This document shows, in pieces, positions 1-64,000 of a stretch of DNA of 64,000 bases. Origin of the DNA: Leeia aquatica (lineage in GTDB: Bacteria > Pseudomonadota > Gammaproteobacteria > Burkholderiales > Leeiaceae); the NCBI RefSeq assembly GCF_012641365.1, contig NZ_JABAIM010000001.1, forward strand, positions 434,001 to 498,000, given 5' to 3'. A model generated the notes under the pieces. The model worked only from the letters and a program-made list of their open reading frames with translations. It did not search any database and was not told the DNA's origin. The position numbers were made by a program, and so were the translations under genes. Position 1 is the first letter of the stretch. Each line of letters begins with the position of its first letter.

Positions 1-22
1 ATATAACCGTGAGGGCAGCATG

Positions 23-781
23 ATGCAGTTACAAGGCAAGGCAGCGTTGGTGGTGGGTGTCGCCAATGAGCACAGTCTGGCGTGGGGGTGTGCGCAGGCA
101 TTTCATGAGGCAGGGGCACAACTGGTGTTGACCTACCTGAATGAAAAGGCGCTGCCCTTCGTCGGCCCGCTGGCAGACCGTATCGGTGCAGACTTGCTGC
201 CGCTGAACGTGGAAACCCCGGGTGAACTGGAGGCTGTGTTTGGTCATATTGAGCGCCGCTGGGGCAAGCTGGATGTGCTGCTGCATTCAATCGCCTTCGC
301 CAACAAGGAAGACCTGCATGGCCGCCTGGTCGATTGCTCTGCAGAAGGCTTTGCCCGCGCCATGGATGTCTCCTGCCACTCGCTGATCCGCATGAGCCGT
401 CTGGCCGAGCCGCTGATGCGTGAGGGCGGCAGCATTTTGACCATGAGCTACTATGGCGCCGAAAAGGTGGTGCAGAATTACAATATGATGGGGCCAGTCA
501 AAGCCGCGCTGGAGGCCTCGGTGCGTTACCTGGCCAGCAATTTGGGGGAGAAGCGGATCCGTGTCAATGCCATCTCTCCCGGCCCGGTGCGTACCCGTGC
601 CGCCAGCGGCTTGCCACACTTTGACCAGCTGATCGAAGAGGCCTTGCAAGGTGCGCCGGAACACCGGCTGGTCACGCTGGAGGAAGTGGGTGCACTGGCA
701 GCCTTCCTTGCCTCGGATGCCGCACGCGGCATCACTGGCAACACCGAGTACATCGACGCGGGTTATCACATCAAAGGCTGA
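23..781 (+). CDS. fabI: Enoyl-ACP reductase, FabI-type SDR
   Basis: NAD(P)H-dependent reduction of trans-2-enoyl-ACP, the last step of each fatty-acid elongation cycle, in the cytoplasm. The 252-residue protein has the divergent FabI cofactor loop near the N-terminus and the FabI catalytic triad arrangement: a Tyr in MSYYGAEK, then NYNMMGPVK with Tyr and Lys seven residues apart (about Y143, Y153 and K160), the equivalents of E. coli Y146, Y156 and K163. Two ATGs are adjacent (20 and 23). GAGGG at 11-15 sits better spaced (7 nt) for the second. The gene is followed after 3 nt by a phosphotransacetylase and then acetate kinase, so it looks like the first visible gene of an operon that may begin upstream of the window. 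FabI genes in this context are often a second copy beside an essential one elsewhere; that cannot be judged here. Confidence 0.9.
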   Translation: MQLQGKAALVVGVANEHSLAWGCAQAFHEAGAQLVLTYLNEKALPFVGPLADRIGADLLPLNVETPGELEAVFGHIERRWGKLDVLLHSIAFANKEDLHGRLVDCSAEGFARAMDVSCHSLIRMSRLAEPLMREGGSILTMSYYGAEKVVQNYNMMGPVKAALEASVRYLASNLGEKRIRVNAISPGPVRTRAASGLPHFDQLIEEALQGAPEHRLVTLEEVGALAAFLASDAARGITGNTEYIDAGYHIKG

Positions 782-784
782 GCC

Positions 785-1789
785 ATGAACGCTGAAGATC
801 AACACTATAGCGAAACCTCGCCACGCTACTTGGCCTTGATGAACAATGCCAAAGCACACCCCTCGCTGATTACCGCCGTGGTCCACCCCTGCGACGATGT
901 GTCGCTGGGCGGCGCACTGGAGGCGATGCAGGCCGGGCTGATCGCCCCGATTCTGGTGGGGCCGGAAGCCCGCATTCGGGCCACCGCCAAGCAACACGGG
1001 CTGGATATCAGCCGCTTCACCCTCTACCGCGATGGCCTGCCGCAAGCCAATCTGCCGCATGCGGTGCCGCCTTTCAGCATCGTCAATACCACTCATAGCC
1101 ATCAGTCGGCAGAAGTGGCTGTGCTGCTGGTCAGGCAAGGGCAGGCCCATGCGCTGATGAAGGGGAGCCTGCATACCGATGAGCTGCTGAAAGCCATCCT
1201 CGACAAGCACAATGGTTTGCGTACCGGCCGCCGCCTGTCGCATGTATTCGTGATGGACGTGCCCAACTACCACAAGCCACTGCTGCTGACCGATGGCGCG
1301 GTCAATATTGAGCCTGACTTGCTGGGCAAGGCCGACATCGTACAGAACGCCATTGAGCTGGCCCATGCGCTGGGCATTGCTGAGCCCAAGGTCGCCATCC
1401 TGTCCGCGGTGGAAACCATCAACCCGGCCCTGCCCTCCACGCTGGATGCGGCCGCGCTGTGCAAGATGGCCGACCGCAAGCAAATCAAGGGCGGCATTCT
1501 GGATGGTCCGCTGGCGTTCGACAATGCCATCTCTGCTGAGGCCGCCCACAACAAGGGCATTACCTCTGCAGTATCGGGCGATGCCGACATTCTGCTGGCA
1601 CCCAATCTGGAAGCGGGCAATATGCTGGCTAAGCAACTCACCTATCTGGCCGGTGCCCACTCCGCTGGTATCGTGCTGGGTGCGCGGGTGCCGGTGATGC
1701 TGACCAGCCGCGCGGACAATGAGCTATCGCGCCTGGCCTCTGCAGCGGTTGCCGTACTGCTGGCCGCCCACCACGGAGCCTCTCGCTGA
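785..1789 (+). CDS. pta: Phosphate acetyl/butyryltransferase (PTA_PTB family)
   Basis: Interconverts an acyl-CoA and acyl phosphate, most likely acetyl-CoA and acetyl phosphate, for the adjacent acetate kinase. The whole 334-residue protein matches the PTA/PTB fold: a hydrophobic Rossmann-like core, an AHALMKGSLHTDELLKAI segment, and ILDGPLAFDNAIS followed by GDADILLAPNLEAGNML near the C-terminus. Many proteobacterial relatives carry an N-terminal MaoC-type hydratase domain and are about 465 residues long. This one lacks that domain, so it is a stand-alone transferase. It starts 3 nt after fabI, and its TGA overlaps the ATG of the kinase (TGATG), which implies translational coupling. Whether the preferred substrate is acetyl- or butyryl-CoA is not visible in the sequence. 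Confidence 0.85.
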   Translation: MNAEDQHYSETSPRYLALMNNAKAHPSLITAVVHPCDDVSLGGALEAMQAGLIAPILVGPEARIRATAKQHGLDISRFTLYRDGLPQANLPHAVPPFSIVNTTHSHQSAEVAVLLVRQGQAHALMKGSLHTDELLKAILDKHNGLRTGRRLSHVFVMDVPNYHKPLLLTDGAVNIEPDLLGKADIVQNAIELAHALGIAEPKVAILSAVETINPALPSTLDAAALCKMADRKQIKGGILDGPLAFDNAISAEAAHNKGITSAVSGDADILLAPNLEAGNMLAKQLTYLAGAHSAGIVLGARVPVMLTSRADNELSRLASAAVAVLLAAHHGASR

Positions 1790-2946
1790 TGCTGCTGGTA
1801 CTGAATGCCGGGTCTTCCAGCCTCAAGTTTGCGCTCTACCCGCAGCAAGTCGCCGCAGCGCCCTTGGCCGATGGCCTGCTGGAGTGGCGGGATGGTCAGC
1901 TCAGCGGTGTTCTGCGGCAAGACGGCGAAGCCGACTGCCACTGGCAGGATGAGGCCGGAGCGCAGCCGCACGCTCGCATGCTGGGCTGGCTGCTGCACAC
2001 CCTGACAGCGCGGCAACTGCCGGTTCAAGCCGCCGTACACCGCGTGGTACACGGCGGCAGCCATTTCACCCAGGCCCTGCGGCTGGATGCCCGCATCCTC
2101 GCCGAACTGGAGGCCCTGACGCCGCTGGCCCCGCTGCACCAGCCCCACAATCTGGCCGCCGTCGCACAGCTGGCGCAGCTGCAGCCGGATCTGCCACAGT
2201 TTGCCTGTTTTGATACCGCTTTCCATAGTAGTCAGCCGGAACTGGCGCAGTGGTTTGCCTTGCCGCGTAGCTGGTTTGAACAAGGCGTACGTCGCTATGG
2301 CTTTCACGGCTTGTCCTATGCCTGGGTTGCCCACCGCCTGCCCGAGCTTCACCCGCAAGCAGGGGACGCCAAAGTAGTTGCCCTGCATCTGGGGAACGGT
2401 GCCAGCGCCTGCGCCATGCAAGGCATGCGCAGTGTGGCGAGCAGCATGGGCTTTACCGCGCTGGATGGTCTGATGATGGGCAGTCGCTGCGGGCAGATTG
2501 ACCCTGGCGTATTACTCTACGCGCAGCAGCATCTGGGCATGGATGTGGGTGCGGTCGAGAAGCTGCTGTATCGTCAATCCGGCCTGCTGGGGGTGTCTGG
2601 CCTCTCCTCCGACATGCGCACCCTGCTGGCGAGTGATGCTCCCGCTGCCCGCTTTGCGGTTGAACTGTTCTGCTACCGCGCTGCCTGCGAAGTGGGCGCG
2701 CTGGCAACTGCGCTGGGCGGGCTGGATGTACTGGTGTTTACCGGTGGCATTGGCGAACATGCAGCGCCAGTGCGGGCCATGATCTGCGAACGGCTGGCAT
2801 GGCTGGGCCTGGCGCTGGATGACCGCGCCAACCGGGATCACGCCACCCGGCTCCATGCCACGGCCAGCCGGATCAGCGTCTACCGCATCGAGGCCGATGA
2901 AGCACGGCAGATGGTGCGGGAAGTACAGCCGCTGCTCAACCGCTAA
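1789..2946 (+). CDS. ackA: Acetate kinase
   Basis: Converts acetyl phosphate plus ADP to acetate plus ATP, or the reverse. The 385-residue protein has the standard landmarks: LNAGSSSLKFALY at the N-terminus (phosphate-binding Asn and Ser residues), HRVVHGG with the conserved Arg, FDTAFH with the catalytic Asp, HLGNGAS, a GSRCGQIDPG segment and TGGIGEHA near the C-terminus. The start codon overlaps the stop of the upstream phosphotransacetylase. Together with fabI and pta it forms a three-gene operon linking acyl phosphate turnover to fatty-acid reduction. Propionate kinase activity is possible because the family is promiscuous. A strong hairpin with a short T run lies just after the stop. Confidence 0.93.
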   Translation: MLLVLNAGSSSLKFALYPQQVAAAPLADGLLEWRDGQLSGVLRQDGEADCHWQDEAGAQPHARMLGWLLHTLTARQLPVQAAVHRVVHGGSHFTQALRLDARILAELEALTPLAPLHQPHNLAAVAQLAQLQPDLPQFACFDTAFHSSQPELAQWFALPRSWFEQGVRRYGFHGLSYAWVAHRLPELHPQAGDAKVVALHLGNGASACAMQGMRSVASSMGFTALDGLMMGSRCGQIDPGVLLYAQQHLGMDVGAVEKLLYRQSGLLGVSGLSSDMRTLLASDAPAARFAVELFCYRAACEVGALATALGGLDVLVFTGGIGEHAAPVRAMICERLAWLGLALDDRANRDHATRLHATASRISVYRIEADEARQMVREVQPLLNR

Positions 2947-2963
2947 GCCCGCCCCATCCACCC

Positions 2964-2996
2964 TGACCGGGCCTCAGCCACGTGGCCCGGTCATTT
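2964..2996 (+). terminator. Rho-independent terminator after ackA
   Basis: A perfect 10-bp stem (TGACCGGGCC at 2964-2973 with GGCCCGGTCA at 2984-2993) has a 10-nt loop and is followed by TTT. The convergent fumC gene ends inside it: the fumC stop codon sits at the loop edge and the right arm encodes its last residues. The stem therefore serves ackA on the plus strand while also being coding sequence for fumC. Confidence 0.7.
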
Positions 2997-4365
2997 CTTC
3001 CGGCTTCACCCAGGCTTCGAACTGGGCTTCCGTCACATGACCTAGCTCCAGTGCAGCAGCTCTCAGCGTCAGCCCCTGCTTGTGAGCATGCTTGGCAATC
3101 TGGGCTGCCTTGTCATAGCCAATATGCGGGTTCAGTGCCGTCACCAGCATCAGCGATTCATTCAGCAACTGCGCAATCCGCTTGCGGTTGGGCTCAATAC
3201 CACGTGCGCAGTGCTCCTCAAAGCTGCGCGCCCCATCGGCCAGCAGCCGCACACTTTGCAGGAAATTGTGAATGATCATCGGGCGATACACGTTCAGCTC
3301 AAAGTTGCCAGAGGCCCCACCGATATTGATCGCCACATCATTGCCCATCACCTGCGCGCAGGCCATGGTCAGCGCCTCGGCCTGAGTGGGGTTCACCTTG
3401 CCCGGCATGATCGAGCTGCCCGGTTCATTTTCCGGAATGGACAGCTCCCCCACGCCGCAGCGCGGACCGCTGGCCAGCCAGCGGATATCGTTGGCAATCT
3501 TCATCAGGCTGGCGGCCAGCGTTTTCAGCGCACCGTGGGCATGCACCAGCGCATCTGCCGCAGCCATCACCTCAAACTTGTTGCTGGCGGTCACAAACGG
3601 TTGACCGGTGCGCCCGGCCAGTGCCTGCGCCACCGCGACCGCATAGTCCGGGTGGGCATTCAGGCCGGTACCGACCGCCGTCCCCCCCAAGGCCAGCTCA
3701 TACAGGTGCGGCAGGCTGGCCTGCACATGGCGCATGCCCTGCGCCAGTTGCGCCACATAGCCGGAAAACTCCTGCCCCAGCGTCAGCGGGGTAGCGTCCT
3801 GCAAATGGGTACGGCCAATCTTGACGATGTCGGCAAACGCGTCCGCCTTCGCCTGCAGGGTGGCTTGCAACTGTGCCACTGCAGGCAGCAGGCTCTCCTG
3901 CAAGGCCAGTACCGCTGCCACGTGCATGGCGGTGGGGAATACATCGTTGGAGGACTGGCCCTTGTTCACATCGTCATTCGGGTGAACCTGGCGCAGCTCA
4001 CCGCGCACCCCGCCCAGCAGCTCGCTGGCGCGGTTGGCCAGCACCTCGTTCATGTTCATATTGGTCTGGGTACCAGAACCGGTCTGCCACACCGACAGCG
4101 GAAATTCATTCGCCAGCTTGCCCTGCAACACTTCATCGGCAGCACGCTGGATGGCAGCGGCTTTCTGTGCATCCAGCAAGCCCAGCTGCTGGTTCACCGT
4201 AGCGGAGGCGTGCTTGATCTGCGCCAGCGCCGCAATCAGCTCGCGCGGCATCTGTTCAGAGGAGATACGGAAGAAATGCAGCGAGCGCTGGGTCTGCGCC
4301 CCCCAGTAGTGTTCATTTGGCACACCGATTTCACCAAAGGTATCCCGCTCCATGCGCACAGTCAT
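2974..4365 (-). CDS. fumC: Fumarate hydratase, class II (iron-independent)
   Basis: Catalyses the reversible hydration of fumarate to L-malate in the TCA cycle. The 463-residue protein aligns throughout with E. coli Fum[10 protein letters not shown] near the N-terminus, [14 protein letters not shown], the [16 protein letters not shown] segment and the signature [13 protein letters not shown] containing the catalytic serine loop. The reading frame is open 16 codons further upstream, but [16 protein letters not shown] matches the family start, and GGAG lies 7 nt before that ATG. It is divergent from the class I fumarase with only about 110 bp between the starts, so the two genes share a promoter region. 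The class II enzyme lacks an Fe-S cluster and typically supports flux during iron limitation or oxidative stress. Confidence 0.95.
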
Positions 4366-4475
4366 CGTCTCGCTCCAGCCAAGGGAAAACCGCATCTTAT
4401 TGCAAAGCAGCAAGGGCTGCCATTTCAGCGTAAAATATGCGGCTGACCGTCAACACGATCACGCAGGGATTCCAC

Positions 4476-5993
4476 ATGACCACCATCCGCCAGCAGGATT
4501 TCATCGACAGCATCGCTGACAGCCTGCAATTCATCTCCTGTTATCACCCGCTCGATTACATCCAGTCGCTGGCTCGCGCCTGGGAGCTGGAGCAAAGCCC
4601 GGCCGCCAAGGATGCCATTGCGCAGATCCTGACCAACAGCCGCATGTGCGCCGAAGGACGCCGTCCCATCTGCCAGGATACCGGCATCGTCTGTGCCTTC
4701 ATCAAGGTGGGCATGAATGTACGCTGGGACGACGCCACCATGAGCATTCAGGAGATGGTGAACGAAGGCGTTCGCCGCGCCTACAATGACCCGGAAAACA
4801 AGCTGCGCGCCTCAGTGCTGTCCGATCCGGCAGGCGCCCGCAAAAATACCCGTGACAATGCCCCGGCGGTGGTCCACTTCGAACTGGTGCCGGGTGACAC
4901 GGTTGAGGTGAAGATTGCCGCCAAGGGTGGTGGCTCGGAGAACAAATCCAAGTTCGTGATGCTGAACCCGTCAGACTCCATTGTAGACTGGGTGCTGAAA
5001 ACCGTGCCGCTGATGGGCGCGGGCTGGTGCCCGCCGGGCATGCTGGGTATCGGTATTGGCGGTACCGCAGAAAAAGCCATGCTGATGGCCAAGGAAGCCC
5101 TGATGGAGCATATCGACATTCAGGAACTGATCGCGCGAGGCCCGCAAAACCGTATTGAAGAACTGCGGCTGGAGTTGTATGAAAAAGTGAACGCGCTCGG
5201 CATTGGCGCGCAAGGTCTGGGCGGGCTGGCCACGGTGCTGGACGTGAAAATCCTGGACTACCCCACCCACGCTGCCAGCCTGCCGGTGGCGATGATCCCG
5301 AACTGCGCCGCCACTCGCCATACCCATTTCACGCTGGATGGCAGCGGCCCGGCCCTGCTGACCCCGCCGAGCCTGGAAGACTGGCCGGATGTCTCCTGGA
5401 CCCCGTCTGCCGAAGCACGCCGCGTCAACCTGGACCAGATCACCCGCGAAGAAGTCGCCAGCTGGCAACCGGGTGACACCCTGCTGCTGAATGGCAAGTT
5501 GCTGACTGGCCGCGACGCCGCCCACAAGCGCATGGTGGATATGTTGAACAAGGGTGAAACCCTGCCGGTGGATTTCACTAACCGCTTCATCTACTACGTC
5601 GGCCCGGTGGATCCGGTGCGTGACGAAGTGGTCGGCCCGGCCGGCCCGACCACCGCCACCCGCATGGACAAATTCACCCGCCAGATGCTGGAACAGACGG
5701 GCCTGCTGGGCATGGTGGGCAAGGCCGAGCGTGGCCCGGTCGCCATCGACGCCATCCGCGATAATCAGGCGGTGTATCTGATGGCGGTCGGCGGCGCCGC
5801 CTATCTGGTGTCGAAAGCCATCAAGGGCTCGCAAGTGGTGGCGTTTGCCGATCTGGGCATGGAAGCCATCTACGAGTTTGAAGTGGTCGACATGCCGGTC
5901 ACCGTGGCGGTAGACCATCTGGGTAGCTCGGTACATCAGAGCGGCCCGAAGGAATGGCAGGCGCGTATCGGCAAGATTCCGGTGGTCAGCTGA
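4476..5993 (+). CDS. fumA: Fumarate hydratase, class I (4Fe-4S)
   Basis: Oxygen-sensitive fumarase carrying both the alpha (hydro-lyase) and beta domains in one 505-residue chain. The three expected cluster ligands are visible: C66 in GRRPICQDTG, C185 in GAGWCPPGML and C277 in IPNCAATRHTHF. The C-terminal half holds YYVGPVDPVRDEVVGPAGPTTATRMD, the fumarase beta-domain core. The frame is open 13 codons upstream, but the ATG at 4476 is preceded by CAGGGAT at good distance and begins the family-like MTTIRQQDF. It is transcribed away from fumC and followed by a clear terminator. Related enzymes can also act on mesaconate or tartrate. Fumarase is the simplest reading given the neighbour. Confidence 0.93.
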   Translation: MTTIRQQDFIDSIADSLQFISCYHPLDYIQSLARAWELEQSPAAKDAIAQILTNSRMCAEGRRPICQDTGIVCAFIKVGMNVRWDDATMSIQEMVNEGVRRAYNDPENKLRASVLSDPAGARKNTRDNAPAVVHFELVPGDTVEVKIAAKGGGSENKSKFVMLNPSDSIVDWVLKTVPLMGAGWCPPGMLGIGIGGTAEKAMLMAKEALMEHIDIQELIARGPQNRIEELRLELYEKVNALGIGAQGLGGLATVLDVKILDYPTHAASLPVAMIPNCAATRHTHFTLDGSGPALLTPPSLEDWPDVSWTPSAEARRVNLDQITREEVASWQPGDTLLLNGKLLTGRDAAHKRMVDMLNKGETLPVDFTNRFIYYVGPVDPVRDEVVGPAGPTTATRMDKFTRQMLEQTGLLGMVGKAERGPVAIDAIRDNQAVYLMAVGGAAYLVSKAIKGSQVVAFADLGMEAIYEFEVVDMPVTVAVDHLGSSVHQSGPKEWQARIGKIPVVS

Positions 5994-6011
5994 CCTGCAA
6001 GTCAGGCGACG

Positions 6012-6038
6012 AAAGGGCGGCCTTGTGCCGCCCTTTTT
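6012..6038 (+). terminator. Rho-independent terminator after fumA
   Basis: A perfect 10-bp stem AAAGGGCGGC / GCCGCCCTTT with a 5-nt loop (CTTGT) runs into TTTTT, 19 bases past the fumA stop. Confidence 0.9.
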
Positions 6039-6103
6039 GCTGGCAGGCGCGCTGTGTCCAGCCTAGGATGGAAACGTAAGCAGCACCAAAAAAGGATACG
6101 GCC

Positions 6104-6499
6104 ATGGAAATCGTCATCGTCGATGATTCACGCATCAACCTGGTATTGATGGGCCATCACATGCAAACACTGGAAGGGGCAAATTGTCAGTTGTTTGACT
6201 ACCCGAGCACTGCTTTACACTGGTGCGCAGAACACCCTTATGATTTGCTGATTCTGGATTACCACATGCCGGACCTGGATGGTCTTTCTTTCCTGCTTGC
6301 ACTCAATCGGCACCACCCAAACGGCTTGCGTATCCCCACTTTGCTGTTGATACCTCACCGGGAGCTGTCAGTTCGCCAGCAAGCTCGACGTCAGGGTTTG
6401 ATCGACTTTGTAGACAAACCCGTGAACAAGGATGATTTGTTGCACCGCGCACGCAATCTAATGCTGCTGCGCCAACATTCAGACACAACGGTGCACTGA
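6104..6499 (+). CDS. Single-domain response regulator (CheY-like receiver)
   Basis: A 131-residue stand-alone receiver domain with no output domain. It keeps the acidic pair D7/D8 in IVIVDDSR, the phosphoacceptor D52 in LILDYHMPD and the conserved K105 in VDKPVN. The position after beta-4 that normally carries Thr or Ser reads LLLIPH, so the usual hydroxyl residue appears to be replaced by Ile or Pro. This may alter the conformational switch. The start ATG is preceded by AAGGA. No histidine kinase is adjacent. The next genes, on the other strand, are flagellar accessory proteins, but a motility role is only suggested by position. The sequence style resembles receiver domains that precede HD-GYP or GGDEF outputs, which here are missing. 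Confidence 0.85.
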   Translation: MEIVIVDDSRINLVLMGHHMQTLEGANCQLFDYPSTALHWCAEHPYDLLILDYHMPDLDGLSFLLALNRHHPNGLRIPTLLLIPHRELSVRQQARRQGLIDFVDKPVNKDDLLHRARNLMLLRQHSDTTVH

Positions 6500-6853
6500 T
6501 CACTCAGTGCGGGGGAGCTCCGGCAGGACTGAAGCGGGCAAGGCATCCGGCATGCCGCCATGCTCCAGCATGTAGATGAAGGCCAGTACCTCAGCCACCG
6601 CACGATACAGCTCCGGGGGGATATCCCGGTCGAGGTCCACTTGCATCAGCAAGGACACCAGCTCCGGCGATTCGTGGACATACACCCCGGCTTCCTTGGC
6701 CTTCTCAATGATCGCCTGGGCCATCAGCCCTCTTCCTTTGGCAACCACTTGCGGGGTATTGCGCCCCCCGGCCAGGTAGGACAAAGCCACCGCCAGTTGT
6801 TTGCCATCCGGCAAGCTGCCCGCTTCAGGGTGGATCAGCGCGTCATCGGTCAT
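6500..6853 (-). CDS. FlhB C-terminal-like protein (EscU/YscU/HrcU switch family)
   Basis: A 117-residue protein matching only the cytoplasmic C-terminal domain of FlhB, the flagellar export-gate substrate-specificity switch. Residues about 19-90 correspond to the AVAL..G...P.V.AKG...A..I...A...GV.......L...L core. The NPTH autocleavage motif of true FlhB is absent: the matching stretch reads DGKQLAVAL. It overlaps the 3' end of the upstream FliK-like gene by 11 nt, so the pair is co-translated. Short FlhB-like proteins are known in several bacteria and can partly replace the cleaved FlhB tail. The pairing with a FliK-like protein fits a role in hook-length or export switching. No membrane segment is present. 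Confidence 0.82.
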   Translation of the reverse strand: MTDDALIHPEAGSLPDGKQLAVALSYLAGGRNTPQVVAKGRGLMAQAIIEKAKEAGVYVHESPELVSLLMQVDLDRDIPPELYRAVAEVLAFIYMLEHGGMPDALPASVLPELPRTE

Positions 6854-7889
6854 GCGCAGCGACCCGTGCTTCGGTCAGGTTCAACCCGGCGGCGCCAAAC
6901 TGCTCCTGCAAGCGGCTCTGTGCCGACTCGATCTGGCTGGCCGTCTCTTCACGATCCGTCAGGAACCGCAAACGCACACCTTGGGCATCCAGCCGGACAT
7001 TGACTTGCAGCGGCCCCAGCTGTGGCAAGTTCAGGGTCAGGCGAGAAGACCAGCTGCGCCCTTCATCCTCGCCACCGCCGCCCCCCTGCCGCTCATCACG
7101 GATCAACCACTCCATCGGCTGCTGCGGCCATACCTGGCCTTGCCACAGCAGCTGCCGTTCGTCCAGCGCCCGCAGCTGCTGCTGCACCAGTTGCTGCAAG
7201 GCGGTCCCATCCTGTGCGCCCAGCGCATGGGTCTGGTTCAGCACGCTGCTGACCGGTGCCGGATTGTCGCCCCCTCCATTGGGCAACTGCTGGGTCATGC
7301 TGGCTTGCGGCTCCTGCCGCAAGGCGGTCAAGGATCGCTGCCCAGCCAGCCACTCTTTCTGGTGGGACTCATAGAACACGCCGCTTTTCTCGACGGATTG
7401 GTGCAGCTGCCGGCTCAGGTCACGGGTATCCAGCCGGGCGGCTTCCCCCTCCAGCAGACTGGGTTGTACCTGACGGTTGGCCAGCAGGGCCGGTTGGCTA
7501 TCGGCATGGGGGTCCAGCAGGCTGCTGACCAGCTTGGCAGAGGCCGAGAGCTGCACCGAGGGTGCCTCTTCCGGCAGCGTCGCCGGTGGCGCGGCCGGGG
7601 TGGCCCGGTCACTGGCAAAGGTCAGCACCAGCTTGCCCTTGCTTTCCACCACCTGCAATTCCAGCTCATCACCTGGCTGGGTATTGCGCGGCAGGTTCAG
7701 GTCCAGCAACTGGTTCTGGATCGACACCTGAAAACGCCCATTGGGCAGCTGCGCCAGCACATGCGCCTGCACCAATTGCCCAGGCACCAGCTTGGCCGAC
7801 TCCAGCGGAGCATCGTGAACTTCAATCAGTGGCTTGTTGTAGGTACGAACCAGCGCCTGCAGAGAAGCCACCGCATCATTGCCGATCAT
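6843..7889 (-). CDS. FliK-like flagellar hook-length control protein
   Basis: A 348-residue protein whose C-terminal third (about 255-335) carries the FliK C-terminal pattern. The segment LTLNLPQLGPLQVNVRLDAQ is followed by a helix rich in Glu and Gln that ends in L..QF..AGLNL. The N-terminal region is a beta-rich segment resembling that of other FliK-like proteins (PGQLVQAHVLAQLPNGRFQV), and the middle is Gln/Pro/Ala-rich linker. It lies between a DUF2802 protein and an FlhB C-terminal homologue. A second, more typical FliK is encoded near 54-55 kb. This copy may act with the small FlhB-like protein or be a divergent paralogue. It is unlikely to be the only hook-length ruler. Confidence 0.75.
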   Translation of the reverse strand: MIGNDAVASLQALVRTYNKPLIEVHDAPLESAKLVPGQLVQAHVLAQLPNGRFQVSIQNQLLDLNLPRNTQPGDELELQVVESKGKLVLTFASDRATPAAPPATLPEEAPSVQLSASAKLVSSLLDPHADSQPALLANRQVQPSLLEGEAARLDTRDLSRQLHQSVEKSGVFYESHQKEWLAGQRSLTALRQEPQASMTQQLPNGGGDNPAPVSSVLNQTHALGAQDGTALQQLVQQQLRALDERQLLWQGQVWPQQPMEWLIRDERQGGGGGEDEGRSWSSRLTLNLPQLGPLQVNVRLDAQGVRLRFLTDREETASQIESAQSRLQEQFGAAGLNLTEARVAAHDR

Positions 7890-7909
7890 GAAGGCCCCCT
7901 TTCAGCAGC

Positions 7910-8242
7910 TCAGCGCGCACGGGTTCGGTACAAGGAAATGATCAGCTCGGCCTCGCCACGCGAGATGCCGCAGTGCAAAGCCAGCTCGTCCGGCGCATAG
8001 CCTTCGTGCGCCAGCTGGATGGCCAGCGCATAGGGAGATTGCTGGCTGACAGGCGTCGGCTCAGGTAAGGGCGTCTCGCTCTCCAGCGTGACCAGCCGCT
8101 GCCGATGGCGCTCCAGCTCATGCTCCAGCGCTTCCAGCCGCAACAGCATGCGCTGGCTACGCCGCCACAGCCAGACAGCTGTCCATGCCGACAATAACGC
8201 CAGCAGTGCAAGGCCGCCTGCAAGCCCTGTCAACCCGTCCAT
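7910..8242 (-). CDS. DUF2802 membrane-anchored protein
   Basis: A 110-residue protein with one N-terminal transmembrane helix (about residues 6-27), then a coiled-coil-like Arg/Leu/Glu-rich stretch (about 29-55), a Pro-rich linker and a C-terminal helix-turn-helix-like segment (YALAIQLAHEGYAPDELALHCGISRGEAELI). This is the layout of the DUF2802 family, found next to flagellar and chemotaxis genes in beta- and gammaproteobacteria. No biochemical role is established. It is first in a three-gene minus-strand unit with the FliK-like and FlhB-like genes, 20 nt upstream of the former. Confidence 0.75.
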   Translation of the reverse strand: MDGLTGLAGGLALLALLSAWTAVWLWRRSQRMLLRLEALEHELERHRQRLVTLESETPLPEPTPVSQQSPYALAIQLAHEGYAPDELALHCGISRGEAELIISLYRTRAR

Positions 8243-8342
8243 TACGCTCCGCCTCAGCCCACTGATACCATACCCTGATGGTAGGCAGAATGCGGGGGAC
8301 AGTCAAACCTGCCGTGGGCCTGACTGACCAAAGGACACGTCC

Positions 8343-8636
8343 TCAGCCATCAACGGCCAGATCAAACACCAGCACTTGCTGCAGGGCAGGCTTGACCTGC
8401 TCCACAAAGGCCAGATGGGCCGGGTGAATCAGGTAAGCCGCCAGATCCTCCGCTTGATCAAACTGCAACAGAAAAGCATGGGTATAACCCTGCTCCAGTT
8501 GCTCGGTGCTGATACTGGTACCCGCCTCAAAACGGCGGATCAGTGCAATCTGCTGCGGTAAAGCCGCAAATGCTGCACACAGGGCCGACACCGGCGCATC
8601 ATCTTGAAAAGCAAACAGCACGATATGGCGTATCAT
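8343..8636 (-). CDS. Dabb-family (stress-responsive A/B barrel) protein
   Basis: A 97-residue dimeric alpha/beta-barrel protein: MIRHIVLFAF at the start, a central helix, then THAFLLQFDQAEDLAAYLIHPAHLAFVEQ, which is the family signature, and VLVFDLAVDG at the end. The frame is open well upstream, but the ATG at 8636 has AAGGGATGGG just before it and matches the family N-terminus. It begins 10 nt after the stop of the hydroxyproline dehydratase gene, so it belongs to that operon. Dabb proteins include small enzymes and ligand-binding proteins. The function here is unknown and may relate to hydroxyproline catabolism only by co-transcription. Confidence 0.82.
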   Translation of the reverse strand: MIRHIVLFAFQDDAPVSALCAAFAALPQQIALIRRFEAGTSISTEQLEQGYTHAFLLQFDQAEDLAAYLIHPAHLAFVEQVKPALQQVLVFDLAVDG

Positions 8637-8646
8637 CCCATCCCTT

Positions 8647-9657
8647 TCAGCGCAGCAGGAAGCCGCGGCCAATGTCATCCCCTTCTTCCAGCCAGAAGGT
8701 CGCCTCTCCACTGTAGTATGCCCGACCGCTGACACGAACGGTGACCGCCGTACGATCACCACAGCGGGTCTCGCCACGGACCTCCGCATCAAAGCAGGCC
8801 CCGGTAATACTCTGAAAGCGAGCAGACTGGTTCAAGCCCACCTTGCCTTGCTGATACCAGGCCGCCATCCGGGCCGTCACCCCCGAGCCGGTCGGGCTGC
8901 GGTCCACCTCGGCATCCGCAAACACGCAGACGTTGCGGCTGGCACGCTCAGGATCCGGAGCCTGGCTATCGGTCAGGATGCTGCCATACAGGAAGCCAAG
9001 GTCAGGGTGTTCCGGATGCTGCGGCGGGCAGATGGCCTTCACCCTGTTAGACAAGGCTGTGGCCGCATCCACGATATCCCGCACCCGTGCGGTCTGCAGG
9101 TCCAGCCCAAACTGCCGCGCTTCGGCCAGCGCATAGAACGCGCCACCATAGCTCACATCACAACAGATCATGCCGTAGCCGGGTACCTCCACCTGCAGCT
9201 GAAGTTGAAACAGGAAGGCAGGCACACTGTCGAACGACACCCGCCCGCTCTGCCCGTTCTGCACCTCCACCCAGGCCGTCACCAGTCCGCACGGGCACTC
9301 AATATTGACCTGGGTCAGTGGCTCGGTGACCGGCACCAGCCCGTAATCCACCGCATAACGACCCAAGGCGATGACAGCATGGCCGCACATGGTGCTATAG
9401 CCTTCATTATGCAGGAACAGCACGGCCAGATCCGCCCCCGGCAGCGAGGGCTCAACCAGCAGGGCACCGTACATGTCGTAGTGACCACGCGGTTCAAACA
9501 TCAGCAAGCGGCGCAGATGATCCTGCTCCGCCTGTACCTGGCGCCGTTTGTCGAGAATGCTGCCCCCTTTCGGCAGCGGGAAACCGGAACGGATGATGCG
9601 AACCGGCTCGCCACCGGTGTGCATGTCCAGCACCGAGATACGCGGGAAATCACTCAT
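8647..9657 (-). CDS. trans-3-hydroxy-L-proline dehydratase (proline racemase family)
   Basis: Proline-racemase-fold enzyme predicted to dehydrate trans-3-hydroxy-L-proline to delta-1-pyrroline-2-carboxylate. The diagnostic residues are visible. The first catalytic position is Cys (C91, in MCGHAVIALGRYAVD), but the second, Cys in racemases and 4-hydroxyproline epimerases, is Thr (T256, in DRSPTGSG). The Cys/Thr pair is the established mark of the dehydratase group, including human L3HYPDH. I prefer the ATG at 9657 (MSDFPRISVLDMHTGGEP), which matches family N-termini; an in-frame ATG at 9693 would add 12 residues. Length from 9657 is 336 residues. The divergent neighbour encodes the enzyme expected to reduce the product to proline. 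No hydroxyproline transporter is adjacent. Confidence 0.88.
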   Translation of the reverse strand: MSDFPRISVLDMHTGGEPVRIIRSGFPLPKGGSILDKRRQVQAEQDHLRRLLMFEPRGHYDMYGALLVEPSLPGADLAVLFLHNEGYSTMCGHAVIALGRYAVDYGLVPVTEPLTQVNIECPCGLVTAWVEVQNGQSGRVSFDSVPAFLFQLQLQVEVPGYGMICCDVSYGGAFYALAEARQFGLDLQTARVRDIVDAATALSNRVKAICPPQHPEHPDLGFLYGSILTDSQAPDPERASRNVCVFADAEVDRSPTGSGVTARMAAWYQQGKVGLNQSARFQSITGACFDAEVRGETRCGDRTAVTVRVSGRAYYSGEATFWLEEGDDIGRGFLLR

Positions 9658-9713
9658 GTCAGGCCCGTTTCCATGCGCAAGCAAAGCACGCATGTCATCA
9701 TGTCAGGCACATG

Positions 9714-9751
9714 TTGTGCAAGTTTAATAAAATTGTATACAATATACCCAA
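9714..9751. promoter_or_regulatory. Divergent promoters sharing a GntR-type palindromic operator
   Basis: ATTGTATACAAT at 9732-9743 is a perfect 12-bp palindrome of the kind bound by FadR/VanR-type (FCD) GntR regulators. On the plus strand, TTGTGC (9714-9719), a 16-nt spacer and TATACA (9736-9741) give a promoter for the reductase gene, with the -10 inside the palindrome. On the minus strand, TTGGGT (9746-9751), a 17-nt spacer and ATTAAA (9723-9728) give a promoter for the dehydratase, with the palindrome filling the spacer. One bound regulator could block both. No GntR gene lies in the window, so the regulator is inferred. Confidence 0.6.
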
Positions 9752-9785
9752 TTGCTGCACCCGATCCGGAAAGCCTCTCCCCCAT

Positions 9786-10739
9786 ATGCTGCATCTGACC
9801 GCTGCCCAAGTCCGCCAGTCCTTGCCCATGCCTGCCCTGATTGAGGCGCTGGCCACGCGCTTTCGTGAAGGCTGTCAGGCGCCGTTACGTCACCATCATC
9901 ACGTTTCGCTGCCGGATGGGCGCGAGAATGTGCTCCTGCTGATGCCCGCCTGGACCGAGCACTTCCTGGGGGTCAAGCAGGTGATGGTCAGCCCCGATAA
10001 TGGCACGCGCGGTCTGCCCGCCATCCACGGACAATACCAGCTGAGCGATACCCTGACCGGCCAGCCCCTGGCGATGATGGATGGTGTGGAACTCACCGCC
10101 TTGCGGACGGTGGCCACCTCAGCCCTGGCGGCCCGCTATCTGGCGCGCCAGAATGCGGCCACCTTGCTGCTGGTCGGAACCGGCCGGCTGGCCCATGAGC
10201 TGGCCGCCGCCCATCGCAGCGTGCGCCCCATCCAGCGGGTGCTGGTGTGGGGGCGTGACACGCACAAGGCCAGCGAGCTGGCACGCGAACTGGCTGAGCA
10301 GGGTTTCACTGCCCACGCTGTCAGTGACTTGCCACGTGCCTGCGCCGAGGCGGACATCATCAGCTGTGCCACCTTGAGCCGCGAGCCTCTGCTGCGCGGC
10401 GAATGGCTGCAACCAGGCTGCCATCTGGACCTGATGGGGGCGTACACGCCGGACCGGCGCGAGGCCGATACCGCCTGCGTGCTGCGCAGCCAGCTGTTTG
10501 TTGATAGCCGTATCGGCGCATTGCATGAAGCCGGGGATTTGGCGATCCCGCTGGCGGAAGGGGTGATCCAGCCTGAACAGGTTCAGGCTGATCTGGCGGA
10601 GCTATGCCGGGGCGTGCACCCGGGCCGCAAGGGTGACCATGAGATCACCTTGTTCAAATCTGTGGGTCTGGCGCTGGAGGATCTGGCTGCTGCCATTCTG
10701 GTTTACCAGCAAGCCAGCGGCCATGCGCCCGCCCCCTAG
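9786..10739 (+). CDS. Ornithine cyclodeaminase/mu-crystallin family reductase, likely pyrroline-2-carboxylate reductase
   Basis: A 317-residue member of the ornithine cyclodeaminase/mu-crystallin family. The fold markers are FLGVKQVMV (substrate Lys), ALMDGVEL-like AMMDGVELTALRTVATSALAARYL, and the Rossmann motif LLLVGTGRLAHE at about residue 120, followed by VLVWGRD. In this family several members reduce the cyclic ketimine delta-1-pyrroline-2-carboxylate to L-proline. That reaction would complete the pathway begun by the divergent dehydratase. The frame opens further upstream, but the inferred transcription start near 9748 excludes that region; the ATG at 9786 begins MLHLTAAQVRQSLPM. True ornithine cyclodeaminase or alanine dehydrogenase activity cannot be excluded from sequence alone. 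A terminator lies about 125 nt past the stop. Confidence 0.85.
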   Translation: MLHLTAAQVRQSLPMPALIEALATRFREGCQAPLRHHHHVSLPDGRENVLLLMPAWTEHFLGVKQVMVSPDNGTRGLPAIHGQYQLSDTLTGQPLAMMDGVELTALRTVATSALAARYLARQNAATLLLVGTGRLAHELAAAHRSVRPIQRVLVWGRDTHKASELARELAEQGFTAHAVSDLPRACAEADIISCATLSREPLLRGEWLQPGCHLDLMGAYTPDRREADTACVLRSQLFVDSRIGALHEAGDLAIPLAEGVIQPEQVQADLAELCRGVHPGRKGDHEITLFKSVGLALEDLAAAILVYQQASGHAPAP

Positions 10740-10741
10740 AG

Positions 10742-10834
10742 CCTGTTGATCGTCTTGCCTACGCGTAAGGCAAGCGATGAACCAGCTCTGTACCGTGTTG
10801 CGGTTTTTGTCCCGTAGTGATCATACGGAACAGG
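10742..10834 (+). other. Structured intergenic segment, possible 3' UTR structure or small RNA
   Basis: Between the reductase stop and the terminator at 10865 there are nested inverted repeats. CCTGTT (10742-10747) can pair with AACAGG (10829-10834) and enclose two hairpins: CTTGCCT (10754-10760) with AGGCAAG (10768-10774), and CCGTA (10812-10816) with TACGG (10824-10828). No credible ORF covers it. I do not recognise a known RNA family. It may be the long 3' untranslated tail of the reductase mRNA or a separately made RNA. Confidence 0.35.
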
Positions 10835-10864
10835 AGCGGTGACTATCTCTCTTCACAGGGACTT

Positions 10865-10891
10865 GACCCGGCTTGTGCCGGGTCTTTTTTT
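10865..10891 (+). terminator. Rho-independent terminator
   Basis: GACCCGGC / GCCGGGTC forms a perfect 8-bp stem with a TTGT loop, followed by seven T residues on the plus strand only. It ends transcription coming from the reductase gene and the structured segment, and insulates the convergent liu operon. Confidence 0.9.
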
Positions 10892-10902
10892 GTCTGTAGC
10901 AC

Positions 10903-12903
10903 CTAACTGGCTTCGCTCACCACGCACAGCAGTGCATCCGCTTCCACAATCGCGTCCGCCGCAAAACGAACCGACTCCAGCACACCATCACGTGGTGACA
11001 CAATGGTGTGCTCCATCTTCATGGCTTCCAGAATCAGCAGCGGCTGCCCTTTCTTTACCGGGCTGCCCACCTCGGCCAGAATGCGTACCACCCTGCCCGG
11101 CATCGGCGCAGTCAGGCCCCCTTCCGCGCCTTCGTCGCTCAGCTTGACGGCATACGGATCAAACAGCTGGAACTCATACCCGCCCTCCGGCAGCATCACA
11201 CACAGCTGCGAGCCATGCCGCAGTACCGTCAACCGGCATTGCCGATCCGCCAACTGCAGCGACAGCTGGTCACCCTCCAGCGCCATGCGCAACACCGCCA
11301 TCACCTCACCGGATGGGGTGTGGCAGCTCCAGCCCTTCGCCACCGGCTTCAGGCGGGTCTGCACGATCGCTTCACCCTGCTGCCAGTGCTGGGTGCGGGC
11401 ATGATCGGCATTCAGGCGCCAGCCATCGTGCTGATGCCACGGAGCATTGGGATCGTTGCTGGCACTGGCCTGCTGCTGGCGCGCCTGCTGTTCGTCCAGC
11501 CAGACGCGGGCGCTTGTAGCCAGCCAGGCCAGCGCCGGTACCGGTCGGGCGGCATGCAGCTGGGCCGCGTGGGTCGCTACAAAACCGGTGTCGGTATCGC
11601 CTGCCAGAAAAGCAGGGTGTGCAGCAACCTTGCCGAGGAAGTCCAGATTGGTCACCACCCCCAGGACACCCGTTTGCGCCAGCATCTGTTGCAGGCGCAG
11701 GATGGCTTGCGGTCTATCCTCACCCCAGACAATCAGCTTGGCCAGCATCGGGTCGTAAAACACCCCGACAGCGTCCCCCACCCGTACCCCGCTATCCACC
11801 CGCATATGCGCCTGTTCAACAGGAAAGGCCAGTGCTGTGAGGGTGCCAGTTTCCGGCAGGAACGCATTGTCCGGGTTTTCGGCGTACAGGCGCACTTCGA
11901 TGGCATGCCCTCGCTGCTGCAGTTCCGCTTGCTGCCGTGGCAAGGGTAAGCCCGCTGCCACCTGCAACTGCCATGCCACCAGATCCTGCCCGCTGACCAG
12001 CTCGGTAACCGGGTGCTCCACCTGCAGGCGGGTGTTCATTTCCATGAAGTAGAACTGGCGGTCGTCACCAACGATGAACTCAATGGTCCCCGCGCCGACG
12101 TAGCCAATGGCCAGTGCCGCCTTCACCGCCGCCTCGCCCATCGCCGCCCGCAATTCTGGCGTCATCAAGGGCGAGGGGGACTCTTCGAGGATTTTCTGGT
12201 GGCGGCGCTGGATGGAGCACTCACGCTCGAACAGGTGTACCGCCTGCCCATGCTGATCGCCAAAGACCTGGAATTCGATATGGTGCGGGTTGAGCACATA
12301 ACGCTCCAGCAGCACCGTGGCGTCGCCAAAGGCATTCTGCGCTTCACGCTGTGCGGCTTCCAGCTGGGACAGGAACTCGTCGGCGCTATCCACCCGACGC
12401 ATGCCCTTGCCACCGCCACCGGCGATCGCCTTGATCAGCAGCGGAAACCCGATGCGCTGTGCCTCTGCCAGCAAGAAGGCACTGTCCTGCTGCTCGCCAT
12501 GGTAGCCGGGGACAATCGGCACACCTGCGCGCTCCATGATGGCCTTGGCTGCACTTTTGGAGCCCATGGCATCAATCGCCTCGGGGGTCGGGCCGATGAA
12601 CACCACTCCGGCCTCGCGGCAAGCACGGGCAAAGTCTGCATTTTCAGACAGAAAACCATAGCCTGGATGAATGGCCTCCGCCCCGGTTTGCCGTGCCACC
12701 TGCAAGATGACATCGCCCCGCAGATAGGAATCCACCGGGCGTGGCCCGCCAATACGCCAGGCTTCATCCGCCAGCTCGACATGCAGGCTGTTGGCATCCG
12801 CGTCCGAGTACACGGCAACGGTCTGCACCCCCAGCAGGCGGCAGGTCTGGATCACCCGACAGGCGATCTCACCGCGGTTGGCAATCAGGATCTTGCGGAA
12901 CAT
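10903..12903 (-). CDS. liuD: Methylcrotonyl-CoA carboxylase biotin-containing alpha subunit
   Basis: Biotin carboxylase plus biotin carrier subunit (666 residues) that, with LiuB, carboxylates 3-methylcrotonyl-CoA in leucine degradation. The N-terminal half is an ATP-grasp biotin carboxylase (FRKILIANRGEIACRVI start, GGGGKGMR loop near residue 165, EMNTRLQVEHPVTE). The last 80 residues form a biotinyl domain with the biotinylated Lys in LEAMKMEHT. The ATG is preceded by GAGGAAAAGC. It is the last gene of the liuRABCD string, 27 nt after liuC. The substrate is assigned from operon context, because acetyl- and propionyl-CoA carboxylase alpha subunits look alike. Confidence 0.92.
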   Translation of the reverse strand: MFRKILIANRGEIACRVIQTCRLLGVQTVAVYSDADANSLHVELADEAWRIGGPRPVDSYLRGDVILQVARQTGAEAIHPGYGFLSENADFARACREAGVVFIGPTPEAIDAMGSKSAAKAIMERAGVPIVPGYHGEQQDSAFLLAEAQRIGFPLLIKAIAGGGGKGMRRVDSADEFLSQLEAAQREAQNAFGDATVLLERYVLNPHHIEFQVFGDQHGQAVHLFERECSIQRRHQKILEESPSPLMTPELRAAMGEAAVKAALAIGYVGAGTIEFIVGDDRQFYFMEMNTRLQVEHPVTELVSGQDLVAWQLQVAAGLPLPRQQAELQQRGHAIEVRLYAENPDNAFLPETGTLTALAFPVEQAHMRVDSGVRVGDAVGVFYDPMLAKLIVWGEDRPQAILRLQQMLAQTGVLGVVTNLDFLGKVAAHPAFLAGDTDTGFVATHAAQLHAARPVPALAWLATSARVWLDEQQARQQQASASNDPNAPWHQHDGWRLNADHARTQHWQQGEAIVQTRLKPVAKGWSCHTPSGEVMAVLRMALEGDQLSLQLADRQCRLTVLRHGSQLCVMLPEGGYEFQLFDPYAVKLSDEGAEGGLTAPMPGRVVRILAEVGSPVKKGQPLLILEAMKMEHTIVSPRDGVLESVRFAADAIVEADALLCVVSEAS

Positions 12904-12930
12904 GCTTTTCCTCGTCTAGCGATCAGGTAA

Positions 12931-13722
12931 TTACAGCTGCCACTTCGGCTTGCGCTTCTCCAGAAAGGCCGACAGGCCTTCCTGCCCTTCTTCCGACACC
13001 CGCAACTGGGCAATCAGCTTGGTGGTATCGTCGATCAGGCGGCCATCGCGCAGCTGGCAGTCCGCACTGATACGTGCAATCAGCCGCTTGCTGGCACTCA
13101 CCGCCTGCGGCCCGGCGCGCAGGATGGCGCGGATCCAGCCGTCCACTACATCGTCCAGCATGTCTTCAGCGGCCACCTCATGCACCAGCCCGATGCTTTC
13201 CGCCACACTGGCCGACATCGCTTCCGCAGTGAGGAACCAGCGCCGCGCCTGCCGCTCGCCAATGGCCGTAATCACATACGGCGAGATCACCGCCGGCACC
13301 AGCCCCAGTTTGACTTCTGTGAGCGCAAAGCTGGCACCCTCCAGCGCCACCGCCATGTCGCAACACGCCACCAGGCCGACACCACCGCCATAAGCCGCAC
13401 CGTTGACGCGGGCAATGGTCGGCTTGGGGAGATTCGCCAGGGTATCCATCAGGGTCGCCAGCCGGGTTGCATCGGCATGGTTGGTGGCTTCATCGTAGCC
13501 CACCATCGCCCGCATCCAGTTGAGGTCCGCTCCAGCGCAGAAGCTGTGGCCTTCACCGGTCAACACCACTACCCGCACCGCAGGGTCTTGTCCCAGCTGC
13601 TCCAGGGTCTGGGTCAGCTGTTCAATCAGCACATCATTGAAGGCATTGTGGACTTCAGGCCGGTTCAGGATGATGCGGGCTACCCCTTGGGCGCTCTGTT
13701 CCAGCTTCAACAATCGGGTCAT
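12931..13722 (-). CDS. liuC: Enoyl-CoA hydratase family, likely methylglutaconyl-CoA hydratase
   Basis: Crotonase-fold protein of 263 residues expected to hydrate 3-methylglutaconyl-CoA to HMG-CoA in leucine degradation. It shows the first oxyanion-hole segment GHSFCAGADLNWM and the second, NGAAYGGGVGLVACCDMAVA. The loop FALTEVKLGLVPAVIS carries the acidic residues typical of hydratases. The reading frame extends far upstream into liuB, but AGGAGA sits 6 nt before the ATG at 13722, so that start is used. It lies 20 nt after liuB. Specific activity is inferred from operon position. Confidence 0.9.
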   Translation of the reverse strand: MTRLLKLEQSAQGVARIILNRPEVHNAFNDVLIEQLTQTLEQLGQDPAVRVVVLTGEGHSFCAGADLNWMRAMVGYDEATNHADATRLATLMDTLANLPKPTIARVNGAAYGGGVGLVACCDMAVALEGASFALTEVKLGLVPAVISPYVITAIGERQARRWFLTAEAMSASVAESIGLVHEVAAEDMLDDVVDGWIRAILRAGPQAVSASKRLIARISADCQLRDGRLIDDTTKLIAQLRVSEEGQEGLSAFLEKRKPKWQL

Positions 13723-13742
13723 CGTGGTTCTCCTGCTGCGGT

Positions 13743-15350
13743 TTACATCCGGAACACCCCGTAACGGGTGTCCTCCGCGGGCGCGTTTTGCACTGCTGAC
13801 AGGGCCAGACCCAGCACCATGCGGGTATCTTGCGGGTCGATGATGCCATCGTCCCACAGGCGCGCACTGGCATACCAGGCATGGCCCTTGGCCTCGTACT
13901 CATCACGGATCGGCTGCTTGAAGGCTTCTTCTTCCTCGGCGGACCAGTTCGTTCCGCGCGATTCATGCTGCTCGCGCTTGACGGTCGCCAACACCCCGGC
14001 GGCCTGCTCTCCCCCCATCACCGAGATACGTGCATTCGGCCACATCCACAGGAAACGCGGGTTGTAGGCGCGGCCGCACATGCCGTAGTTACCGGCACCA
14101 AACGAACCGCCAACAATCACCGTCAGTTTCGGCACTTTGGCGCAGGCCACTGCAGTCACCAGCTTGGCGCCATCCTTGGCAATGCCACCCTGCTCGTACT
14201 TCTTGCCCACCATGAAACCGGTAATGTTTTGCAGGAACAGCAAGGGAATACCCCGCTGGTTGCACAGCTCGACAAAGTGCGCACCCTTGAGCGCACTCTC
14301 TGAGAACAGGATGCCATTATTGGCGATGATGCCGACCGGATAACCGTGGATATGGGCAAAACCACACACCAGCGTGGTGCCATACAGTGGCTTGAATTCC
14401 TGCAGCTCGGAGTCATCCACCACCCGGGCGATGACCTCGCGGATGTCGAAGGGCTGGCGGGTATCGGTCGGGATGACGCCGTACAATTCTTCCTGGCTGT
14501 AACGCGGTGCACGCACCGGCTGGATGGCCGCACGGACCTGCTTTTGCCGATTGAGGAAACGCACCACATCGCGGGCAATCGCCAGCGCATGGTGGTCGTC
14601 CTGTGCCAAGTGATCGGTCACGCCCGAGATCTTGCTGTGCACCTCGCCGCCGCCCAGCTCTTCTGCAGTCACAATCTCGCCGGTAGCGGCACGCACCAGC
14701 GGCGGGCCACCAAGGAAAATGGTGCCTTGGTTACGGACGATGATGGATTCATCACACATGGCCGGCACATAAGCGCCACCGGCAGTACATGAGCCCATCA
14801 CCACGGCGATCTGCGGAATACCCGCTGCCGACATATTGGCCTGATTGTAGAAAATGCGGCCGAAGTGCTCCTTGTCCGGAAACACTTCGTCCTGCAAGGG
14901 CAGGAATGCACCGCCCGAGTCGACCAGATACAGGCACGGCAGATGGTTCTGCGCAGCGATCTCCTGCGCGCGCAGGTGCTTCTTGACCGTCATCGGGTAG
15001 TAGGTGCCACCTTTGACGGTGGCATCATTGGCCACGATCATGCATTCCAGCCCCGCTACCCGGCCAATGCCGGTGACCACTCCGGCTCCCGGTGCCTGGC
15101 CATCGTACATGTCCCACGCAGCCAACTGGGATAGCTCCAGAAACGGTGAGCCCGGATCCAGCAACACCTCAATGCGCTCGCGTGGCAGCAGCTTGCCACG
15201 GGCCTTGTGCCGCCTGGCGGCCTCTTCCCCGCCACCCTGTGCCACCGCGGCCACATCCTGCTGCAGGCGCTCTACCAAGGCCTGCATCTGGGCCGCATTG
15301 CGCTGGAAAGCTTCGCTACGGGTATCAAGCTTGCTCTGGATGACCGGCAT
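13743..15350 (-). CDS. liuB: Methylcrotonyl-CoA carboxylase carboxyltransferase beta subunit
   Basis: A 535-residue carboxyltransferase that moves carboxyl from biotin on LiuD to 3-methylcrotonyl-CoA. The two crotonase-like halves are visible: an N-terminal one with [17 protein letters not shown] and [16 protein letters not shown], and a C-terminal one with [19 protein letters not shown] and [20 protein letters not shown]. The combination SGGAFLP plus [11 protein letters not shown] is characteristic of the methylcrotonyl/geranyl type, as opposed to the propionyl type. An AAGGA precedes the ATG. The 108-bp gap to liuA contains no obvious gene. Confidence 0.93.
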
Positions 15351-15458
15351 GCACGGTGTCCTTCAGTCCTGTTCCGCCCGGTGGCGGCTTACATCGGCTA
15401 CCGCGGCCCGCCACCAACGTGACGGTGCCCGCGGTGAAGCCCCTCATCATCATTCGAC

Positions 15459-16616
15459 TTACTTGTCTTCAAACAGCTCACGGCCAATCAGCATGCGGCG
15501 AATCTCATTGGTTCCCGCGCCGATGTCGTACAGCTTGGCATCACGCAACAGACGCCCGGTGGGGAACTCATTGATATAGCCGTTGCCGCCCAGTGCCTGA
15601 ATCGCTTCCAGCGCCACCTTCACCGCCGACTCGGAGGCGTACAGGATGGCCGCCGCGGCATCCTTGCGTTGCGAGCGACCCGCATCGCATGCCGCAGCCA
15701 CCCGGTAGACAAAGGCACGCGAGCTTTGCAGGGCCACATACATGTCGGCCACCTTGCCCTGCATCAGACCAAAAGTACCAATGGGCGCATCGAACTGCTT
15801 GCGTTCCCGCACGTAGGGCAGCGTGATGTCCATCGCGGCCTGCATGATGCCGATCGGACCTGCGGCCAGCACCACGCGCTCGTAGTCGAGGCCGCGCATC
15901 AGCACCTTGACGCCCTGGTTGACCTCACCCACCACATTGGCCTGCGGAATACGGCAGTTTTCAAACACCAGCTCGCAGGTGTTGGAGCCGCGCATGCCCA
16001 GTTTGTCCAGCTTCTGGGCCGAGCTGAAGCCTGCCATGCCTTTTTCGATGATGAACGCCGTCATGGTACGCGAGCCGTTTTCCTTGCCCGCCGTACGCAT
16101 GTAGACCAGCAGCACATCGGCATCCGGCCCGTTGGTAATCCACATCTTGTTGCCATTGGCGATCCAGCTGTCACCCTCCTGCACGGCGCGGCAGCTCATC
16201 GAGCCGACCACATCCGAACCGGCACCCGGCTCAGACATCGCCAGCGCGCCCACATGCTCACCACTGATCAGCTTGGGCAGGTAGCGCTGGCGCTGCGCTT
16301 CATTACCGTTCAGGTAGATGTTGTTGACGCACAAATTGGAGTGCGCCCCGTACGAGAGCGCCACCGAGGCCGACGCACGCGACAGCTCTTCCATCACCAC
16401 GCAGTGCGCCAGGTAGCCCATACCCATGCCGCCGTAGGCTTCCGGAATGGTCAGCCCCAGCAGCCCCATGTCGCCCATTTTGCGCCACAGGTCCATCGGG
16501 AAGGCGTTGTCGCGGTCGATTGCTTCTGCCCGAGGGGCAATTTCCACCTCGGCAAAACGCCGTACCGCATCACGCAATTCATCCAGTTCGGGGCTCAGTT
16601 GAACGTCGAAAGACAT
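15459..16616 (-). CDS. liuA: Isovaleryl-CoA dehydrogenase
   Basis: FAD-dependent acyl-CoA dehydrogenase (385 residues) that oxidises isovaleryl-CoA to 3-methylcrotonyl-CoA, passing electrons to ETF. Acyl-CoA dehydrogenase signatures are present: [31 protein letters not shown] and [13 protein letters not shown] near the end. The catalytic base is the Glu in [13 protein letters not shown]. Placement on that helix, not near residue 376, distinguishes isovaleryl-CoA dehydrogenase from medium-chain enzymes. AAGGAAAACAGC precedes the ATG. It is the first enzyme gene after the regulator liuR. Confidence 0.94.
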
Positions 16617-16652
16617 GCTGTTTTCCTTGTAGGCAGAGAGGAGACTAAGGGC

Positions 16653-17060
16653 TCAGTCGCCCTTTTCTTCCAGAATGCGCTGACACTGGCGCTCAAAGGT
16701 GTCGATTTCCTTCAGCACCGCTTCAATATCCTGCCGCTGTTGCTCCAGCAGTGCACGGCGCTGGTTCAGTATCTTCAGGTACTGCTGCAGTTGCGAGGTT
16801 TCATCACGCGAGGAGTCATAGATGTCAAACAGCTCCTTGACCTCGCCCAGCGAAAACCCCAGCCGCTTGCCACGCAGGATCAGCATCAGCCGCACCCGCT
16901 CCCGGCTGCCATACACCCGGTTGCGCCCTACCCGTTCGGGCAGCAGCAGGCCCTCATCTTCATAGAAGCGGATGGCTCGGGTAGTGACGTCAAATTCACG
17001 TGCCAGATCGGTAATGGTGTAACTGCGCTTGTTGGCAGAGGCGAGGTCGGCATGACTCAT
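16653..17060 (-). CDS. liuR: MerR-family regulator of leucine degradation
   Basis: A 135-residue MerR-type DNA-binding protein: winged helix YTITDLAREFDVTTRAIRFYEDEGLLLPERVGRNRVYG near the N-terminus and a long dimerisation coiled coil (about 75-130), with no metal-binding cysteine cluster. It heads the liu operon and is the expected autoregulator. The frame is open to a GTG at 17090, but that codon overlaps the -10 box of the promoter described below and so cannot be translated from it. The ATG at 17060 has AGGTG five bases upstream. MerR family LiuR proteins are known to control leucine/isovalerate genes in beta- and gammaproteobacteria. Confidence 0.9.
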   Translation of the reverse strand: MSHADLASANKRSYTITDLAREFDVTTRAIRFYEDEGLLLPERVGRNRVYGSRERVRLMLILRGKRLGFSLGEVKELFDIYDSSRDETSQLQQYLKILNQRRALLEQQRQDIEAVLKEIDTFERQCQRILEEKGD

Positions 17061-17088
17061 GACTGCACCTGTTTGAAAAGTTCGATTC

Positions 17089-17117
17089 ACTATAAATTAC
17101 GTTTACGTAAACGTCAA
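17089..17117 (-). promoter_or_regulatory. liu operon promoter with LiuR-type palindrome in the spacer
   Basis: Reading the minus strand, TTGACG (17112-17117) and TATAGT (17089-17094) are separated by exactly 17 nt. The perfect 16-bp palindrome ACGTTTACGTAAACGT (17099-17114) covers most of that spacer and the start of the -35. MerR-family regulators characteristically bind between the -35 and -10 boxes, so the position fits control by LiuR. Confidence 0.85.
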
Positions 17118-17252
17118 TCAAGACCCGATCTTTGCAAACAATTGTCGCAACCGCCGAACGGCTGCTGCCAAATACCCGGACTACTGCTAAAACGAAGAAA
17201 AGCACGAAAAAATGAATCACCCGATACGATCTGGCATTAAAAATGGGGCACT

Positions 17253-17906
17253 ATGGCTAGCAAACCTTTCAAACGCGCACGAGACGCCGAATCCAAGCAT
17301 GAGCGTCGACGGTCCATTCTGGACGCTGCGTTGCAACTCTTTCAAGGTGGTAATCTGTTACCCAGAGTGGATGACATCGCCCTGGCTTCAAAACTGGCCA
17401 AAGGGACGGTCTATCTCTACTTTGAATCTCGTGAGGAAATTTACCTGACCTTGGTGGAGGAACACTTCACCGCACAGTTACAAGCGCTGGAAGCTTATCT
17501 GGCCCAAACCCAGCGAATCACCGCAGACGAGCTGTCCGAGTGGATCCTGGCCTATCAACTGGAACACCCGGCCTTCCTGCCGATGGCCTGTATCGTCTCC
17601 AGCGTACTGGAACAAAACGTTGGCTCACCCGCTGCCGCTCGTTTCAAGCGCATGCTGGCGGAAAAACTGGTGACCTGTGGACGCTTGCTGGATCAGCATC
17701 TGGCAGATTTACCCAAGGATGAGGGCTATCACCTGCTGATGGCCATCTATAGCCTGCTGATGGGCTTGTGGCAGAATGCACACCCACCCAAAGCGCTGCG
17801 CGACCTGCTGGAGTTGCTGGACCTGCAAGCCCTGCTACTGGACTTCCAAGCCGAAGCGCGCCGCAGCCTGCTGGCGCTGTGCCGCGGCTACACCCTGAGC
17901 CGGTAA
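17253..17906 (+). CDS. TetR-family transcriptional regulator
   Basis: A 217-residue TetR-type repressor. The N-terminal helix-turn-helix is clear: RRRSILDAALQLFQGG, DDIALASKLAKGTVYLYFESREEIYLTLVEEHF. The rest is an all-helical ligand-binding domain. GGGG lies 4 nt before the ATG. It is divergent from liuR with about 190 bp between the starts and is followed by a convergent lytic transglycosylase, so it is a single-gene unit. The ligand and targets are not evident. It need not regulate the liu genes. Confidence 0.88.
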   Translation: MASKPFKRARDAESKHERRRSILDAALQLFQGGNLLPRVDDIALASKLAKGTVYLYFESREEIYLTLVEEHFTAQLQALEAYLAQTQRITADELSEWILAYQLEHPAFLPMACIVSSVLEQNVGSPAAARFKRMLAEKLVTCGRLLDQHLADLPKDEGYHLLMAIYSLLMGLWQNAHPPKALRDLLELLDLQALLLDFQAEARRSLLALCRGYTLSR

Positions 17907-17924
17907 ACCAACCGGCCCCTCGAC

Positions 17925-19793
17925 TCAGCCCTTGCTGGACAGCACCAGTTTGATCTGATCACCCGGCTGCAAGCGGCGCAGGTTGGCATTCCATTTTTTC
18001 AGGTCCACCTGCGCCACCTTGTATTGCCGGGCGATGCTGTACAAGGTGTCACCCTTTTTCACGGTATAAATCGTGGGGCGAGCCTCTTCGCTCCCCTTCT
18101 TGCCGTGACGGCTCTCCGGTTCAGCCTTGGCCTGCTTGCTACTTCCCTGCGGCTCCACCAGGTTCAGCACTTGGCCTGCATGCAAGGCCGGGCTTTTCAG
18201 CTGGTTGTAGCTCAGCAGCTGTTGGGTCGTCAGCCCATAGCGGCGGGCAATGCTGAACGCGGTATCACCGGTGACTACTTTGTGATGGGTCGCTGTCGCA
18301 GCCTTGCCTTCCGGCTGGCTCACGGTCTCGGCCAGCTTCAATGTCACCGGCTCCGGCTTGCTGCTGGAGGCAGGCGTTTCCACTGCCACCACTGGCGCCG
18401 GCCGTGGATTGGCCTGAACGGTAAACGATGCGGTTTGCAGTCCTGTCGTCACCGGTGCCGGGCTGACTGCAGCAGGAGTCTCTGCGGTCCGCTCCGGCAC
18501 AACCGGCTCAGCAGGGGCCGTCGCCACGACTGTCACTGGAGCAGGCTTGCTGGCAGGCTTGCTCGCGCTGGCGATCTTGCTGCCACGCCGCACCACCACG
18601 GGTGCAGGCTCGGCCACCTTGGCCTCGCCAGCAGCCAGAATCGGGTGATCTTCCGAAGCCTTGAGCGGCACCAGCAGGATCTCGCCCGATGCGACACGGG
18701 CACGGGTATTCAGGCGGTTCAGCCGCTTCAACTCATCCAGCGATATGCCATAGCGGTCTGCCACGTCGCTCAGGCTCTCCCCCCGCTGCGAGGCATACGC
18801 CTGCCAGGTCAGTGTGGGCTTGTCGTAGCTGGAGAGGCGGGTGAGGAACGAGTCTGCCTTGTCCACCGGCAGCAAGATGCGGCGATTATCCTTGCTCGCC
18901 ACCACCGGGCGGGTATAGGCCGGGTTCAGCTTGGCGAAATCCGCCACACTCATATCCGCCAGCTGCGCAGCCAGCGTGGTGTCAATGTGACGATTCGGCG
19001 CCACCGTGACAAAGTAGGGACGATTCGGAATCGGGGTCAGGCTGATGCCGTAAGCTTCCGGATTGCTGACAATATTCTTCAGTGCCATCAACTTCGGCAC
19101 ATAGGAGCGGGTTTCGTTAGGCATGTGCAGGCTGACGAAATCGGTCTCCAGCCCTTTGAGGCGGTTCTTCTGTACCGCCCGCTGTACGGAACCCTCGCCC
19201 CAGTTGTACGAAGCCAGCACCAGATTCCAGTCACCGAACATGCTGTAGAGGTAATCGAAATAATTGATGGCAGCATCCGTGGCCGCCACCACATCCCGGC
19301 GGCCGTCATACCACCAGGTCTGCTCCAGACCATAGGTCTTGCCGGTGGAGGGAATGAATTGCCACAAACCGGAGGCATGCGCGCGGGAATAGGCATCCGG
19401 CACAAACGCGCTCTCCACGATCGGCAGCAAGGCGAGCTCGGTGGGCATGCCACGCTTTTCCAGCTCGGTGACGATATGGTAGAGGTAGCGGCTGCCACGC
19501 TCGGTCACCCGGCGCAAATAGTCCGGGTGTTTGAGGATCCAGTTTTCCTGATCACGCACCATCTGGTGGTCCAGCGGCGTCATCTGGAAACCCGCACGAA
19601 TGCGTGCCCACAGGTCATCCTGCAGGACATCGTTCAGCGGGTTGACAGGCGCACGGCTGGTCAGGGGGGAAGTACGGACTTCAACCGGGGCAGGTGGCTG
19701 CGAATCAGGGACTGACTGCTCTTCGGCCAGCACGAGCGGGCTGGAGGTTGCGGCACACAGGGTGAGCGAGGAAAGCAGGAGTCGTTTGATCAT
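17925..19793 (-). CDS. mltD: MltD-like membrane-bound lytic murein transglycosylase with LysM repeats
   Basis: Cleaves the glycan strand of peptidoglycan, leaving 1,6-anhydro-muramic ends. The 622-residue precursor has a signal peptide (about 1-23, ending LVLAEE), an SLT catalytic domain (about 105-235) with catalytic Glu in LPIVESAFVPDAYS, and the SGLWQFIPSTGKTYGL and SYNWGEGSVQRA motifs. Three LysM repeats follow, at about 340-380, 505-548 and 573-618, separated by long Pro/Ala/Lys/Val-rich linkers. I see no lipobox Cys after the signal peptide, unlike E. coli MltD, so membrane attachment is uncertain. It is monocistronic, between the TetR gene and rlmB. Confidence 0.88.
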   Translation of the reverse strand: MIKRLLLSSLTLCAATSSPLVLAEEQSVPDSQPPAPVEVRTSPLTSRAPVNPLNDVLQDDLWARIRAGFQMTPLDHQMVRDQENWILKHPDYLRRVTERGSRYLYHIVTELEKRGMPTELALLPIVESAFVPDAYSRAHASGLWQFIPSTGKTYGLEQTWWYDGRRDVVAATDAAINYFDYLYSMFGDWNLVLASYNWGEGSVQRAVQKNRLKGLETDFVSLHMPNETRSYVPKLMALKNIVSNPEAYGISLTPIPNRPYFVTVAPNRHIDTTLAAQLADMSVADFAKLNPAYTRPVVASKDNRRILLPVDKADSFLTRLSSYDKPTLTWQAYASQRGESLSDVADRYGISLDELKRLNRLNTRARVASGEILLVPLKASEDHPILAAGEAKVAEPAPVVVRRGSKIASASKPASKPAPVTVVATAPAEPVVPERTAETPAAVSPAPVTTGLQTASFTVQANPRPAPVVAVETPASSSKPEPVTLKLAETVSQPEGKAATATHHKVVTGDTAFSIARRYGLTTQQLLSYNQLKSPALHAGQVLNLVEPQGSSKQAKAEPESRHGKKGSEEARPTIYTVKKGDTLYSIARQYKVAQVDLKKWNANLRRLQPGDQIKLVLSSKG

Positions 19794-19875
19794 GCAGTGG
19801 CCTGCCCATTGGCATATTTCAGGAATGAGCGGATGGTACTGCCCCCTGTCTGCAGCGTCAAGGATGAACGGTCAA

Positions 19876-20631
19876 TCAACCTGGACGGACGGATTCAGCC
19901 ATCACCCGTTGCCGCCGGGATTCTGCCAGCACCATGCCGGTGGCGACCGAGACATTGAAGCTTTCCACTTGCCCGAACATCGGAATACTGACCAGTTCGT
20001 CGCACAGCTCACGCGTCAGGCGACGCAAGCCCTGCCCTTCATTGCCCAGCACCCAGGCCAGACCACCTTCATGATGGAACTGGAACAGATCGGTATCCGC
20101 TTCACCCGCAGTACCGGCCAGCCAGATGCCTTCCTGCTTGATCTCGCGCAAGGTGCGCGCCAGATTGGTCACCGTCAGGTACGGTACAGTTTCCGCCGCA
20201 CCACAGGCCACTTTCGCTGCGGTCGCGTTCAGTCCCACCGCGCGGTCCTTGGGCGCAATCACAGCATGCACGCCCATGCCGTCCGCAGTACGCAGGCACG
20301 CCCCCAGGTTGTGCGGGTCTTGCACACCATCCAGCACCAGCAACAGCGGCGGCTCCTTCAACTCTGCCAGCACATCGTCCAGATGCTTGGCCAGCGCTGC
20401 GCGCTCCACGCGCGCCACCACCCCCTGATGACGCACATCGCCCACCTTGTCCTGCAATTGCGCCAGACTGACCCGCCGCAGCGGAATATTCTGCTGCTCG
20501 GCCAAGGCCAGCACCGTGGCCATGCGTGGGTCCGCCCGCCCTTCCAGGCAGTACAGCTCGAAAAACCGGTGACGGGACTGGCGCAGCGCAGCGGTGACCG
20601 CGTGCAAGCCGTAGAGATAGGATGAGGACAT
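19876..20631 (-). CDS. rlmB: 23S rRNA (guanosine-2251-2'-O)-methyltransferase
   Basis: SPOUT-family enzyme of 251 residues that methylates G2251 in the peptidyl-transferase P-loop of 23S rRNA. An N-terminal RNA-binding domain starts [12 protein letters not shown]. The SpoU motifs are [16 protein letters not shown] (motif 1), [11 protein letters not shown] (motif 2) and [20 protein letters not shown] (motif 3, knotted SAM site). CAGGTATTTCGC precedes the ATG at 20631, which is preferred over the in-frame ATG at 20649. It is divergent from the c-di-GMP enzyme. Confidence 0.92.
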
Positions 20632-20764
20632 GCGAAATACCTGATGCACAGATTCAAGCCTGACAGGGTATCAGAGCCGGGCCCGCACGTCAGCCTGCCA
20701 TGGCACGGCCACCCTCATCCAGCCTATAATGTCGTATGCCTGCGTCCTGCCCTCTCCTTCCTGC

Positions 20765-23521
20765 ATGAAGCTCCACCGGCTTGCCCCGGCTTTGGCCCCT
20801 ATCGGTCTGGGTCTGCTGCTGGCCATTGTGATCGGGCTGCACCCACTGGGAGAAGCCGCCTCACAATATCTGCTGCTGCTGTTGATTTTGCCGTGGTTAC
20901 TGTGGGGAATTCGGCGCGGTGGCAAGCGGCAGATCCTCATCGCCACCAGCCTTGGCATGGCGGCCAGCCTGCTGGCCTTGATGCGCCAACCCCAGCAAAG
21001 CATTCAGGATGCCTTGCTGGCCTTGGTCACCTTGAGCTGCTGTGGCGCGCTGTCACTCCAGGCCCGTATCTGGCGACAGCGTCACCAGCGATCCGAGAAA
21101 GTGCGCCTGTCCCAGCAGGATTTGCTGGAGAACCTGATCCGTCACGCCCCTGCGCTGCTCTACATCAAGGACGTGAACAGCCGCTACCTGCTGGCCAGCG
21201 AGAGTTATAACCGGCTGCTGGGTCAGCCGGATGGTCTGGCCGGAAAAACCCTGGAGTCACTGTTTCCGCCGGATGAGGCCGCCCTGATTCGCCATAATGA
21301 CCAGCTGGCCCTGAATCGGGGGGAGAGCCTCACTGTAGAAGAAACCATACACCTTGACGGCGAAGCCCGAACCTTTCTGGCGATCAAGGCCCCGTTCCAG
21401 GACGACAGCGGGCACTGGGCCGGGCTCGCGTGCAGCTCAGTCGACATCACCGAGCGCAAAGCGGCCGAGCAGGCACTGAAGGAAACCGAGAGCAAATTCC
21501 AGGCCTTGGCCAACCTGCCTTTGCTGGGCATCTTCATTGTGCAGGACGGACAGCTGGTCTACCTGAACGAGCAAATGGTCAGCATGACGGGTTACAGCGC
21601 TCCGGAGCTACTGGTTCCACTGGATCAATTACCCTTCCTGCCGGCCGAAGAGGGTCGCCGTCTGCAGCGGGTAATTGAAAGCCGCCTGCGCGGCGATGAG
21701 CCGGGATATACCCAGTTCCGCTGCCATGACAAACAAGGGCAAGTGCTGGATGCTCTGGCTCAGTCCGTTCATTTCAGCCATCGCGGTCGCCCAGCCGTGA
21801 TCGGCATTCTGCTGGACATGACGGAAAAGAACCGGGCACTGGAGCAATTGCGCCTGACGGCCAAGGTATTTGAGAATGCCAGCGAGGGCATCGTCATCAC
21901 CGATGCCGAAGGACGCATCACCGCCGTCAATGACGCTTTCAGTCGTGTGACCGGCTACACCGAGCAGCAGGCCATCGGCAAGCGTTCGCGTATCTTCAGC
22001 CGCAACCGGGCCGTCGGTGGTCTTGGCGAGGATGCCCTGCAGCAACTGCAGCAGCATGGCTACTGGCAAGGTGATGTTCAGGACAAACACCGGCAGGGCC
22101 ATACTTACCCGGTGTGGCTCAGCATCAGTGCGGTGCATGACGAGCATGGTCAGCTCAGCCATCACGTTGCGGTCTTTTCCGACATTACCGCCCGCAAGGA
22201 GGCGGAGACTCGCCTGCACTATCTGGCCAACCATGACCCGCTGACCGGACTCCCCAACCGCACGCTGCTGCATGAGACGTTGCAGCATGCGATGCAGGCG
22301 GCCCGCCTGCATGAAGAATCCCTGGCCCTGTTCTTTATTGACCTGGACCGCTTCAAGATCGTGAACGACAGTCTGGGCCATGATGCGGGCGATCAATTGC
22401 TACAGGCCGCCACCCGTCGCCTGGCAGAAGTCATCGGCCAGCAAGCCTTGCTCGCCCGTATTGGCGGGGATGAGTTCGTGGTACTGCTGGAGCGCTGTCA
22501 CGAGATCCCGGTTGCCGCGCAATGGGCCGAGCGCTTTCTGCAGGCCATGGCCCAGCCGTTCAGCATCCTCGGGCGGGAGTTCTATCTGGGCTGCAGCATC
22601 GGCATCAGCCTGTTTCCGCATGATGGCTCGGACGGCCATACCCTGCTCAAGAATGCAGACCTCGCCATGTATCGGGCCAAAGAGGCAGGCAAGAACACCT
22701 ACCAGTTCTTTGCACCGGAGATGAATACCCGCGCCTTCGAGTTTCTGATGATTGAGCATAGCCTGCGTCAGGCCATGGCTCATGAGCAGCTGGAGCTGCA
22801 CTATCAGCCCCAGGTGCGCCTGCAGGATCAGCATATGGTCGGCGTTGAAGCGCTGCTGCGCTGGCAGCACCCGGAGCTGGGCCAGGTTCCGCCCTCCCGC
22901 TTCATTCCACTGGCCGAGGAAACCGGCCTGATTGTCAGCCTGGGGGCCTGGCTATTGCAGCAATCCTGCCTGCAGTTGAAGCAATGGCATCAGGAGGGCA
23001 GGCAGGGATTGCGGCTATCGGTCAACCTTTCGCCCCGTCAGTTCAACCATGGCTCGCTACTGCCAACCGTACAGGCCGCCTTACAGGACAGCGGTATTGA
23101 TCCGGGCTGCCTGGAGCTGGAGATCACCGAGGGGATGATCATGCAGCAGCCCGACGAAGCCCGCCGCATCATGGCCGATCTGCGTCGTCTGGGGGTACGG
23201 CTGGCGATTGACGATTTTGGTACCGGCTACTCATCACTGGCCAACCTCAAGCTGTTTCCGATCCAGACGCTGAAAATCGACCGGGCCTTCATCACGAGTC
23301 TGGCGGATTCCAGCAGTGACCGCGCCATTGCCACCACCATCATTCAGCTGGGCAAACTGCTGGGTATGACCGTGATTGCAGAAGGCGTGGAAAACCAGCA
23401 GCAACTGGCCTTTCTGAATGAACATGGCTGCGATATTGCCCAAGGCTACTGGTTTGGCGCAGCCAGCCGGGCAGCCTCGCTACCCTCTTCCCCCGTCCGC
23501 TCAGGAGCTCACCCTGCATGA
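20765..23521 (+). CDS. Membrane PAS-PAS-PAS-GGDEF-EAL c-di-GMP enzyme
   Basis: A 918-residue inner-membrane signalling protein. Four hydrophobic segments occupy about residues 5-100. Three PAS-like domains follow (about 120-235, 242-360, 363-485), then a GGDEF domain with an intact GGDEF motif at about 567-571 and an EAL domain with EAL at about 695. The EAL catalytic set looks complete: NLSPRQF, ELEITEG, DDFGTGYSSL, KIDR, EGVE and AQGYWF. No RxxD inhibitory site stands before GGDEF. Both synthesis and hydrolysis are therefore possible, with hydrolysis likely. TATAAT at 20725-20730 overlaps an upstream in-frame ATG (20729), so the start is taken as 20765. Its TGA overlaps the next gene's ATG (ATGA). 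Confidence 0.88.
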   Translation: MKLHRLAPALAPIGLGLLLAIVIGLHPLGEAASQYLLLLLILPWLLWGIRRGGKRQILIATSLGMAASLLALMRQPQQSIQDALLALVTLSCCGALSLQARIWRQRHQRSEKVRLSQQDLLENLIRHAPALLYIKDVNSRYLLASESYNRLLGQPDGLAGKTLESLFPPDEAALIRHNDQLALNRGESLTVEETIHLDGEARTFLAIKAPFQDDSGHWAGLACSSVDITERKAAEQALKETESKFQALANLPLLGIFIVQDGQLVYLNEQMVSMTGYSAPELLVPLDQLPFLPAEEGRRLQRVIESRLRGDEPGYTQFRCHDKQGQVLDALAQSVHFSHRGRPAVIGILLDMTEKNRALEQLRLTAKVFENASEGIVITDAEGRITAVNDAFSRVTGYTEQQAIGKRSRIFSRNRAVGGLGEDALQQLQQHGYWQGDVQDKHRQGHTYPVWLSISAVHDEHGQLSHHVAVFSDITARKEAETRLHYLANHDPLTGLPNRTLLHETLQHAMQAARLHEESLALFFIDLDRFKIVNDSLGHDAGDQLLQAATRRLAEVIGQQALLARIGGDEFVVLLERCHEIPVAAQWAERFLQAMAQPFSILGREFYLGCSIGISLFPHDGSDGHTLLKNADLAMYRAKEAGKNTYQFFAPEMNTRAFEFLMIEHSLRQAMAHEQLELHYQPQVRLQDQHMVGVEALLRWQHPELGQVPPSRFIPLAEETGLIVSLGAWLLQQSCLQLKQWHQEGRQGLRLSVNLSPRQFNHGSLLPTVQAALQDSGIDPGCLELEITEGMIMQQPDEARRIMADLRRLGVRLAIDDFGTGYSSLANLKLFPIQTLKIDRAFITSLADSSSDRAIATTIIQLGKLLGMTVIAEGVENQQQLAFLNEHGCDIAQGYWFGAASRAASLPSSPVRSGAHPA

Positions 23522-24312
23522 ACGCCCCCAGCACTGAGGTACGTCAGCAAGCCATCCGACGCCTGTTGATCGGCATTGCCCTGATTCTGGTCGCCATTGT
23601 CGTGCTCAATGCCCTGTCCCGGCTGAAAGAAAGCCAGCGGCGTGAGTTACTGGCCTCCGCGCCAACCGTCGCCTCGCTGGCGGTGGAAGAACCGGTGGCC
23701 AGCCAGCCAGCCCCCGCAGCCAGCACCGCCCTGCCCGCCTCCGCCGCCAGCGAACCCTTGTCGGCGGCCAGTCAAGCGCAGACTGCCAGTGCACCGGTAG
23801 CGGCGTCCGTTGCCCCCAAACCGCAACCGCCGGTTGTCCTTAACCATACCGGCCTGCCACCGGTTGCCACCACGCCAGCGGCAACAACGGCACCGCCCGT
23901 CAAACCACAAGCCGCACCCGCGGCAACGCCGCCCAAGCCAAGTCAAGCTTCCGGCGCGGCGACTGCTCCCACAAGCCAGCCCAAGCTCACGACAAAACCG
24001 CAGGCAGCCCCCTCTGCCAGCCCCGCCCAACCGGCAACCCCACCTGCCGCCCCCCCCACCCCTCAAGCCCTCCCGCTCCCTGTCAAATTAACCGGTGCCG
24101 CCGAGGGTCAATATCAGGTGCAGCTGGGGCTGTTCAGCCACCCGGACAACGCCACGGCCCTGTTGCGACGCTTGCAGGAAAACGGGGTGGCTGCCCATCT
24201 GGAAAGCCGGGTGGTACTGGGCCCCTTCAAGGACAAAGCCAGCGCCAAGGCGGCTGTCGCCCAGCTACGCGCGCTGGGCGTACAGCCTATCGTGGTGGGC
24301 GGGGGCGAGTAA
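23518..24312 (+). CDS. SPOR-domain membrane protein
   Basis: A 264-residue single-pass protein. A short cytoplasmic tail is followed by a transmembrane helix at about 15-34 (RRLLIGIALILVAIVVLNAL). A long Ala/Pro/Ser/Lys-rich periplasmic linker spans about 45-190. A C-terminal SPOR domain follows (about 195-262; YQVQLGLFSHPDNATALLRR, VVLGPFKDKASAKAAVAQLRALG). SPOR domains bind septal peptidoglycan stripped of stem peptides. It is coupled to the GGDEF-EAL gene by a 4-nt ATGA overlap, an unusual partner. DedD at 37.7 kb is a second SPOR protein. An inverted repeat (GGCCAGAC 24317-24324, GTCTGGCC 24336-24343) follows the stop and overlaps the end of convergent tilS. Confidence 0.85.
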   Translation: MNAPSTEVRQQAIRRLLIGIALILVAIVVLNALSRLKESQRRELLASAPTVASLAVEEPVASQPAPAASTALPASAASEPLSAASQAQTASAPVAASVAPKPQPPVVLNHTGLPPVATTPAATTAPPVKPQAAPAATPPKPSQASGAATAPTSQPKLTTKPQAAPSASPAQPATPPAAPPTPQALPLPVKLTGAAEGQYQVQLGLFSHPDNATALLRRLQENGVAAHLESRVVLGPFKDKASAKAAVAQLRALGVQPIVVGGGE

Positions 24313-24332
24313 ATCCGGCCAGACCAGCAGCC

Positions 24333-25658
24333 TCAGTCTGGCCGCCACACCACCTCCAGGCCAGGCATATCAGCCGCCCCCTGCAGCGTGTGATCATGGC
24401 CGAGTCCCGGCACCCACACCAAGTGACCTTCCGCATGAAACAGCGGCGTCCGCTCCCGCTGCCAGGGCGGCACTCCTGCCGCCTGCCATAGCTTGACCAA
24501 GGTCTGGCGAGGCTGTTTGGCGTGCCGCTTCAGCACTTCCCCACCCTGCCTCGGTGCAATGCGCAGGGTCTGCCCCAGCCAGGCCACTGGCCAGCCACCC
24601 TGCTCGGTGGCGCGCACCTGCACCCGGCCTCCCCAGCCGGGCAAGGCGGTGTCACCGTACTGCACCACCCAGTCGCACGCTTCACGCGGCGGGGTAAAGT
24701 CGGCCACCCAGTACAGCACACCGCGATACACCCGCACGCTGCCCGCCGCGCCTGGCAGCGAGACTTGCAAGAGGGCATCTGGCCGCACCGCCTGCAAGGC
24801 TTCGCGCAGCGCCTCCAGCCAGCGCCAGGAAGGCGGGCGCTGCTGATGCCGCACACACAGCTGATGGCGCAGCAGGTTACGCTGCCGGTGTGCGGGCAAG
24901 GCCAGCAAGGCGGCAACCGACAGACCCTCGCCCTCAGCCACCGTTACCCTGTCCTGCTCCGCCAGCTCGGCAAGGCAGGCTGCTGCATCCTGTTGCACCC
25001 ACTGGCTGCGGGTCAAGGTCTGCCGGTAGGCGGGGTAGCGCTGCGCCAGTTGCGGCAGCAGCTGCTGCCGCCAGAAATTGCGGTCAAAGCGGGTATCCTG
25101 ATTGCTCGGGTCCTCCACCCATGGCAGCTGATGCTGCTGAGCATACGTCTCCAGCGTTTGACGCGGCAGTGCCAGCCAGGGACGCAATTGACGCAACGTA
25201 CCCACCGCCTGCTCGCTGGCCATGCCTTGCAGACCCTCCGGCCCCGCCCCGCGCAGCAGCTGCATGAACAGGGTTTCCATCTGGTCGTCCTGATGCTGAG
25301 CCAGCAACAGCACGTCCTCAGCGGTCTGGTACAAGGCCTGATAGCGATGACGCCGCGCCACCGCCTCCAGACTCTCGCCACCTTTTCGTGCCACTTGGCA
25401 GCGCTGCACTGTCAGGGGAATCTGCCAGCGGCTGCACAGCTGCTCACAAAACGTGACCCATTCCTCTGCCACGGCCTGCAGACCATGGTGGACATGGCAG
25501 GCGGCCAGCGGTACGGCATGCGCTTTGGCCCAATGCTGTGCGGCATGCAGCAGGCACACCGAGTCCAGTCCGCCCGACAAAGCCACCCACAGCTGGCGTG
25601 GCGGCTCTGCCAGACGGGATAACGCTTCATCCAGCGCGTGATAGGGACTTGCTTGCAT
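24333..25658 (-). CDS. tilS: tRNA(Ile)-lysidine synthetase
   Basis: Attaches lysine to C34 of tRNA-Ile(CAU), changing codon reading from AUG to AUA. It is essential. The 441-residue protein has the PP-loop ATP pyrophosphatase motif VALSGGLDSVCLLH at about 26-39, then HVHHGLQ and an AQHQDDQMETLFMQLLRG segment, and a C-terminal TilS domain (GEVLKRHAKQPRQTLVKLWQAAGVPPWQRERTPL region). GGAGG lies 7 nt before the ATG. A terminator separates it from the upstream same-strand gene accA, so it is probably expressed from read-through or its own promoter. Confidence 0.94.
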   Translation of the reverse strand: MQASPYHALDEALSRLAEPPRQLWVALSGGLDSVCLLHAAQHWAKAHAVPLAACHVHHGLQAVAEEWVTFCEQLCSRWQIPLTVQRCQVARKGGESLEAVARRHRYQALYQTAEDVLLLAQHQDDQMETLFMQLLRGAGPEGLQGMASEQAVGTLRQLRPWLALPRQTLETYAQQHQLPWVEDPSNQDTRFDRNFWRQQLLPQLAQRYPAYRQTLTRSQWVQQDAAACLAELAEQDRVTVAEGEGLSVAALLALPAHRQRNLLRHQLCVRHQQRPPSWRWLEALREALQAVRPDALLQVSLPGAAGSVRVYRGVLYWVADFTPPREACDWVVQYGDTALPGWGGRVQVRATEQGGWPVAWLGQTLRIAPRQGGEVLKRHAKQPRQTLVKLWQAAGVPPWQRERTPLFHAEGHLVWVPGLGHDHTLQGAADMPGLEVVWRPD

Positions 25659-25670
25659 ATGCAGGCCTCC

Positions 25671-25700
25671 AAAACAAAACGGCGTCTTGCGACGCCGTTT
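25671..25700 (-). terminator. Rho-independent terminator between accA and tilS
   Basis: On the minus strand AAACGGCGTC / GACGCCGTTT forms a 10-bp stem with a GCAA tetraloop, followed by a T-rich tract (GTTTTGTTTT). It lies 25 nt after the accA stop and only 13 nt before the tilS start codon. Confidence 0.88.
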
Positions 25701-25724
25701 GATCCAGCCGGGGCAGCCTCACGA

Positions 25725-26690
25725 TCAGGCGGCCTCTTCCTTGAACTTGCCGTAAGCCATCAGCCGATCGTAACGCTGATCCAGCAGGGTATCCACCGGC
25801 AGGGTCTGCAAGCCTTTCAGTGCTTCCTGCAAGGCTTTCTTCAGCGAAGCGGTCATGGCGCGCGGGTCACGATGTGCACCACCAACGGGTTCATTGACCA
25901 CCTTGTCGATCAGACCCAGGGTCTTCAGACGGCTGGCGGTAATACCCAGCGCCTCTGCAGCATCCGGCGCACGCTCGGCGGTTTTCCACAGAATGGACGC
26001 ACACCCTTCCGGCGAAATCACCGAGTAGGTGGCGTATTGCAGCATGAGGGTGACGTCCCCCACCGCAATGGCCAATGCCCCACCGGAACCTCCTTCACCA
26101 ATCACCGTGCAGACCACCGGCACGCGCAGACGGGCCATTTCAAACAGGTTGCGGCCAATCGCCTCAGACTGGCCACGCTCTTCCGCGCCGATCCCGGGAT
26201 ACGCACCCATGGTATCAACAAAGGTCAGCACCGGGATGCCAAACTTCTCGGCCAGCTTCATCAGGCGCAAGGCCTTACGATAGCCTTCCGGTTTGGGCAT
26301 GCCGAAGTTGCGCAACACCTTTTCTTTCGAGTCGCGCCCCTTCTGGTGGCCAATCACCATCACCGTTTGACCATTGAAGCGTGCCATGCCACCGACAATC
26401 GCCTTGTCATCGGCAAACGCACGGTCGCCATGCAGTTCCTGAAAGTCGGTAAACAGGCCCGCCACATAGTCCAGCAACTGCGGGCGCTGCGGATGGCGTG
26501 CCACCTGCGAAATCTGCACTGCCGTCAGCTTGCTGTAGATGCTCTTGGTCAATTCCTGACTTTTCTTCTGCAGCCGCTCGATCTCTTCCGAGATGTCTAC
26601 GGCAGAATCATCCTGCACATAGCGCAGCTCTTCAATTTTGGCTTCCAGTTCGGCAATTGGTTGCTCGAACTCAAGAAAGGTGGTTTTCAT
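25725..26690 (-). CDS. accA: Acetyl-CoA carboxylase carboxyltransferase subunit alpha
   Basis: Alpha subunit (321 residues) of the heteromeric acetyl-CoA carboxyltransferase that makes malonyl-CoA for fatty acids. Visible markers are the N-terminal [18 protein letters not shown] helix, [49 protein letters not shown] and [14 protein letters not shown], which form the oxyanion loops. The partner accD lies at 40.1 kb. Upstream on the minus strand TTGGTG (26747-26752), 18 nt and TATGAT (26723-26728) make a plausible promoter. The gene ends at a strong terminator before tilS. Confidence 0.95.
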
Positions 26691-26722
26691 CCGGTTCGGA
26701 TTCCACTGGAAAAACGGCGCCT

Positions 26723-26752
26723 ATCATACTACCGTCCAGGTCAATTCACCAA
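26723..26752 (-). promoter_or_regulatory. Candidate accA promoter
   Basis: TTGGTG and TATGAT boxes are spaced 18 nt apart on the minus strand, about 30 nt upstream of the accA ATG. Box matches are moderate and no activator site was recognised. Confidence 0.4.
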
Positions 26753-26828
26753 ACCATCAATCCAGACTGTTTGCACCAGCGCTCATGCAACTTCGTCAAA
26801 AAGCAGTGAACATCCGCCAAATGGCGCG

Positions 26829-27248
26829 TCAAACATTTTTGAACACCAGTTCACAACGTGTTGCCGGTTTTTGATAGCCGCGCCGCTTCTCCAGATTGAG
26901 CAAGATCGGGTACTTGACTTTCGGCTCCACCGCCCGCGTTTCCGGATTCCGGCCCAGCAACATCAGGATGGCAATCTGCTCGGCTTGCTGGCAATCCAGC
27001 AAGGCGCATTCTTCATCCGTCAAGGTCAGCTCATAGCTCACCCCGAACAGAGAGGGATCGACCACGCTGAAGGTGATCTCCGGCTGGTCCAGCGATTGCA
27101 GCCAGCGTACCTGTGGCTGGGCACTGCCTTCGTCGTACAGCAGCTGGAAGCGGGTACACTGCTCCAGCCCCGGCAACCCGGCAGGAAAGGTCAGCACGGT
27201 TTCCGGGTCCACATCCAGGGGGCCAAACCATTCGGTCATCACTTGCAT
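26829..27248 (-). CDS. fliW: Flagellar assembly factor FliW
   Basis: A 139-residue FliW-family protein: FGPLDVDPETVLTFPAGLPGLEQCTRFQLL, then WLQSLDQPEITFSVVDPSLF and a C-terminal NLEKRRGYQ. In other bacteria FliW binds flagellin and antagonises the translational repressor CsrA, coupling flagellin synthesis to secretion. AGGAGCACCGC precedes the ATG at 27248. The open frame upstream of it is not needed. No csrA, flagellin or other flagellar gene is adjacent: neighbours are accA and an nfeD-like gene. It is therefore an isolated motility gene. Confidence 0.88.
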   Translation of the reverse strand: MQVMTEWFGPLDVDPETVLTFPAGLPGLEQCTRFQLLYDEGSAQPQVRWLQSLDQPEITFSVVDPSLFGVSYELTLTDEECALLDCQQAEQIAILMLLGRNPETRAVEPKVKYPILLNLEKRRGYQKPATRCELVFKNV

Positions 27249-27387
27249 GCGGTGCTCCTGTTGTGTGTTTGTGTATTCTCCCAGCATAGCGCCCCAAGCC
27301 AGAAAGTACCAGCGCTTGGCAAAGCGACGGGGGTGGCATAGCATAGCGCCGGTACACCGTGCAGTGTTTTCAATTCAAGGACCCCAC

Positions 27388-27819
27388 ATGCATTTCTCCC
27401 CTGTGAGCTTCTGGCTGATTTGCGGACTGGTGCTGGTCGGTCTGGAATTGCTGACTGGCACGTTCTATCTGCTGATCATCGGTGTTGGCACGCTGCTGGC
27501 TGCGGCTGCGGCCTGGCTCGGTCAAGGCCCGGTCATCCAGCTGCTGGCGGCCAGCATCGGCAGCCTGCTGGGTGTGTTGCTGTTGTGGCAGCGACGCAAA
27601 GCCGATACCGGTCTGGCAGCCGCCTCGCCCAGTCTGGACATTGGTCAACAGGTGGAGCGCATCTCAAACCCGCAAGACCGTTTGCAAGTTCGCTACCGAG
27701 GTACGGTGTGGCAGGCCGAGTGGCTTAATGCGCCGGCCGCCGAAGGGGTGCCGCTGTATATTCATGCCATGCGTCAAAATGTGCTGATCATCAGCGATCA
27801 GCCGGTGCAGCAAACCTGA
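27388..27819 (+). CDS. NfeD-family membrane protein
   Basis: A 143-residue protein with closely packed hydrophobic helices in the first 70 residues and a C-terminal OB-fold-like domain (about 85-140; VERISNPQDRLQVRYRGTVWQAEW). This is the short NfeD type that pairs with SPFH/stomatin proteins. It lies 21 nt upstream of such a gene, forming the usual two-gene unit. NfeD proteins are thought to interact with stomatin-like proteins in membrane microdomains or quality control. The protease domain of long NfeD versions is absent. CAAGGA is upstream of the ATG. Confidence 0.85.
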   Translation: MHFSPVSFWLICGLVLVGLELLTGTFYLLIIGVGTLLAAAAAWLGQGPVIQLLAASIGSLLGVLLLWQRRKADTGLAAASPSLDIGQQVERISNPQDRLQVRYRGTVWQAEWLNAPAAEGVPLYIHAMRQNVLIISDQPVQQT

Positions 27820-27840
27820 TTCCCATCCGAGGAGATCATC

Positions 27841-28830
27841 GTGTCTTCCCTGTCGAACCTGCTGGAGTTGTATATGCAGAACGTTGCCCTGATCCTGTTG
27901 GTGGTCGCCGTCATTCTGGTATTCATGTCGATCCGCGTGGTGCCACAGCAAAGCGCGCTGATTGTGGAGCGACTGGGGCGCTTTCGCGCGGTGCTGGAAC
28001 CTGGCCTCAATGTGGTGTTGCCGATGATTGACCGGGTGGCCTACAAGCATAGTTTGAAAGAAATCCCGCTGGACGTCCCCAGTCAGATTTGCATTACCAA
28101 GGACAATACCCAGCTGCAGGTGGATGGCATTCTGTATTTTCAGGTAACCGACCCCAAGCTGGCCTCCTACGGCACCAGTGATTACATCCTGGCCATTACC
28201 CAACTGGCGCAGACCACCTTGCGCTCGGTGGTGGGCAAGATGGAGCTGGACAAAACCTTTGAGGAGCGCGACGAGATCAACCACACAGTAGTGATGGCAC
28301 TGGATGAGGCGGCCGTCAACTGGGGGGTGAAGGTGCTGCGTTATGAAATCAAGGATTTGACGCCGCCCAAGGACATCCTGCACGCCATGCAGGCACAGAT
28401 CACCGCCGAGCGCGAAAAGCGTGCGCTGATTGCTGCCTCCGAAGGCCGCAAGCAGGAGCAGGTCAATATCGCCACAGGTGAACGTGAAGCCGCCATCCAG
28501 CGCTCAGAGGGCGACATGCAGGCGGCGATCAACCAGTCGGAAGGGGAAAAGCAGGCCGCCATCAACAAGGCGCAAGGCGAATCTGAAGCCATTCGGCTGG
28601 TGGCGCGTGCGACCGCCGAGGCTATTCATATGGTGGCGCAAACCATCAAGCAGCCGGGCGGACTGGAAGCCGTCAACCTGAAAGTGGCCGAACAATATGT
28701 CGAGGCGTTTGCCAAGCTGGCCAAGACCGGCAACACCCTGATCGTGCCGAGCAATCTGTCCGATGTCAGTAGCTTGGTCAGCAGCGCCATGCAAGTGGTC
28801 AAGAACAGCGGGACCAGCAGCCAAGGCTGA
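27841..28830 (+). CDS. qmcA: SPFH/stomatin-like membrane protein (QmcA-type)
   Basis: A 329-residue SPFH protein: an N-terminal membrane anchor (about 13-32), then a prohibitin-homology domain (SIRVVPQQSALIVERLGRFRAVLEPGLNVVLP through EERDEINHTVV), and a helical Ala/Glu-rich coiled coil (about 190-260) with repeated EGEKQAAINKAQGESEA-like units. Such proteins form large ring or cage oligomers and associate with FtsH and membrane quality control. GTG is the start codon, with GAGGAG 6 nt upstream. An ATG at 27874 is a weaker alternative. It is co-transcribed with the NfeD gene. A hairpin follows the stop. Confidence 0.88.
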   Translation: MSSLSNLLELYMQNVALILLVVAVILVFMSIRVVPQQSALIVERLGRFRAVLEPGLNVVLPMIDRVAYKHSLKEIPLDVPSQICITKDNTQLQVDGILYFQVTDPKLASYGTSDYILAITQLAQTTLRSVVGKMELDKTFEERDEINHTVVMALDEAAVNWGVKVLRYEIKDLTPPKDILHAMQAQITAEREKRALIAASEGRKQEQVNIATGEREAAIQRSEGDMQAAINQSEGEKQAAINKAQGESEAIRLVARATAEAIHMVAQTIKQPGGLEAVNLKVAEQYVEAFAKLAKTGNTLIVPSNLSDVSSLVSSAMQVVKNSGTSSQG

Positions 28831-28849
28831 ACGGAACAACAGCATTACC

Positions 28850-28878
28850 ACAGGCCATGCCTCGCATGGCCTGTTTGC
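28850..28878 (+). terminator. Hairpin after the SPFH gene, before earP
   Basis: ACAGGCCATGC (28850-28860) pairs perfectly with GCATGGCCTGT (28864-28874) around a CTC loop and is followed by TTGCATT. The T run is poor, so termination may be partial. The earP start lies 18 nt downstream of the stem. Confidence 0.55.
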
Positions 28879-28892
28879 ATTCTGGAGCTCGC

Positions 28893-30029
28893 ATGACCCC
28901 ACCCCGACACTGGGACTTGTTCTGCGCTGTCATCGACAACTTTGGCGATATCGGCGTCTGCTGGCGGCTGGCACGCCAGCTGCAGCACGAGTATCAACAG
29001 CCCGTGCGGCTGTGGGTGGATGATCTGACCGTGTTCCGCCAGCTCTGCCCGAGCGTGGACCCGACACAAGCACAGCAATGGGTTGAGGGCATTGAGATCG
29101 TGCACTGGCTGCCGGACAGGTCCCTCGATCATCTCCAGCCCGGCGAGGTGGTCATCGAGGCCTTCGCCTGCAACCCGCCGGAGGCCTTTCTCACGGCCAT
29201 GGCCCGGCAAGCCGTGAAGCCACTATGGCTGAATCTGGAGTACCTGAGTGCGGAGGACTGGGTGCCGGGCTGTCACCTGCTGCCCTCGCCCCACCCTCGT
29301 CTGCCCCTCCGCAAATATTTTTTCTTCCCTGGCTTTGTACCGGGTACCGGCGGCCTGTTACGCGAAGATGGGCTACTGGCCCAAGTGGCAGCAGATCGCC
29401 AGCAGCGTGCGCTGTTCTGGCAGTCATTGGGGCTGGCGATTCCGGAAGCAGCCTTGTGTGTCTCCCTGTTTGCCTACGAGAACCCCTGCCTGACCGAGTT
29501 GCTGCAGGCCTGGCAGCACAGTCCGGTGCCCATTCATTGCCTGATGCCGCCGGGTCGGGTCGTTCCTGATCTGCTGAAAGCCTTGCAGTGGTCCGAGCTG
29601 CCTGTTGGCCGCAGCGGCAGCCGGGGTGCGTTGACCGTACACGCCCTGCCCTTTCTGTCACCCCGCCACTACGATCAACTGCTGGCCTGCTGTGACCTGA
29701 ACTTTGTTCGCGGCGAAGATTCCTTCGTGCGGGCACAATGGGCTGCACAAGCCATGGTGTGGCACATCTACCCTCAGGCGGAGGACGCCCATGTGCCCAA
29801 GCTGGAGGCCTTCCTCGATGGCTATCTGAGCTCTGCGGACAAGACACTGGCCACTCCGCTACGCCAGCTGTGGCATGCATGGAACGGCTTGGGTCCACTG
29901 GCGGACAGCTGGTCCGCCCTCATGGCGCAATGGCCGCGCTGGCAGCAACACGCCCGCCAATGGCAGCAGCAACAGGCGCAGCAGCCCTCGCTGGCAGACA
30001 ATCTGGTCGAATGGGCCAAAACACGTTAG
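28893..30029 (+). CDS. earP: EF-P arginine rhamnosyltransferase
   Basis: Transfers rhamnose from dTDP-rhamnose to Arg32 of elongation factor P. The 378-residue GT-B protein shows the family N-terminus [24 protein letters not shown], with Asp15 and Asp19 matching the known catalytic aspartates. In its C-terminal half [16 protein letters not shown] holds the nucleotide-sugar binding residues. TGGAG lies 5 nt before the ATG at 28893, so that start is chosen over the in-frame one at 28857. The efp gene follows after 64 bp and carries the matching Arg32, so enzyme and substrate are paired. Confidence 0.93.
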
Positions 30030-30093
30030 AATAAGCTGTTTTGGCGCAGCGTTTTCCGGATTGCGCCTTGGTCAAACTGTACAGGACGTAACG

Positions 30094-30654
30094 ATGAAAA
30101 CCGCTCAGGAACTCCGCTCTGGCAACGTGTTCATGGTTGGCAGCGACCCGATGGTCGTGCAGAAAACCGAATTCTCCAAGTCTGGCCGTAACGCCTCGGT
30201 CGTGAAGATGAAGATGAAGAACCTGCTGACCGGCGCTGCTTCGGAAGCCGTTTACAAGGCCGATGAAAAATTCGACGTGGTGGTGCTGGAAAAGCGTGAA
30301 TGCACCTACTCCTACTTTGCCGACCCGATGTATGTGTTCATGGACGCCGAGTACAACCAGTACGAAGTGGAAAAGGACAACCTGGGTGACGTGCTGAACT
30401 TCCTGGAAGACGGCATGGAAGACCAGTGCGAAGTGGTGTTCTACGATGGCAAGGCCATCTCGGTTGAACTGCCGACCACCATCGTGCGCGAAGTGGCTTA
30501 CACCGAGCCGGTCGCCCGTGGCGACACTTCTGGCAAGGTGATGAAGGCTGCGCGTCTGGCCAGCGGCTTCGAGCTGCAAGTAGCTGCCTTCATCGAAATC
30601 GGTGAAAAGATCGAAATCGATTCCCGCACCGGTGAATTCAAGCGCCGCGCCTGA
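30094..30654 (+). CDS. efp: Elongation factor P, arginine-rhamnosylated type
   Basis: A 186-residue translation factor that binds between the P and E sites and relieves stalling at polyproline motifs. The N-terminal KOW-like domain carries the loop [10 protein letters not shown], whose tip is Arg32, the residue modified by EarP. Lys-type EF-Ps have lysine there. Two OB domains follow, with the C-terminal signature near [32 protein letters not shown] at 30094 begins [19 protein letters not shown] lies upstream. A strong bidirectional-looking terminator follows the stop. Confidence 0.96.
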
Positions 30655-30674
30655 TTCTCAGACTGCACGCAATC

Positions 30675-30704
30675 AAAAAGCCCCTTGCTTGCAAGGGGCT
30701 TTTT
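30675..30704. terminator. Bidirectional terminator between efp and ugd
   Basis: AAAAAGCCCCTT pairs with AAGGGGCTTTTT around a short GCTTGC loop. The arms give a T run on both strands, suiting the convergent efp (+) and ugd (-) genes. Confidence 0.9.
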
Positions 30705-30724
30705 GTTGTCCCATTACCAGCGGC

Positions 30725-32056
30725 TTAACGTCCCATCGCCAGATATTCAAAGCCTTGGGCGCGTACCAGTGCCGGATCGTACAGGTTCCGCCCGTCAAAG
30801 ATGACCGGCGTTTTCAGCGCTTGCTTTAACCACTCGAAGTCCGGGCTACGGAATGGCTTCCACTCGGTAGCGATCAGCAAGGCATCGGCTTGCGCCACCG
30901 CTGCATTGGCCGATTCAGCAAACTGCACGCGATCCAGCGCGATACCGGCAGCCTGCATCGCCACCCGTCCGGTCTCCATGGCAATCGGGTCAAACACCGC
31001 CACCGTCGCACCGCGCTGCAACAGCCCTTGCAGGATGGTCAGGCTGGGCGCTTCACGCATGTCGTCGGTATTGGGCTTGAATGCCAGTCCCCACAGGGCA
31101 AAATGCCGCCCGACCAGGTCCTCACCAAAGCGTTGCACCACCTTATCCACCAGTCGCTGCTTCTGCTGCTCATTGGCATGCTCTACCGCTGCCAGCACCG
31201 CCAGTTCGACGCCCGAAGCCTGCGCAGTGCGCTGCAGGGCCTGCACGTCCTTAGGGAAGCAGGAGCCACCATAACCAATGCCCGGATAGAGAAAATGATA
31301 GCCAATGCGCGGGTCAGAGCCGATGCCTTGGCGGACCAGCTCAATGTCCGCGCCCAGGCGTTCGGCCAGATTGGCCAGTTCGTTCATGAAGGAAATCCGC
31401 GTCGCCAGCATGGCATTCGCTGCATACTTGGTCAGCTCGGCAGAGCGCACGTCCATCCACACCATGCGGTCATGATTACGCTGGAACGGCGCATACAGCT
31501 CACGCATCAGTTTGCGTGCCGTCTCATCCTCACACCCGACCACGATGCGGTCGGGGCGCATGAAATCTTCAATGGCCGCCCCTTCCTTCAGGAACTCCGG
31601 ATTGGATACCACGCTGAACGGGATATCCACACCCCGCGCCTGCAGCTCCTGCTGTACCGCCTGCCGTACCTGATCGGCGGTACCCACCGGTACCGTGGAC
31701 TTGTCCACGATCACACGGTATTCCGTCATATGGCGCGCCAACTGTCGGGCCGCCGCCAGTACATACTGCAGATCCGCCGAGCCATCCTCACCCGGCGGCG
31801 TCCCCACCGCGATGAACTGCACGGTGCCAAAGGCAGCCGCCTCAGCTGCATCGGTGGTAAACGACAGGCGGCCTGCCGCCACATTACGGCGGATCACTTC
31901 ATCCAGCCCCGGCTCATGGATCGGCACTTCGCCCTGCTGCAGGCGGGCGACCTTGCGGGCATCCACATCCAGACACAGCACCATATTGCCCACATCGGCC
32001 AGACAAGCGCCACTGACCAGCCCGACATAACCGGAACCGACTACGGTAATCTTCAA
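30725..32056 (-). CDS. ugd: UDP-glucose 6-dehydrogenase
   Basis: NAD-dependent double oxidation of UDP-glucose to UDP-glucuronate, a precursor of exopolysaccharide, capsule and lipid A sugars. The 443-residue protein has the N-terminal Rossmann motif [23 protein letters not shown], the [10 protein letters not shown] segment and the catalytic Cys in [13 protein letters not shown]. The C-terminal UDP-binding domain has [13 protein letters not shown]. Its start overlaps the stop of pyrF by 4 nt (ATGA), so it is translated as part of the lapA-lapB-pyrF string. No glycosyltransferases lie beside it. Confidence 0.95.
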
Positions 32057-32763
32057 ACCACTTCTCCAATCTCCTGCCGGATGGCGTGCAAGGCCGCCAA
32101 CGGATCTTCTGCTCGGGTAATGGGCCGCCCCACCACCAGATAGTCACTGCCAATGGCGATGGCTTCAGCCGGGGTCAGGATGCGCGCCTGATCGTCCGCT
32201 GCCGCGCTGGCCGGGCGAATCCCCGGGGTGACGGTCAGGAATCCGGCACCGCACGCTTGCTTGATCGGCTGCACTTCCTGCGCAGAACTCACCACCCCAT
32301 CAAAACCGCTGCTGCGGGTCAGCGCAGCCAGCCGCAGCACATGCTGCTCCAGCGTGCCCTGTACACCCAGCTCGGCCAGCTCGTCCTGCTGCATGCTGGT
32401 CAGTACGGTGACAGCGATCAACAGCGGGCGATGTGACAAGCCCTCAACCCGCTCGCGCGTGGTTTCCATCATGCGGCGACCGCCGGAGGCATGGACATTG
32501 ACCATCCACACCCCCAGCTCTGCGGCCGCTCGTACCGCTTGCGCCACCGTATTCGGAATATCATGAAACTTGAGGTCAAGAAACAGGCTGAACCCCAGCG
32601 CCTGCAGCTGCTCCACGATCGCTGGGCCTGCACAGGTGAACAGCTCTTTGCCCACTTTCAGGCGGCAGGCCTTGGGGTCCAGCTGTCGGGCCAAGGCTAG
32701 GGCGGAGGCGGCATCGGCATAATCCAGTGCCACCACAATGCGGGGCGAATGAAGCAAAGTCAT
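32053..32763 (-). CDS. pyrF: Orotidine 5'-phosphate decarboxylase
   Basis: Last step of de novo UMP synthesis. The TIM-barrel protein (236 residues) shows [10 protein letters not shown] at strand 1, RLKVGKELF, the catalytic [11 protein letters not shown] (Asp-Lys-Asp triad), VHASGG and VTPGIRP near the phosphate site. Two in-frame ATGs are close together. AGAGG abuts the first (32772) but is 9 nt before the second, so 32763 is preferred. It follows lapB closely, as in E. coli (lapA-lapB-pyrF), and overlaps ugd by 4 nt. Confidence 0.94.
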
Positions 32764-32775
32764 CAGGGCCATCCT

Positions 32776-33942
32776 CTACGGCAAACTGGCTTGCCCGCGC
32801 AGGGCGCTATAGCTTTCCCACTCGGCGCAGCCCGGGCAATGCCAGAAATACTGGCGGGCACGGAAGCCGCAATGGCGGCAGCTGTGCATATTGTGCTTGT
32901 CGGCATGCTGGTGGACCAGGTTACGCACCTGCTCGAGGTCAGCACGGCGCTCCGGTGGCGCCACCAGCAGCTGCACCTGCAGCAGTCGGTCCAGACCGAG
33001 CAGCGAGGGCTGACGGCGCACTTCATCGCGCAGCAGCTCGTAACTGTCCTGCAGTTTTCCGGCCTGCTGCAACGCCAGATTAAGGGGCTCCAGCAAATCC
33101 AGGCTCGGGTAGCGCTGATACAAACCACGCAACAGCGTCAGCCCTTCATCCTGCCGTCCTTCATCCTGATAGATGCGCAGCACCTTCTCGGCCACCATGT
33201 GCAAGTAGTCCGGGTTCTGCTGCTCGATGCGCAGCCACGCTTGCCGCGCGGCATCGGGCTGGCCTTGCATCAAGGCCAGATCACCTTGCAGCAGGGTGGC
33301 ACGTACGCATTTACGGTGCACTTCCAGTGCGGATTGCAAATACGGCCCCGCCACCTCCCACTGTGAAGCGCTCATCGCCCGCTGGGCCAGCTCACAGTAG
33401 AACTGTGCCACTTCATGCTGGTGGGCATGCGCAGCATCCGGCAGTTGGCTGGCCATGTCGATGGCCTTCTGCCACTCCCGCTCCTGCTGATAGATGTTCA
33501 GCAGCGCCATGCGGGCCTCGGTGGCCTGGCCGTTATCCAGCAACTGGCGGTAACTGTCTTCCGCCCGGTCCAGCAGGCCTGCTCGCTGGTAATCCTCACC
33601 CAGCGCCTGCAGGGCTTGTGAGCGCACATCGGGGCTCAGATCGGGACGTTGCAGAATGGATTGATGCAGCTTGATGGCACGGTCAAGCTCGCCCCGTTTG
33701 CGGAACAGGCTGCCCAAGGCAAACTGTAGCTCCACCGCATCCGGGTGGTGATGCGCCACGCTGACCAGCGCGCCCAATGCCCGGTCCGGTTGCTCATTGA
33801 GCAGAAAATTCAATCCTTCAAAATAGGCCTTGGGCACCGCCCGCGAATCGCGCAGCAATTGCCGGATGTCGATACGGGCCGCCAGCCAGCCCAGCCCAAA
33901 GAACACCGGCAGCAGCAACAACCAGAGGTAATCAAATTCCAC
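32776..33942 (-). CDS. lapB: Lipopolysaccharide assembly protein B (TPR, rubredoxin-like)
   Basis: Inner-membrane regulator that couples LPS synthesis to need by directing FtsH to degrade LpxC. The 388-residue protein has an N-terminal membrane helix (about 4-21, WLLLLPVFFGLGWLAA), a run of TPR helices (about 60-350) and a C-terminal rubredoxin-like zinc knuckle with CRHCGF and CPGC. The start codon is GTG (33942), with only a weak CGGA upstream. It follows lapA by 15 nt and precedes pyrF, the same order as in E. coli. Confidence 0.93.
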   Translation of the reverse strand: MEFDYLWLLLLPVFFGLGWLAARIDIRQLLRDSRAVPKAYFEGLNFLLNEQPDRALGALVSVAHHHPDAVELQFALGSLFRKRGELDRAIKLHQSILQRPDLSPDVRSQALQALGEDYQRAGLLDRAEDSYRQLLDNGQATEARMALLNIYQQEREWQKAIDMASQLPDAAHAHQHEVAQFYCELAQRAMSASQWEVAGPYLQSALEVHRKCVRATLLQGDLALMQGQPDAARQAWLRIEQQNPDYLHMVAEKVLRIYQDEGRQDEGLTLLRGLYQRYPSLDLLEPLNLALQQAGKLQDSYELLRDEVRRQPSLLGLDRLLQVQLLVAPPERRADLEQVRNLVHQHADKHNMHSCRHCGFRARQYFWHCPGCAEWESYSALRGQASLP

Positions 33943-33957
33943 AGTGGATCCGTCAGA

Positions 33958-34251
33958 TCAGAGAACGGCGTCGGATGCCGGTTGGGTCAGCGGGCTGGCA
34001 GCAGCATTGCGGTTGCGCAACTCCCGTTTGAGGGCGAGCAACTCACGACGCACGCGCATCACGAACACCATGCTGGCCAGCAGGCCAAACAGGGTGCCCA
34101 CGGCAAAGAACACCAGCAGCAACACCACCAGCGGCGTCTGCCAGGCATGACCCTGAAACAGGTTCAGACTGACCGTCTGGCCGTTTTTCATGGCAAACGC
34201 CAGCAGCAGGATGAACAGGGTGATTTTCAGCAGCAGGAACACATAGCGCAT
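33958..34251 (-). CDS. lapA: Lipopolysaccharide assembly protein A
   Basis: A 97-residue inner-membrane protein with two hydrophobic helices (about 4-22 and 42-66) around an NGQTVSLNLFQGHAWQTPLVV segment typical of LapA/DUF1049, and a basic cytoplasmic tail rich in Arg and Leu. AGAGG sits 7 nt before the ATG at 34251, which is preferred over the ATG ten codons upstream. Encoded directly before lapB, with which it is thought to act. It starts about 85 nt after the metZ stop. Confidence 0.9.
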   Translation of the reverse strand: MRYVFLLLKITLFILLLAFAMKNGQTVSLNLFQGHAWQTPLVVLLLVFFAVGTLFGLLASMVFVMRVRRELLALKRELRNRNAAASPLTQPASDAVL

Positions 34252-34335
34252 CGCGGCACCTCTCCAAGCATAACCCCGCATTGTACCGGAGAAGCGCCCT
34301 CACGGACAGGCGCACCCCGGTGCGTCCAGCGCGCC

Positions 34336-35532
34336 TTACGCCAGACGGGCCAGCCCCCGTGCCAGGTCCGCTTGCAGATCCTGTACTGACTCCAGCCCGA
34401 CCGACACCCGCAGCAGCCCCTCACCAATACCCGCCAGCTCACGGGCCTCCGGGCTGATGCGGAAGTGGGTGGTGGTGGCCGGGTGGGTGATGGTGCTGCG
34501 CGAATCCCCCAAATTGCCGGTGATGGAAATCAGCTGGCAGGCATCAATCACCTGCCATGCGGCCTCACGCCCGCCCACCACCACAAAAGACAGCATGCCA
34601 CCCGGCAGTGCCAGTTGCGCGCTGGCCAGCTCATGCTGCGGGTGGTCAGGCAAACCGGGATAGAACACCCGCTTGACCGCCGACTGCGCTTGCAGCCAGG
34701 CGGCCAGTTCGGCAGCGTTGCGGCAGTGCCGCTCCATGCGCAGCGGCAAGGTTTCCAGTGCCTTCAACAGCACCCAGGCATTGAAGGCAGACAGCGTCGG
34801 CCCGGCGGTGCGCAGGTAGAGGAATACTTGCTGCATCAGGTCCGCCTTGCCCAGCACCGCGCCACCCAGCACGCGACCCTGTCCATCCAGATATTTGGTG
34901 GCCGAATGCACCACCAGATCCGCCCCCATCTGCAAAGGCTTCTGCAGGATCGGGGTCGCAAAACAGTTGTCGACCGCCAGCAGTGCACCCGCCTGGTGCG
35001 CAATTTCCGCCACGGCGCGGATATCGCCCACTTCGGTCAGCGGGTTGGACGGTGTTTCCATGAAGAACAGGCGGGTATTTGGCTGCACCGCATCGCGCCA
35101 AGCGGCTGTCTCCGACAGCGGCACATAGCTGACACTGATGCCGAAGCGGGAGAGGATGTTGTTGAACAGGCCAATGGTGGAGCCAAACAGGCTTTGCGAG
35201 GCGACGATGTGGTCACCCTGCTTCAGCAAGGCCATGCACAGCGCATTGATGGCCGACATGCCGCTGGCAGTGGCCACACAGCGCTCTGCCCCTTCCAGCG
35301 CCGCCAGCCGGTTTTCAAACATGGTGACAGAGGGATTGGTAAAGCGCGAGTAGGTATAACCCGGCTCCACCTCGGCAAAGCGGGCAGCCGCTTCAGCAGC
35401 GGAAGTGAACACATAGCTCGAGGTGGGATACATCGCCTCGCTGTGCTCGCCAAAGGGTGAGCGTTCCGTGCCGGCGCGGATGGCCAGCGTCTCATCATCC
35501 CAGTCCGGTGTACCGGCTCCCTGCTGCTGCAT
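34336..35532 (-). CDS. metZ: O-succinylhomoserine sulfhydrylase
   Basis: PLP enzyme (398 residues) that makes homocysteine from O-succinylhomoserine and sulfide, bypassing cystathionine. Family landmarks: YSRFTNPSVTMFENRLAALEGAE, the PLP lysine in HSATKYLDGQGRVLGG, and the C-terminal SLGDSRSTITHPATTTH-like stretch (LGDSRSTITHPATTTHFR). It begins 4 nt after the purF stop, with GGAGAG inside the purF end, so the two are co-transcribed. The purF-metZ order is common in beta- and gammaproteobacteria. Confidence 0.93.
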   Translation of the reverse strand: MQQQGAGTPDWDDETLAIRAGTERSPFGEHSEAMYPTSSYVFTSAAEAAARFAEVEPGYTYSRFTNPSVTMFENRLAALEGAERCVATASGMSAINALCMALLKQGDHIVASQSLFGSTIGLFNNILSRFGISVSYVPLSETAAWRDAVQPNTRLFFMETPSNPLTEVGDIRAVAEIAHQAGALLAVDNCFATPILQKPLQMGADLVVHSATKYLDGQGRVLGGAVLGKADLMQQVFLYLRTAGPTLSAFNAWVLLKALETLPLRMERHCRNAAELAAWLQAQSAVKRVFYPGLPDHPQHELASAQLALPGGMLSFVVVGGREAAWQVIDACQLISITGNLGDSRSTITHPATTTHFRISPEARELAGIGEGLLRVSVGLESVQDLQADLARGLARLA

Positions 35533-35536
35533 GTGT

Positions 35537-37078
35537 TTACTCTCCGTAACGCAAGGCTTGCTCGGCCACGCCCAGATTCAGGTCCAGATTGCGGGTCTGG
35601 CCATCATCCGCCGCATCCGCCGAACCATCACTATGGCGATTCTCGATACCGGCCAGATAGGCTTCGGTGATGTCGCCCGTGGTATAGCAACCATCAAAGC
35701 AGGAGGCATCGAACGAGGTATTGGCCGGATTGGCCGCCCGTACTGCGGCTTTCAGCGTGTCGAGGTCCTGGTAGATCACCGCATCAGCACCGATTTCAGC
35801 GGCAATCTGCTCATGGCTACGACCATTGGCCAGCAGCTCGCTGCGGCTGGGCATGTCAATACCGTAGACGTAGGGGAAACGCACCGGCGGCGCAGCCGAG
35901 GCGAAGAATACCTTGGTCGCCCCGGCATCGCGCGCCATCTGCACGATTTCACGGCTGGTGGTGCCGCGCACGATGGAGTCATCCACCAGCAACACATTCT
36001 TGCCTTTGAACTCCATGCCGATGGCGTTCAGTTTCTGCCGTACCGACTTCTTGCGCATGGCCTGGCCCGGCATGATGAAGGTGCGACCAATGTAGCGGTT
36101 CTTGATGAAACCATCGCGGTACGGCAGGTTCAGCTTGTTGGCCAGCTGCAGTGCGCTGGGGCGGCTGGAGTCCGGAATCGGGATCACCACGTCAATCTGC
36201 TCGCCGTTCAGCTCATGGCGCACCTTGTCGGCCAGACCGCTGCCCATGTTGAGGCGGGTTTCATGCACCGATGCGCCGTCGATCACCGAATCCGGTCGCG
36301 CCAGATACACAAACTCAAAGATGCAGGTGTTGAGGCTGGGGTTCTCGGCACACTGGCGGTTGTGGAAAGTACCATCAAACTCGATATACAGTGCCTCACC
36401 CGGCGCCACATCCCGCACCATGTGAAAACCGAGCGAATCCAGCGCCACCGACTCGGACGCCACCAGATATTCCTTGCCCAGTGCCGTATCAGCCTCACCA
36501 TACACCAGCGGGCGAATGCCGTAAGGGTCGCGGAAAGCCACCAAACCATGCCCTGCGATCATGGCGACTACCGCATAAGCACCACGACAGCGGCGATGTA
36601 CGGCGGAAATGGCAGCAAACACGCCATCTGCATCCAGCCGGGTACCCTTGCTCTGCTTTTGCAGCTCATGTGCCAGCACATTGAGCAACACTTCGGAATC
36701 GGAGTGGGTGTTGATATGCCGCAGGTCGAGCTGGAACATTTCCTGTTTCAGCTGTTCGGCGTTGGTCAGATTGCCGTTGTGTGCCAGCACCACACCAAAC
36801 GGTGAGTTGACATAGAACGGCTGCGACTCTGCCACCGAGGAGGAGCCCGCAGTCGGATAGCGCACATGGGCAATCCCGGCATGACCCATCAGCGAGCGCA
36901 TATTACGGGTGCGGAACACATCACGCACCAGGCCATTGCCCTTGTGCATGTGGAAGGAATTGCCATTGGCGGTCACGATGCCTGCGGCATCCTGCCCACG
37001 GTGCTGAAGAACCAGCAGACCGTCGTACAACAACTGGTTGACCGGTTGCTGGCCAACGGTGCCCAAAATACCACACAT
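35537..37078 (-). CDS. purF: Amidophosphoribosyltransferase
   Basis: First committed step of purine synthesis: PRPP plus glutamine gives phosphoribosylamine. The 513-residue class II glutamine amidotransferase has the nucleophile Cys2 directly after Met1 (MCGILGTVG), then LQHRGQDAAGI and GLVRDVF. The C-terminal phosphoribosyltransferase domain has the PRPP loop VLLVDDSIVRGTTS. The E. coli-like version without an Fe-S propeptide is indicated by the immediate MCGI start. It lies between cvpA and metZ, the conserved cvpA-purF arrangement. Confidence 0.96.
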   Translation of the reverse strand: MCGILGTVGQQPVNQLLYDGLLVLQHRGQDAAGIVTANGNSFHMHKGNGLVRDVFRTRNMRSLMGHAGIAHVRYPTAGSSSVAESQPFYVNSPFGVVLAHNGNLTNAEQLKQEMFQLDLRHINTHSDSEVLLNVLAHELQKQSKGTRLDADGVFAAISAVHRRCRGAYAVVAMIAGHGLVAFRDPYGIRPLVYGEADTALGKEYLVASESVALDSLGFHMVRDVAPGEALYIEFDGTFHNRQCAENPSLNTCIFEFVYLARPDSVIDGASVHETRLNMGSGLADKVRHELNGEQIDVVIPIPDSSRPSALQLANKLNLPYRDGFIKNRYIGRTFIMPGQAMRKKSVRQKLNAIGMEFKGKNVLLVDDSIVRGTTSREIVQMARDAGATKVFFASAAPPVRFPYVYGIDMPSRSELLANGRSHEQIAAEIGADAVIYQDLDTLKAAVRAANPANTSFDASCFDGCYTTGDITEAYLAGIENRHSDGSADAADDGQTRNLDLNLGVAEQALRYGE

Positions 37079-37124
37079 AACGACTTGCCTCTTTCTGTCA
37101 GGGGGGTACCCGCAACGGCAATGA

Positions 37125-37649
37125 TTACGGGCTGCTCATCCCCTCGCCTTCCGGCGCGGGGTCAAAACGGATGCTCTTGGCCAGGCCTTCCGGCAGCCAG
37201 GGTTTGCTTTGCAAGACCAGCGCCTCCATCGGCGCACTGAAAGCAGCATTACGCCAGAAATCGCTCTGCGGCAAGCGGGTCAGCCCGCCCAGCATCACCA
37301 TCACCAGCGCCACCAGCAAGCCACGCAGCAAGCCAAACACGCCGCCCAGCGCCCGGTCCAGCGGCTGCAAGCCACTGCCTTTGATCAGCTCATGCAAGGT
37401 GATGCTGAGCAAACTCATCAGCAACCAGCCAGCCATCATCAGGATGGCGAAGGCCACCAGCATTTTCAGGGCCAGATTCGGTATGTCTGCCGGCAAGTAC
37501 GGAATCAGATCCATATAAAAGGTCTGCGCCAGCGCGTAAGCCACCAGCCAGGTCAGCAGTGCCAGCAGTTCGCGCACCAGGCCGCGCATGACCGCCAACA
37601 CCACCGAGGCCCCTACTACGGCCAACAGCATGTAGTCAAAGCTGGTCAA
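37125..37649 (-). CDS. cvpA: CvpA-family membrane protein
   Basis: A 174-residue integral membrane protein with about four hydrophobic helices (roughly 5-22, 28-45, 62-86, 100-122), the CvpA pattern FDYMLL...RGLVRELLALLTW...GGVFGLLRGLLVAL. CvpA is required for colicin V production in E. coli and is linked to envelope and bile-stress resistance. The biochemical role is unclear. The likely start is TTG at 37649, with GGGAGG seven bases upstream. It sits between dedD and purF, as in many proteobacteria. Confidence 0.9.
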   Translation of the reverse strand: MTSFDYMLLAVVGASVVLAVMRGLVRELLALLTWLVAYALAQTFYMDLIPYLPADIPNLALKMLVAFAILMMAGWLLMSLLSITLHELIKGSGLQPLDRALGGVFGLLRGLLVALVMVMLGGLTRLPQSDFWRNAAFSAPMEALVLQSKPWLPEGLAKSIRFDPAPEGEGMSSP

Positions 37650-37683
37650 ACAGACGCCTCCCGGCGGTGAAGATCAATCGACA

Positions 37684-38418
37684 TCACCTGCCCGCCACCA
37701 CAATGGCCTGCAAACCGGCTGCCTCGGCTTTCTGCCGGGCTTGATCGGCTTCATCCTTGCTGCCGTATGGCCCGGCACGCACCTTGCTGACTTCGCCATT
37801 CGGGGTATGAATGGTCACCACATAGGCCTTGAAACCCTGTCCGGACAGGGTTTTCAGCAAGGCCTTGGCTTTGCTGGCATCATTCAGCGCCGCAAACTGT
37901 ACCGACCATTTGCCCGCTGCGGCCGCCGGACGCTCAGTGCTGGCTTGCTGCTCGCGCGCACTCACCAAGGCATTGAGTGGATCATCCTCAGCAGGCTTGG
38001 TCGCAGTCGGCTTGGTGGGCTTGCTGGTATTATCCGCTGCAGGCTTGGCACCCTCAGTTGGCTTTTCAGGTTTGGTGGTGGGCTTGGGCGTCGTCGCCTC
38101 CGGCTTGGTGGTGGCCGTCGCAGGCTTGGACACGGAAGCAGGCGTCTCCGTCGGCTGCGTCACCACAGCGGGGGGCTGAGGCGTATCCGCTGCGGAAGCG
38201 GTGCCGGGTTTCAGTGGCGGTGTCGAGCCATCCGGTTCGGGGATGTCGATCGGGATATCCTGCTCCACCGCACGCGGTTTCTGATCCAGCACCATCGGCA
38301 GGAAAATCACCATCAGCAGGACCAGCGCCAGGGCACCGACCAGACGGCGGCGTGCACGACGCTTCAGTTGTTGCTGCTCATCACTCAGACTCTGAATCCG
38401 CGACACCTTGTCAGCCAT
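37684..38418 (-). CDS. dedD: DedD-like SPOR-domain cell-division protein
   Basis: A 244-residue protein: a basic cytoplasmic start, one transmembrane helix (about 26-44, RLVGALALVLLMVIFLPMVL), a long Pro/Thr/Lys-rich periplasmic linker (about 60-160, with many KPxx repeats) and a SPOR domain (about 166-243; WSVQFAALNDASKAKALLKTL, VRAGPYGSKDEADQARQKAEAAG). SPOR domains localise to denuded septal glycans. Position between folC and cvpA matches dedD in E. coli. The AAGG nearest the ATG abuts it, so the exact start is not fully certain. Confidence 0.88.
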   Translation of the reverse strand: MADKVSRIQSLSDEQQQLKRRARRRLVGALALVLLMVIFLPMVLDQKPRAVEQDIPIDIPEPDGSTPPLKPGTASAADTPQPPAVVTQPTETPASVSKPATATTKPEATTPKPTTKPEKPTEGAKPAADNTSKPTKPTATKPAEDDPLNALVSAREQQASTERPAAAAGKWSVQFAALNDASKAKALLKTLSGQGFKAYVVTIHTPNGEVSKVRAGPYGSKDEADQARQKAEAAGLQAIVVAGR

Positions 38419-38579
38419 CCTTGTTTATCCCTACCCGAGCGCCCATGATTGCCCCGCGCCGCTCTGGCAGTATCATCAGCCCTTGCGGACCGATGGTGAG
38501 TCAATTTTCCGTCGTCACACCCTGCAGCATCTGGTGTAACGCCCTATTCTGGTGCCTGCCCTTGGCAGCCGTTCATGAC

Positions 38580-38807
38580 CTAGCGGCCAGATGCCTCGCT
38601 GGGCGGCAGGGATGCAGCATGTTGCACCGGGGTGGCCGCTGCCTGCGGCTTCCTGGGCCGGTGAACCGGAAACAGCGTAATCAATAACACCGCCAGTAAA
38701 GCCACGCCGTAGAGCACATGCCCCCAGCGCTTGCGCTGGGCCGTTCGCGCCTGCCATCGCTGCCATGCGGTGGACGGCACCTCGGGCTTGTCCGCGTCCA
38801 CTTTCAA
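38580..38807 (-). CDS. Small single-pass membrane protein, unknown
   Basis: A 75-residue protein with a basic N-terminal region (SAWQRWQARTAQRKRW-like), one hydrophobic helix (about 30-46, HVLYGVALLAVLLITLFPV) and a short Pro/Ala-rich tail. The ATG overlaps the folC stop by 4 nt (ATGA), which implies translation with folC. I recognise no family. It could be a small inner-membrane protein related in role to neighbouring dedD or cvpA. The roughly 160-nt gap from its stop to dedD holds no further convincing ORF. Confidence 0.65.
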   Translation of the reverse strand: MKVDADKPEVPSTAWQRWQARTAQRKRWGHVLYGVALLAVLLITLFPVHRPRKPQAAATPVQHAASLPPSEASGR

Positions 38808-40123
38808 TGCGCCCCTGCCTTATCCCGCGCCTGCAATACCGCACCTACCGTCACAAAGGAACCAAACACCACAATCCGGTCCCGCTCCCCCGCCTCTCGC
38901 TGGGCAAACTGCCATGCGGCTTCCGGGGAGGCAAATACACTGGCCTTGCCTGCACTCTGACTCGCCAGCGCCTGCAAGGTTTCCGCTTTGGCACCCCGTG
39001 GCGGCGGCAGATCACAAAACAGCCAGTGATCCACTTGCGGCTGCATCGCCTGCAGCACCGCCAGCTGATCCTTGTCCTGCATCATGCCGCAAATGGCAAA
39101 GGTACGCTCGAAATAGCCCATCTGCGACAGATTCTGCACCAAGGCCCGCGCAGCATGCGGATTATGCCCGACATCGAGCACCACCGCCGGACGACCCGGC
39201 AACACCTGAAACCGCCCCGGCAACTCCACTTCCAGCAGGCCACGACGCACCGCCCCCATGCTGACCGGCAGACGTGCATTGAGCTGCGTAATGGCTGCCA
39301 GTGCCGCTGCGGCATTGGCGAGCTGATAACTGCCGCGCAGCGCCGGGATGGGCAAGGAATGGAAGGCTCGCCCCTCGCACCAGCACTCCCACTGGTTTTC
39401 CATGCGGCGGTAGCCGAAACCATCGCCGCTGGAATCCCGCTGCAGTGGTAACCAGTGAGCGCCAATCGAGCGCGCATGCGCCACGATGGATGCCGGGATC
39501 TCCGGGTCGGTACAGATGGCAGGTTTGCCACTGCGATAAATCCCGGCTTTCTCAAAACCGATCAGCTCGCGGGTATCGCCCAGCAAGGCCTGATGATCAA
39601 GGTCAATGCTGGTGATGATGGAGGCATCCGGCTCAAAGGCATTGACCGCGTCCAGCCGCCCACCCAGCCCGACTTCCAGAATCATGACATCGACCGCTGC
39701 AGCCATGAACGCCGCTACCGCGGCCAGCGTGCCAAACTCGAAATAGGTCAGCGCCACCAGACCGCGCCCTTGCTCGACAGCCGCAAAGGAAGCGCACAGT
39801 GCCGCATCATCTATCGGCTGCACATTCAGACGGACCCGCTCGTGGTAGCGCAGCAAGTGCGGTGAGCTGTAGACGCCCACCTTGTAGCCCGCAGCACTGT
39901 AGATGCGCTCCAGCATGGCGCAAGTCGAACCCTTGCCATTGGTGCCCGCCACCATGATGACCGGACAGGTTGGCTTGAGCGCCATCTGCTGGATTACCCC
40001 TTGCACGCGGGCCAAGCCCAGCTCGATCACATCCGCGTGCAGGGCTTCCAGGTGAGCCAGCCAGCCGCTCACATCCTGCGGCAAGGCATTAGCCTCTCCG
40101 TGCTGCGTGGTCGCCAGTGGCAT
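38804..40123 (-). CDS. folC: Bifunctional dihydrofolate/folylpolyglutamate synthase
   Basis: Adds glutamate to dihydropteroate and to tetrahydrofolate. The 439-residue Mur-ligase-fold protein has the P-loop VAGTNGKGSTCAMLERI at about 58-74, SSPHL, the AVDVMILEVGLGGRLDAVN segment, SIDLDHQALLG, and a C-terminal VVLDVGHNPHAARAL. The start overlaps the accD stop by one base (TGATG) and the end overlaps the next small gene, so accD, folC and the small membrane gene are translationally coupled. The accD-folC pair is conserved widely. Confidence 0.94.
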   Translation of the reverse strand: MPLATTQHGEANALPQDVSGWLAHLEALHADVIELGLARVQGVIQQMALKPTCPVIMVAGTNGKGSTCAMLERIYSAAGYKVGVYSSPHLLRYHERVRLNVQPIDDAALCASFAAVEQGRGLVALTYFEFGTLAAVAAFMAAAVDVMILEVGLGGRLDAVNAFEPDASIITSIDLDHQALLGDTRELIGFEKAGIYRSGKPAICTDPEIPASIVAHARSIGAHWLPLQRDSSGDGFGYRRMENQWECWCEGRAFHSLPIPALRGSYQLANAAAALAAITQLNARLPVSMGAVRRGLLEVELPGRFQVLPGRPAVVLDVGHNPHAARALVQNLSQMGYFERTFAICGMMQDKDQLAVLQAMQPQVDHWLFCDLPPPRGAKAETLQALASQSAGKASVFASPEAAWQFAQREAGERDRIVVFGSFVTVGAVLQARDKAGAH

Positions 40124-40992
40124 CAGGCGTCCAACGGCGGGTTGTTCTGCAGCAGGGTCAGCAGCTCGGCAATACGACGACGCAAGTCACGACGATCCAC
40201 AATCATGTCGATGGCGCCATGCTCCAGCAGGAATTCGGAACGCTGGAAGCCTTCCGGCAGGGTTTCGCGCACCGTCTGCTCAATCACGCGGGAACCGGCA
40301 AAGCCGATTTCGGCCCCCGGCTCGGCCATCACGACGTCACCGAGGAAGGCAAAACTGGCGGACACGCCACCCATGGTCGGATCCGTCAGCAAGGAGATAT
40401 ATGGCAGCTTGCGATCGGCCAGCCGGGTGAGCGCGGCGCTGGTTTTGGCCATCTGCATCAGGGAATTCATCCCCTCCTGCATGCGGGCGCCACCGGAAGC
40501 GGCAATACTGATGAAAGGCACGTTCTGTTCCAGTGCGGCGTTGACCCCCCGCACAAAGCGCTCGCCCACCACCGAGCCCATCGAACCGCCGATAAACTTG
40601 AACTCAAAGGCCGCCGCCACCACCGGCTGACGCAGGATGGCACCTTGCATCACCAGCAGGGCATCGGTCTCGCCGGTTGCCGCTTCAGCCGCTTCCAGAC
40701 GATCGACATAGCGCTTGCTGTCCTTGAAACGCAGGATGTCGATCGGCTTGACCTCGGAGGCCAGCTCGAAACGACCTTCCGGATCCAGCAGCATTTCCAG
40801 CCGGGCCCGCGCGCCCAGCGGGTTGTGGTGATTGCACTTCGGGCAGACGAACTGGTTATTTTCCAGGTCAGTCCGGTACAGCACAGCTTCACAAGCAGAG
40901 CACTTGCTCCACAGGCCTTCCGGCACCACGGTCTTGCCACCTGCCGGTTTGCTTTTGATTTTGGGCGGCAGCAGTTTTTGTAACCAGCTCAT
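40123..40992 (-). CDS. accD: Acetyl-CoA carboxylase carboxyltransferase subunit beta
   Basis: Beta subunit (289 residues) of heteromeric acetyl-CoA carboxyltransferase, partner of AccA at 25.7 kb. The N-terminal zinc ribbon has four cysteines ([13 protein letters not shown] and [11 protein letters not shown]). The crotonase-like core has [14 protein letters not shown] and [28 protein letters not shown], with [23 protein letters not shown] precedes the ATG. It lies downstream of trpA and upstream of folC, the common trpFBA-accD-folC arrangement. Confidence 0.96.
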
Positions 40993-41044
40993 GGTTTATC
41001 CTCACATCCAATTACGCACCTCCCGTCACCGGGAGCACTGCCCA

Positions 41045-41854
41045 TCACGCAGCGGTAGCCGCATCCATGGCAGCACGCAGCTCGGCCACCAGCCGCTGCA
41101 GGTTCCCTGCCAGCGTGTCAGCCGTGCTGCTTTCAATTTCCTTCACCAGCCGCGAGCCTATGATGACGGCGTCCGCCACCTTGGCCACGGCTGCGGCTCC
41201 AGCACCATCGCTGATGCCAAAGCCGACCCCGATTGGCAAGTGAATGTGCTTGCGCAGCTCAGGCATGCGCGCACCCACTGCACTGTAATCCACGTGACTG
41301 GCCCCGGTCACCCCCTTGAGGGAGACATAGTAGACATAGCCCTGTGCCCGCTCGGCAATCGCCTTGATCCGGGCTTCCGGCGTGGTCGGTGCCAGCAGGT
41401 AGATCGGGGCGATCTGCTGCGCCTTCAGGGCTGTCAGCAGCTCATCACTCTCTTCCGGCGGCACATCCACCGTCAGCAGACCGTCAACGCCCGCCATTTT
41501 CGCACGATTTGCGAACACCTCATAACCCATTCGCGCGACCGGGTTGGCATAGCCCATCAACACCACCGGCGTCTGGCTATCGGTCTTGCGGAATTCGGCC
41601 ACCATGTCGAGCACCTGCCCGAGTCCGACACCGTGTTTCAAGGCACGCTCGCTGGCACGCTGGATCACCGGGCCATCGGCCATCGGGTCGGAAAACGGCA
41701 CACCGAGTTCGATCAGGTTGGCGCCACCGGCGACCAGCGCGTGCATCAGGCTGACGGTTTGTCCGGGGTGTGGATCCCCGGCGGTGATGAAAGGGATCAG
41801 CGCTTTGCGGCCACGCTGTTGCAAGTCGGAAAACAGGGCGTCGATACGGGACAT
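41045..41854 (-). CDS. trpA: Tryptophan synthase alpha subunit
   Basis: Cleaves indole-3-glycerol phosphate to indole and glyceraldehyde-3-phosphate and channels indole to TrpB. The 269-residue TIM barrel shows FITAGDP, then [21 protein letters not shown] with the catalytic Glu and Asp, and a [24 protein letters not shown] phosphate-binding end. It follows trpB with 33 nt between. Order trpF-trpB-trpA without trpEDC indicates a split tryptophan pathway, usual in these bacteria. Confidence 0.96.
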
Positions 41855-41887
41855 GATGCTTTCAGTATTCGGGTTGCGGAGCGGCGC

Positions 41888-43096
41888 TTACAGGGTAATG
41901 CCCATGCGCTTGGCGACGGTATTGATATCTTTGTCGCCACGGCCAGACAGGCAGACAAGGATCGACTGGTCGCGCGACAAGGTCGGGGCGATACGCCGGG
42001 CATGCGCCAGGGCATGGCTGCTCTCCAGCGCCGGGATGATCCCTTCAAAACGGCACAGGTCGTTGAACGCCTGCATGGCCTCATCATCGGTCACCGCCGT
42101 ATATTCGGCGCGACCCACATCCTTGAGCCAGCTGTGCTCTGGCCCCACGCCTGGATAATCCAGCCCGGCAGAGATGGAGTGGGTTTCAATGACCTGCCCG
42201 TTTTCATCCTGCATCAGGTAAGAACGCGCACCATGCAAAATGCCCGGTTGTCCGGCGGACAAGGGGGCGGCATGCTTGCCGCTGTCCAGACCATGCCCAC
42301 CCGCCTCGACGCCAACCAGCTTCACCGCCTCATCCTGCAGGAAACCGTGGAACATGCCGATGGCGTTGGAACCGCCGCCCACGCAGGCCACCACCTGGTC
42401 CGGCAGGCGCCCGGTCAGCTCCAGAATCTGCGCCCGTGCTTCGCGGCCGATCACCGACAGGAAATCCCGCACCATCATCGGGTAGGGGTGCGGGCCCGCT
42501 GCGGTGCCGAGAATGTAGAAGGTGTGGTCCACATTGGTCACCCAGTCGCGCATCGCTTCGTTCAGCGCATCCTTCAGGGTGCGTGAGCCACTGGACACGG
42601 GCACCACGGTGGCCCCCAGCAGTTTCATGCGGAATACATTAGGGGCCTGACGCTGTACGTCTTCCTCGCCCATGTACACCACGCACTCCATACCATAGCG
42701 CGCGGCAACGGTCGCGCTGGCCACGCCATGCTGACCCGCACCAGTCTCGGCAATCACCCGGCGCTTGCCCATGCGGCGCGCCAGCAACGCTTGCCCCATG
42801 GCGTTGGAAATCTTGTGTGCGCCGGTATGGTTCAGGTCTTCGCGCTTCAGATAGATTTGCGCACCACCCAGCTGTTCGGACCAGCGCGCGGCGTGATACA
42901 CCGGGTTGGGGCGGCCCACAAAGTGCTTCAGTTCGTATTCAAACTCACGACGAAAGGCGTCATCTTGCTTGAAGTGCTCGTACTGTTGCCGCAGCTCATC
43001 CAGTGCCGACATCAGGGTTTCAGCGACATAGACGCCACCATAAGGGCCAAAATGACCACGGGCATCCGGCACACTGCGGAAATCGACCTGCTTCAT
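41888..43096 (-). CDS. trpB: Tryptophan synthase beta subunit
   Basis: PLP enzyme (402 residues) joining indole and serine to tryptophan. Signature motifs are [13 protein letters not shown], the PLP lysine in [48 protein letters not shown] and [24 protein letters not shown], overlapping the trpF stop, precedes the ATG. It is coupled to trpF upstream and trpA downstream. Confidence 0.97.
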
Positions 43097-43099
43097 TGC

Positions 43100-43726
43100 T
43101 TACCCCACATAGGTTGTTGCCACTGCACGCATGAACGCTTCGATGCGCGCCGGGTCCTTGACCCCTTTTTCCCGCTCTACCCCGCCGGACACGTCAACGG
43201 CCCAAGGTTTGACACGGCCAATGGCCTCGGCCACGTTGTCCGGGTCCAGCCCACCTGCCAGAATCAACGGCAAAGGCAAATCCGCCGGGATCAGCGACCA
43301 GTCAAACGACTGCCCCGTCCCGCCCGGCACCCCGGCCACCCAAGCATCCAGCAACAAACCGGCCGCATCGGCGTAGTTTTCGGCATATTGTAGCAAATCC
43401 AGCCCCGGTTTGACCCGCACTGCTTTCAGGTAAGGACGACCGAAGCTGCGGCAGAACGACGGCGATTCATCGCCATGAAACTGCAGCACATCCAGCGGGC
43501 ATTGGGCCAGCACTTGCCGCACCTCGGCCTCAGTGGGATCGACAAACAAGCCCACTGTGGAGACAAAGGCAGGTACATGGCGGAGCAAGCCTGCGGCTTG
43601 CGCAATGCTCACACCACGGGGGCTGGGCGGATAAAACACCAGTCCAATGGCGTCTGCTCCGGCTTGGGCCGCCGCCGCCACATCCTCTGGACGGCTCAGG
43701 CCGCATATCTTGACGCGGGTACGCAT
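43100..43726 (-). CDS. trpF: Phosphoribosylanthranilate isomerase
   Basis: Amadori rearrangement in tryptophan synthesis. The 208-residue TIM barrel begins [28 protein letters not shown], with the catalytic Cys in KICG. It has LQFHGDE and, late in the chain, [12 protein letters not shown] and AVDVSGGVE, the phosphate and acid residues of the family. It is stand-alone, not fused to TrpC. It heads the trpFBA-accD-folC string, about 45 nt after truA. Confidence 0.95.
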
Positions 43727-43771
43727 GGGGAAACTCGATGAAATATGAAAGGACCTGCAGCGCAGCCTACC

Positions 43772-44572
43772 TTACCAGAACAGGCGGCCTTCGTCATGCC
43801 AGGTTGGCAGCTGATATACCTCCGGGTACTCGACACCGGCCAGATACAAACCCTCAGCCGCAAACATCGGCGCCCCCTTGCTGCGGTCACGACTGGCCAG
43901 CAGATCGGCCATCCAGCTGACCGGGGCCCGTCCGGTCCCCACGTGCACCAAGGCCCCGACCATATTGCGCACCATGTGATGCAGGAAGGCATTGGCGGTA
44001 AAACGCAGCTCGATCAGCTCGCCCTGCCGGCCCGGTGCATCATGGGTATGCAAGCTCAGCTGTTGCAAATGCTTGATGGGCGATTTGGCCTGACATTCGC
44101 TGGAGCGAAACGCACTGAAGTCATGCTCCCCCAGCAGGCAGCTGGCGGCCTCCTGCATGCTTTGCAGGCTCAGCTTGTGATGCAGCCAGCCCACGCGGGT
44201 CGCCAGCAGGCCGGGCCGTACCGGGTGGCTGTACAGGAAATAACGGTAACGTCGCCGCATGGCGGAAAACCGGGCATGAAAGGGTGCCTCAACCGGGCGC
44301 GCCCATAACACGGCCATATCATCCGGCAAGTGACTATTGACCCCACGCACCCAGGCCTGCTCCAGCCGGTGTACCTCGGTATCAAAATGCACCACCTGCA
44401 TGCTGGCATGCACGCCGCGATCCGTACGCCCTGCAGCATGCACGGTGCTGAATTGCCCGGCGATGGTTTCAATCGCCGCCTCCAGCCGGGCTTGCAGGGT
44501 ATCTACCTGCGGCTGGCGCTGCCAGCCCGCAAAGGCGGTGCCCCGATATTCCAGCCCCAACACCCAACGCAT
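43772..44572 (-). CDS. truA: tRNA pseudouridine synthase A (sites 38-40)
   Basis: Isomerises uridines 38-40 in tRNA anticodon stems. The 266-residue protein contains the catalytic Asp in AAGRTDRGVHAS, the start RWVLGLEYRGTAFAGWQRQ, RRYRYFLYS and FLHHMVRNMVGALVHVG. The frame is open nine codons upstream, but AAGGA lies 6 nt before the ATG at 44572. It sits between fimV and trpF, the conserved asd-usg-fimV-truA-trpF order of gamma- and betaproteobacteria. A terminator stands between it and fimV. Confidence 0.95.
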   Translation of the reverse strand: MRWVLGLEYRGTAFAGWQRQPQVDTLQARLEAAIETIAGQFSTVHAAGRTDRGVHASMQVVHFDTEVHRLEQAWVRGVNSHLPDDMAVLWARPVEAPFHARFSAMRRRYRYFLYSHPVRPGLLATRVGWLHHKLSLQSMQEAASCLLGEHDFSAFRSSECQAKSPIKHLQQLSLHTHDAPGRQGELIELRFTANAFLHHMVRNMVGALVHVGTGRAPVSWMADLLASRDRSKGAPMFAAEGLYLAGVEYPEVYQLPTWHDEGRLFW

Positions 44573-44634
44573 GCCATTTCCTTGTATTTGAACAGGCATG
44601 GGTTATACCACTGCCCCTCCCAAATGGACACCCC

Positions 44635-44673
44635 AAAATGCATACAGCAACCTCAATGAGGTTGCTGTATGCA
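44635..44673 (-). terminator. Rho-independent terminator after fimV
   Basis: A 17-bp perfect inverted repeat (TGCATACAGCAACCTCA at 44639-44655 and its complement at 44657-44673) is followed on the minus strand by ATTTTGG. It lies about 50 nt past the fimV stop, just before truA on the same strand. Confidence 0.8.
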
Positions 44674-44720
44674 TGGTCTTGCGCACAGGCAAAGGCAGGT
44701 CATCTGACCTGCCCTGTAGC

Positions 44721-47492
44721 TTACTTCAGCTGATCCAGCAAGCGCCGGGCTTCGGATTGCTGCTCACCACTGCCCTCCTGCTCCACTTCGCCCAAGATCT
44801 CGCGCGCACCTTCCTGGTCACCCATTTCGATATAGGCTTTGGCCAGATCCAGCTTGGTGGCCACCGGATCGTCGCCCTCATCCATCGAGAACTCACCCAC
44901 CTCGCCGGCGGACGATTCGCCGAGGTCCAAGCTGATGTCGCCAAGATCCATGTCGAGGCCATCGTCTGCAGCCGGGGCAGCACTTGGTGCCGCAGCCTTG
45001 GGCGCATCCAGGTCAAAGTTGAAGTCCAGCATGGCAGCTTCGTCAGCTGCGGCTTCAGCTGCTGGCGCAGCAGCCGGGGCATCCATCTCCAGCTCCGGCA
45101 TATCAAGCGACATGTCCAGATCCAGCGACGGCGCTTCCTCCGCAGCGCTGGCAGCCGGTGCATCTGGCGCGCTCAGGTTCATGTCGCCCAGATCGAAGTC
45201 CAGCAATACCGGTGTTTCATCGGCAGCGGCCTCCGGTTCTGCAGTCACAGCAGCCTCAGCCGGGGTTCCGAGATCGAAGTCCAGATCCAGTTTCTGAGTC
45301 TGGTCCATGGCAGGCGCGGACGCCGCCGCCGGCTCATCACCCGGCAGGCCAAGGTCGAAGTCCAGATCGGTTGCCGCCGGAGCTGCAGCCGCGGCAGCGG
45401 CCACCGGGGCGGCTGCTTCAACCGCAGGCATGCTGGCCGTCTTGCTCATCGCCTCTTGCTGGCTGCCACCATAGAGCGGGTTTTGCGGATCGACCTGGCG
45501 GCCCATCTCGGCAGCCTTGCTCCACTGCGGCCCCATCCCCTGGGTATGCTTGTGCAGTTCGGCGGCTTGCGCGTTGAACGCTGTCACATCCTTGCGATTG
45601 GCGTAAATCTCCATCAACTTGACCCGCACTTCGTGGCGGGTGCCATCCTTGTGCAGGGCATCCCTCAGGATTTCTTCTGCCTGCGGATCGCGGCCATAAG
45701 CGAGGTAAACCTCTGCTTCAGCAATCGGATCGACCTCATCGGTATCGATCTGCCCCAGGCCTTCGCGGCTGAAATCGGTCAGGAAGGAGTTTTCCGTCGC
45801 GCCGGTATTGATGATGGCGCCACCGGTATTGCCAATATTGGTATTGGCGCGCAGGTCACTGCCCGTGATGATGCTGTCGTCAAAGCGGCCACGACGACGG
45901 CGGCGCATCACCAGCAACCCGCCAATCAGCGCCACAGCACCGACTGCGCCACCAATGATGGGCAAGTTCTCCATCACCACATCGGTCCATTCCGGCTCAG
46001 GGGCAGGTGCCTCCTGAACAGGTGCAACACGGCGCGGTTTGGCGGCAGGCTTGGAAGCCTCCTGCTCGGCACTCGCCACTTGCGGTTTGGCTTCACTGCT
46101 GGCGGTTTCCACAGCAGCACTGGCCACCGGCGCTGCCGAAGCCGCAGCGACCGGCAGCGGTTCGGAGGCTACTGCAGGTTTGGTGGGTTCTGCGGGCTTG
46201 ACCGGCTCAGCAGGTTTGGTCGGTTCTGCAGGCTTGACCGGCTCAGTCGGTTTGCCGCTCTGCCCTGCTTTGGCCTGATCCTGAAGGCGCTTCATTTCCG
46301 CGTCCTTCAGCTTTAGCAAATCGCTCAGCTTCTTGTTCAGCGCTTCCTGCTCAGCCACCCGGTCCTGCAGTTCCTTCAGCTTCTTGTCTCGCGCCAGTGC
46401 TTCTGCTTCCAGCGCCTGCACCTTGTCCTTGGCTGCCTTGTTGCTGGTGGCATCGCTATTGGCGCTGGCCTTGCCGATCTGGCCCTGGGTCACCTTGACG
46501 GTACCCTTGTCGCCGTTGGCGGCAGCGGCACCCTTGTCCACCACCTTGGTTTCAATCTTGCCGCTGCTGGACTGGCCAGACTCACTGCTGCCGGAGGCGG
46601 GCTGCTGTGCCGCATTGCTGGCCACCTGCTGGCGATAACCGCTCCAGTTGGACGCATGCAGGCGGATCTCCTTGCGGGCTTCCGTCTGCGAAATGGCCTG
46701 AACCGCAGCCTGGTCGGGCACCTTGATGATGCTGCCAACCTTCATGCGGTTCATGTTGTTACGCTCGAAAGCATCGGGGTTGGCTTGATACAGCCCAACC
46801 AGCATTTGCTCCAGCGAAACATCATCATATTTGTTGCGACCCGCGATGCTGGCCAGTGTGTCGCCCCGCTTCACGGTGTAATCACCGCTGGCAGGCTCAG
46901 CTGCTGGCTCGGTTTTGGCGGGCTTGGCAGGTTTGGCTGGCTTGTCGGCCGCAGGCTGACCATTGGCCAGCAGCTGCTGATCCAGCGGAATGCTGGAGCG
47001 GAAGTTCTGTTTCTTGCTGCCTTTGCTGCCTTTGGTCGTGGGCAGGTTGACCGTTGGCGCATTGCCGGTGGGCTTGGCCGTCATCTTGTAGTCGGCGGGG
47101 TCGAGCAGCGCGGTGAACTCTTTCACCACCTTGCCAGACGACCAGGACAGCTCGACCAGCACATCGACAAACGGCTCATTGACGGGCTGTCCCGTCACCA
47201 TGCGCACGTACGACGAGCCATTGCTTCGTCGCTCAATCGTGAAGCGCGCCCCGGCCAGCTGCGACGGAAAATCAATCCGCGCATCCCGATAGGCATCTTG
47301 CGAAGCCATGCGGATGATGAAGTTGGAGGGGTCTTCGTTAGCCCCGGTCACCAGCTCGATTTCTGCATGCAGGGGTTGCCCCAGTCCGGACAGGACGGTC
47401 AGCTTTCCCAAACCCGCAGCGCCGGCAACCATCGGGAACGCCAACAAGGCGGAAGCCACCAGCCTTGCTGTTGTTTTAGTGTAGATGCCCAC
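44721..47492 (-). CDS. fimV: FimV-family polar hub protein
   Basis: A large cell-envelope scaffold needed in other bacteria for type IV pili, twitching and polar localisation. From the preferred start the protein has 923 residues: signal peptide (about 1-26), a FimV N-terminal domain (LGQPLHAEIELV...), LysM (about 205-255, YTVKRGDTLASIAGRNKYDD), a coiled coil (about 350-405), a KPAEPT repeat tract, a transmembrane helix (about 510-530), a long acidic region with repeated LDFDLG units, and the C-terminal FimV motif AYIEMGDQEGAREILGEV. Start: the promoter TTGCAA-17-TATTTT puts transcription at about 47530, on top of the longest-frame ATG. GTG at 47492 has AGGAG seven bases upstream and begins MGIYTKTTARL. 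Confidence 0.9.
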   Translation of the reverse strand: MGIYTKTTARLVASALLAFPMVAGAAGLGKLTVLSGLGQPLHAEIELVTGANEDPSNFIIRMASQDAYRDARIDFPSQLAGARFTIERRSNGSSYVRMVTGQPVNEPFVDVLVELSWSSGKVVKEFTALLDPADYKMTAKPTGNAPTVNLPTTKGSKGSKKQNFRSSIPLDQQLLANGQPAADKPAKPAKPAKTEPAAEPASGDYTVKRGDTLASIAGRNKYDDVSLEQMLVGLYQANPDAFERNNMNRMKVGSIIKVPDQAAVQAISQTEARKEIRLHASNWSGYRQQVASNAAQQPASGSSESGQSSSGKIETKVVDKGAAAANGDKGTVKVTQGQIGKASANSDATSNKAAKDKVQALEAEALARDKKLKELQDRVAEQEALNKKLSDLLKLKDAEMKRLQDQAKAGQSGKPTEPVKPAEPTKPAEPVKPAEPTKPAVASEPLPVAAASAAPVASAAVETASSEAKPQVASAEQEASKPAAKPRRVAPVQEAPAPEPEWTDVVMENLPIIGGAVGAVALIGGLLVMRRRRRGRFDDSIITGSDLRANTNIGNTGGAIINTGATENSFLTDFSREGLGQIDTDEVDPIAEAEVYLAYGRDPQAEEILRDALHKDGTRHEVRVKLMEIYANRKDVTAFNAQAAELHKHTQGMGPQWSKAAEMGRQVDPQNPLYGGSQQEAMSKTASMPAVEAAAPVAAAAAAAPAATDLDFDLGLPGDEPAAASAPAMDQTQKLDLDFDLGTPAEAAVTAEPEAAADETPVLLDFDLGDMNLSAPDAPAASAAEEAPSLDLDMSLDMPELEMDAPAAAPAAEAAADEAAMLDFNFDLDAPKAAAPSAAPAADDGLDMDLGDISLDLGESSAGEVGEFSMDEGDDPVATKLDLAKAYIEMGDQEGAREILGEVEQEGSGEQQSEARRLLDQLK
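46177..46248. repeat. 36-bp tandem repeat within fimV
   Basis: Two nearly identical 36-bp units (46177-46212 and 46213-46248, then a partial third) encode the KPAEPT/KPAEPV repeat in the periplasmic linker of FimV. The copies differ at only a few bases. Copy number could vary between strains. Confidence 0.75.
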
Positions 47493-47536
47493 GATGCCTC
47501 TCCTTGCCCTTGCCATATTATTGAATGTCATATTTT

Positions 47537-47565
47537 AAAATAACATCATGCAGTTAGCGTTGCAA
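47537..47565 (-). promoter_or_regulatory. fimV promoter
   Basis: On the minus strand TTGCAA (47560-47565), a 17-nt spacer and TATTTT (47537-47542) lie in an AT-rich pocket. The predicted start of transcription is about 47530, which gives a leader of about 38 nt to the GTG at 47492. Confidence 0.6.
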
Positions 47566-47656
47566 GCTAAATACAAGCATAAAGTTGCCTACGTAAAAAG
47601 CTCATTTAAATGAAGAATTTACGAACAATGCGGCGTGACAAAATTACAACAGCATG

Positions 47657-48631
47657 TCATGCCTGTACCCAATTCGCTACGCATTGCACCACTGCTGTTG
47701 CATTCAGGCACATCGGGTCCGCACACAGCCAAAACCCCACACGCCGAGGGCTGATTTGCCGCAGCCGACTCACAAAAACATCGGCCTTGCCAATCACATC
47801 AATGGGCGTCATATAGCCCCCCGCCTTGGCCTCATCCCGCAGCAAGACCGTCTGGGCCGTATCCAGCCGGGTTCTGACTGCTTCTTCTGAGGCTTCATGA
47901 TCCAGCTCCAGCGTTACGGAAGCTGCCAACCCATAAAACACCGGGGCCTGCACCGCCGTCACACTGACCAGCAGATCATCCCGCTGCAACAAGCCGGGTA
48001 ACTGTTCCGCAACCCGCTGCTCCGTGCGGGTATGCTGTGCATCAATGAAGGCACCCACTTGCGGTATAGCATTAAATGCACTGCGCACCGGAAAACTTGC
48101 CAGTTCCACATCCTGATTATTGAAGAGCGCCACCGTTTGCTGGGCCAGTTCCTCTACAGCATCCCGCCCGCGTGACGCAGCCGGATACAGGGCGGTGACG
48201 TGAACCGCCGCCACGCCCCACTCTTCTTCGAAGCTGGGCAACACCCGCGCCAGCATGTGCGCCAAAGGCTCAGCCACCACCATGCTGGACGAAGTAATAT
48301 CCCCCTCCAGCACCATCAGGCTGGCACCCGGCAAGCCACCCGAGAGATCCAACACCATGCAGCCGCTGGCTTGTGCTCGCGCTGCATGCCGCTGTACCAC
48401 ACGCTCACTGGCTGCGAAGACCACAATATCCGCTTGAGAGAAGTCAAAATCATCCACAGCCGACACCCGCAGGGATTTGCCCTGCCATTCGATGGTGTCA
48501 CCAGACGAATCCGTGCTGGCCAGCGGGTACAAGGTAGTCACCGGCACCGCCTGGCTGTCCAGTTGCTCCAGTACCATTTCCCCCATGGCCCCGGTAGCAC
48601 CCACCAAAGCCAGCCGACAAGGTTTACTCAT
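47657..48631 (-). CDS. usg: Aspartate-semialdehyde-dehydrogenase-like protein (USG-1 type), probably inactive
   Basis: A 324-residue paralogue of aspartate-semialdehyde dehydrogenase with an intact Rossmann start (CRLALVGATGAMGEMVLEQL) and ASADH fold. The catalytic Cys of NPNCST-type enzymes falls on AEPLAH (about L123 by eye alignment), and the substrate Gln of the TYQAVSG motif is Pro150 in ALYPAASRG. This matches the USG-1 group, encoded between asd and truA in Pseudomonas and relatives, whose function is unknown. GGAAAG precedes the ATG at 48631, preferred over the one four codons upstream. True Asd is encoded at 49.4 kb. Confidence 0.85.
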   Translation of the reverse strand: MSKPCRLALVGATGAMGEMVLEQLDSQAVPVTTLYPLASTDSSGDTIEWQGKSLRVSAVDDFDFSQADIVVFAASERVVQRHAARAQASGCMVLDLSGGLPGASLMVLEGDITSSSMVVAEPLAHMLARVLPSFEEEWGVAAVHVTALYPAASRGRDAVEELAQQTVALFNNQDVELASFPVRSAFNAIPQVGAFIDAQHTRTEQRVAEQLPGLLQRDDLLVSVTAVQAPVFYGLAASVTLELDHEASEEAVRTRLDTAQTVLLRDEAKAGGYMTPIDVIGKADVFVSRLRQISPRRVGFWLCADPMCLNATAVVQCVANWVQA

Positions 48632-48656
48632 GTTTCTTTCCATCCGTTCCTGCTAC

Positions 48657-48682
48657 CAAAACAAAAGGGCGCGCCGCGCCCT
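48657..48682 (-). terminator. Rho-independent terminator upstream of usg
   Basis: On the minus strand a GGGCG(C)/(G)CGCCC-type stem ends in CCTTTTGTTTT. It lies about 38 nt after the stop of the unknown secreted-protein gene and just ahead of the usg start. Confidence 0.75.
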
Positions 48683-48719
48683 GCATCGGGGAATCCCCCA
48701 TGGCTACCCGCTTGCCGCG

Positions 48720-49271
48720 TCAGCCCTGCACCTTGCAGCGTTCACCCAGCACACTCTCTGCATCCGGCCCCAGCCGCCATACTTCGCTGCCCTCACCCGC
48801 CGCGCCTTGACTGTACTCAAAGCTGACGTACATGGGCTTGCGCCCTTTGTCGGCCACCTTGAAGAAGCGGAACTGATACGTTGCACTGTCTTCATCACAC
48901 GACGTGCGCAAGGCCTGTACAGGCTCACCTTGCAGCATGGCCATGCCCTGCGCACGCCGGGCATCCAGCTGAAGTTCAGCCACCGCCACATACAGTCGGG
49001 CGCCTTTCAGCTCAATCCAGGCCGGCACACTCCCCTTGGCCAAGGGCAGCATGATTTTGCCTTGCAGGGTGTAGCCATGATCGCTGATTTGCTGGCGCGA
49101 CCACTTCCAGACGGTCTGCGGCAATTTTTCTGCATCCTGCCACGCCACATTCGTCTGGGTGGTATCGGCAGGTACCGACAAGGCGCGCAATACCGGCGAC
49201 AAGGGTGCGGCGTGCAACATCGGCACCACGAACAGCATCATCAGCCCAGCCCGGTGTTTACGCATCGGCAT
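48720..49271 (-). CDS. Uncharacterised secreted protein
   Basis: A 183-residue protein with a likely signal peptide (about 1-21: basic MPMRKHR start, hydrophobic core, cleavage near LHAAPL). The mature part contains two cysteines (RTSCDEDSATYQFRFF and the C-terminal GERCKVQG) that could form a disulfide, and predicted beta structure. I recognise no family. It is flanked by terminators on both sides (after asd and before usg), so it appears to be a single-gene unit inserted in the otherwise conserved asd-usg-fimV string. Candidate locations are the periplasm or outer envelope. Confidence 0.65.
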   Translation of the reverse strand: MPMRKHRAGLMMLFVVPMLHAAPLSPVLRALSVPADTTQTNVAWQDAEKLPQTVWKWSRQQISDHGYTLQGKIMLPLAKGSVPAWIELKGARLYVAVAELQLDARRAQGMAMLQGEPVQALRTSCDEDSATYQFRFFKVADKGRKPMYVSFEYSQGAAGEGSEVWRLGPDAESVLGERCKVQG

Positions 49272-49286
49272 GCCTTGCTCAGTTCA

Positions 49287-49325
49287 TAAAATAAACAGGG
49301 TTCATGATGATATCATGAACCCTGT
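49287..49325 (-). terminator. Rho-independent terminator after asd
   Basis: A 14-bp perfect stem (ACAGGGTTCATGAT at 49295-49308 with ATCATGAACCCTGT at 49312-49325) is followed on the minus strand by TTTATTTTA, about 35 nt after the asd stop. Confidence 0.9.
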
Positions 49326-49360
49326 CTCACTCCTACGCTACCGGCTGATTTACAAACGAG

Positions 49361-50470
49361 TCAGCGCTCCAGCAAGATACGCAGCATGCGGCGCAACGGC
49401 TCCGCCGCACCCCACAGCAGCTGGTCACCCACCGTGAAGGCACCCAGGTAATCCGGCCCCATATTGAGCTTGCGCAGGCGGCCCACCGGCACCGACAAGG
49501 TACCCGTCACCGCCGTCGGGGTCAGTTCACGTGCGCTGATTTCACGCTCATTCGGCACCACCTTCACCCAGTCATTGGCCTGGCCGATCATGTCCACCAA
49601 CTCATCCAGTGGCACATCGCGCTTGAGTTTGATGGTCAGTGCCTGGCTGTGGCAACGCATCGCACCAATACGCACGCAGATGCCGTCCACCGGAATCGGG
49701 TTGGCTTCGCGGCCCAGGATCTTGTTGGTTTCCGCCTGCCCCTTCCACTCCTCCTTGCTCTGACCGCTTTCCAGTTGCTTGTCGATCCACGGAATCAGGC
49801 TGCCTGCCAGCGGCACGCCGAACTGGTCGGTCGGGAAGTCGCTGCTGCGCATGGTCGCCGCCACCTTGGCGTCGATATCCAGAATGGCGGAAGCCGGGTC
49901 GGCCAGCAGATCAGACACCCCGGCATGGATGCTGCCCATCTGGCGAATCAGCTCGCGCATGTTCTGCGCACCAGCACCTGACGCCGCCTGATAGGTCATG
50001 GCACTCATCCACTCGACCAGATTGTTCTGGTAGAGACCGCCCAGCGCCATCAGCATCAGGCTGACGGTGCAATTGCCGCCAATATAGTTCTTGACGCCAC
50101 GCTTGAGGCCGTCGCGGATCACATCCAGGTTGACCGGATCAAGAATGATGATGCTGTCTTTGTCCTGACGCAGCGTGGAGGCGGCATCAATCCAGTAGCC
50201 TTGCCAGCCCGCCGCACGCAGCTGCGGAAAAACTTCACTGGTATAGTCGCCACCCTGGCAGGAAATGATGACATCCAGCGCTTTCAGGGCGTCAATCGAG
50301 CGGGCATCCTGCAATGCCGGACTGTCCTTGCCCACATTCGGGGCCGCACCGCCCACATTGGAGGTGGTGAAGAACACCGGCTCGATCAGGTCGAAATCGC
50401 GTTCTTCACGCATACGCTGCATCAGCACGGAACCCACCATGCCGCGCCAGCCAACAAACCCTACACGCAT
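49361..50470 (-). CDS. asd: Aspartate-semialdehyde dehydrogenase
   Basis: Reduces aspartyl phosphate to aspartate semialdehyde, the branch point to lysine/diaminopimelate, threonine and methionine. The 369-residue protein closely follows E. coli Asd: [20 protein letters not shown] at the start, catalytic Cys134 in [25 protein letters not shown], and [18 protein letters not shown]. Two ATGs are close together; GAGG is 9 nt before that at 50470, which matches the E. coli start, so it is used. It follows leuB and a 39-codon ORF, and ends at a strong terminator. Confidence 0.95.
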
Positions 50471-50550
50471 TTCCATTTTCCTCAAGCTGGTAGCGCCCCG
50501 CTTTTCCCCTCGTCCCACCGCTTGCGGGACGAAAGCGGAGGAGGTGTGAA

Positions 50551-50670
50551 CTAGCCCTTCATCACGGTTTTGGTGATGATGGTGGTGGTGCGTTTGATGG
50601 ACGCAATGCGGCCAGCCGGGGTCAGCTTGCCCGGCTGTTGCTTGCTGTTGATCAAACGCACACTGCTCAT
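50551..50670 (-). CDS. 39-residue basic peptide ORF between leuB and asd
   Basis: An ORF of 39 codons beginning [18 protein letters not shown] and ending TKTVMKG. It has AGGA five bases before the ATG, and nearly all codons end in G or C, like the neighbouring genes. The product is very basic (several Lys and Arg), Thr/Ile-rich in its second half, with no signal peptide or cysteines. It lies 32 nt after leuB and 80 nt before asd on the same strand. I recognise no family. Coding status rests on the Shine-Dalgarno, codon bias and fit into the operon. Confidence 0.5.
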
Positions 50671-50702
50671 GTTCTTCCTGTTCCGCTCAGCGACAGATAC
50701 GC

Positions 50703-51764
50703 TTACAGGGCTGCCAGTACGGCATCGCCCATCTGCGTGGTGGAGATCTTCTCGGTACCGGCCTCAAAGATGTCTGCAGTACGCAGACCCTGGGCCAGCA
50801 CGGATTTAACTGCTGCTTCAATACGTTGCGCAGCGTCTTCCTTGGCAAAACTGTACCGCAACATCATGGCTACTGACAATATGGTTGCCAGCGGATTGGC
50901 CAGATTCTTCCCGGCGATGTCCGGTGCCGACCCATGACAAGGCTCGTACAAGCCCTTGTTGTTGGCGTCCAGCGAGGCTGATGGCAGCATACCGATGGAG
51001 CCGGTCAGCATCGAGGCCTCATCCGAGAGGATGTCGCCAAACATGTTGCCGGTCACCATCACGTCAAACTGCTTCGGGTTGCGCACCAGCTGCATGGCGG
51101 CGTTATCTACCAGCATGTGGCTCAGCTCCACTTGCGGGTAGTCCTTGCCCACTTCGGTCACCACGTCGCGCCACAGCTGGGTGGCTTCCAGCACGTTCAT
51201 CTTGTCCACCGAGCACAGCTTGCGGTTGCGGCGCATGGCCGTCTCGAAGGCCACCTTGGCAATGCGGCGAATCTCCGACTCGCTGTACACCATGGTGTTG
51301 TAACCCACGCGCTCGCCATTGCGGGTTTCAATGCCACGCGGCTCGCCAAAGTAAATATCACCCACCAGCTCCCGGATGATCATGATGTCCAGCCCGGACA
51401 CCACTTCCGGCTTCAGGGTAGAGGCATTGGCCAGTTCCGGGTAGAGCACGGCCGGGCGCAGGTTGGCAAATACACCCAGCTGCTTGCGGATGCCGAGCAG
51501 ACCACGTTCCGGGCGTTGCTCACGCGGCAGGTTATCCCACTGCGGGCCACCGACGGCACCCAGCAGGATGGCATCGGCCGCTTGTGCCAGCTTTTGCGTT
51601 GCTTCCGGATAGGGGCTGCCGGTGGCATCCACCGCCCCACCACCCAGCACGCCGTATTCATACTCGATCGGCAAGCCATCGCTGCGCAGGGCATCCAGCA
51701 CCCGCACGGCTTGCGCCACAATTTCCGGACCGATGCCGTCACCCGGCAGAATGGCAATCTTCAT
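50703..51764 (-). CDS. leuB: 3-isopropylmalate dehydrogenase
   Basis: NAD-dependent oxidative decarboxylation of 3-isopropylmalate in leucine synthesis. The 353-residue protein has [67 protein letters not shown]-like [14 protein letters not shown], the catalytic Tyr/Lys pair, and [26 protein letters not shown], which is the IMDH signature. It follows leuD, but a terminator-like hairpin lies in the 58-nt gap, so its expression may be partly independent. Confidence 0.96.
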
Positions 51765-51784
51765 GTCTCAAACTCTCAACTCAG

Positions 51785-51813
51785 AAAAACAAATCGCCCC
51801 GAAGCGGGGCGAT
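51785..51813 (-). terminator. Terminator-like hairpin between leuD and leuB
   Basis: ATCGCCCCG / CGGGGCGAT makes a 9-bp stem with a 3-nt loop, followed on the minus strand by TTTGTTTTT. It lies 10 nt past the leuD stop and 20 nt before the leuB start, inside an otherwise collinear leu gene string. Confidence 0.85.
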
Positions 51814-51822
51814 CCAGATCAC

Positions 51823-52461
51823 TCAGGCAAACAACCATGGCTGCTGCTGGCGGCGCGTCGCCTCATAGGCACGGATCTCGTCCGCGTGCTCCAGCGTCAG
51901 CCCAATTTCATCCAGCCCATTGAGCAAGCAATGCTTGCGATGCGCTGTAATCTCAAAACCATAGCGCTGCCCATCCGGCGCTACCACCACCTGCGCTGCC
52001 AGATCAATGGTCAGGCGATAGCCAGCACCCGCCTCGCACTGGGCAAACAGGCGGTCCATCACTTCTGCCGGCAGCACGATCGGCAGCAGGCCGATCTTGA
52101 AGCAGTTGTTAAAGAAAATATCTGCAAAGCTCGGTGCCAGCACGGCGCGGAAGCCATAGTCTTCCAGCGCCCACGGTGCATGCTCACGGCTGGAGCCACA
52201 GCCGAAGTTCTCACGGCACAGCAGAATCTGTGCGCCTTGATAGCGCGGCTGGTTCAGCACGAATTCCGTATTGAGCGGGCGCGTGCTGTTGTCCATACCC
52301 GGCTCACCATGGTCCAGGTAGCGCCACTCATCAAACAGGTTGGGGCCAAAGCCGGCCCGCTTGATGGACTTGAGAAACTGCTTGGGAATGATGGCGTCGG
52401 TATCGACATTGGCCCGGTCCAGCGGACACACCAAACCATCAAGGGTCTGAAAAGCCTTCAT
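51823..52461 (-). CDS. leuD: 3-isopropylmalate dehydratase small subunit
   Basis: Swivelling-domain subunit of isopropylmalate isomerase. The 212-residue protein begins [22 protein letters not shown], with the substrate-loop AIIPKQFLK, then [21 protein letters not shown] and [24 protein letters not shown]. The ATG at 52461 lies only 2 nt after the stop of the entericidin gene, with no strong Shine-Dalgarno of its own, so it probably depends on translational coupling to that gene. The large subunit leuC lies just upstream. Confidence 0.95.
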
Positions 52462-52463
52462 GC

Positions 52464-52589
52464 TCAGCTCGCTGCTTTCTGGATGGCCTCGCCACCCTTC
52501 TCGATATCCTTGCCCACGCCCTTGACGGTATTGCAACCAGCCAGCCCCAGCAGGACAGACAACAGACCCAGCATCATGATCTTGCGCAT
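52464..52589 (-). CDS. ecnAB: Entericidin A/B family lipoprotein
   Basis: A 41-residue lipoprotein precursor: [19 protein letters not shown] signal peptide with lipobox LAGC (Cys19 lipidated), then [22 protein letters not shown]. The NT.(K/R)G.G.DI...G..I..AA pattern is that of entericidins, small envelope lipoproteins studied in E. coli as a toxin/antidote pair (EcnB/EcnA). Only one copy is present here. AAGGAG sits about 8 nt upstream of the ATG. It lies between leuC (26 nt upstream) and leuD (2 nt downstream). Confidence 0.88.
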
Positions 52590-52615
52590 GTGATTGACTC
52601 CTTGTTTAACAGTGC

Positions 52616-54031
52616 TTACTGGCGTTTCCAGTTGCGCACGTCCACAAACCGGCCCTCAATGGCTGCCGCAGCGGCCATGGCCGGGCTGACCAGATGGGTG
52701 CGGCCACCCTGCCCCTGGCGTCCCTCAAAATTACGATTGCTGGTGGAGGCGCAGCGCTCACCCGGTTGCAGCCGGTCCGCGTTCATGGCCAGACACATGG
52801 AGCAGCCGGGCTCACGCCACTCGAAGCCTGCCGCCACGAACACCTTGTCCAGCCCTTCGGCCTCAGCCTGGGCCTTGACCAGGCCACTACCCGGCACCAC
52901 CAGCACAGCCTTGACGTTCGCCGCCTTTTGATAACCCTTGGCCACCGCCGCGGCCTCGCGCAGGTCTTCAATACGGGAGTTGGTACAGGAGCCAATGAAC
53001 ACGATATCGACCGGAATCTCGGTCATCGGTGTACCGGCCTGCAGACCCATATAGGCCAGCGCACGGGTCATGCCTTCCTTGCGGACGGCACTGGCTTCTG
53101 CCGCCGGGTCCGGCACACGGTCATCCACCGTCACCACCATTTCCGGGGAAGTGCCCCAGGTCACTTGCGGGCGCAGCTGGCTGGCGTCGAGCTCAACCAC
53201 CGCGTCAAATGCCGCACCTTCATCCGATACCAGCGTGCGCCAGAAGTTCACTGCCGTATCCCACTGCTCGGCCTTCGGTGCAAACGGACGTCCTTTGACA
53301 TAGTCGATGGTGATCTGATCCACCGCCACCATGCCCGCACGTGCACCGGCCTCGATGGCCATATTGCACAGGGTCATGCGGCCTTCCATGGAGAGGCTGC
53401 GTACCGTGCTGCCGCCAAATTCGATGGCGTAGCCGGTGCCACCCGCCGTTCCGATCTTGCCGATCACGGCCAGGGCCACATCCTTGGCGGTCACGCCAAA
53501 AGGCAGCGCCCCATCCACCTTGACCAGCATGTTTTTGGACTTCTTGGCGACCAGCGTCTGCGTCGCCAGCACATGCTCCACTTCCGAAGTGCCAATGCCA
53601 TGCGCCAGGCAACCAAAAGCACCGTGGGTGGAGGTATGGCTGTCGCCACACACCACCGTCATGCCCGGCAGGGTCACCCCTTGCTCCGGCCCCACCACGT
53701 GCACAATGCCTTGCCCGTGATCACGGAACGGGAAATAAGCCAGCGAACCCACTTCACGGATGTTGGCATCCAGGGTTTCAACCTGCTGACGGGAGGTGGG
53801 GTCTTCAATGCCCTTGTCCCAGTCCTTGGTTGGGGTATTGTGATCCGCGGTTGCCACAATGGAGCTGGTGCGCCATACTTTGCGCCCCGCCAGCTTCAGG
53901 CCTTCGAACGCCTGCGGGCTGGTGACTTCATGGACCAGATGGCGGTCGATATACAGCAGCGCTGTACCATCCGCCTCTTCACGTACTACGTGGTTCTGCC
54001 AAAGCTTGTCGTATAAGGTTTGCGCGGCCAT
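52616..54031 (-). CDS. leuC: 3-isopropylmalate dehydratase large subunit
   Basis: Fe-S subunit of isopropylmalate isomerase (471 residues), aconitase family. Visible landmarks are [12 protein letters not shown] at the start, [33 protein letters not shown] with the first cluster Cys, and GCSMCLAMN with the other two. It is the first gene of the leuC-entericidin-leuD-leuB string. I saw no leucine-rich leader peptide in the 112-nt upstream gap. A weak TTGCGT/TAATAA pair there could be its promoter. Confidence 0.95.
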
Positions 54032-54143
54032 TGTCTGTCACTGGGAGGTGGGAAACAGCCTTTGATTATTACATACGGGGGCAGACACGCAATAGAGGAA
54101 AAGTACGCGATGGCAATATTTTTTACTGCCATCAAAAATTGCT

Positions 54144-55160
54144 TCAGGCGAAGGTATCCACCCCGCCCAGCTTGCCATGCCGTACCCACACTTGCGAACC
54201 TGAGCCAGCATGGCCACTGACGCCAGACACCCCCGCCATTGCCTCGCCTTGCTGCCAGCCACGACGCTCGCCTCGCTCCTGTGACTGACCTTGCTGCGTC
54301 ATGCTTTGCGCCCAGGCGGCTTGCTGCTGGCTATCTGCACCGACATTGACATTGCCCAGAGACAAGCCGCTACCTGCAAACATTTCAATCAGTCGCGGGC
54401 TGGCGGACTGAATGGCCTCACGCACCGCCGCGTGTGGCGAGACAAAGTTCAGCGTGGCTTCCTGGTTCTGAATGGTCAACCGCACTTCCAGCGGACCCAG
54501 ATGGGGCGGGTTCAATTGCAGCTCGGCGGACTGCATGTTCTGGCTCGCCATGAAAACGGCTCGCTGTGACAAGGCTTCACGCCAGCGCTCATCCCCCACC
54601 GGCACCGGAATGTGCAGGGTGGCAGGGCGAGCTGGCTCGGGATTTTGCGGTTGGGACACGGCAGGGGTGCTGACTGCTTTATGCGGGAGCTCCGGTTTTT
54701 CAGCGGGCTGGCGCAGGCTATCCATCACCTCGGCAAACTCGCCGCCCTTGCGCTTTTTGCCTCCTTCCAGCGGAGAAACCCCTTCCTCTGCTGCCAGGCT
54801 GGCCGTTTTTGCCGGGTCTGCGGCAAGGTTTGCCGATAAGCCATCCAGCTTGCCCGCCTTGCCGCCCGCCCCCTCTTCCGCCGTCGCACGGGGCGCTTGC
54901 TTCACGGTGGCGTTCCCCGGCATCACGGGCTGCGCCAAGGCCAGCCCCCACTGCTGCAGTAGCTGCTCCAGCGGCAGCGTGCCTTCGGCTTGCTCGTCTT
55001 TCTCCGGCAGCGGCTTGCTGTCTGCGCTCAGTTGCGGGACCGCTGTAGGCAGGTGGTTTTGCAGCATGGCCAGAAAATCGCCACCCTGCTCCGCCGGGGC
55101 TGCATCTGGCGCGGCGGAGGGGGTTGAAGCTGGGCTTTGCGTGGCCGTTACTACAATCAT
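54144..55160 (-). CDS. fliK: Flagellar hook-length control protein FliK
   Basis: Molecular ruler for flagellar hook length, secreted through the flagellar export gate, which it switches through FlhB. The 338-residue protein has a low-complexity Ala/Pro/Ser-rich N-terminal two-thirds and a conserved C-terminal domain (about 215-300; SAELQLNPPHLGPLEVRLTIQNQEATLNFVSPHAAVREAI), followed by a Gln-rich tail. GGGAG sits 7 nt before the ATG at 55160, which is preferred over the frame start at 55211. It is paired with fliJ upstream, but no fliI, fliH or other flagellar gene follows. Confidence 0.88.
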   Translation of the reverse strand: MIVVTATQSPASTPSAAPDAAPAEQGGDFLAMLQNHLPTAVPQLSADSKPLPEKDEQAEGTLPLEQLLQQWGLALAQPVMPGNATVKQAPRATAEEGAGGKAGKLDGLSANLAADPAKTASLAAEEGVSPLEGGKKRKGGEFAEVMDSLRQPAEKPELPHKAVSTPAVSQPQNPEPARPATLHIPVPVGDERWREALSQRAVFMASQNMQSAELQLNPPHLGPLEVRLTIQNQEATLNFVSPHAAVREAIQSASPRLIEMFAGSGLSLGNVNVGADSQQQAAWAQSMTQQGQSQERGERRGWQQGEAMAGVSGVSGHAGSGSQVWVRHGKLGGVDTFA

Positions 55161-55217
55161 GGTCGGTCTCCCGGCATTATCTCGGACTGAGCCGACCCAT
55201 GCAGGAACCATGCCACC

Positions 55218-55658
55218 TCAATGCCGCGACACACTCCCCTTGCGGCTGGCGAATTCATCCGTCTGCTTTTGTTCGCGCCGCGCCTCTTTACGCAGTTCGG
55301 TCTGGTCATGACGCTGCTGCAGTGCCTCAAAAGCCTGAACCTTCTGCTCACGCTCAAGCCATTGCTCCCGCGCCGCATCCCGCAACTGCTCACAGCGCTC
55401 GCATTCCTGCTGCTGCTGGGCAATCGCGGTATCCAGCTTGCCCAGAAACAGCAGGTAATCACGCCACTGCGTGACGGCCATGCCCTGCTGCTGCTGCCCG
55501 CCCAACCGCTGCTGATAGTCCTGCCGATACTGCTGCAACATGGCCAACTGCTGCTCAGCCGCCTGCACACGTGCCTGGGAGGCCTGCAAACCGCGAGCAG
55601 CCTCCTCACGCTGCTCTCGTGCCAGCTCCAGCAAACGCAGAAAAGGAAATTCCGCCAT
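55218..55658 (-). CDS. fliJ: Flagellar export protein FliJ
   Basis: A 146-residue, almost wholly coiled-coil protein (FPFLRLLELAREQREEAARGL start; long Gln/Glu/Arg heptads throughout; RREQKQTDEFASR end), the layout of FliJ, the soluble export component that acts with the FliI ATPase. ATG at 55658 is used; a TTG one codon earlier is possible. It is encoded 57 nt upstream of fliK, the usual fliJ-fliK order. The expected upstream fliI is replaced by a TRAP transporter, so the pair has been separated from the main flagellar cluster. Confidence 0.85.
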   Translation of the reverse strand: MAEFPFLRLLELAREQREEAARGLQASQARVQAAEQQLAMLQQYRQDYQQRLGGQQQQGMAVTQWRDYLLFLGKLDTAIAQQQQECERCEQLRDAAREQWLEREQKVQAFEALQQRHDQTELRKEARREQKQTDEFASRKGSVSRH

Positions 55659-55714
55659 CAAACCGCCATCAGAAGACTCATCGCTTCAGTGTAGCAAGCC
55701 CGCAGGTGCTGCGG

Positions 55715-55750
55715 AATGACAAACCGCGCCATCAGGCGCGGTTTGTCATT
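55715..55750. terminator. Strong hairpin between dctM and fliJ
   Basis: AATGACAAACCGCGCC (55715-55730) and its perfect complement (55735-55750) form a 16-bp stem with a 4-nt loop, just after the dctM stop. T runs are short on both strands, so efficiency is uncertain. Confidence 0.6.
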
Positions 55751-55765
55751 TCAGGCTGCAAATCA

Positions 55766-57454
55766 TTACTGGCTGGCCGCGCCCTCCCTGGCCAACGCTT
55801 CCAGCGCAGCCGCGCCATCATCCTGCGGCGCCTCACTGGCGGGCGTATTGCCTTGCGCGGCGGGTGCTTCCGGCTGCTGCAGGTTCATCAGCACATCCCC
55901 TGCTTTCTCGGTCGACAAGGTCTCCGGCCCTTTCTCCTTGTTACCGATGGCCATGCCAGGGAAAGCCAGCACCAGTGCAATCATCAATATCTGAATGCCG
56001 ACAAACGGCACGGCCCCCCAGTAAATGTCACTGGTCTTGACCTCCTTGGGCGCCACGCTGCGCAGGTAGAACAAGGCAAACCCAAAGGGTGGATGCATGA
56101 AGGAGGTCTGCATGTTCACCGCCAGCAGCACCCCGAACCAGATCGGGTCCACCCCCAGTTTGTGCGCCACCGGCATCAGCAAGGGCACCAAAATGAAGGA
56201 GATCTCGAAGAAGTCGAGGAAGAAGGCGATCACGAATACCAGCACCATCACCGTGATCAGGAAGCCCGTCGCGCCGCCCGGCAGGCTCAGCAGCAGATGC
56301 TCTACCCACAGATTGCCATCCACGGCGAGGAAGGCAATGCGGAACACCCGCGCCCCGATCAGGATGAACACAACAAAGGTGGTCAGCTTGAGGGTGCTGC
56401 GTACCGCCTGGCGCACCATGTCGACGGTGAGCTTGCGTTTCATCAGCGCCAGCAGCATGGCCCCGGTGGCCCCCATCGCGCCGCCATCGGTCGGGGTCGC
56501 CACCCCCATAAAGATCAGACCCAGCACCAGGAAAATCAGCAGGAGCGGCGGCATCAGCACCGTAGACACCCGTTCGGCCACCTGACCGAACAGCCGCAGG
56601 CGCAGCCCTTTGTTGAGGTAGACCAGCACAAAGCTGCCCATCATGCCTACCAGCCCGCTGGCAACAATGCGGGTATCCAGTGCTTCGGTCGGCACCGCGC
56701 CGTAGTACATGCTGTTGAAGGCAACCGAAATGCCCGCCCCCATACCTACCAGCAGCAGCAGGGAGGGCAAGCCGGTGCTGCCATTCGGCTCGCGCAGGGT
56801 ACGCGCCTCCGGCGGCAAAGCCGGCACCATCGCAGGCTTCACGATACTGACAATCAACACATAGAGCGCATACAGGCCTGTCAATACCAGCCCCGGAATC
56901 AGCGCGCCCTTGTACATGGCGGCAATGTCCACCTGCATCTGGTCCGCCAGCACAATCAGCACCAGCGAGGGCGGGATGATCTGCGCCAGCGTACCGGACG
57001 CGGCAATCACCCCGGAGGCCAGCCGCTTGTCGTAGCCATAGCGCAGCATGATGGGCAAGGCGATCAACCCCATGGAGATCACCGAGGCCGCCACCACGCC
57101 GGTGGTTGCTGCCAGCAAAGCCCCCACGAAAATCACCGCATAGGCCAAGCCGCCGCGTATCCCGCCAAACAACTGGCCAATGGTGTCCAGCATGGCCTCA
57201 GCCATGCCGCTTTTCTCCAGGATCAAGCCCATGAAGGTAAAGAACGGGATGGCCAGCATCACCTCGTTCTTCATGATGTCGAACACCTGCACCGGCAGTG
57301 CCTGGAGGAACTGGAATTCGATCAGACCCAGGTTCATCGCGATGGCACTGAATACCAGACCGACCGCTGCGAGTGAGAAAGCCACCGGATAGCCGATCAA
57401 CAGCATGATGATCAGCGAGCCGAACATGATCGGCGCCAACAGTTCTGTACTCAT
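55766..57454 (-). CDS. dctM: TRAP transporter large permease (DctM)
   Basis: Sodium-coupled permease of a tripartite ATP-independent periplasmic transporter. The 562-residue protein has many hydrophobic helices and DctM features (IPFFTFMGLILEKSGMAEAMLDTIG, TTGVVAASVISMGLIALPIML, ASGTLAQIIPPSLVLIV). It is longer than the common 425-440-residue form, with an enlarged middle and an Ala/Glu-rich cytoplasmic-looking tail, as in the mannitol/chloroaromatic-type subgroup. Its start overlaps the dctQ stop by 4 nt. No periplasmic receptor (DctP) gene is in the window, so the substrate is unknown. Confidence 0.9.
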   Translation of the reverse strand: MSTELLAPIMFGSLIIMLLIGYPVAFSLAAVGLVFSAIAMNLGLIEFQFLQALPVQVFDIMKNEVMLAIPFFTFMGLILEKSGMAEAMLDTIGQLFGGIRGGLAYAVIFVGALLAATTGVVAASVISMGLIALPIMLRYGYDKRLASGVIAASGTLAQIIPPSLVLIVLADQMQVDIAAMYKGALIPGLVLTGLYALYVLIVSIVKPAMVPALPPEARTLREPNGSTGLPSLLLLVGMGAGISVAFNSMYYGAVPTEALDTRIVASGLVGMMGSFVLVYLNKGLRLRLFGQVAERVSTVLMPPLLLIFLVLGLIFMGVATPTDGGAMGATGAMLLALMKRKLTVDMVRQAVRSTLKLTTFVVFILIGARVFRIAFLAVDGNLWVEHLLLSLPGGATGFLITVMVLVFVIAFFLDFFEISFILVPLLMPVAHKLGVDPIWFGVLLAVNMQTSFMHPPFGFALFYLRSVAPKEVKTSDIYWGAVPFVGIQILMIALVLAFPGMAIGNKEKGPETLSTEKAGDVLMNLQQPEAPAAQGNTPASEAPQDDGAAALEALAREGAASQ

Positions 57455-58134
57455 GCGGACGCTCCTGTTGACGGATCGGCTTCATGCCTGGGGGCGTCAT
57501 CCGGCAGTTTTCCGCTCAGTCGCGCCAGCGATTTGATGATTTCGGACACTCCCTGCAGGCTCAGCAGCACAAAACCCAAGGGGATCAGGCCCTTCACCGG
57601 CCAGCGCACCAGGCTGCCGGCATCGCCGCCGTTCTCACCAGAAACCCAGTAACGCACGAAATCCGGCCAGGAAAAGTACACCAGCAACAAGGTCATCGGC
57701 AGCAGGAACAACACCCCGCCCAACAGGTTGATCACATGCTGCATGCGGCGAGACAGGTTGCCGAACAGGATGTCGATGCGCACATGCTCGTTCTCCAGCA
57801 AGGTATAGGCGCCACCCAGCATGAAGATGGCCGCAAACAGATACCACGACGACTCGGATACCGAGAGGGAGAGCTGGTGAAACAATTCGGACTTGTTGAA
57901 GAATTTGCGCACCAGCGCATGCAGGGTGGTCAACAGGGTGACGGCCAGCACCAGCCAGGCGGCACTCTGCCCGATCCAGCGATTGATGCCATCCACACAG
58001 CGCGAAAACCGCAGCGGCGCCATCACCACCAGCCCCAGCAGAACCGCCAGCACAGCAAACACCCACCAGGGCAAGCCTGGTGGTTTCAACCAGGCGGCCA
58101 GCGCCCAGATCACCACAGTTGCAAGGTATGGCAC
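57451..58134 (-). CDS. dctQ: TRAP transporter small permease (DctQ)
   Basis: A 227-residue four- to five-helix membrane subunit that pairs with DctM. The segment WYLFAAIFMLGGAYTLLENEHVRIDILFGNLSRR is typical of DctQ. The frame is open to a GTG at 58170, but AGGGG lies just before the GTG at 58134 (MPYLATVVIWALAAWLKPPG), which I prefer. It has two extra hydrophobic segments at the N-terminus compared with short DctQ proteins. The ATGA overlap with dctM shows coupling. The substrate-binding protein must be encoded elsewhere. Confidence 0.85.
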   Translation of the reverse strand: MPYLATVVIWALAAWLKPPGLPWWVFAVLAVLLGLVVMAPLRFSRCVDGINRWIGQSAAWLVLAVTLLTTLHALVRKFFNKSELFHQLSLSVSESSWYLFAAIFMLGGAYTLLENEHVRIDILFGNLSRRMQHVINLLGGVLFLLPMTLLLVYFSWPDFVRYWVSGENGGDAGSLVRWPVKGLIPLGFVLLSLQGVSEIIKSLARLSGKLPDDAPRHEADPSTGASA

Positions 58135-58251
58135 GGTATCCCCTCTCTTGGTCTTGTCTGTCTCCGTCACGGAATACGGAGTGCTGACAAGCCTAAACCG
58201 GGTGATAGCCCGCTTGCAGTGGGGGAAATCCCTGATGCACGGCTACAAATG

Positions 58252-58277
58252 CACAGGGCATCCGAAGATGCCCTGTG
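58252..58277 (-). terminator. Hairpin with UUCG loop after aroC
   Basis: On the minus strand CACAGGGCATC and GATGCCCTGTG pair perfectly around TTCG, an unusually stable tetraloop, about 25 nt past the aroC stop. It is followed by CATTTGT, a weak T run. A second short hairpin (GCCTGC/GCAGGC) lies between it and the aroC stop. Confidence 0.6.
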
Positions 58278-58299
58278 GTAGTGCCTGCTTCAGGCAGGC

Positions 58300-59400
58300 T
58301 TAGCCGATGCGCCCCGGAATGCGCGGGGTGGGCACCGATACGTCCGCATTCTGCGCGCGGTGGCGCAAGGCATGGTCCATCAGCACCAGTGCCAGCATGG
58401 CTTCAGCAATCGGCGTGGCACGGATGCCTACGCAGGGATCATGCCGTCCGGTGGTCTGCATCATGACGGCCTGACCGTGCAGGTCAATCGACCGGCGCTC
58501 CTGCGGGATGCTGGAAGTAGGCTTGATGGCGATGCTGACCCGGATATCCTGCCCGGTGGAAACCCCACCCAGCACACCGCCAGCGTGGTTGCTGGCGAAA
58601 CCTTGCGGCGTCAACTCGTCGCAGTGTTCGGAGCCACGCTGTGCCACCGAGGCAAAGCCCGCACCGATCTCGACGCCCTTCACCGCGTTGATGCCCATCA
58701 TGGCGTGAGCAATATCGGCATCCAGCCGGTCATACACCGGCTCGCCCCAGCCCACCGGCACCTGCTCGGCCACTACTTCGATGCGCGCACCGATGGAATC
58801 GCGGGCGGCACGAATTTCGTCCATATAGGCTTCCAGCTGCGGCACCACACTGGCATTGGGGGCAAAGAAGGGGTTGTTGGCCACTTCGTCCCAAGACTCA
58901 AAAGGAATGCTCACCGTGCCGAGCTGACTCATATAACCGCGGATGCGGATACCAAAGCGCTCTGTCAGCCACTTGCGGGCAATTGCCCCAGCCGCCACAC
59001 GCACTGCCGTTTCGCGTGCGCTGGAGCGGCCACCACCCCGGTAATCCCGCACCCCATACTTGTGCCACCAGCTGTAATCCGCATGGCCGGGCCGGAAGGT
59101 GTTGGCGATCTTGCTGTAATCCTGACTGCGCTGATCCTGGTTCCGAATCAGCAGCGCAATCGGCGTACCGGTGGTACGCCCCTCGAACACGCCGGAGAGA
59201 ATCTCCACCGTATCCGGCTCCTTGCGCTGAGTCACATGGCGGGAGGTGCCCGGCTTGCGACGGTCCAGCTCGGCCTGGATATCCGCTTCGGTCAGCGCCA
59301 GTCCGGGCGGGCAGCCGTCCACAATGCAGCCAATACCGGGACCGTGGCTTTCGCCAAATGAGGTGACACAGAACAGATGGCCAAACGTATTACCCGACAT
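58300..59400 (-). CDS. aroC: Chorismate synthase
   Basis: Final shikimate-pathway step, anti-1,4 elimination of phosphate from EPSP using reduced FMN. The 366-residue protein starts [20 protein letters not shown] and has the three family signatures: [29 protein letters not shown]...[14 protein letters not shown], and [19 protein letters not shown] with [10 protein letters not shown]. The frame extends 26 codons further upstream, but MSGNTFG matches the family start. It appears monocistronic, with a hairpin after the stop, and is divergent from cysK. Confidence 0.96.
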
Positions 59401-59584
59401 GATGCGACACCGACCCTGGCTAATTCGGAAAAGAGTTTGAGTGTAACACAGGCCACCCAGCCCTCGTCCCCGCCACACTCATAAGGTTAGATGCATTCGC
59501 TATTTCCATATGGCGGGCGATTCCACTATGCTGTGACCAGACCAAATACCGCCTTGCTGCGGCAACATGACGAGGACCTCCCCC

Positions 59585-60517
59585 ATGCGTATCGCTCAAA
59601 ACGTGACGGAACTGATCGGCAACACCCCGCTGGTCAAGCTCAACCGGGTCAACGCGGCCCAGAACGCCACCATCGCCGCCAAGCTGGAATTTTTCAACCC
59701 GGCGCACAGCGTGAAAGACCGCATCGGGGCGGCGATGATTGACGCTGCAGAAGCGGCAGGCCTGATCAAACCAGATACCGTCATCGTCGAGCCCACCTCT
59801 GGCAATACCGGCATTGCCATTGCCATGGTGTGTGCAGCGCGGGGGTACAAGTGCGTGCTGACCATGCCGGAGAGCATGAGCAAGGAGCGCCGCATGCTGC
59901 TACGTGCCTACGGTGCCGAGCTGATCCTGACTCCGGCGGCTGAAGGCATGGGCGGCGCCATCAAGAAGGCCGAGGAGCTGGCAGCCAGCGACCATCGTTA
60001 TCTGATCCTGCAGCAATTTGCCAACCCGGCCAACCCGGAGATTCATCGCCGCACCACGGCAGAAGAAATCTGGCGCGATACCGATGGGCAGGTGGACATC
60101 ATCGTTTCCGGTGTTGGCACCGGCGGCACCATCACCGGGGTGGGTGAAGTCCTGAAGGAGCGCAAGCCCGGCCTGCAGGTGTTTGCCGTGGAGCCGGACG
60201 CTTCCCCCGTGCTGTCCGGCGGCCAGAAAGGCCCGCACCCGATCCAGGGCATTGGTGCCGGTTTTGTACCAGCTGTACTGAATACCGGGGTTTACGACGG
60301 CATCGTGCGCGTCAAGAATGACGATGCCTTCAGCACCGCACGCCGCATGGCGGCAGAAGAAGGCCTGCTGGTGGGCATCTCCAGCGGTGCGGCAGTATGG
60401 GCCGCCACCGAGCTGGCCAACCAGCCGGAGAACAAGGGCAAGCTGATCGTGGTGGTGATCCCGTCGTTCGGCGAACGCTACCTGTCCACCGCGCTGTTTG
60501 AACACCTGGCCGGTTAA
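59585..60517 (+). CDS. cysK: Cysteine synthase A (O-acetylserine sulfhydrylase)
   Basis: PLP enzyme (310 residues) making cysteine from O-acetylserine and sulfide. It shows the PLP lysine K44 in [11 protein letters not shown], the acetylserine loop TSGNTG at 71-76, the phosphate loop GTGGTITG and SSGAAV near the C-terminus. Length and these motifs favour CysK over CysM. GAGGA lies 8 nt before the ATG at 59585; an in-frame ATG at 59567 is less well placed. TTTCCA (59503-59508), 18 nt and TATGCT (59527-59532) make a weak promoter candidate. Its stop overlaps the convergent next gene by 4 nt. Confidence 0.93.
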
Positions 60518-60879
60518 ACCTCGACACCATCGCCAGGGGCGCAGAGCCTGCGCCCCTCGCTGTCCTCATGGACGCCCCAGCCGAGGTGGCGTGCCAATTG
60601 GCAAGCCAGTGCCTCCGCATCCACAGCGGGCGCATGGCTGCTACAGATAAACTCGATCACATTGATTCTGTCCGGCAGGGCTGCACCGGTGTGGTAGTTA
60701 CCCTGCGCATCCGCCTGCGCCAGCACCACCTCCAGCCACGGCAACCCTTCAGCGGCCATAAACGACTGCGGCCCGCTTTGCTGCAGTTGCGGACAGGCCA
60801 ACAGCCAGGACAGGACGGCGCCGGTGTCGGCCATGCGGCTATAATCATCCGCGCCACGCAAGGTCAGGTACCAGGTCAT
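60514..60879 (-). CDS. Hypothetical cytoplasmic protein
   Basis: A 121-residue protein of unknown function: [20 protein letters not shown] at the start, a [17 protein letters not shown] segment, [11 protein letters not shown], and an acidic tail. No signal peptide, membrane segment or recognised motif. It begins 20 nt after the hisC stop on the same strand, so it is likely co-transcribed with serC-pheA-hisC. It ends with a 4-nt overlap against convergent cysK. Codon use resembles its neighbours, supporting a real gene. Confidence 0.65.
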
Positions 60880-60899
60880 GGCGCGGCGATGCTGCGCGC

Positions 60900-62000
60900 T
60901 TAGCTGGCCAGTGCTTCTTCCAGCACGGCGATGAAGCGGGCATTCTCTTCCGGCAGGCCGATCGACACCCGCAGGCAGTCGTGCAGGCCATAGTTGCCCA
61001 GCGGGCGCACGATGACACCGCGTTGCAGCATGAAGCGGTTCAAGGCGGCCGCATCACCACAGTGGAAGGTCACAAAATTGCCGCTGGCCGGGATAAAGCT
61101 GACCCCCAGACGCACAAAGGCATCGGTCAGCTGCTTCATGCCCTGACGGTTGACTTCAACCGAGCGGGCCAGGAAGTCTTCGTCATCCAGCGCAGCCACC
61201 GCAGCAGCCTGGGCCAGGCTGTTGACGTTGAACGGTTGGCGTACCCGGTTGATCAGGTCGGCTACCTCCGGCTGCGCCAGCAGGAAACCCACCCGCAGCC
61301 CGGCGAGGCCGTAGGCTTTGGACAAGGTACGGCTGACAATCAGGTTGGGGAAGCGCTGCAGCCAGCCAATGCTGTCGGCGCGCTGCGCGGGGTCCAGGTA
61401 CTCGGTATAGGCTTCATCCAGCACCACCAGCACACGGGCGGGCACCTGCTCCATGAACTCCAGCAGCTCACCCGGCCGCAGCAAGGTGCCGGTCGGGTTG
61501 TTCGGGTTGGCGATAAACACCAGTTTGGTATCCGGGCGGATGGCCGCCAGCATGGCCGGCAAGTCATGCCCGTAATCCTTGGCCGGAACCGCAATGGCTT
61601 GCGCGCCGACCGACTGCACCGCCAGCGGGTACACCGCAAACGCGTACTGGGCAAACACGGCAGAATCCGCCGCGGTCAAAAAGGTACGGGCAATCAGCTC
61701 GAGCGTATCGTTGGAACCATTGCCCAGCACCACATGCTGCGTACTCACGCCAAACTTGCTGGCGATCTTGTCCTTCAGCGCAAACGCATTGCCATCCGGA
61801 TAGCGGGCGATGTCCTCCGCCGCTGCCAGCATGGCCGCCTTCGCTTTCGGGCCCATGCCCAGCGGGTTTTCATTGGAAGCCAGCTTGACGATGCTGGCCT
61901 CATCCAGCCCCATTTCACGGGCCAGCTCGGAAATCGGCTTGCCCGGTACATAAGGGGCAATCGAACGAATATATGCAGGGGCGAGTTCAGTGAACGACAT
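60900..62000 (-). CDS. hisC: Histidinol-phosphate aminotransferase
   Basis: PLP aminotransferase fold type I (366 residues): KLASNENPLGMGPKAKAAML near the start, NPNNPTGT, VLDEAYTEY and the PLP lysine in SRTLSKAYGLAGLRVGF. Located between pheA and a hypothetical gene. In this serC-pheA-hisC context the enzyme often also serves as an aromatic (phenylpyruvate) aminotransferase, so it could close phenylalanine synthesis. Whether it is the histidine-pathway enzyme, the aromatic one, or both is not decidable here. Confidence 0.88.
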   Translation of the reverse strand: MSFTELAPAYIRSIAPYVPGKPISELAREMGLDEASIVKLASNENPLGMGPKAKAAMLAAAEDIARYPDGNAFALKDKIASKFGVSTQHVVLGNGSNDTLELIARTFLTAADSAVFAQYAFAVYPLAVQSVGAQAIAVPAKDYGHDLPAMLAAIRPDTKLVFIANPNNPTGTLLRPGELLEFMEQVPARVLVVLDEAYTEYLDPAQRADSIGWLQRFPNLIVSRTLSKAYGLAGLRVGFLLAQPEVADLINRVRQPFNVNSLAQAAAVAALDDEDFLARSVEVNRQGMKQLTDAFVRLGVSFIPASGNFVTFHCGDAAALNRFMLQRGVIVRPLGNYGLHDCLRVSIGLPEENARFIAVLEEALAS

Positions 62001-62099
62001 GATTGTGTTTCATCCAGTACGTGATGGCGAACATCCAGCCTGTTTCTGTTTTGGTGTTGCAGCCGCACGGTCTTTGCCGTGTCGGTTTTGACATTTCGT

Positions 62100-63170
62100 T
62101 TAGAGCACGGCCACAGGGTAAGAACCTAATATCTTCACAAACGCCGCACGCTCACGCAGCGCCTCAATGGCATCCTGCACCTGGGTCTGGCTGTGGTGGC
62201 CTTCTACATCCACAAAGAAAACATACTCCCACAAACCGGTACGTGAAGGCCGCGACTCAAACTTGGTCATCGACACGCCACGCTCGGCCAGCGGCGCCAG
62301 CAGCTGGTGCACGGCCCCCGGCTGGTTGCGGGCCGACATCACCAGTGAGGTCTTGTCATGCCCAGACAGGGTGGCATCGTGCGTACCCAGTACCAGGAAA
62401 CGGGTGGTGTTGTTGGGCTCGTCCTCGATATTGCGGGCGAGGAAGCCGAGATTGAAACGCTCTGCCGCTGCCTCACCGGCAATCGCAGCAAAGCGACTGT
62501 CTTCCGCAGCCAGACGCGCCGCTTCGGCATTGCTGGCCACCGATACCCGCTCCACATCCGGCAGATGCTTGTTCAACCATTCGTGGCACTGCGCCAGCGA
62601 CTGCGCATGCGAATACACCTTTTCGATGTGGTCCAGCGACGGTACCGAACGCAGCAAATGCTGATGGATGCGCAGGATCACTTCACCACAGATCTGCAGC
62701 GGGGTTTGTGTCAGCAGATCGAGCGAACGGCCCACCGCGCCTTCGGTCGAGTTCTCCACCGGCACCACCGCATAGTCTGCCTCGGAGGACTCACACACCC
62801 GGAAGACCTCGTCAATGGAGGCGCACGGCAGCAAACGCGCCGCATGACCAAAATGCTTGAAGCTGGCGGACTCGCTGAAAGTGCCCGCCGGCCCCAGATG
62901 GGCGATGGTCAGCGGCTTTTCCAGCGACAGGCAGGCCGACATGATCTCGCGGAACAGCCGGGCCACGGTTTCACCGCTCAGTGGGCCCGGATTCAGCTCC
63001 TTGATCCGGCGCAGCACCTGTGCCTCGCGCTCCGGGCGGTAGATGATGCCGCCGCCTTTGATCTCGCCAATGGCGCGTGCATGCTCGGCACGCTGGTTGA
63101 GCAACTTCAGGACCTGCTGGTCCAGGCTATCAATCGCATCACGATGCTGCTTGAGGCGTTCCTCGGACAT
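62100..63170 (-). CDS. pheA: Bifunctional chorismate mutase/prephenate dehydratase
   Basis: P-protein of phenylalanine synthesis (356 residues). Chorismate mutase (AroQ helices, about 1-85: LKQHRDAIDSLDQQVLKLLNQRAEHA) is followed by prephenate dehydratase (about 90-265: LGPAGTFSESASFKHFG, ENSTEGAVGRSLDLL, TTRFLVLG) and an ACT regulatory domain (about 275-350: NQPGAVHQLLAPLAERGVS, FESRPSRTGLWEYVFF). The ESRPS motif is the phenylalanine-binding site, so feedback inhibition is expected. AAGGAGG precedes the ATG and overlaps the serC stop. Confidence 0.96.
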   Translation of the reverse strand: MSEERLKQHRDAIDSLDQQVLKLLNQRAEHARAIGEIKGGGIIYRPEREAQVLRRIKELNPGPLSGETVARLFREIMSACLSLEKPLTIAHLGPAGTFSESASFKHFGHAARLLPCASIDEVFRVCESSEADYAVVPVENSTEGAVGRSLDLLTQTPLQICGEVILRIHQHLLRSVPSLDHIEKVYSHAQSLAQCHEWLNKHLPDVERVSVASNAEAARLAAEDSRFAAIAGEAAAERFNLGFLARNIEDEPNNTTRFLVLGTHDATLSGHDKTSLVMSARNQPGAVHQLLAPLAERGVSMTKFESRPSRTGLWEYVFFVDVEGHHSQTQVQDAIEALRERAAFVKILGSYPVAVL

Positions 63171-63179
63171 ATCGCCTCC

Positions 63180-64000
63180 TTAACCGCGCCGTTGCGCGAA
63201 ATCCCGCATGAAGGCGACCAGGGCCTCCACCCCGGCCAGCGGCATCGGGTTGTAGATGGACGCGCGCATGCCCCCCACCACCTTGTGCCCCTTCAGCTGC
63301 AGCAACCCAGCCGCCTTGCTCTGCGCCAGGAAGTCTGCATTCAGCGATTCATCCCGCAGACGGAACACCACATTCATGCGCGAACGCGCCGAGGCTTCTA
63401 CCGGGGCAAAATAGAAACCACCGCAATCATCCAGATAGCGGTACAGCAGGTCTGCCTTGGCCTTGTTCAACTGCTCGATGCCCGCTACGCCCCCTTGCTG
63501 CTTCAGCCACTTGAACACCAGCCCGGCCAGGTAGATGCCGTAGGTGCTGGGGGTGTTGAACAGCGAACCTGCATCCGCATACTTGCGGTACTGCAGGGTG
63601 ATCGGGGTAATCGGCAAGGCGTGGTCCAGCAGGTCATCGCGCACGATCACTACGGTGACCCCGCTGGGGCCGATGTTCTTCTGCGCACTGGCGTAGATCA
63701 GGCCAAAACGCGATACATCCACCTCACGCGAGAGGATGTTGGAGGACATGTCTGCCACCAGCGGCACCGCGCCGACATCCGGAATATCCTGAAACTCGAC
63801 GCCATTGACGGTTTCATTCGGGGTGTAGTGCACATAGGCGGCACGCGGGTCCAGCTCCCAGCCACTGCGGTCCGGGATGCCGTGGAAAGCATCACCCGCA
63901 CTGCTGCATACTTCCCGCGCTTCACCATAGCGGGCGGCTTCCTTGACCGCCAGCGTCGACCAATGGCCGGTGTTGACGTAATCCGCGCGGCCAGTACGGC
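63180..64000 (-). CDS. serC: Phosphoserine aminotransferase, C-terminal part (truncated by window edge)
   Basis: Converts 3-phosphohydroxypyruvate to phosphoserine (serine synthesis), and the homologous step in PLP synthesis. About 273 residues are present, and the reading frame runs off the window at 64000 without a start codon. Visible features are YVNTGHWS, the VHYTPNETVNGVEF segment, ADMSSNILSREVDVSRFGLIYASAQKNIGPSGVTVVIV with the PLP lysine in SAQKN, NTPSTYGIYLAGLVFKWLK and GGMRASIYNPMP. The N-terminal roughly 90 residues lie outside. It precedes pheA by 9 nt, the conserved serC-pheA-hisC order. Confidence 0.95.
   Translation of the reverse strand, partial: RTGRADYVNTGHWSTLAVKEAARYGEAREVCSSAGDAFHGIPDRSGWELDPRAAYVHYTPNETVNGVEFQDIPDVGAVPLVADMSSNILSREVDVSRFGLIYASAQKNIGPSGVTVVIVRDDLLDHALPITPITLQYRKYADAGSLFNTPSTYGIYLAGLVFKWLKQQGGVAGIEQLNKAKADLLYRYLDDCGGFYFAPVEASARSRMNVVFRLRDESLNADFLAQSKAAGLLQLKGHKVVGGMRASIYNPMPLAGVEALVAFMRDFAQRRG

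Follow-up and report, generated by a model that had tools for sequence, protein, structure and literature searches.

Organisation of the locus

The window analysed here is a stretch of 64,000 nucleotides from Leeia aquatica, in which a gene of the proline racemase superfamily (8647-9657, minus strand, 336 residues; Pfam PF05544, E 1.7e-104) and a gene of the ornithine cyclodeaminase/mu-crystallin (OCD) family (9786-10739, plus strand, 317 residues; PF02423, E 1.5e-68) are divergently oriented, with 128 bp separating their starts. The first is referred to below as the candidate trans-3-hydroxy-L-proline dehydratase (t3HypD) and the second, of the PRK06141 subfamily, as the candidate Δ1-pyrroline-2-carboxylate reductase. 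A third gene, encoding a 97-residue Dabb (stress-responsive A/B barrel) protein (8343-8636, minus strand; PF07876, E 2.5e-25), begins 10 nt past the stop of the dehydratase gene, in the same orientation, and a perfect 12-bp palindrome, ATTGTATACAAT, which has no strand, occupies positions 9732-9743, 42 bp from the reductase start and 74 bp from the dehydratase start. These four elements had been named in an initial annotation of the DNA and were all located in the sequence. Downstream of the reductase gene, a terminator scan found a hairpin resembling an intrinsic terminator, with a T run after it (10865-10884, plus strand); two terminator-like sites are present in 8200-10950, against 1.5 expected in shuffled sequence.

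The Dabb gene is probably co-transcribed with t3HypD, and its same-strand position just behind the dehydratase stop is what speaks for the initial suggestion that it functions in the pathway, a reading that we regard as highly unlikely. Relatives of the Dabb protein were absent at E ≤ 1e-3 from the fetched t3HypD flanks of all 80 database loci and all 14 other genomes of the order, the latter being those with a t3HypD homologue at E ≤ 1e-70 (two of them probably repeat database assemblies, and in four the flank is just 1.5 kb). In a search of 369 genomes of the class at E ≤ 1e-15, the protein was recovered from its own genome only, and among 100 relatives at E ≤ 0.001 it occurs at 10 places in nine genomes, its own included; the other nine places, in eight other genomes, have no t3HypD or OCD gene in the fetched 1.5 kb. 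A same-strand frame starting no more than 80 nt behind t3HypD is found in 48 of the 80 loci, 13 of these frames being 70-140 residues long and coding-like by base composition, and none of the small frames behind t3HypD in the 80 loci is Dabb-like in a tblastn search with the window protein. A literature search pairing Dabb with hydroxyproline found nothing. Because linkage is lacking in relatives, the Dabb gene is kept out of the pathway and is judged to be a local bystander outside its conserved set. It is extremely improbable that in this lineage the protein truly assists the dehydratase, for example by accelerating enamine-to-imine tautomerisation between the two enzymes; this step is described as non-enzymatic in the available text of PMC4113996.

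The probable dehydratase and reductase

Cys91 and Thr256, which the initial annotation had taken as the signature of a dehydratase, can both be read in the 8647-9657 frame, and homology supports this identity, the Cys/Thr pair being shared by the window protein and all 80 relatives (whose frames had been pre-picked by motifs that permit only Cys or Ser at 91 and any residue at 256, with no locus lost). As far as its available text goes, PMC4113996 gives the Cys/Thr pair as the active-site rule for t3HypD and also names one t3HypD with Ser90/Thr256. The catalytic motifs are held in common with the closest solved sequence, from which the window dehydratase differs in being encoded by a bacterial gene within a probable regulon.

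The protein reaches 339.6 bits on the first of two NCBIfam t3HypD models and 194.7 on the second, short of their cut-offs of 540 and 550 bits; these cut-offs gauge membership in the lineages of those models and not activity, and the protein therefore belongs to a lineage outside their coverage. The t3HypD of a same-genus genome (L127) reaches 636.8 bits on the first of these models and is only 42% identical to the window dehydratase. In a tree from which one mis-framed row had been removed beforehand and in which 41 of 85 rows were retained, mostly by thinning Mesorhizobium rows, the window protein clusters with proteins of Chromobacteriaceae and one of Holophagaceae (Acidobacteriota), with support of 99/93. 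A recent foreign (horizontal) origin of the dehydratase was considered, and the position with Chromobacteriaceae on long end branches makes no strong case for it.

An alternative in which the protein is no dedicated dehydratase but promiscuous or altered, with 4-hydroxyproline epimerase side activity for instance, is very unlikely. Superfamily members with both activities are described in the available text of PMC4113996, and the scores below the curated cut-offs would agree with such a reading, but the second catalytic Cys is replaced by Thr and the genome already carries a Cys/Cys 4-hydroxyproline epimerase (4HypE), discussed below.

The OCD protein exceeds the cut-off of NCBIfam NF004793 (430.5 vs 322 bits; PRK06141 type), a model that bears the name bifunctional pyrroline/piperideine-2-carboxylate reductase, and falls below that of the LhpI type (161.3 of 400 bits). 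Its best solved relative is 7rbp, an ornithine cyclodeaminase/mu-crystallin (E 3.6e-58), followed by 6t3e, a Δ1-pyrroline-2-carboxylate reductase (E 2.2e-57). An OCD gene lies near t3HypD in 3 of the 80 database loci (mostly Mesorhizobium), the other 77 being without one, and in nine of the 14 other order genomes, one of which (G254) is represented by no more than a fragment at the edge of its locus; in all nine an LhpI-type query outscores the window OCD, and the window reductase is therefore of a different subfamily. The L. aquatica genome contains no match to Ldh_2, the known alternative superfamily of such reductases. A search of the same genome with the window OCD at E ≤ 1e-30 matched itself only. 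The idea that it is the sole reductase of the genome was dropped, since that search did not recover the LhpI-type OCD genes that genomes G028 and G009 carry, so that a second, LhpI-type gene could lie elsewhere in the genome and have been overlooked.

These observations bear on the alternative that the OCD protein mainly reduces Δ1-piperideine-2-carboxylate (forming pipecolate) or deaminates ornithine and lies near t3HypD only through a common inducer, another reductase serving trans-3-hydroxyproline. Such a role would agree with the two substrates in the name of the NCBIfam model, with an LhpI-type gene elsewhere in the genome, if there is one, and with a PRK06141 relative (L131:7767-8714) that follows a DAAO-like gene in a 16-kb stretch containing no t3HypD; PMC5343134, in its available text, likewise takes the OCD of HypR regulons as ornithine degradation. 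The alternative appears unlikely, as the OCD gene is divergent from t3HypD on one box, the genome offers no Ldh_2 enzyme in its place, and OCD genes, albeit of the LhpI type, accompany t3HypD in the nine order genomes.

Two-step conversion of trans-3-hydroxyproline to proline, which the initial annotation had proposed, has the support of homology and is, as judged from the sequences, the most likely function of the pair. Cys91 of the dehydratase would serve as the general base and take water off trans-3-hydroxy-L-proline, the product would pass to Δ1-pyrroline-2-carboxylate by non-enzymatic tautomerisation, and the divergently encoded OCD-family enzyme would use NAD(P)H to reduce this to L-proline.

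The box and its candidate regulator

The perfect 12-bp palindrome ATTGTATACAAT, reported in the initial annotation and confirmed here, has no other exact copy in the 3.56 Mb genome. The palindrome is not remarkable per se, as the window contains 24 perfect palindromes of 12 bp; when the 128-bp intergenic stretch was shuffled 5000 times with dinucleotides preserved, such a palindrome also arose in 146 of the shuffles. What gives it weight is that a matching box exists elsewhere in the genome. The 10-mer TTGTATACAA appeared in 1 of the 5000 shuffles of the 128-bp stretch, or in 29 of them if up to one mismatch was allowed. A literature search for TTGTATACAA returned, among the matches listed, no title evidently about hydroxyproline.

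The further claim that both promoters overlap the palindrome fared less well. On the plus strand, a −10-like TACAAT lies inside the palindrome and has a poor −35 (loose scan, 8/12), and on the minus strand no pair was found at 8/12. A stricter scan (9/12) of 8200-10950 gave two sites against 0.8 expected, neither of them in the region between dehydratase and reductase. Overlap of both promoters with the box is no more than plausible.

Besides the window gene, the genome carries a second member of the racemase superfamily (G000:C2:250657-251625), which has the Cys/Cys pair and is a 4HypE (NF010578, 554.9 vs 376 bits). It belongs to a cluster, on a different contig of the assembly from the window, with DAAO-, DapA-, KGSA-dehydrogenase- and ABC substrate-binding-protein-like genes and a GntR-type regulator gene (L126:12644-13318), which adjoins the KGSA-dehydrogenase-like gene. 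The GntR type was assigned by eye and from the only NCBIfam match of the protein at E ≤ 1e-20, to phnR_burk, which is far below the cut-off (108.1 of 271.5). The divergent promoter region between 4HypE and dapA contains the box twice, as ATTGTATACATT and ATTGTATACAAA, one with an exact TTGTATACAA and the other with one mismatch; in 2000 shuffles of the 419-bp stretch there, the exact 10-mer appeared in four, as did two sites with up to one mismatch. Exact WTTGTATACAAW sites number three in the genome, one in the window, one in the cluster and one at the start of an unrelated reading frame (C1:774614). When up to one mismatch is tolerated the count is 11, and the reversed control gives 8; the looser pattern is therefore unspecific. 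The initial annotation had recorded no regulator or transporter gene in the window, a description that is incomplete, since a HypR-like GntR gene is present elsewhere in the genome, as is a hydroxyproline cluster with the box of the window.

The association between box and regulator was followed through 92 sources (80 database loci, 11 genome stretches and the window). Fifteen sources contain a GntR-protein relative above 100 bits, and 12 of them have the exact 10-mer; these are not 12 independent events as the box-bearing sources come from few clades (Kiloniella, Thalassospira plus a related assembly, and Vogesella), and the remaining three (L065, L069, L074) have one-mismatch sites. Among the 77 sources without such a relative, the exact 10-mer occurs in two, the window and the same-genus L127, where it is directly upstream of that genome's own t3HypD. 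The GntR gene is kept in both same-genus genomes (L164 and L165; identities of 71% and 67%), in one of which a one-mismatch box lies upstream of it (L164:7927); no further cluster genes were found around these two genes.

In Kiloniella and Thalassospira, t3HypD stands beside 4-hydroxyproline genes, and a close 4HypE relative (>250 bits) is found in the flanks of 16 of the 80 database loci (flanks close to the full 10 kb are available for 53 of these, and the shortest locus is 6980 bases long). The Chromobacteriaceae-type set comprises eight distinct genomes, placed in it by name or by sharing a family with Vogesella. In four of these, which are Vogesella-like (L069=L168, L074=L129, L166, L169), the gene order is 4HypE-DAAO-SBP-(OCD)-t3HypD, so that t3HypD terminates the cluster, and the 4HypE/dapA region contains box-like sites; in one (L073) the cluster includes a diverged epimerase and lacks the box, and in three (L076, L077 and L167, the last being G366) no cluster genes and no box were found near t3HypD in the fetched stretch.

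From this context, the regulator that the window lacks is probably the HypR-like GntR gene of the 4-hydroxyproline cluster, the name HypR being a provisional one given from context and similarity. Boxes of GntR regulators are alike across the family, and the genome contains another relative of the regulator (G000:C1:170576, 30%), both of which would suit an alternative in which the pair does serve trans-3-hydroxyproline catabolism and the box is read by a GntR regulator other than that of the cluster. For the FadR subfamily, the available text of PMC6608401 gives the motif TKGT/ACMA. This alternative is of low probability, since the cluster that carries the regulator gene has two copies of this box in its own divergent promoter region, and the box travels with relatives of that regulator in other genera.

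The explanation in which we place good, though not full, confidence is that the locus is a separate trans-3-hydroxy-L-proline branch of a HypR-type hydroxyproline regulon, controlled in trans, with the Dabb gene as a passenger. The sequences establish the gene identities, by homology, along with the active-site residues, the shared box and the context in relatives; we infer the enzyme activities, the binding of the repressor, its inducer, the co-transcription and a past place of the branch in the cluster. The HypR-like GntR protein would bind ATTGTATACAAT and repress both divergent genes, its own gene being on another contig inside the trans-4-hydroxyproline cluster, which has the same box in its divergent promoter region, and the Dabb gene would ride along on the dehydratase transcript.

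Relation to known hydroxyproline systems

The combination of t3HypD with an OCD-family Δ1-pyrroline-2-carboxylate reductase was reportedly described by Watanabe et al. in 2014. The same route is published in PMC4113996, according to its available text, and the pathway from trans-3-hydroxyproline to proline is already known and not new; a literature search on trans-3-hydroxyproline with operon, regulator and dehydratase found nothing. The window has the enzyme superfamilies, the Cys/Thr pair and the two-step route to L-proline in common with the published system, and differs in that the reductase is of the PRK06141 type and not LhpI, the genes are divergent and a Dabb gene follows t3HypD. As a catabolic module the locus is ordinary; its modest value is in the comparative picture, with t3HypD, which terminates the 4-hydroxyproline cluster in several related genomes, standing apart from the cluster yet under what appears to be the cluster's operator, and with a reductase from a different OCD subfamily.

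The Vogesella-like cluster, HypR-KGSADH-DapA / 4HypE-DAAO-SBP-(OCD)-t3HypD, in which the regulator gene is within the fetched stretch of L069=L168 and L074=L129 only, resembles the L. aquatica genes in its enzymes, which are related, and in the box-like palindromes of its divergent promoter region; t3HypD forms the end of that cluster, whereas the t3HypD of the window is on a separate contig with its own copy of the box. The HypR of Streptomyces has a different binding motif, as given in the available text of PMC6608401. The HypR regulon of Proteobacteria (PMC5343134; Leyn et al. 2016) has, in the available text, an OCD-family protein and an alternative epimerase among its members, and it resembles the present case in having a GntR gene in the 4-hydroxyproline cluster. 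The OCD is assigned there to ornithine degradation, whereas the partner of the window OCD is t3HypD, pointing to pyrroline-2-carboxylate reduction; the comparison suggests that OCD genes of published HypR regulons that have been read as ornithine degradation may be pyrroline-2-carboxylate reductases.

The box in a same-genus genome

In the same-genus genome L127, the box that stands between the divergent window genes (ATTGTATACAAA, L127:7701-7712 in this genome) is again located immediately 5' of the gene for trans-3-hydroxy-L-proline dehydratase (t3HypD). The L127 and window dehydratases share only 42% identity, a comparison that suggests that the enzyme lineage changes while the box is kept.

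Relatives of the dehydratase and reductase

The nearest relative of the window dehydratase (68%) is found in a Holophagaceae assembly (L004:8839-11008), directly after an alanine dehydrogenase-like gene (by eye) that might serve as the imine reductase at this locus. In three Mesorhizobium loci (L012, L028 and L059), a 126-127-aa frame shares a few bases with the t3HypD stop, and its start is signal-peptide-like by eye.

The 16-kb stretch L131 contains a gene for a PRK06141-type reductase, the window reductase's subfamily (L131:7767-8714), downstream of D-amino-acid-oxidase-like and aldehyde-dehydrogenase-like genes, with no t3HypD in the stretch around it; here the subfamily is possibly in D-lysine/pipecolate-type use. 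A CRISPR-like repeat array and Cas-like genes, recognised by eye, closely adjoin this reductase gene.

Genes adjoining the window module

The window module is adjoined by acyl-CoA-carboxylase-type genes (10903-15350), comprising biotin-carboxylase-, enoyl-CoA-hydratase- and carboxyltransferase-like genes, which by eye resemble a leucine-degradation cluster.
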